This document shows, piece by piece, positions 1 through 13,841 of a stretch of DNA of 13,841 bases. Within the stretch, counting starts at the first letter, position 1. Each line of letters opens with the position of its first letter. The position numbers were made by a program, and so were the translations under genes. Below the pieces are notes generated by a model. It saw only the letters and a list, made by a program, of their open reading frames with translations, was not told the origin of the DNA and did not search any database. Origin of the DNA: Desulfobacteraceae bacterium (lineage in GTDB: Bacteria; Desulfobacterota; Desulfobacteria; Desulfobacterales; Desulfobacteraceae); contig JAFLJU010000125.1 in assembly GCA_022712835.1 (NCBI GenBank), forward strand, positions 1 through 13,841, given 5' to 3'.

Positions 1-1
1 C

Positions 2-160
2 ATTATTCCCGCCATTGAAAGCGCCCATGCTGTGGCCTATGCCGTGAAGCTTGCAAAGGAAGCCGGGAAAGGAAAAACCATTCTGATAAACCTGTCCGGC
101 CGGGGCGACAAGGACATTGATTTTGTCCTTGAAACCTATGGTAAGGACTATGGGTTATAG
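2..160 (+). CDS. trpB: Tryptophan synthase beta chain, C-terminal end (partial)
   Basis: The 5' end lies outside the window. The visible 52 residues match the C-terminus of the PLP-dependent beta subunit, which condenses indole with serine to make tryptophan in the cytoplasm. The signature is [10 protein letters not shown] followed by a helix and then [10 protein letters not shown], which is near-identical to the end of classical TrpB (the trpB1 type). The serine-containing SGRGDKD stretch is part of the conserved C-terminal region near the cofactor site. The gene ends with TAG and is followed 61 bases later by a hairpin terminator. No trpA follows, so trpB is the last gene of its transcription unit here. 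Family assignment is firm despite the short fragment. Confidence 0.93.
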
Positions 161-221
161 TCGCCCAATTGCTTAAAACAAAGCCGCTTGAACTAAAAAG
201 CAGGCACCTGAAATAAAAAAT

Positions 222-260
222 CCCGGCCCGGAAAAAAATTTTCCCGACCGGGCCTTTTTT
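222..260. terminator. Bidirectional intrinsic terminator between trpB and the proline dehydrogenase gene
   Basis: GGCCCGG at 225-231 pairs with CCGGGCC at 248-254. The latter is followed directly by six T (255-260), as expected for rightward termination after trpB. On the left the stem is preceded by an A-run (215-220), so the leftward transcript also ends in a U-run, four bases beyond the stem. It lies between two convergent genes, which fits a shared terminator. The loop is long (16 bases) and includes A7T4, which can extend the pairing. Confidence 0.8.
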
Positions 261-292
261 ATTTGGTCCCATGGGCTTTAAAACCAATTGGA

Positions 293-1216
293 TTAAGATT
301 TTTTTACCATGGTTTTAAGGAAATTCCCCATGTTGCCCAGGATATATCCCACCATTCGCGGGTTTTCCCTGAACCGCCGGAGGGAATAGGCAAACCATTG
401 TTTTCCAAAGGGCAGATACACCCGGATGGGGTGACCACTTTCAAAAAGAATCTGCCGCAATTGCTCTTCCACGCCAAGAAGCATCTGAAATTCGTAAGTC
501 TTCTTTGACAGCCCCAAACGATCGATGAGCGCAAGACTTTGAAACACAAGCCGCTCGTCATGGGTAGCAATGCCCACAAAACAGCCCCTGGAAAACAATT
601 TTTCCAACAGATAGATATAGCTTTCGATGATGATATCCGGATCTTTGTAGGCGACCTGCCGACTCTCCCAACAATAGGCCCCCTTGCACAAACGAAGGTT
701 GGCCCCCTGCCCGGCTAGCAAAGTGATATCATCAATGGACCTTCGCAAATAGGCCTGGATGACCAGGCCCACATTGGAAAACTTTTCATGGAGAGGCAAA
801 AACAGATCAATGGTATCCTGACACATGGAGGCGTCTTCCATGTCAATGCGGACAAAGATATGGTATTGGGCAGCGATCCCCAAAAGGTGCCGGATATTGG
901 CCAGACAAAACCCCTTGTCCAGTTTCAGTCCCATCTGGGAGGGTTTCAGAGAAATCCCGGCGTTAAGCCCCTTGGCATGAATGGCTTCAATGGCTTTTTC
1001 ATACACCCCAAGGGCCCGGGTACAATCAGATTTATCCCCGGGATCTTCCCCCAGAAGGTCCAGGGTCACCCCGATACCTTCCCGATTCAATTGTGTGGTT
1101 TTTACAAGGGCTTGTTCCAAGGTCTCCCCGGCGATATATTGTTTGGCAAACAATTTCACCAGGGATCTTGGAAAAAGGGGAAGTATCAGGGCAATTAACT
1201 TGTTTAACCAGACCAT
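293..1216 (-). CDS. Monofunctional proline dehydrogenase (FAD-dependent)
   Basis: This 307-residue protein oxidises L-proline to pyrroline-5-carboxylate with FAD, passing electrons to the quinone pool. It is the first step of proline catabolism. The length fits the monofunctional bacterial enzymes (called PutB or PRODH) rather than bifunctional PutA. Visible family signatures are SLKPSQ with Lys91, RIDMED with Asp125, the QAYLRRS and RLCKGAY barrel strands, FQMLLG, and the C-terminal helix with Tyr267 and the Arg280-Arg281 pair that binds the proline carboxylate. The N-terminal 24 residues are hydrophobic and basic, and could help membrane contact. ATG is preceded by a purine run (GGGGGGAAGAT). 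It lies 33 bases after typA on the same strand, so it is probably co-transcribed with it. No pyrroline-5-carboxylate dehydrogenase is adjacent. Confidence 0.93.
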   Translation of the reverse strand: MVWLNKLIALILPLFPRSLVKLFAKQYIAGETLEQALVKTTQLNREGIGVTLDLLGEDPGDKSDCTRALGVYEKAIEAIHAKGLNAGISLKPSQMGLKLDKGFCLANIRHLLGIAAQYHIFVRIDMEDASMCQDTIDLFLPLHEKFSNVGLVIQAYLRRSIDDITLLAGQGANLRLCKGAYCWESRQVAYKDPDIIIESYIYLLEKLFSRGCFVGIATHDERLVFQSLALIDRLGLSKKTYEFQMLLGVEEQLRQILFESGHPIRVYLPFGKQWFAYSLRRFRENPRMVGYILGNMGNFLKTMVKKS

Positions 1217-1233
1217 ATCTTCCCCCCTTTTTT

Positions 1234-1254
1234 TATAGATGGATTCTATCTATA
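1234..1254 (-). repeat. Small intercistronic inverted repeat overlapping the typA stop
   Basis: TATAGAT at 1234-1240 and ATCTATA at 1248-1254 form a perfect 7-bp dyad with a 7-base loop. It overlaps the typA TAG stop (1250-1252) and lies just upstream of the A-run and G-run that carry the ribosome-binding region of the proline dehydrogenase gene. It is not followed by a U-run on the minus strand, so it is not a terminator. It could be a weak intercistronic RNA structure, or chance. Confidence 0.4.
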
Positions 1255-3103
1255 GGTTCGCTTTTTCCTGCTTTTTTAATTTCCCCGCCACCAAATGACG
1301 TTTTCCTGCAGGTAAAATGGTTTTCCGAATACGAACGAACTTAGGTGTCACCTCGACCATTTCATCATCCCGGATAAAATGGATGGCCTTTTCCAAAGTC
1401 ATCTCCCTTATGGGGGAACACACCGCATTCTCATCCTTGCCAGAGGCCCGCATATTGGTCAGTTTCTTTTCCTTGCAGGCGTTAACGTCAATATCCGATT
1501 GCCGGTTATGCTCGCCCACCACCATGCCCTCATAGACTGCAGTACCCGGAATAATAAACAATTGACCTCTTGGTTCCAGGTTGAACAGGCCATAAGCCAC
1601 CCCTTTTCCCTGGCGGTCGGCCACAATGGAACCTGTGAATCGAATGGGAAACTCCCCGCGAAAGGGTTCATACCCGGACAGGAAAGAGTTCATTATACCC
1701 GTTCCCCTGGTGTCGGTCATAAACTCATCCGGGTAGCCGATCAAAGAACGAGAGGGGATTGAAAACTCAATCCTGACCCGGCCTTTGCCGTTGTTGACCA
1801 AGTTGACCATTTTACCCTTTCGAATGGAAAGTTTTTCCGTGACAACCCCCATAAAATCCTCGCCACAATCCACGAACAGATGCTCAATGGGTTCCAGCCG
1901 GACCCCATCCTGTTCCTTGTAGATAACCCGGGGGCGCCCCACGCAGAGTTCAAACCCTTCCCTTCGCATGGTTTCAATGAGGATGGCCAGCTGAAGCTCT
2001 CCTCTACCCTTGACCACAAAACTTTCATCCGTGGTGCTTTCTTCCACCTCAATGGCCACATTCAACAAAGTTTCCTTGAGCAACCGTTCCCGGATTTTTC
2101 GGGACTGGACATATTTGCCATCCTGGCCAGCAAAGGGAGAGGTGTTGATGGAAAAGCGCATGAAGACCGTGGGCTCATCCACGGTAATTCGAGGAAGCGC
2201 TACCGGGGCTTCCCGGGTACAGATGGTATCCCCAATTTTTACATCCTCAATGCCGGACAAGACCACGATATCCCCCACCTGGGCCTCATCCACGGGCACA
2301 AGAGCAGGCCCGTCATAGGACTGGAGCTTAGAAACCTTTAATGCTTTTTGCTTATTCTCTTCACCAATGCAGACCAAACTTTTATGAGATGTAACGGATC
2401 CGTTAAAAATTTTGCCGATGGCCAGACGGCCCAGATAATCGGAATATCCAAGATCCGACACCAGCATCTGGAAAGGAGCCTCAGGATCATAGGAAGGCGG
2501 GGGCATCTCATCGACAATCAGGTCAAACAAAACCGTAAGGTCGTTGACATCATCCTCCAGTTCCCGCTTAACAATTCCGTCCCGGCCAATGGCATAAAGA
2601 TAGGTAAAATCAAGCTGCTCTTCCGTGGCATTCAAATCAATAAACAGATCATAAACCATGTCCAGAACCTCATCGACTCTGGCATCCTTACGATCAATCT
2701 TATTGATGATCACCATTACCGGCAGATTGGACTCAAAGGTTTTTTTCAGCACAAACCGAGTCTGGGGCAACGGCCCTTCCGAGGCATCCACCAACAAAAT
2801 AGCAGAATCTGCCATGGACAACGCCCGTTCCACCTCCCCGCCAAAATCCGCATGGCCCGGGGTATCAATGATATTAATCTTTACATCCTTCCAGGTGACC
2901 GAACAGTTTTTGGCAGAAATGGTAATACCCCGCTCCCGCTCAAGGTCCATACTGTCCATGAGGCGATCATCCACTTTCTGACCATCCCTGAACTGACCGC
3001 TCTGCTTGAACATTGCATCCACAAGGGTGGTTTTCCCATGGTCAACATGGGCAATAATCGCAATGTTTCTTAATTTTTCGTTGGAACCTGTATTTTTTTT
3101 CAT
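1250..3103 (-). CDS. typA: Translational GTPase TypA/BipA
   Basis: This 617-residue protein is a ribosome-associated GTPase of the EF-G/LepA class that supports large-subunit assembly and growth under stress or cold. The GTPase motifs are complete: G1 AHVDHGKT (18-25), G2 RERGITI with Thr61, G3 DTPGHADF (80-87) and G4 NKID (134-137). They are followed by the beta-barrel domain, the EF-G-like alpha/beta domain with GRGELQLAILIETMRREG, and the TypA-specific C-terminal domain ending in a basic tail. I chose ATG at 3103 because AGGAG lies just upstream and the length then matches the family. The frame stays open to an ATG at 3217, but those 38 residues resemble nothing in TypA. Transcription probably starts well upstream (about 3328). 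The gene heads a unit with proline dehydrogenase. Confidence 0.97.
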   Translation of the reverse strand: MKKNTGSNEKLRNIAIIAHVDHGKTTLVDAMFKQSGQFRDGQKVDDRLMDSMDLERERGITISAKNCSVTWKDVKINIIDTPGHADFGGEVERALSMADSAILLVDASEGPLPQTRFVLKKTFESNLPVMVIINKIDRKDARVDEVLDMVYDLFIDLNATEEQLDFTYLYAIGRDGIVKRELEDDVNDLTVLFDLIVDEMPPPSYDPEAPFQMLVSDLGYSDYLGRLAIGKIFNGSVTSHKSLVCIGEENKQKALKVSKLQSYDGPALVPVDEAQVGDIVVLSGIEDVKIGDTICTREAPVALPRITVDEPTVFMRFSINTSPFAGQDGKYVQSRKIRERLLKETLLNVAIEVEESTTDESFVVKGRGELQLAILIETMRREGFELCVGRPRVIYKEQDGVRLEPIEHLFVDCGEDFMGVVTEKLSIRKGKMVNLVNNGKGRVRIEFSIPSRSLIGYPDEFMTDTRGTGIMNSFLSGYEPFRGEFPIRFTGSIVADRQGKGVAYGLFNLEPRGQLFIIPGTAVYEGMVVGEHNRQSDIDVNACKEKKLTNMRASGKDENAVCSPIREMTLEKAIHFIRDDEMVEVTPKFVRIRKTILPAGKRHLVAGKLKKQEKANL

Positions 3104-3206
3104 ACTCTCCTGTTGCTTCTCCTTGATACTGATACTAAGGTGACGATTCAAGGGAAAGCTAAATTTTCGTTTATTTGAGCACCCGTCTGATGCCAGCCAC
3201 TCCCCC

Positions 3207-3269
3207 TGCCAGGGCACTCACCCTAGGTGGCAATGGCTTTACCGGATCTGTAAAAAAACAAATCCGGTA
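3207..3269 (-). repeat. Two hairpins in the predicted typA 5' leader
   Basis: The first hairpin pairs TGCCA (3207-3211) with TGGCA (3228-3232), with an inner GGG/CCC pairing. The second pairs TACCGGATCTGT (3240-3251) with ACAAATCCGGTA (3258-3269), 11 of 12 positions matched, around a 6-base A loop. Neither is followed by a U-run on the minus strand, so they are not simple terminators. If the predicted promoter is right they sit in the typA untranslated leader. I do not recognise a riboswitch family. Confidence 0.5.
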
Positions 3270-3334
3270 TATTATTCACAATATTTTCTTCCAAACATTC
3301 CTGTTCTGGGGTTAATTTTATATGCCTATTCGTG

Positions 3335-3363
3335 ACTATATGAAGTAAACATTAAGTTTCCAA
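3335..3363 (-). promoter_or_regulatory. Candidate sigma-70 promoter for typA
   Basis: Read on the minus strand, TTGGAA (3358-3363) and TATAGT (3335-3340) are separated by exactly 17 bases, a good -35/-10 match. Transcription would start near 3328 and give a leader of about 225 bases before the typA ATG at 3103. This is pattern recognition only. Confidence 0.45.
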
Positions 3364-3564
3364 AGTCAAGTTTCTTTGTGGAATCCTTTGAATAACGACA
3401 GGTAAAAAGTTATAAACTGCCAGCCAACCGCCAACGAAATGATAAATCCGTGTCCATAAAAGAAAAAAACGACCCGAATTGTTCAATCAGTGAACCGCAT
3501 CCCTCCCCATGCCCAACCGGAAAACTTGATTTTTCTTATCTTCTGTGTATATCTGTTACAGGTT

Positions 3565-3594
3565 TTAACATATTTATAACCTTGTAAATATAAG
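3565..3594 (+). promoter_or_regulatory. Candidate sigma-70 promoter for the seven-gene operon
   Basis: TTAACA (3565-3570) and TATAAG (3589-3594) are each one base off consensus, with an 18-base spacer. Transcription would start near 3601, leaving a leader of about 57 bases to the first ATG at 3658. A weaker alternative is TTGATT with TATATC about 16 bases downstream, ending near 3553. The predicted promoter is overlapped by a near-palindrome. Confidence 0.5.
3570..3591. promoter_or_regulatory. AT-rich near-palindrome over the operon promoter (possible operator)
   Basis: ATATTTA (3570-3576) and TAAATAT (3585-3591) form perfect 7-bp arms, and inner AA/TT pairs extend the symmetry to 9 of 11 base pairs in a 22-base element. 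It fills the spacer and reaches into the -10 hexamer of the candidate promoter, where a repressor would block RNA polymerase. AT-rich sequence makes chance symmetry fairly likely, so this is a suggestion. Confidence 0.4.
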
Positions 3595-3657
3595 GACCTG
3601 CATTATTTTCCAACGAATTGAAATAAGACTTACCCCGAAGAGAAAGGAGTAAACCCG

Positions 3658-4176
3658 ATGACCATAATTATTGCTGTAACCCTTTTCCTGGCTGCCGTCA
3701 TCACCTTTAGCCTGGTCATGAAAAAATTTCGAGCGGCCGGCATGAAGATTTCTAAGCCCCCTGTGACGCCGCCCCCCCCAACAAAAACCCCCGAAGAAGA
3801 ATTCAAAGAAATCTTAACCGTATTGCTGAAATTAAACCTGATGATCCGAAAAGACATGGATTTTCCCCATGAGTTGATACTCAAGATTGAAGAGATAATT
3901 GATGAGATCAAAACAATCATCCCCCCCATGATGGAACGTTTTCCCGGGGAATCCCTGACCTATGAAATCAAAAAAATCGGCCTGTCCCATCTTTACAAAA
4001 CCGTAAAAGAATTTCTGGATCTATCCCTGGACAGCCGTGAAAACCAATTGGAAAACTTTAAAACAACCGTCCAAAGCCTCCATGATGTGACCCACCGGTC
4101 CAAAGATATCATTGAAAACAATGAAACCGCTGAATTTAAAACCATGGCCCATTTCCTTGCCGGTAAATTTTCTTAA
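3658..4176 (+). CDS. Small N-terminally anchored helical protein, possible XpaC-like TelA partner
   Basis: This 172-residue protein has one hydrophobic membrane segment (about residues 2-20) followed by a basic KK patch, a proline-rich linker (about 33-45, PPVTPPPPTKTP) and a charged, mostly helical domain (about 46-172). The last 60 residues (from HLYKTVKEFLDLS onward) look like a helical bundle. I do not firmly recognise a family. In Bacillus the TelA homologue yaaN lies beside xpaC, a membrane-anchored protein with a helical C-terminal part. The position directly before a TelA gene suggests an analogous partner, which is inference. ATG at 3658 has AAAGGAG eight bases upstream and is the first gene of the operon. 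The TelA gene follows 44 bases later. Confidence 0.8.
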   Translation: MTIIIAVTLFLAAVITFSLVMKKFRAAGMKISKPPVTPPPPTKTPEEEFKEILTVLLKLNLMIRKDMDFPHELILKIEEIIDEIKTIIPPMMERFPGESLTYEIKKIGLSHLYKTVKEFLDLSLDSRENQLENFKTTVQSLHDVTHRSKDIIENNETAEFKTMAHFLAGKFS

Positions 4177-4220
4177 AGACTTGACCCAGACCACCTATTT
4201 TTTCTCTTAAGGAGGAACCC

Positions 4221-5453
4221 ATGAACGATATGACCCAAGATCTAAAAAGTGTTGCCATCCAAGCCAAAGCCCCTGTCCTTACAGAGGTGACTGAGATTTC
4301 AGGCCAGGGCGCACTGACCCCGGTGCAATCGCCTTCCAACCTGGAACCGATCCAGCCCAAACACCTGGCGGTGGAAGACATCCAGGCCATAGAATCCGAG
4401 GCCGATGCGTTTTTGGAAAAGGTAAAAGCGGAACCGGGAGACTGGCAACTGGGCAACTTTGTTTTTTCTTTGGGCCAGGAGATCATGGATCAAACCCAGG
4501 CCCAGGTCACCCTCTATGATCGAAAAATGGGCGCGGTACTTAAAAGTGTTTCCACGGATGATTCTTCGCCTGTGGGGAAAAATATCCTGGCCATCAAAAC
4601 CGAACTGGACAAGGTCAATCCCACCGTGGTGGGAAGAAGCGAACTGCCCTTTCCCAAAAAAATGCTGGGCCTGTTCACCAAAACGGTTAACCGGCTGCCC
4701 AAGGGGGATGAAATTTTAAGGGTGATTGCCGAGCGCCGTGAAACAGTTAATTCCACCATTGACGGTATCCGAACCCACCTGCGCAATGAAGCCGACCAGG
4801 TGGCCTTTGATGCCTCGGAACTTTCCACCATCTGCGACGCCTTAAAAGAGATCCAGCCCCGTCTCCAGGAAAGAATCTACCTAGGTCAGATCATCTGGCA
4901 AAAACTTATGGCCCACATGGAAACCGTGGAAGACATTCGGATCAAGGAAGCCCTGACCACCCTGACCTCGGATCTTGCCATGGCAGTTGTGGATCTCCAG
5001 ACCATTGACAACTCCAATCTCCAGACCCGGTTCGGCGGAGAGATGATGGTCCGAAACTCCCATTTAGTTCGACGTCTGGTCCAAAGAACAGACATGATTT
5101 TGTCCACGGCCGTGAAAAATGCCCTGGCCGTCCGGGTGGCAGCAGAACAACAGATGGAAACGCTTAAGCACCTGGACATGGTACAACAGGCAGCCGCAGA
5201 AACCATGAAGGACACGGCAAAGGTCATTGGCAATGCCGCTATCAAGGGCGCCCAGATGAGCCAGAGCATGACCGTGAATATAGCGGCCCTGGAAGAGGCC
5301 TGCAACTCCTATGAACAAGCCTTTGAAACCTATGCTCTGATTTCCAAGGAAACCATTAACATTGCCTCCCAGAGTTCCACAGCCCTGGGAAAAATGAATG
5401 AACGGTTCAGAAACAGGACCGATTCCCTGACCGCCAGGCGTCAAGACACATAA
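4221..5453 (+). CDS. telA: TelA/KlaA-family toxic anion resistance protein
   Basis: This 410-residue protein belongs to the TelA family, named for plasmid RK2 tellurite resistance. Chromosomal members are linked to tolerance of cell-envelope stress and antimicrobial peptides (for example in Listeria). The biochemical activity is unknown. About 60 N-terminal residues are low in order; the long alpha-helical core then begins. Family hallmarks are the LYDRKMGAVL region, the paired helices around LGQIIWQKLMAHMETVEDIR, the alanine-rich central helices, and the DNSNLQTRFGGEMMVRNSHL segment that precedes the C-terminal coiled-coil helices. No membrane segment or signal peptide is visible, so it is probably cytoplasmic or membrane-peripheral. 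TAAGGAGG lies five bases before ATG. No TerC, TerD or TerZ-type genes are nearby, so this is not a classical ter operon. Confidence 0.92.
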   Translation: MNDMTQDLKSVAIQAKAPVLTEVTEISGQGALTPVQSPSNLEPIQPKHLAVEDIQAIESEADAFLEKVKAEPGDWQLGNFVFSLGQEIMDQTQAQVTLYDRKMGAVLKSVSTDDSSPVGKNILAIKTELDKVNPTVVGRSELPFPKKMLGLFTKTVNRLPKGDEILRVIAERRETVNSTIDGIRTHLRNEADQVAFDASELSTICDALKEIQPRLQERIYLGQIIWQKLMAHMETVEDIRIKEALTTLTSDLAMAVVDLQTIDNSNLQTRFGGEMMVRNSHLVRRLVQRTDMILSTAVKNALAVRVAAEQQMETLKHLDMVQQAAAETMKDTAKVIGNAAIKGAQMSQSMTVNIAALEEACNSYEQAFETYALISKETINIASQSSTALGKMNERFRNRTDSLTARRQDT

Positions 5454-5469
5454 TCCAAGGAGACCTTCC

Positions 5470-6117
5470 ATGATTGATACGGCCGTTAAAAAATCATTTG
5501 ACCAGCGGTTTTCCCTCGTCCGCACCCTTGAAAAAGAGCAGTTGATTCTGGAATCAGACCAGGCAGAACTCACTATGATGGATGCGGAGAAAGGCTGCTT
5601 TTTCACGTTTTTTGGTGATACTTATTTTGTGAAAGAAAAAAACCAATACCAGGAAATGTCCGAAGATTTTACCACCCGCCAGGATTATTTCACCACAGAG
5701 CTCACCTGTCTGTGCCTGGAAACCGGGCATGTCGGCCATTTCGAATGGGAATTTGATGATGAATTAGAAGTTTCCATCACCCTGGAACGGACCAGCTTCA
5801 AACATATTAAAGATGAAGAGGGAAAATCCGTGGATGAAGACGATCTGGACCAGATTGCCGAGGACAAGGATGCCATTGTCTATGCCGGACAGAAATTCTG
5901 GTATAAAGATGACTGGGCGGCTCTTTATCTACGGAACGGCAAAGAGGAAAAGGTTTATATGTATGAATTTGAAAATGAAGTGGGCAACCTCTCTCTCACC
6001 ATTGAAGAATGGACCGGCTCGGACCGGGATGAATACAAAATATATCTTTCCAAATCTGTGACACCAGACCAGATAACCATCATGAGCAAAGGAGCCCCAG
6101 GGGATGAGCTCTCATAA
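5470..6117 (+). CDS. Acidic soluble protein of unknown function (possibly DUF4178-like)
   Basis: This 215-residue protein has no signal peptide or membrane segment, is rich in Asp and Glu, and is probably cytoplasmic. It appears to have two beta-rich halves. The first (about 40-110) carries FFTFFGDTYFV, a cysteine pair in LTCLCLETG, and an acidic strand EWEFDDELEVSITLE. The second (about 135-205) carries AGQKFWYKDDWAALYLRNGK, YMYEFENE and NLSLTIEEW. A very acidic linker joins them. The pattern reminds me of DUF4178 proteins, which occur next to DUF350 and spermidine synthase genes, but YjfK-like DUF2491 is an alternative and I cannot decide between them. AAGGAG lies seven bases before ATG, 16 bases after telA. 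The 3' end overlaps the next gene by 14 bases, so the two are translationally close. Confidence 0.82.
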   Translation: MIDTAVKKSFDQRFSLVRTLEKEQLILESDQAELTMMDAEKGCFFTFFGDTYFVKEKNQYQEMSEDFTTRQDYFTTELTCLCLETGHVGHFEWEFDDELEVSITLERTSFKHIKDEEGKSVDEDDLDQIAEDKDAIVYAGQKFWYKDDWAALYLRNGKEEKVYMYEFENEVGNLSLTIEEWTGSDRDEYKIYLSKSVTPDQITIMSKGAPGDELS

Positions 6118-7789
6118 AAAAGACAAAAACATCCACATAAAAGCCAGTCTTGGCCCCATAATGCACGCCCGAAAAACACTGACGGGCCTAGCGACGTACC
6201 TAGTGGCGAGCCTGCTCTTTCTGGGCCTTACCGGATGTGGCCAGGGGCTTCCAGATGATGTAAAACAAAAGGCCAAGGCTGTTCCCCATGCCATTGAAGC
6301 GGCCCAGGAGAATATTGAAAAAGCCCAAAAACAATTTGCAACCCTCAAAAAATCTGGAAAATTCAAACCCGTTGCAATCTATGCCCAAAGGGAAAACTGG
6401 GATCAGCTGTTTGCCAAGGCAAATCAGGAACTGACCCGGGCCCGTGACCTCAATAAAAACGAACTGGTCCCATTGGTTAAAAAAAATAACCCGGAAACAG
6501 CGGCACGGGTAGTAACCCAGACAAATCGGATCAATAAGGTCATCCAGGCAGCGGGCCAACAAGCCAAGGGCCCGACACAAAGATTTTTACGGCTCCGGGA
6601 AGCCATGGAAAACACCGATAAAATCCATTCGAAATCCGAAACCATGGGTCAAAAAATCGCAACCCAGATCCCCCATTTGGAAAACGGTCCCGTAGCAAAG
6701 GCCCGGAATACCTTCCCTGATTCTGTGGGGGCGATTGATGCACGGTTTGCCCCGTTTCTCAAAATCAGTCAGGACACAAAAACCCGTCTCCACCTCATAA
6801 AAAAAGAGTATGCAGCCTACACCGCCAATGGAAATCCTGATTTTGCCTCCTTCATCAACAATGCCGATGGGATTTTTGAGGATTTTAAAACCCTGGAACA
6901 AACAAAACCTGTATTTGAACGGGAACTTGCTCAACTTTACGAGAGTTACACAAAGGTTCTCCAGGACATGAAGGCAGATTTTTATGTCACCATAAAAAGA
7001 GAATCCTGGAACGACAACTCCGACTATTATGATCCCAGATTTGCCACCTTTCAACGAAAGGTCACCCCATCGGTATATGACAGTATAGTTGGAAATGAAC
7101 AGGAGTCGATTGCCACCTTGTCCCCGGGATTCAGCGGACTCCGCTTTTCAAACAAAATCGGGGGCACCTGGGAAAAATTAAATATTAACCCCACCGAACA
7201 ATGGCCGGCACGGAATCACAATGCGGCATCCTTCTATCTTGAAGACGTAAAAGAGGTTTATTACCACAAGTATTTAAAAGAAGAAAACGGGGAGACCTCT
7301 GAAACCGATTGGATCAAGGTAGACCCCTCCTTTTATGAACAAAACCTGGAATTTCTGGGCATGGCGATCCTGTCAAAACCCTATGGGGTCTTTGAACAGG
7401 ACCGCGTGACCCAGGCCACCCCCCCGGGGATGGCCTACGTGGGCAATGACAAATATGGGAAATGGGAAAAAGATAACAGCGGGAACAGCTTCTGGTCCTG
7501 GTACGGTAAGTATGCATTATTTTCCCATCTTTTCTTTTTCCCCCCCTCCTATTTCCACTATGGGGGCTGGAATAGCTGGAACAATGGCTATCGAAACCAA
7601 CAACCCTATTTTGGGAAAACCCAAAATGGAACCCAACGATATGGTACTCGTGGCAGCTTTGTGAAGCAATCCCCCAAATACCAGAGCAGCACTTTTTCAA
7701 AAACAGGCGGTTTTAAATCCCAGTCAGCATCGGTCAGAGGCGGAGGCGCTAAAGTTCGTGGCGGCGGCCCCAAAGCCAAGGGCAAATAA
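6104..7789 (+). CDS. Predicted lipoprotein with coiled-coil region and Gly/aromatic-rich tail
   Basis: This 561-residue protein is of unknown function. After a basic n-region, a hydrophobic stretch (about 28-43) ends in the lipobox LTGC with Cys45, so it should be lipid-anchored in the envelope. Residues about 50-215 are charged, Ala/Lys/Gln-rich and probably coiled coil. The middle (about 300-440) has beta-rich, tyrosine-rich segments such as PSVYDSIVGNE and SFYLEDVKEVYYH. A conserved-looking block (YVGNDKYGKWEKDNSGNSFW, about 445-465) follows. The tail is rich in Trp, Tyr, Asn and Gly and ends in basic RGGG repeats. I chose ATG at 6104 because AAAGGAG lies nine bases upstream; an internal ATG at 6161 would give a shorter signal peptide but has no ribosome-binding site. 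It overlaps the previous gene by 14 bases. Confidence 0.85.
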   Translation: MSSHKKDKNIHIKASLGPIMHARKTLTGLATYLVASLLFLGLTGCGQGLPDDVKQKAKAVPHAIEAAQENIEKAQKQFATLKKSGKFKPVAIYAQRENWDQLFAKANQELTRARDLNKNELVPLVKKNNPETAARVVTQTNRINKVIQAAGQQAKGPTQRFLRLREAMENTDKIHSKSETMGQKIATQIPHLENGPVAKARNTFPDSVGAIDARFAPFLKISQDTKTRLHLIKKEYAAYTANGNPDFASFINNADGIFEDFKTLEQTKPVFERELAQLYESYTKVLQDMKADFYVTIKRESWNDNSDYYDPRFATFQRKVTPSVYDSIVGNEQESIATLSPGFSGLRFSNKIGGTWEKLNINPTEQWPARNHNAASFYLEDVKEVYYHKYLKEENGETSETDWIKVDPSFYEQNLEFLGMAILSKPYGVFEQDRVTQATPPGMAYVGNDKYGKWEKDNSGNSFWSWYGKYALFSHLFFFPPSYFHYGGWNSWNNGYRNQQPYFGKTQNGTQRYGTRGSFVKQSPKYQSSTFSKTGGFKSQSASVRGGGAKVRGGGPKAKGK

Positions 7790-7806
7790 CTTTAAGGAGA
7801 TTACAC

Positions 7807-8697
7807 ATGAATATCACACCCATTCTCACAGGAATCAGCCAGGGATTTGTCTACGCCGTTACCTGCACTTTATTTATATGGTTTGTCAAACAGGTGGATG
7901 ACTGGCGAACCAAAGATTTTGATGATGACCGCCATATTGATGACGGAAATGTGGCCGTGGGGCTGCGGCGGGCAGGACTATACCTTGGCATTGCCATTGC
8001 CCTTACAGGCGCGCTTTCCGGAACCTCTGGCGGTTTTTTCCAAAATCTGATCCAGCTCATCGTGGACGGGCTTATCATCACGGGATTTCTTTTTTCATCC
8101 CGGTTTCTCAACGATTATATCATGATGGGCCACCTGAACAATGATGCTGAATGTATCAAGGAATTCACCCTGGCCGATGGCAGGAAAGTGACGGGTAACA
8201 CCGCCCTTGGCATGGTGGAAGCCAGCATGTACATTGCGACCGGGTTTATCCTCAAGGGCAGCCTCACCGGCGAAGGTGGCACCTTTTTCCAGTCCCTGGT
8301 CAGTGCCGTTCTCTTTTTTATCCTGGGCCAGATTGCCCTGCTGGCATTCGGCTTTATCTATGAATTGATCACCCCCTTTAATGTCAGACAAGAGATCAAA
8401 AAGAACAATCTGGCCGCTGGTATCGGCCTGGGCGGAATACTGATAGCCCTGGGCATCATCCTCATGGGAAGCATCTCCGGCCCCTTTACCGGATGGGCAA
8501 ACGATATTGCAGGATTTTGTATTTATACGGTCTACGGCATGGCAATGCTCTTGATTTTCAGAAGCGTTATTGATCGGATTCTGTTGCCCACCACCACCCT
8601 GGCCATAGAAATAAAAGAGGACCGGAATGTGGCTGCCCTGATCGTGGTGGAAAGTGCCATAGCTGCCGTTGCCGTGATTATTGCCTATTCCATGTAG
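7807..8697 (+). CDS. Multi-spanning membrane protein with duplicated DUF350 (YjfL-type) units
   Basis: This 296-residue inner-membrane protein has about eight hydrophobic helices. It contains four related units, each with an Asn-x-Ala motif at the start of a helix that runs into a Gly/Ser-rich end: Asn48 (GNVAVG), Asn131 (GNTALG), Asn201 (NNLAAG) and Asn274 (RNVAAL). The first three continue to ALSG, SLTG and SISG. Single DUF350 proteins such as E. coli YjfL are about 130 residues and hold two such units, so this is a fused duplication. The function is unknown; DUF350 genes often neighbour PspA-like, ATP-grasp or spermidine synthase genes. A charged loop (about 28-46) and a soluble loop (about 108-130) separate units. 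TAAGGAG lies seven bases before ATG, 17 bases after the lipoprotein gene. Confidence 0.9.
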   Translation: MNITPILTGISQGFVYAVTCTLFIWFVKQVDDWRTKDFDDDRHIDDGNVAVGLRRAGLYLGIAIALTGALSGTSGGFFQNLIQLIVDGLIITGFLFSSRFLNDYIMMGHLNNDAECIKEFTLADGRKVTGNTALGMVEASMYIATGFILKGSLTGEGGTFFQSLVSAVLFFILGQIALLAFGFIYELITPFNVRQEIKKNNLAAGIGLGGILIALGIILMGSISGPFTGWANDIAGFCIYTVYGMAMLLIFRSVIDRILLPTTTLAIEIKEDRNVAALIVVESAIAAVAVIIAYSM

Positions 8698-8715
8698 CCC
8701 AGGTGCTTAAAAACG

Positions 8716-10425
8716 ATGACCCTTAAATCCATGCCAAAAAAGCAAAACTCTTTTAATTTTGCTTCGCTGCTGCTTTGCGCTTGCATGTTTGCCAGCGGCG
8801 CCTGCGGAATTATCCTTGAGTATATCCAGGCGAGTCTTGCCTCCATGATCCTTGGCAACGCCTTTGAGCAATGGGCCATGGTCATCGGGCTCATGATGTT
8901 CTGGATGGGATTCGGCAGTCTCATCCAGGCGCAGGTTAAAAAAGCACATCTGGTCTACGCCTTTATCGGCATCGAGATTGCCCTGGCCCTGGCAGGTGGA
9001 TTTTCCCCCACCCTCACCTATTTATTCTATGGATATACCGCCCACTACAGCCTGGTGCTTTACTTTTTTGTCAGCCTCATCGGTATTCTGATCGGGCTTG
9101 AAATCCCGGTGATCATCCGGATCAATAACGATTACAGCGATGAACTGTCCACAAATCTTGGCAAGATTCTGTCCGCCGACTACATCGGCAGCCTGGTGGG
9201 ATCTTTAATTTATGTATATATTCTCCTGCGGTATACCCCCATCACCCAGGCGGCTTTTTTAACCGCTGGCATGAATTTTTCCCTGGCCCTGGTCACCTTT
9301 ATTTATTTCACAAAGAAAAAACTGATCCCCAAAAGTGTTGTCCTCTCTTTAATAATGGGGTTCACCTTGTTTGCCATCATTTACGGATACCTGAACAATC
9401 GGGACTGGCAGGTTACAATCGAACAGCCCCTCTACGATGATCCCATTGTATATAGCAAGACCAGCCAGTACCAGCACATTGTCATTACCCACTTCCCCCC
9501 CCTTGATGAAACCCGCCTCTTTTTGAATGGCAACCTCCAATTGTGCAGCACTGATGAAGCCCGATACCACGAGTCCCTGGTCCACCCGGTCATGTCCCTG
9601 GCCAAGGTAAAATCACGTGTCCTCATTCTGGGAGGGGGAGACGGTTGCGCCCTTCGGGAAGTATTGAAATACAATGGGGTAAAAGAGGTGATGCTGGTGG
9701 ACCTGGACCCGGCCATGACACAATTGGCTGCCACCCACCCCCTTTTAACCCGGATCAACCAGGATGCATTTAAAGATGCCAGAAACACGATATCCACCCT
9801 CAAAGGCGTCACCCCGGGCCGGACCCGACAACTTTACATGGCAACCACAACAAACCGCCAGCAAAATCAGACGCTCCCTTCTCAGACTACCACCCGGCAC
9901 CTGGCCGATGTAAAGGTCATGAATATTGATGCTGACAAGTTTTTAGAACAAATCCCAGGAGGATGGAACGTGATCATCGTGGACATGCCCGATCCTTCCA
10001 CCCCCGAGCTTACCAAGCTCTATTCCCGGGAATTTTATCAAAAGGTCAAACAGCATTTGTCCCAGAACGGGCTCATGGTAGTCCAGTCCACCTCCCCCTA
10101 CCTGGCGAAGGAAAGCTTTTTATGCATCGGCAGGACTCTTACTGCTGCAGGTTTTTCCATCTTGCCCTTCCATGAAAATGTTCCCAGCTTCGGCGACTGG
10201 GGGTGGTACCTGGCCTGGCACCCCGCCATAAACAGAACCAAACTCATGAACCAGATAAACACCCTTAAATTTCCAGCAGACACCCGATTTTTAACCCCGG
10301 AACTGTTCAGAAGCCAATTGGTATTCGGCAAGGGACTCCTTGAAACAAAAAGAGAGGAGATCAACACCATTTTGTACCCGGTTTTACTCACCATTTATAA
10401 CCATGAGTCCTGGTTGCTGGAATAA
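8716..10425 (+). CDS. Membrane-fused spermidine synthase-like aminopropyltransferase
   Basis: This 569-residue protein has about seven membrane helices (residues about 13-226), including a GLEIPVIIRI segment and SADYIGSLVGSLIY. They are followed by a SpeE-like domain (about 235-520). SpeE enzymes transfer the aminopropyl group of decarboxylated SAM to a polyamine. Key motifs are present: YQHIV, NGNLQLCSTDEARYHESLVH (with the substrate-binding Gln and Tyr-His-Glu), the SAM-site GGGDG at 306-310, VDLDP, and DMPDP with the likely catalytic Asp423. A roughly 40-residue Thr/Gln-rich insertion (about 357-398) interrupts the usual stretch before NIDADKFL. No SpeD (SAM decarboxylase) is in the window. 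The substrate may be a membrane-associated amine, but this is inference. The start at 8716 lacks a strong Shine-Dalgarno sequence (AGGTG ten bases upstream), so translation may be coupled to the previous gene. Confidence 0.92.
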   Translation: MTLKSMPKKQNSFNFASLLLCACMFASGACGIILEYIQASLASMILGNAFEQWAMVIGLMMFWMGFGSLIQAQVKKAHLVYAFIGIEIALALAGGFSPTLTYLFYGYTAHYSLVLYFFVSLIGILIGLEIPVIIRINNDYSDELSTNLGKILSADYIGSLVGSLIYVYILLRYTPITQAAFLTAGMNFSLALVTFIYFTKKKLIPKSVVLSLIMGFTLFAIIYGYLNNRDWQVTIEQPLYDDPIVYSKTSQYQHIVITHFPPLDETRLFLNGNLQLCSTDEARYHESLVHPVMSLAKVKSRVLILGGGDGCALREVLKYNGVKEVMLVDLDPAMTQLAATHPLLTRINQDAFKDARNTISTLKGVTPGRTRQLYMATTTNRQQNQTLPSQTTTRHLADVKVMNIDADKFLEQIPGGWNVIIVDMPDPSTPELTKLYSREFYQKVKQHLSQNGLMVVQSTSPYLAKESFLCIGRTLTAAGFSILPFHENVPSFGDWGWYLAWHPAINRTKLMNQINTLKFPADTRFLTPELFRSQLVFGKGLLETKREEINTILYPVLLTIYNHESWLLE

Positions 10426-10444
10426 TTGAAAGGAGTAATCTGGC

Positions 10445-13400
10445 GTGAAACAGAAACAAAAACCAAACCTGTCTGAAGATTTTATGGAGACCACCTGCTC
10501 GGTTACCGGGGTTACGATATACAGGAGTCATCAGTGGAGCAATATTTACCTGACCCAGGATTATTCTGTTACCTTTCACCTCATCAATGAAAACATTTTA
10601 AGTAGCTATCCAAAGGGAATCATCAGTTATGAGGGAACCCTGGCGCTGTTCAAAAACTATGACCTGTTTTTAAAAACCCTGGGCCTTGCCCATCAGCCGT
10701 TTATCGAGATTTCCGATTATAGCCAGATCACCAATATCCCCTCCCAAAGAACCCGGGTGAAAGTATTGGCACTATTGTACGAAAAAATGAAACAGGATCT
10801 CTTGAAGGGGCATTTTGTCTACAATGTGCCCAAGCATATCCGATGGATGTACAATATCGGGGCTCGTCTGAAAAGACCCGGCATCCCCATGGAAGCCGTG
10901 GACAACTATACCAGGGCCATTCAAAGGGCACTGGAAATTGGAAGGAGCCGATTAACCCCCTCCTCCCTTCTCAAGCGATTTAGGCACAAATTTTCCTTCA
11001 GACATAAATCCCAAATCCTTGCCGAAGAGATTCTGGATTATATAGGTGCCATCAACTGGGATGAACAAGGAAAACCCATTGAGAATATTCCGGATTCCCA
11101 CCCTTTTAAAGTTGTTTTTGATGCCCTTTCCGTTCTCAAAACTGATATTGACCAGACCTTTAACGAACGTAAAAACATTGAAAAAAAATACAAAAGCCTG
11201 TTTAATCATATTCCGAATCCGGTTCTGGTCTTTGATCAAAAAGACCTCCACATCATGGACTGCAACCAGGCATTTTTAAGTATCTACGGATATACAAAAG
11301 ATGAACTGAGGCAAATGACGCCCCATGACCTGCACCTGGAAGAAGACCTGGAAAAGTTCAATGAGAACATTTTCGAGAAGAGCAACAAACTTGCCCATCG
11401 GTATACCCACATCACCAAAACAGGAAAATCCATTGATGTGGAAATGAGAACCGAAGAGACCGAATACCAGGGAAGAAGGTCCTGGATCAGCAATATCCGG
11501 GATATCACCGACAGCACCAAGATGGAAAATGAGCTCAAAAAACACCGGGATAGCCTGGGTAGCCTGGTGGAACAAAGGACCCGAGCCCTTGAACAGGAAA
11601 TTGCCGAACGCAAACTGACGGAAACAAAATTCAGGACTCTGTTTGAAGCCAGCTCCGATGCAGTTGTACTTCTTGATAAAGCCGTTTTTTTTGATTGCAA
11701 CCAGGCGGCCTTGATCCTATTCGGGTGCCGGAATAAAGAAGAGTTCTGTTCCCTTCATCTCAAGGATTTTTCCCCAGAAACCCAGGAAAACGGCCAAAAT
11801 TCACTTGATTTAGCCAAAGGAAAATTAGAAACCGCGTACGTGGGTGGCAAAGTTAACTTTGAATATATTTTTACCAACGCCAAAACAAAAAACGACTTTT
11901 TCGCAGATGTTTTGATTTCCCCCATGGAGCTGAATGGAAAAACGGTTCTTCAGGCTGTTATTCGAGATATTACCCAGCGAAAACATGCAGAAGAAAACTT
12001 AAGGCACAGCGAGGAGAAATACCGGGGCATCATAGAAAACATGCAGGATGTTTTCTACCGGACAGATATGGACCAGAATCTTACCATGATAAGCCCCTCT
12101 GGCTTACGGCTTATGGGATATTCAAAAGATACCATGATGTTGAATCAAAACATCGGATCCCTGTTCTATGGAAACACCCCCCAGTATACCCGATTTATTG
12201 AGACCTTGACCCAAAAGGGCCAGGTCAGCAATTTTGAACTGGAACTTTTGTCCAAGGACGGCAACCACATCCCCATTATTTCCAGCAGTAAATTTTACAC
12301 CGATGCCAATGGGACCCCCCTGGGTATTGAAGGCACCATTACCAATATCCAGGAACGCAAGGAAGCTGAAGAACAGCTCAAACAGGCCAAATTACAGGCA
12401 GAATCCGCCACCAGAACAAAAAGCGAGTTTCTGGCCAATATGAGCCATGAAATCCGCACCCCCATGAACGGCATCATGGGCATGGTTGAGCTGATCCTGG
12501 AAACCTCTCTTACCCCTGGCCAAAAAAGACTTGCCGCCACCATCAACAAAGAAGCCGGTTCACTCCTGGGAATCATCAACTCCATCCTGGATTTTTCAAA
12601 AATTGAAGCCGGAAAAATGGAGTTGGAGCAAACGGCATTCAATCTCAGGATTCTGTTCGAAGACCTGTCCACTACCTTTGACATCTCGGCCCGGAAAAAG
12701 GGATTGAAATTGATCTCATGTTTACCCCGGCAGACCCCGGAACATTTGGTGGGTGATCCAGGACGTCTTCGCCAGATTCTCATGAACCTTATCGGTAATG
12801 CCATTAAATTTACCCTCATGGGGGAAGTCTCTATTTGGGTAGAAACCATCCAACAGACCAAGGAGCAGATCACCCTAAAATTTTGTGTAAAAGACACGGG
12901 GATCGGTATTCCAGAGGAAAAGCAGGACACGATATTTGAAAGTTTTGCCCAGGCAGACGGATCAACCACCCGGAAATATGGGGGCACTGGTCTTGGCACG
13001 ACCATTTCAAAACAATTGGTCCAAATGATGGACGGAGATATCGGTTTGGAAAGCAAGCCGCTGGTGGGCTCCACCTTCTGGTTTACCGCTCGTTTCCAAC
13101 CGGACCCGACCCAGAAAAGCCTGGGTTATATCCCAGAAGTAAACAACCCGGAAAAGACAAGCCTTCTCAACATCAATCCATCAGACAATCGGGAAAAAAT
13201 ACAGATTTTACTGGTTGAAGACTATCCCACCAACCAGCAATTGGCGATGAAACACTTGACCAGCCAAGGATACCAGGTCACCCTGGCGGTCAACGGTAAG
13301 GAAGCGATTAGCCTGTTCAAAAAACAACGATTTCACCTTGTCCTAATGGACATTCAAATGCCGATAATGGATGGGTACGAAGCCACCCGCCTCATTCGGG

Positions 13401-13841
13401 AGTATGAAAAAAAATCGACCGGGGCATTTGGCCATAACACGGGACTCAAACACAGGCACCGGATCCCAAGGACGCCCATTATTGCAATGACAGCCCATGC
13501 CATAAAAGGATACCGGGAAAAATGTTTGGCAGCAGGTCTGGATGATTTTATGACCAAACCCCTGAAGAAAAAAGAGTTTCTCCATCGGGTCGACTCCCAT
13601 ATTGCCGGAAAGAATGAACCGAATTTTGCCCGGAAATCAGGGGAGACACCGTCCGATAAGGAAAAAGCCCGGCCCACCTTCCCGGGGGAGGCCCCCATTC
13701 ATCTTGATGAAATGCTGGCGGAATTCGACAATGACAAGCCTTTTTTCCTTGAAGTTCTGGAAGAATTCATAAAAAGCGTTGAACAGAAGATTCCAGACAT
13801 GATAGCGGCGGAAAAGAAAAAGCAGTTTCAAGTTCTTGAGG
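10445..13841 (+). CDS. Multi-PAS hybrid sensor histidine kinase with receiver and HPt domains (3' partial)
   Basis: The frame is open from GTG to the window end (1132 complete codons), so the C-terminus is missing. GTG is preceded by AAAGGAG nine bases upstream, 19 bases after the aminopropyltransferase gene. Domain order: an N-terminal domain of unclear family (about 15-165), PAS (about 250-355), a coiled-coil linker, PAS (about 396-507), PAS (about 525-632), the HisKA dimerisation domain with SHEIRTPMNG and His668, an ATPase domain (N box Asn785, DTGIGIP with Asp817, GGTGLG near 846), a receiver (phosphoacceptor Asp969, Lys1038), and the start of an HPt domain (from about 1085). The window ends just before the expected HPt histidine. 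No membrane helix or signal peptide is seen, so it should be a cytosolic phosphorelay sensor. Its signal is unknown. It is probably part of the operon. Confidence 0.94.
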   Translation, partial: MKQKQKPNLSEDFMETTCSVTGVTIYRSHQWSNIYLTQDYSVTFHLINENILSSYPKGIISYEGTLALFKNYDLFLKTLGLAHQPFIEISDYSQITNIPSQRTRVKVLALLYEKMKQDLLKGHFVYNVPKHIRWMYNIGARLKRPGIPMEAVDNYTRAIQRALEIGRSRLTPSSLLKRFRHKFSFRHKSQILAEEILDYIGAINWDEQGKPIENIPDSHPFKVVFDALSVLKTDIDQTFNERKNIEKKYKSLFNHIPNPVLVFDQKDLHIMDCNQAFLSIYGYTKDELRQMTPHDLHLEEDLEKFNENIFEKSNKLAHRYTHITKTGKSIDVEMRTEETEYQGRRSWISNIRDITDSTKMENELKKHRDSLGSLVEQRTRALEQEIAERKLTETKFRTLFEASSDAVVLLDKAVFFDCNQAALILFGCRNKEEFCSLHLKDFSPETQENGQNSLDLAKGKLETAYVGGKVNFEYIFTNAKTKNDFFADVLISPMELNGKTVLQAVIRDITQRKHAEENLRHSEEKYRGIIENMQDVFYRTDMDQNLTMISPSGLRLMGYSKDTMMLNQNIGSLFYGNTPQYTRFIETLTQKGQVSNFELELLSKDGNHIPIISSSKFYTDANGTPLGIEGTITNIQERKEAEEQLKQAKLQAESATRTKSEFLANMSHEIRTPMNGIMGMVELILETSLTPGQKRLAATINKEAGSLLGIINSILDFSKIEAGKMELEQTAFNLRILFEDLSTTFDISARKKGLKLISCLPRQTPEHLVGDPGRLRQILMNLIGNAIKFTLMGEVSIWVETIQQTKEQITLKFCVKDTGIGIPEEKQDTIFESFAQADGSTTRKYGGTGLGTTISKQLVQMMDGDIGLESKPLVGSTFWFTARFQPDPTQKSLGYIPEVNNPEKTSLLNINPSDNREKIQILLVEDYPTNQQLAMKHLTSQGYQVTLAVNGKEAISLFKKQRFHLVLMDIQMPIMDGYEATRLIREYEKKSTGAFGHNTGLKHRHRIPRTPIIAMTAHAIKGYREKCLAAGLDDFMTKPLKKKEFLHRVDSHIAGKNEPNFARKSGETPSDKEKARPTFPGEAPIHLDEMLAEFDNDKPFFLEVLEEFIKSVEQKIPDMIAAEKKKQFQVLE

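What the first reader, a model, noticed from the sequence alone, without database searches (positions are those of the whole stretch)
3658..13841. A seven-gene envelope-type operon combining TelA, DUF350, a lipoprotein, a membrane aminopropyltransferase and a hybrid kinase
The seven genes are on one strand with gaps of 44 bases or fewer and one 14-base overlap. The proteins span every compartment: cytoplasm (TelA, acidic protein, kinase), membrane (anchored helical protein, DUF350, SpeE fusion) and envelope (lipoprotein). Known relatives are the Bacillus xpaC-yaaN pair and the enterobacterial yjf locus with DUF350; here they appear merged, without PspA, without an ATP-grasp ligase and without SAM decarboxylase. 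I infer a membrane-stress or polyamine-modification system with a dedicated sensor.
Basis: partly seen in the sequence, partly recalled or inferred. Interest (0 to 1): 0.72.

Follow-up and report, generated by a model that had tools for sequence, protein, structure and literature searches.

The report
TelA-type envelope and polyamine operon
A tightly conserved six-gene cluster of marine sulfate-reducing bacteria joins a membrane-bound polyamine-type enzyme to TelA, a poorly understood "tellurite resistance" protein, where related clusters carry the membrane-repair protein PspA; this hints at what TelA does, but no function was tested.

Summary
The genes are as described, but the conserved unit is six genes, not seven: P1 (membrane-anchored helical protein), TelA, DUF4178, lipoprotein, two-domain DUF350, 7TM-SpeE. 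Among 48 loci chosen because they carry this TelA (window included), 39 show all six in order; the other 9 are cut by contig ends with the remaining genes in order; none is out of order. The hybrid kinase directly follows only in the window; relatives lie near 2 of 47 other loci.

The closest known kind is the CesT/Tir-PspA operon with DUF4178, lipoprotein, 8TM DUF350 and 7TM-SpeE of Ravi et al. 2024 (PMC11237479, passages). Here P1-TelA stands in place of CesT/Tir-PspA: my PspA, CesT and XpaC profiles hit 0 of 48 loci. In 10 such genomes PspA lies elsewhere and TelA occurs once, in the operon.

The same gene set, with SAM decarboxylase inside, is on an Alteromonas mediterranea plasmid, though its TelA is very divergent. 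Searches of the held papers found no description of a TelA version.

Most likely an envelope-stress module in which P1-TelA is a sub-membrane scaffold for DUF350, lipoprotein and a membrane aminopropyltransferase. Anatomy is shown; function is inferred.

The parts
3658..4176 (+). P1: 172 aa, one N-terminal TM helix and a five-helix cytoplasmic bundle; no Pfam, NCBIfam, PADLOC or PHROGs family
   Evidence: (AlphaFold2 pLDDT 85); present in 47 of 48 loci, the other cut by its contig end
4221..5453 (+). TelA, divergent subfamily (PF05816), 410 aa, all-helical, no TM segment found
   Evidence: E 7.9e-21; 76-94% identity to most of the matches in 50 of 86 genomes of the family; 14-22% identity to 11 other TelAs of the phylum
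5470..6117 (+). DUF4178 protein, 215 aa, acidic (50 D+E, 23 K+R)
   Evidence: E 5.3e-10
6104..7789 (+). Lipoprotein, 561 aa, lipobox LTGC with Cys45; overlaps DUF4178 by 14 bases
   Evidence: window-type profile hits the lipoproteins of four PspA-type operons at E 1e-29 to 4e-23
7807..8697 (+). DUF350, two domains (8TM form), 296 aa
   Evidence: E 1.3e-48, two stretches
8716..10425 (+). Membrane-fused aminopropyltransferase (7TM-SpeE), 569 aa; GGGDG, DLDP, DMPDP, QYQ and YHE motifs kept
10445..13840 (+). Cytoplasmic hybrid histidine kinase (PAS, HisKA, HATPase_c, REC), cut by the window end; a neighbour, not part of the conserved unit
   Evidence: relatives near only 2 of 47 other loci

Best explanation
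The conserved unit is a six-gene operon: P1, TelA, DUF4178, lipoprotein, DUF350, SpeE (gene content and order shown; one transcript inferred from spacing). It is a version of the CesT/PspA-DUF350-aminopropyltransferase operon in which P1-TelA occupies the place of PspA and its chaperone (gene content shown; replacement in evolution inferred). Inferred mechanism: P1 anchors TelA under the inner membrane as a scaffold; the lipoprotein senses or acts on the periplasmic side; DUF350 passes a signal or substrate through the membrane; SpeE moves aminopropyl groups from decarboxylated SAM (made by an enzyme encoded elsewhere, or within the operon in Alteromonas) to a polyamine or membrane-bound acceptor and so changes membrane charge or stability under stress; DUF4178 is an intracellular regulator of unknown action.
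For: Order kept in 48 of 48 loci as far as contigs reach, 20 of them fetched after the pattern was set. Same partner genes in PspA-CesT operons. PspA, CesT and XpaC profiles hit 0 of 48 TelA-type loci; of 29 sampled genomes with two-domain DUF350, 12 have PspA on the stretch, 3 have P1, none both. TelA occurs once in 10 of 10 genomes, at the operon. SpeE motifs kept. SAM decarboxylase in 10 of 10 genomes and inside the Alteromonas operon. TelA was described, also by inference, as forming sub-membrane structures (PMC7824862, passage).
Against: No functional or structural test. TelA model poor (pLDDT 55); no PDB match at E 0.001 or better for P1 or TelA. Two P1-type operons lack a linked TelA (L061, L081), so TelA is dispensable there. 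The Alteromonas TelA is not recognised by the window-TelA profile (hhalign 0.9%), although both match PF05816. 13 of the 29 genomes show neither PspA nor P1 on the stretch fetched.
Confidence: 0.5

Rival explanations
1. TelA is a toxic-ion or antimicrobial tolerance factor that shares only regulation with a polyamine and membrane module; it forms no complex with DUF350 or SpeE and does not stand in for PspA.
For: TelA stands without these genes in 17 other loci examined (11, 6). P1-type operons exist without linked TelA (L061, L081). Listeria XpaC-TelA is induced by a bacteriocin and its disruption raised nisin and tellurite sensitivity (PMC12791056, passages).
Against: TelA lies between P1 and DUF4178 in every one of 48 loci long enough to show it and again in Alteromonas.
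Confidence: 0.3
2. SpeE no longer makes aminopropyl products but transfers another group from SAM, so the operon is a SAM-dependent membrane modification system unrelated to polyamines.
For: The acceptor is unknown, and Pfam shows only weak sub-threshold methyltransferase matches.
Against: Aminopropyltransferase motifs are kept and the equivalog cut-off is passed; SAM decarboxylase sits beside SpeE in Alteromonas.
Confidence: 0.1
3. One reading: all seven genes are one system with the hybrid kinase as its sensor.
For: 19-base gap in the window; related kinases on the same strand near L004 and L006.
Against: 45 of 47 other loci show none, 33 of the 47 with at least 1.2 kb after SpeE; no TM segment in the kinase.
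Confidence: 0.07

Closest known systems
CesT/Tir-PspA operon with DUF4178, lipoprotein, 8TM DUF350 and 7TM spermine/spermidine-synthase fusion (Ravi et al. 2024, PMC11237479, second group; passages)
   Same: DUF4178, lipoprotein, two-domain DUF350 and 7TM-SpeE, all homologous to copies in such operons of the same phylum
   Different: P1 and TelA stand where CesT/Tir and PspA stand; neither is found in 48 loci
XpaC-TelA (YaaN) pair of Bacillus and Listeria
   Same: A TelA-family protein beside a smaller membrane-anchored helical protein
   Different: P1 does not match XpaC PF10112 and profile comparison is not significant; the pair examined in this phylum has no DUF350 or SpeE nearby
Dyad-less DUF350 variants with DUF2617 (mentioned by Ravi et al., passage)
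   Same: The P1-only relatives L061 and L081 carry DUF2617 (PF10936) within an otherwise similar operon
   Different: The window has TelA and no DUF2617
Ter stress system (PMC7824862, passage)
   Same: TelA as an inferred sub-membrane component
   Different: No TerB, TerC, TerD or TerF among the window proteins scanned

Membership tests
CesT/Tir-PspA-DUF350-SpeE operon (Ravi second group) | PspA | tested here: not met
   PspA profiles hit 0 of 48 loci at E 1e-4; no PF04012 in the window proteins
CesT/Tir-PspA-DUF350-SpeE operon (Ravi second group) | CesT/Tir chaperone-like protein | tested here: not met
   Own CesT profile (confirmed as PF22550 for its members) hits 0 of 48 loci
CesT/Tir-PspA-DUF350-SpeE operon (Ravi second group) | DUF4178 protein | tested here: met
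   PF13785 E 5.3e-10
CesT/Tir-PspA-DUF350-SpeE operon (Ravi second group) | Lipoprotein of the same family | tested here: met
   Window-type profile to four PspA-type lipoproteins E 1e-29 to 4e-23; lipobox. Identity with the paper's Ctha_1186 domain was not tested
CesT/Tir-PspA-DUF350-SpeE operon (Ravi second group) | 8TM DUF350 | tested here: met
   PF03994 in two stretches
CesT/Tir-PspA-DUF350-SpeE operon (Ravi second group) | 7TM-spermidine synthase fusion | tested here: met
   PRK03612 580 bits, cut-off 472; 6 hydrophobic segments over my threshold
XpaC-TelA pair | TelA | tested here: met
   PF05816 E 7.9e-21, cut-off passed
XpaC-TelA pair | XpaC (PF10112) | tested here: inconclusive
   No Pfam match; hhalign P1 to XpaC probability 1-3%; folds could not be compared
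yjf-type operon (PspA, DUF2491, 4TM DUF350, DUF1190, ATP-grasp ligase) | ATP-grasp ligase, DUF2491, DUF1190 | tested here: not met
   None among the nine window proteins scanned; the window end lies inside the kinase, so genes beyond it were not seen
Ter system | TerC, TerD or TerF beside TelA | tested here: not met
   None among the nine window proteins scanned

The most novel reading that the evidence does not exclude
TelA, held at the membrane by P1, is a functional equivalent of PspA: an exchangeable sub-membrane scaffold serving one DUF350 / lipoprotein / membrane-aminopropyltransferase machine. The exchange is seen in Desulfobacteraceae and in a gammaproteobacterial plasmid, and would give TelA, known for tellurite and nisin tolerance, its first concrete partners.
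Probability: 0.3. Interest if true: 0.75.

Novelty: new variant of a known kind. Interest (0 to 1): 0.5.

Why it matters
TelA is linked to tellurite and nisin tolerance without a known mechanism (PMC12791056, passages). Its fixed place in an operon whose relatives carry PspA gives a testable idea of its role and a natural experiment: the same membrane and polyamine-type genes with two different cytoplasmic partners. The Alteromonas copy, with SAM decarboxylase inside, ties the system to decarboxylated-SAM chemistry in a named, sequenced strain.

Tried and rejected

Limits: the 48 loci were found by their TelA, so the count says that this TelA is always in the operon, not that the operon always has it; L061 and L081 show P1-type operons without it. 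Several profiles were built from loci that they then label. No genome could be searched by me outside the one phylum.
Full report
What is there. The window carries seven + strand ORFs from 3658 to its end, with gaps of 44, 16, -14, 17, 18 and 19 bases. Upstream on the other strand lie TypA (1250-3217) and a proline dehydrogenase (293-1216). The seven proteins are P1 (172 aa, no family), TelA, DUF4178, a lipoprotein of 561 aa, a two-domain DUF350, a membrane-fused spermidine synthase (PRK03612, 580 bits, cut-off 472) and a hybrid kinase with PAS, HisKA, HATPase_c and REC domains. In the listed homologues of TelA and P1 (the best 120 of 278 and of 248), names where given are mostly Desulfobacteraceae or its genera, or wider groups, with one labelled Bacteroidetes. 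I therefore take the window to be from a Desulfobacteraceae bacterium; no whole genome is held for it.

Is the linkage real? A scan of genome contigs with the window TelA gave 27 loci, all with the same order as far as contigs reach. A search of the family of one of these genomes found a TelA of 75% identity or more in 50 of 86 genomes by my count of the rows, one of them a 66-residue piece and one in two pieces. I fetched 20 of these 50, none sharing a contig length with the first 27; all 20 keep the order, one cut by its contig end. Over 48 loci with the window, 39 have all six genes in order on one strand, 9 are cut by contig ends with the rest in order, none is out of order. DUF4178 to lipoprotein is 2 or -14 bases in 20 of 25 loci by my ORF starts. 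All 48 were chosen by their TelA.

What does not belong. The kinase stands 19 bases after SpeE in the window. Relatives of its N-terminal 240 residues occur only in L004 (764 nt) and L006 (3052 nt); 33 of 47 loci have at least 1.2 kb after SpeE and 18 at least 4 kb. A K+ channel with a TrkA/RCK-type domain lies downstream on the same strand in 12 of 47 loci, 33 to 4345 nt away; Pfam confirms it in two of them and in two PspA-type loci, and related frames lie in other DUF350 loci. It is a loose but recurrent companion.

What kind of system. Ravi et al. 2024 (PMC11237479; [quoted passage not shown] In the same phylum L053, L055, L056, L057 and L069 carry this set by my profiles, which were partly built from four of them; CesT_Tir_1 is confirmed by Pfam in L052, L055, L056, L069 and L083. 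The window-type lipoprotein profile, built without them, hits four PspA-type lipoproteins at E 1e-29 to 4e-23. So four genes are shared and P1-TelA stands where the dyad would be. PspA, CesT and XpaC profiles hit 0 of 48 TelA-type loci. Of 29 genomes, in a sample of 395, whose DUF350 I judged two-domain from the rows, 12 have PspA on the fetched stretch, 3 have P1 (one of these with TelA), none has both, 1 has PspA on another contig and 13 show neither. PspA is not missing from TelA-type cells: 10 of 10 genomes carry it, beside a gene that looks like pspF in four seen (by eye and recall). In five of six PspA-type genomes the operon PspA is the only one. TelA occurs once in each of 10 TelA-type genomes, at the operon; one further genome, G427, also has a second, divergent TelA.

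Is TelA usually elsewhere? In the sample of 395, 17 genomes match PF05816 and 12 pass the cut-off. One is the operon TelA of G001; around the other 11 none of the P1, DUF4178, lipoprotein, DUF350, SpeE, PspA or CesT profiles hits. Nor do they hit around 6 divergent TelAs of the same family. XpaC lies next to TelA or one gene away in 4 of the 11, and 4 of 5 XpaC over the cut-off in the sample are these. P1 is not shown to be XpaC.

A second group of bacteria. tblastn of the window SpeE in plasmids (44 records) led to Alteromonas mediterranea pAMCP48-600: SpeE, SpeD, a 169-aa protein, toxic anion resistance protein, DUF4178, a 510-aa protein and DUF350 on one strand. Pfam confirms Spermine_synth, AdoMet_dc, TelA (1.1e-25), DUF4178 and DUF350. 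By hhalign the 169-aa protein matches P1 (63-86% by profile used; XpaC 2%, PspA and CesT 1% or less) and the 510-aa protein the lipoprotein (99.6%); but its TelA does not match the window-TelA profile (0.9%). Of the SpeE hits in plasmids I looked at six records; the other five (L168-L172) showed no TelA by my profile. SAM decarboxylase within this operon supports decarboxylated SAM as the donor; it is present on other contigs in 10 of 10 TelA-type genomes and in 29 of 33 genomes searched.

History. In a SpeE tree of 37 rows the 17 TelA-type rows form one group (100/100), the PspA-CesT rows another (100/100), and the two P1-only rows sit beside the TelA group at weak support (88/71). A concatenated lipoprotein-DUF350-SpeE tree of 17 loci separates PspA types (100/100) from all P1 types, Alteromonas included, whose place among them is weak (60/69). 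The P1-only operons L061 and L081 carry DUF2617, a family Ravi et al. mention in a variant without the dyad. Whether TelA was recruited once or twice is open.

How it may work. Shown: gene content, order, families, aminopropyltransferase motifs and lipobox, and a P1 model of one TM helix and a five-helix bundle. Inferred: P1 holds TelA at the inner membrane; TelA is a scaffold; SpeE modifies a polyamine or a membrane acceptor; the whole counters envelope stress, as Ravi et al. propose for the PspA version. Listeria XpaC-TelA rises under a bacteriocin together with Psp genes, and a TelA disruption raised nisin and tellurite sensitivity (PMC12791056, passages). The structure predictions neither support nor exclude a PspA-like TelA.

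In print. Searches list no paper that I could see describing a TelA version; I judged most from titles and abstract starts. TelA, tellur- and XpaC do not occur in the main text of PMC11237479. Its supplements and most subscription journals were out of reach, so earlier notice cannot be excluded.

Noticed in passing
L025:6828-7853, L024:10971-11993, L175:3332-4375, L190:15159-16217 and 8 more loci: A K+ channel with a TrkA/RCK-type domain lies on the same strand after SpeE in 12 of 47 TelA-type loci, 33-4345 nt away; related channels occur in PspA-type loci.
   Followed up: partly
window 10445-11170: The N-terminal 242 residues of the hybrid kinase match no Pfam family but have relatives near L004 and L006; in L006 the gene follows the K+ channel by 13 bases.
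   Followed up: partly
L061:9059-9649 and L081:7025-7699: P1-type operons without linked TelA carry DUF2617 between DUF4178 and the lipoprotein.
   Followed up: partly
L103, L059 and genomes G185, G396, G195: DUF350 matches interrupted by TGA; in L103 and L059 a short DUF350-like frame lies by a SpeE frame. A half-length DUF350 seems likelier than recoding; a 69-aa DUF350 is annotated beside SpeE in a Novosphingobium plasmid.
   Followed up: no
L168 (Novosphingobium sp. ES2-1 plasmid p1): Another dyad-less version: SPFH protein, two DUF4178 proteins, short DUF350, SpeE, FAD-dependent oxidoreductase, SpeD.
   Followed up: no
window 1250-3217 and 293-1216: TypA, then proline dehydrogenase, lie divergently upstream; TypA is also upstream of the operon in many of the 27 first loci.
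   Followed up: no
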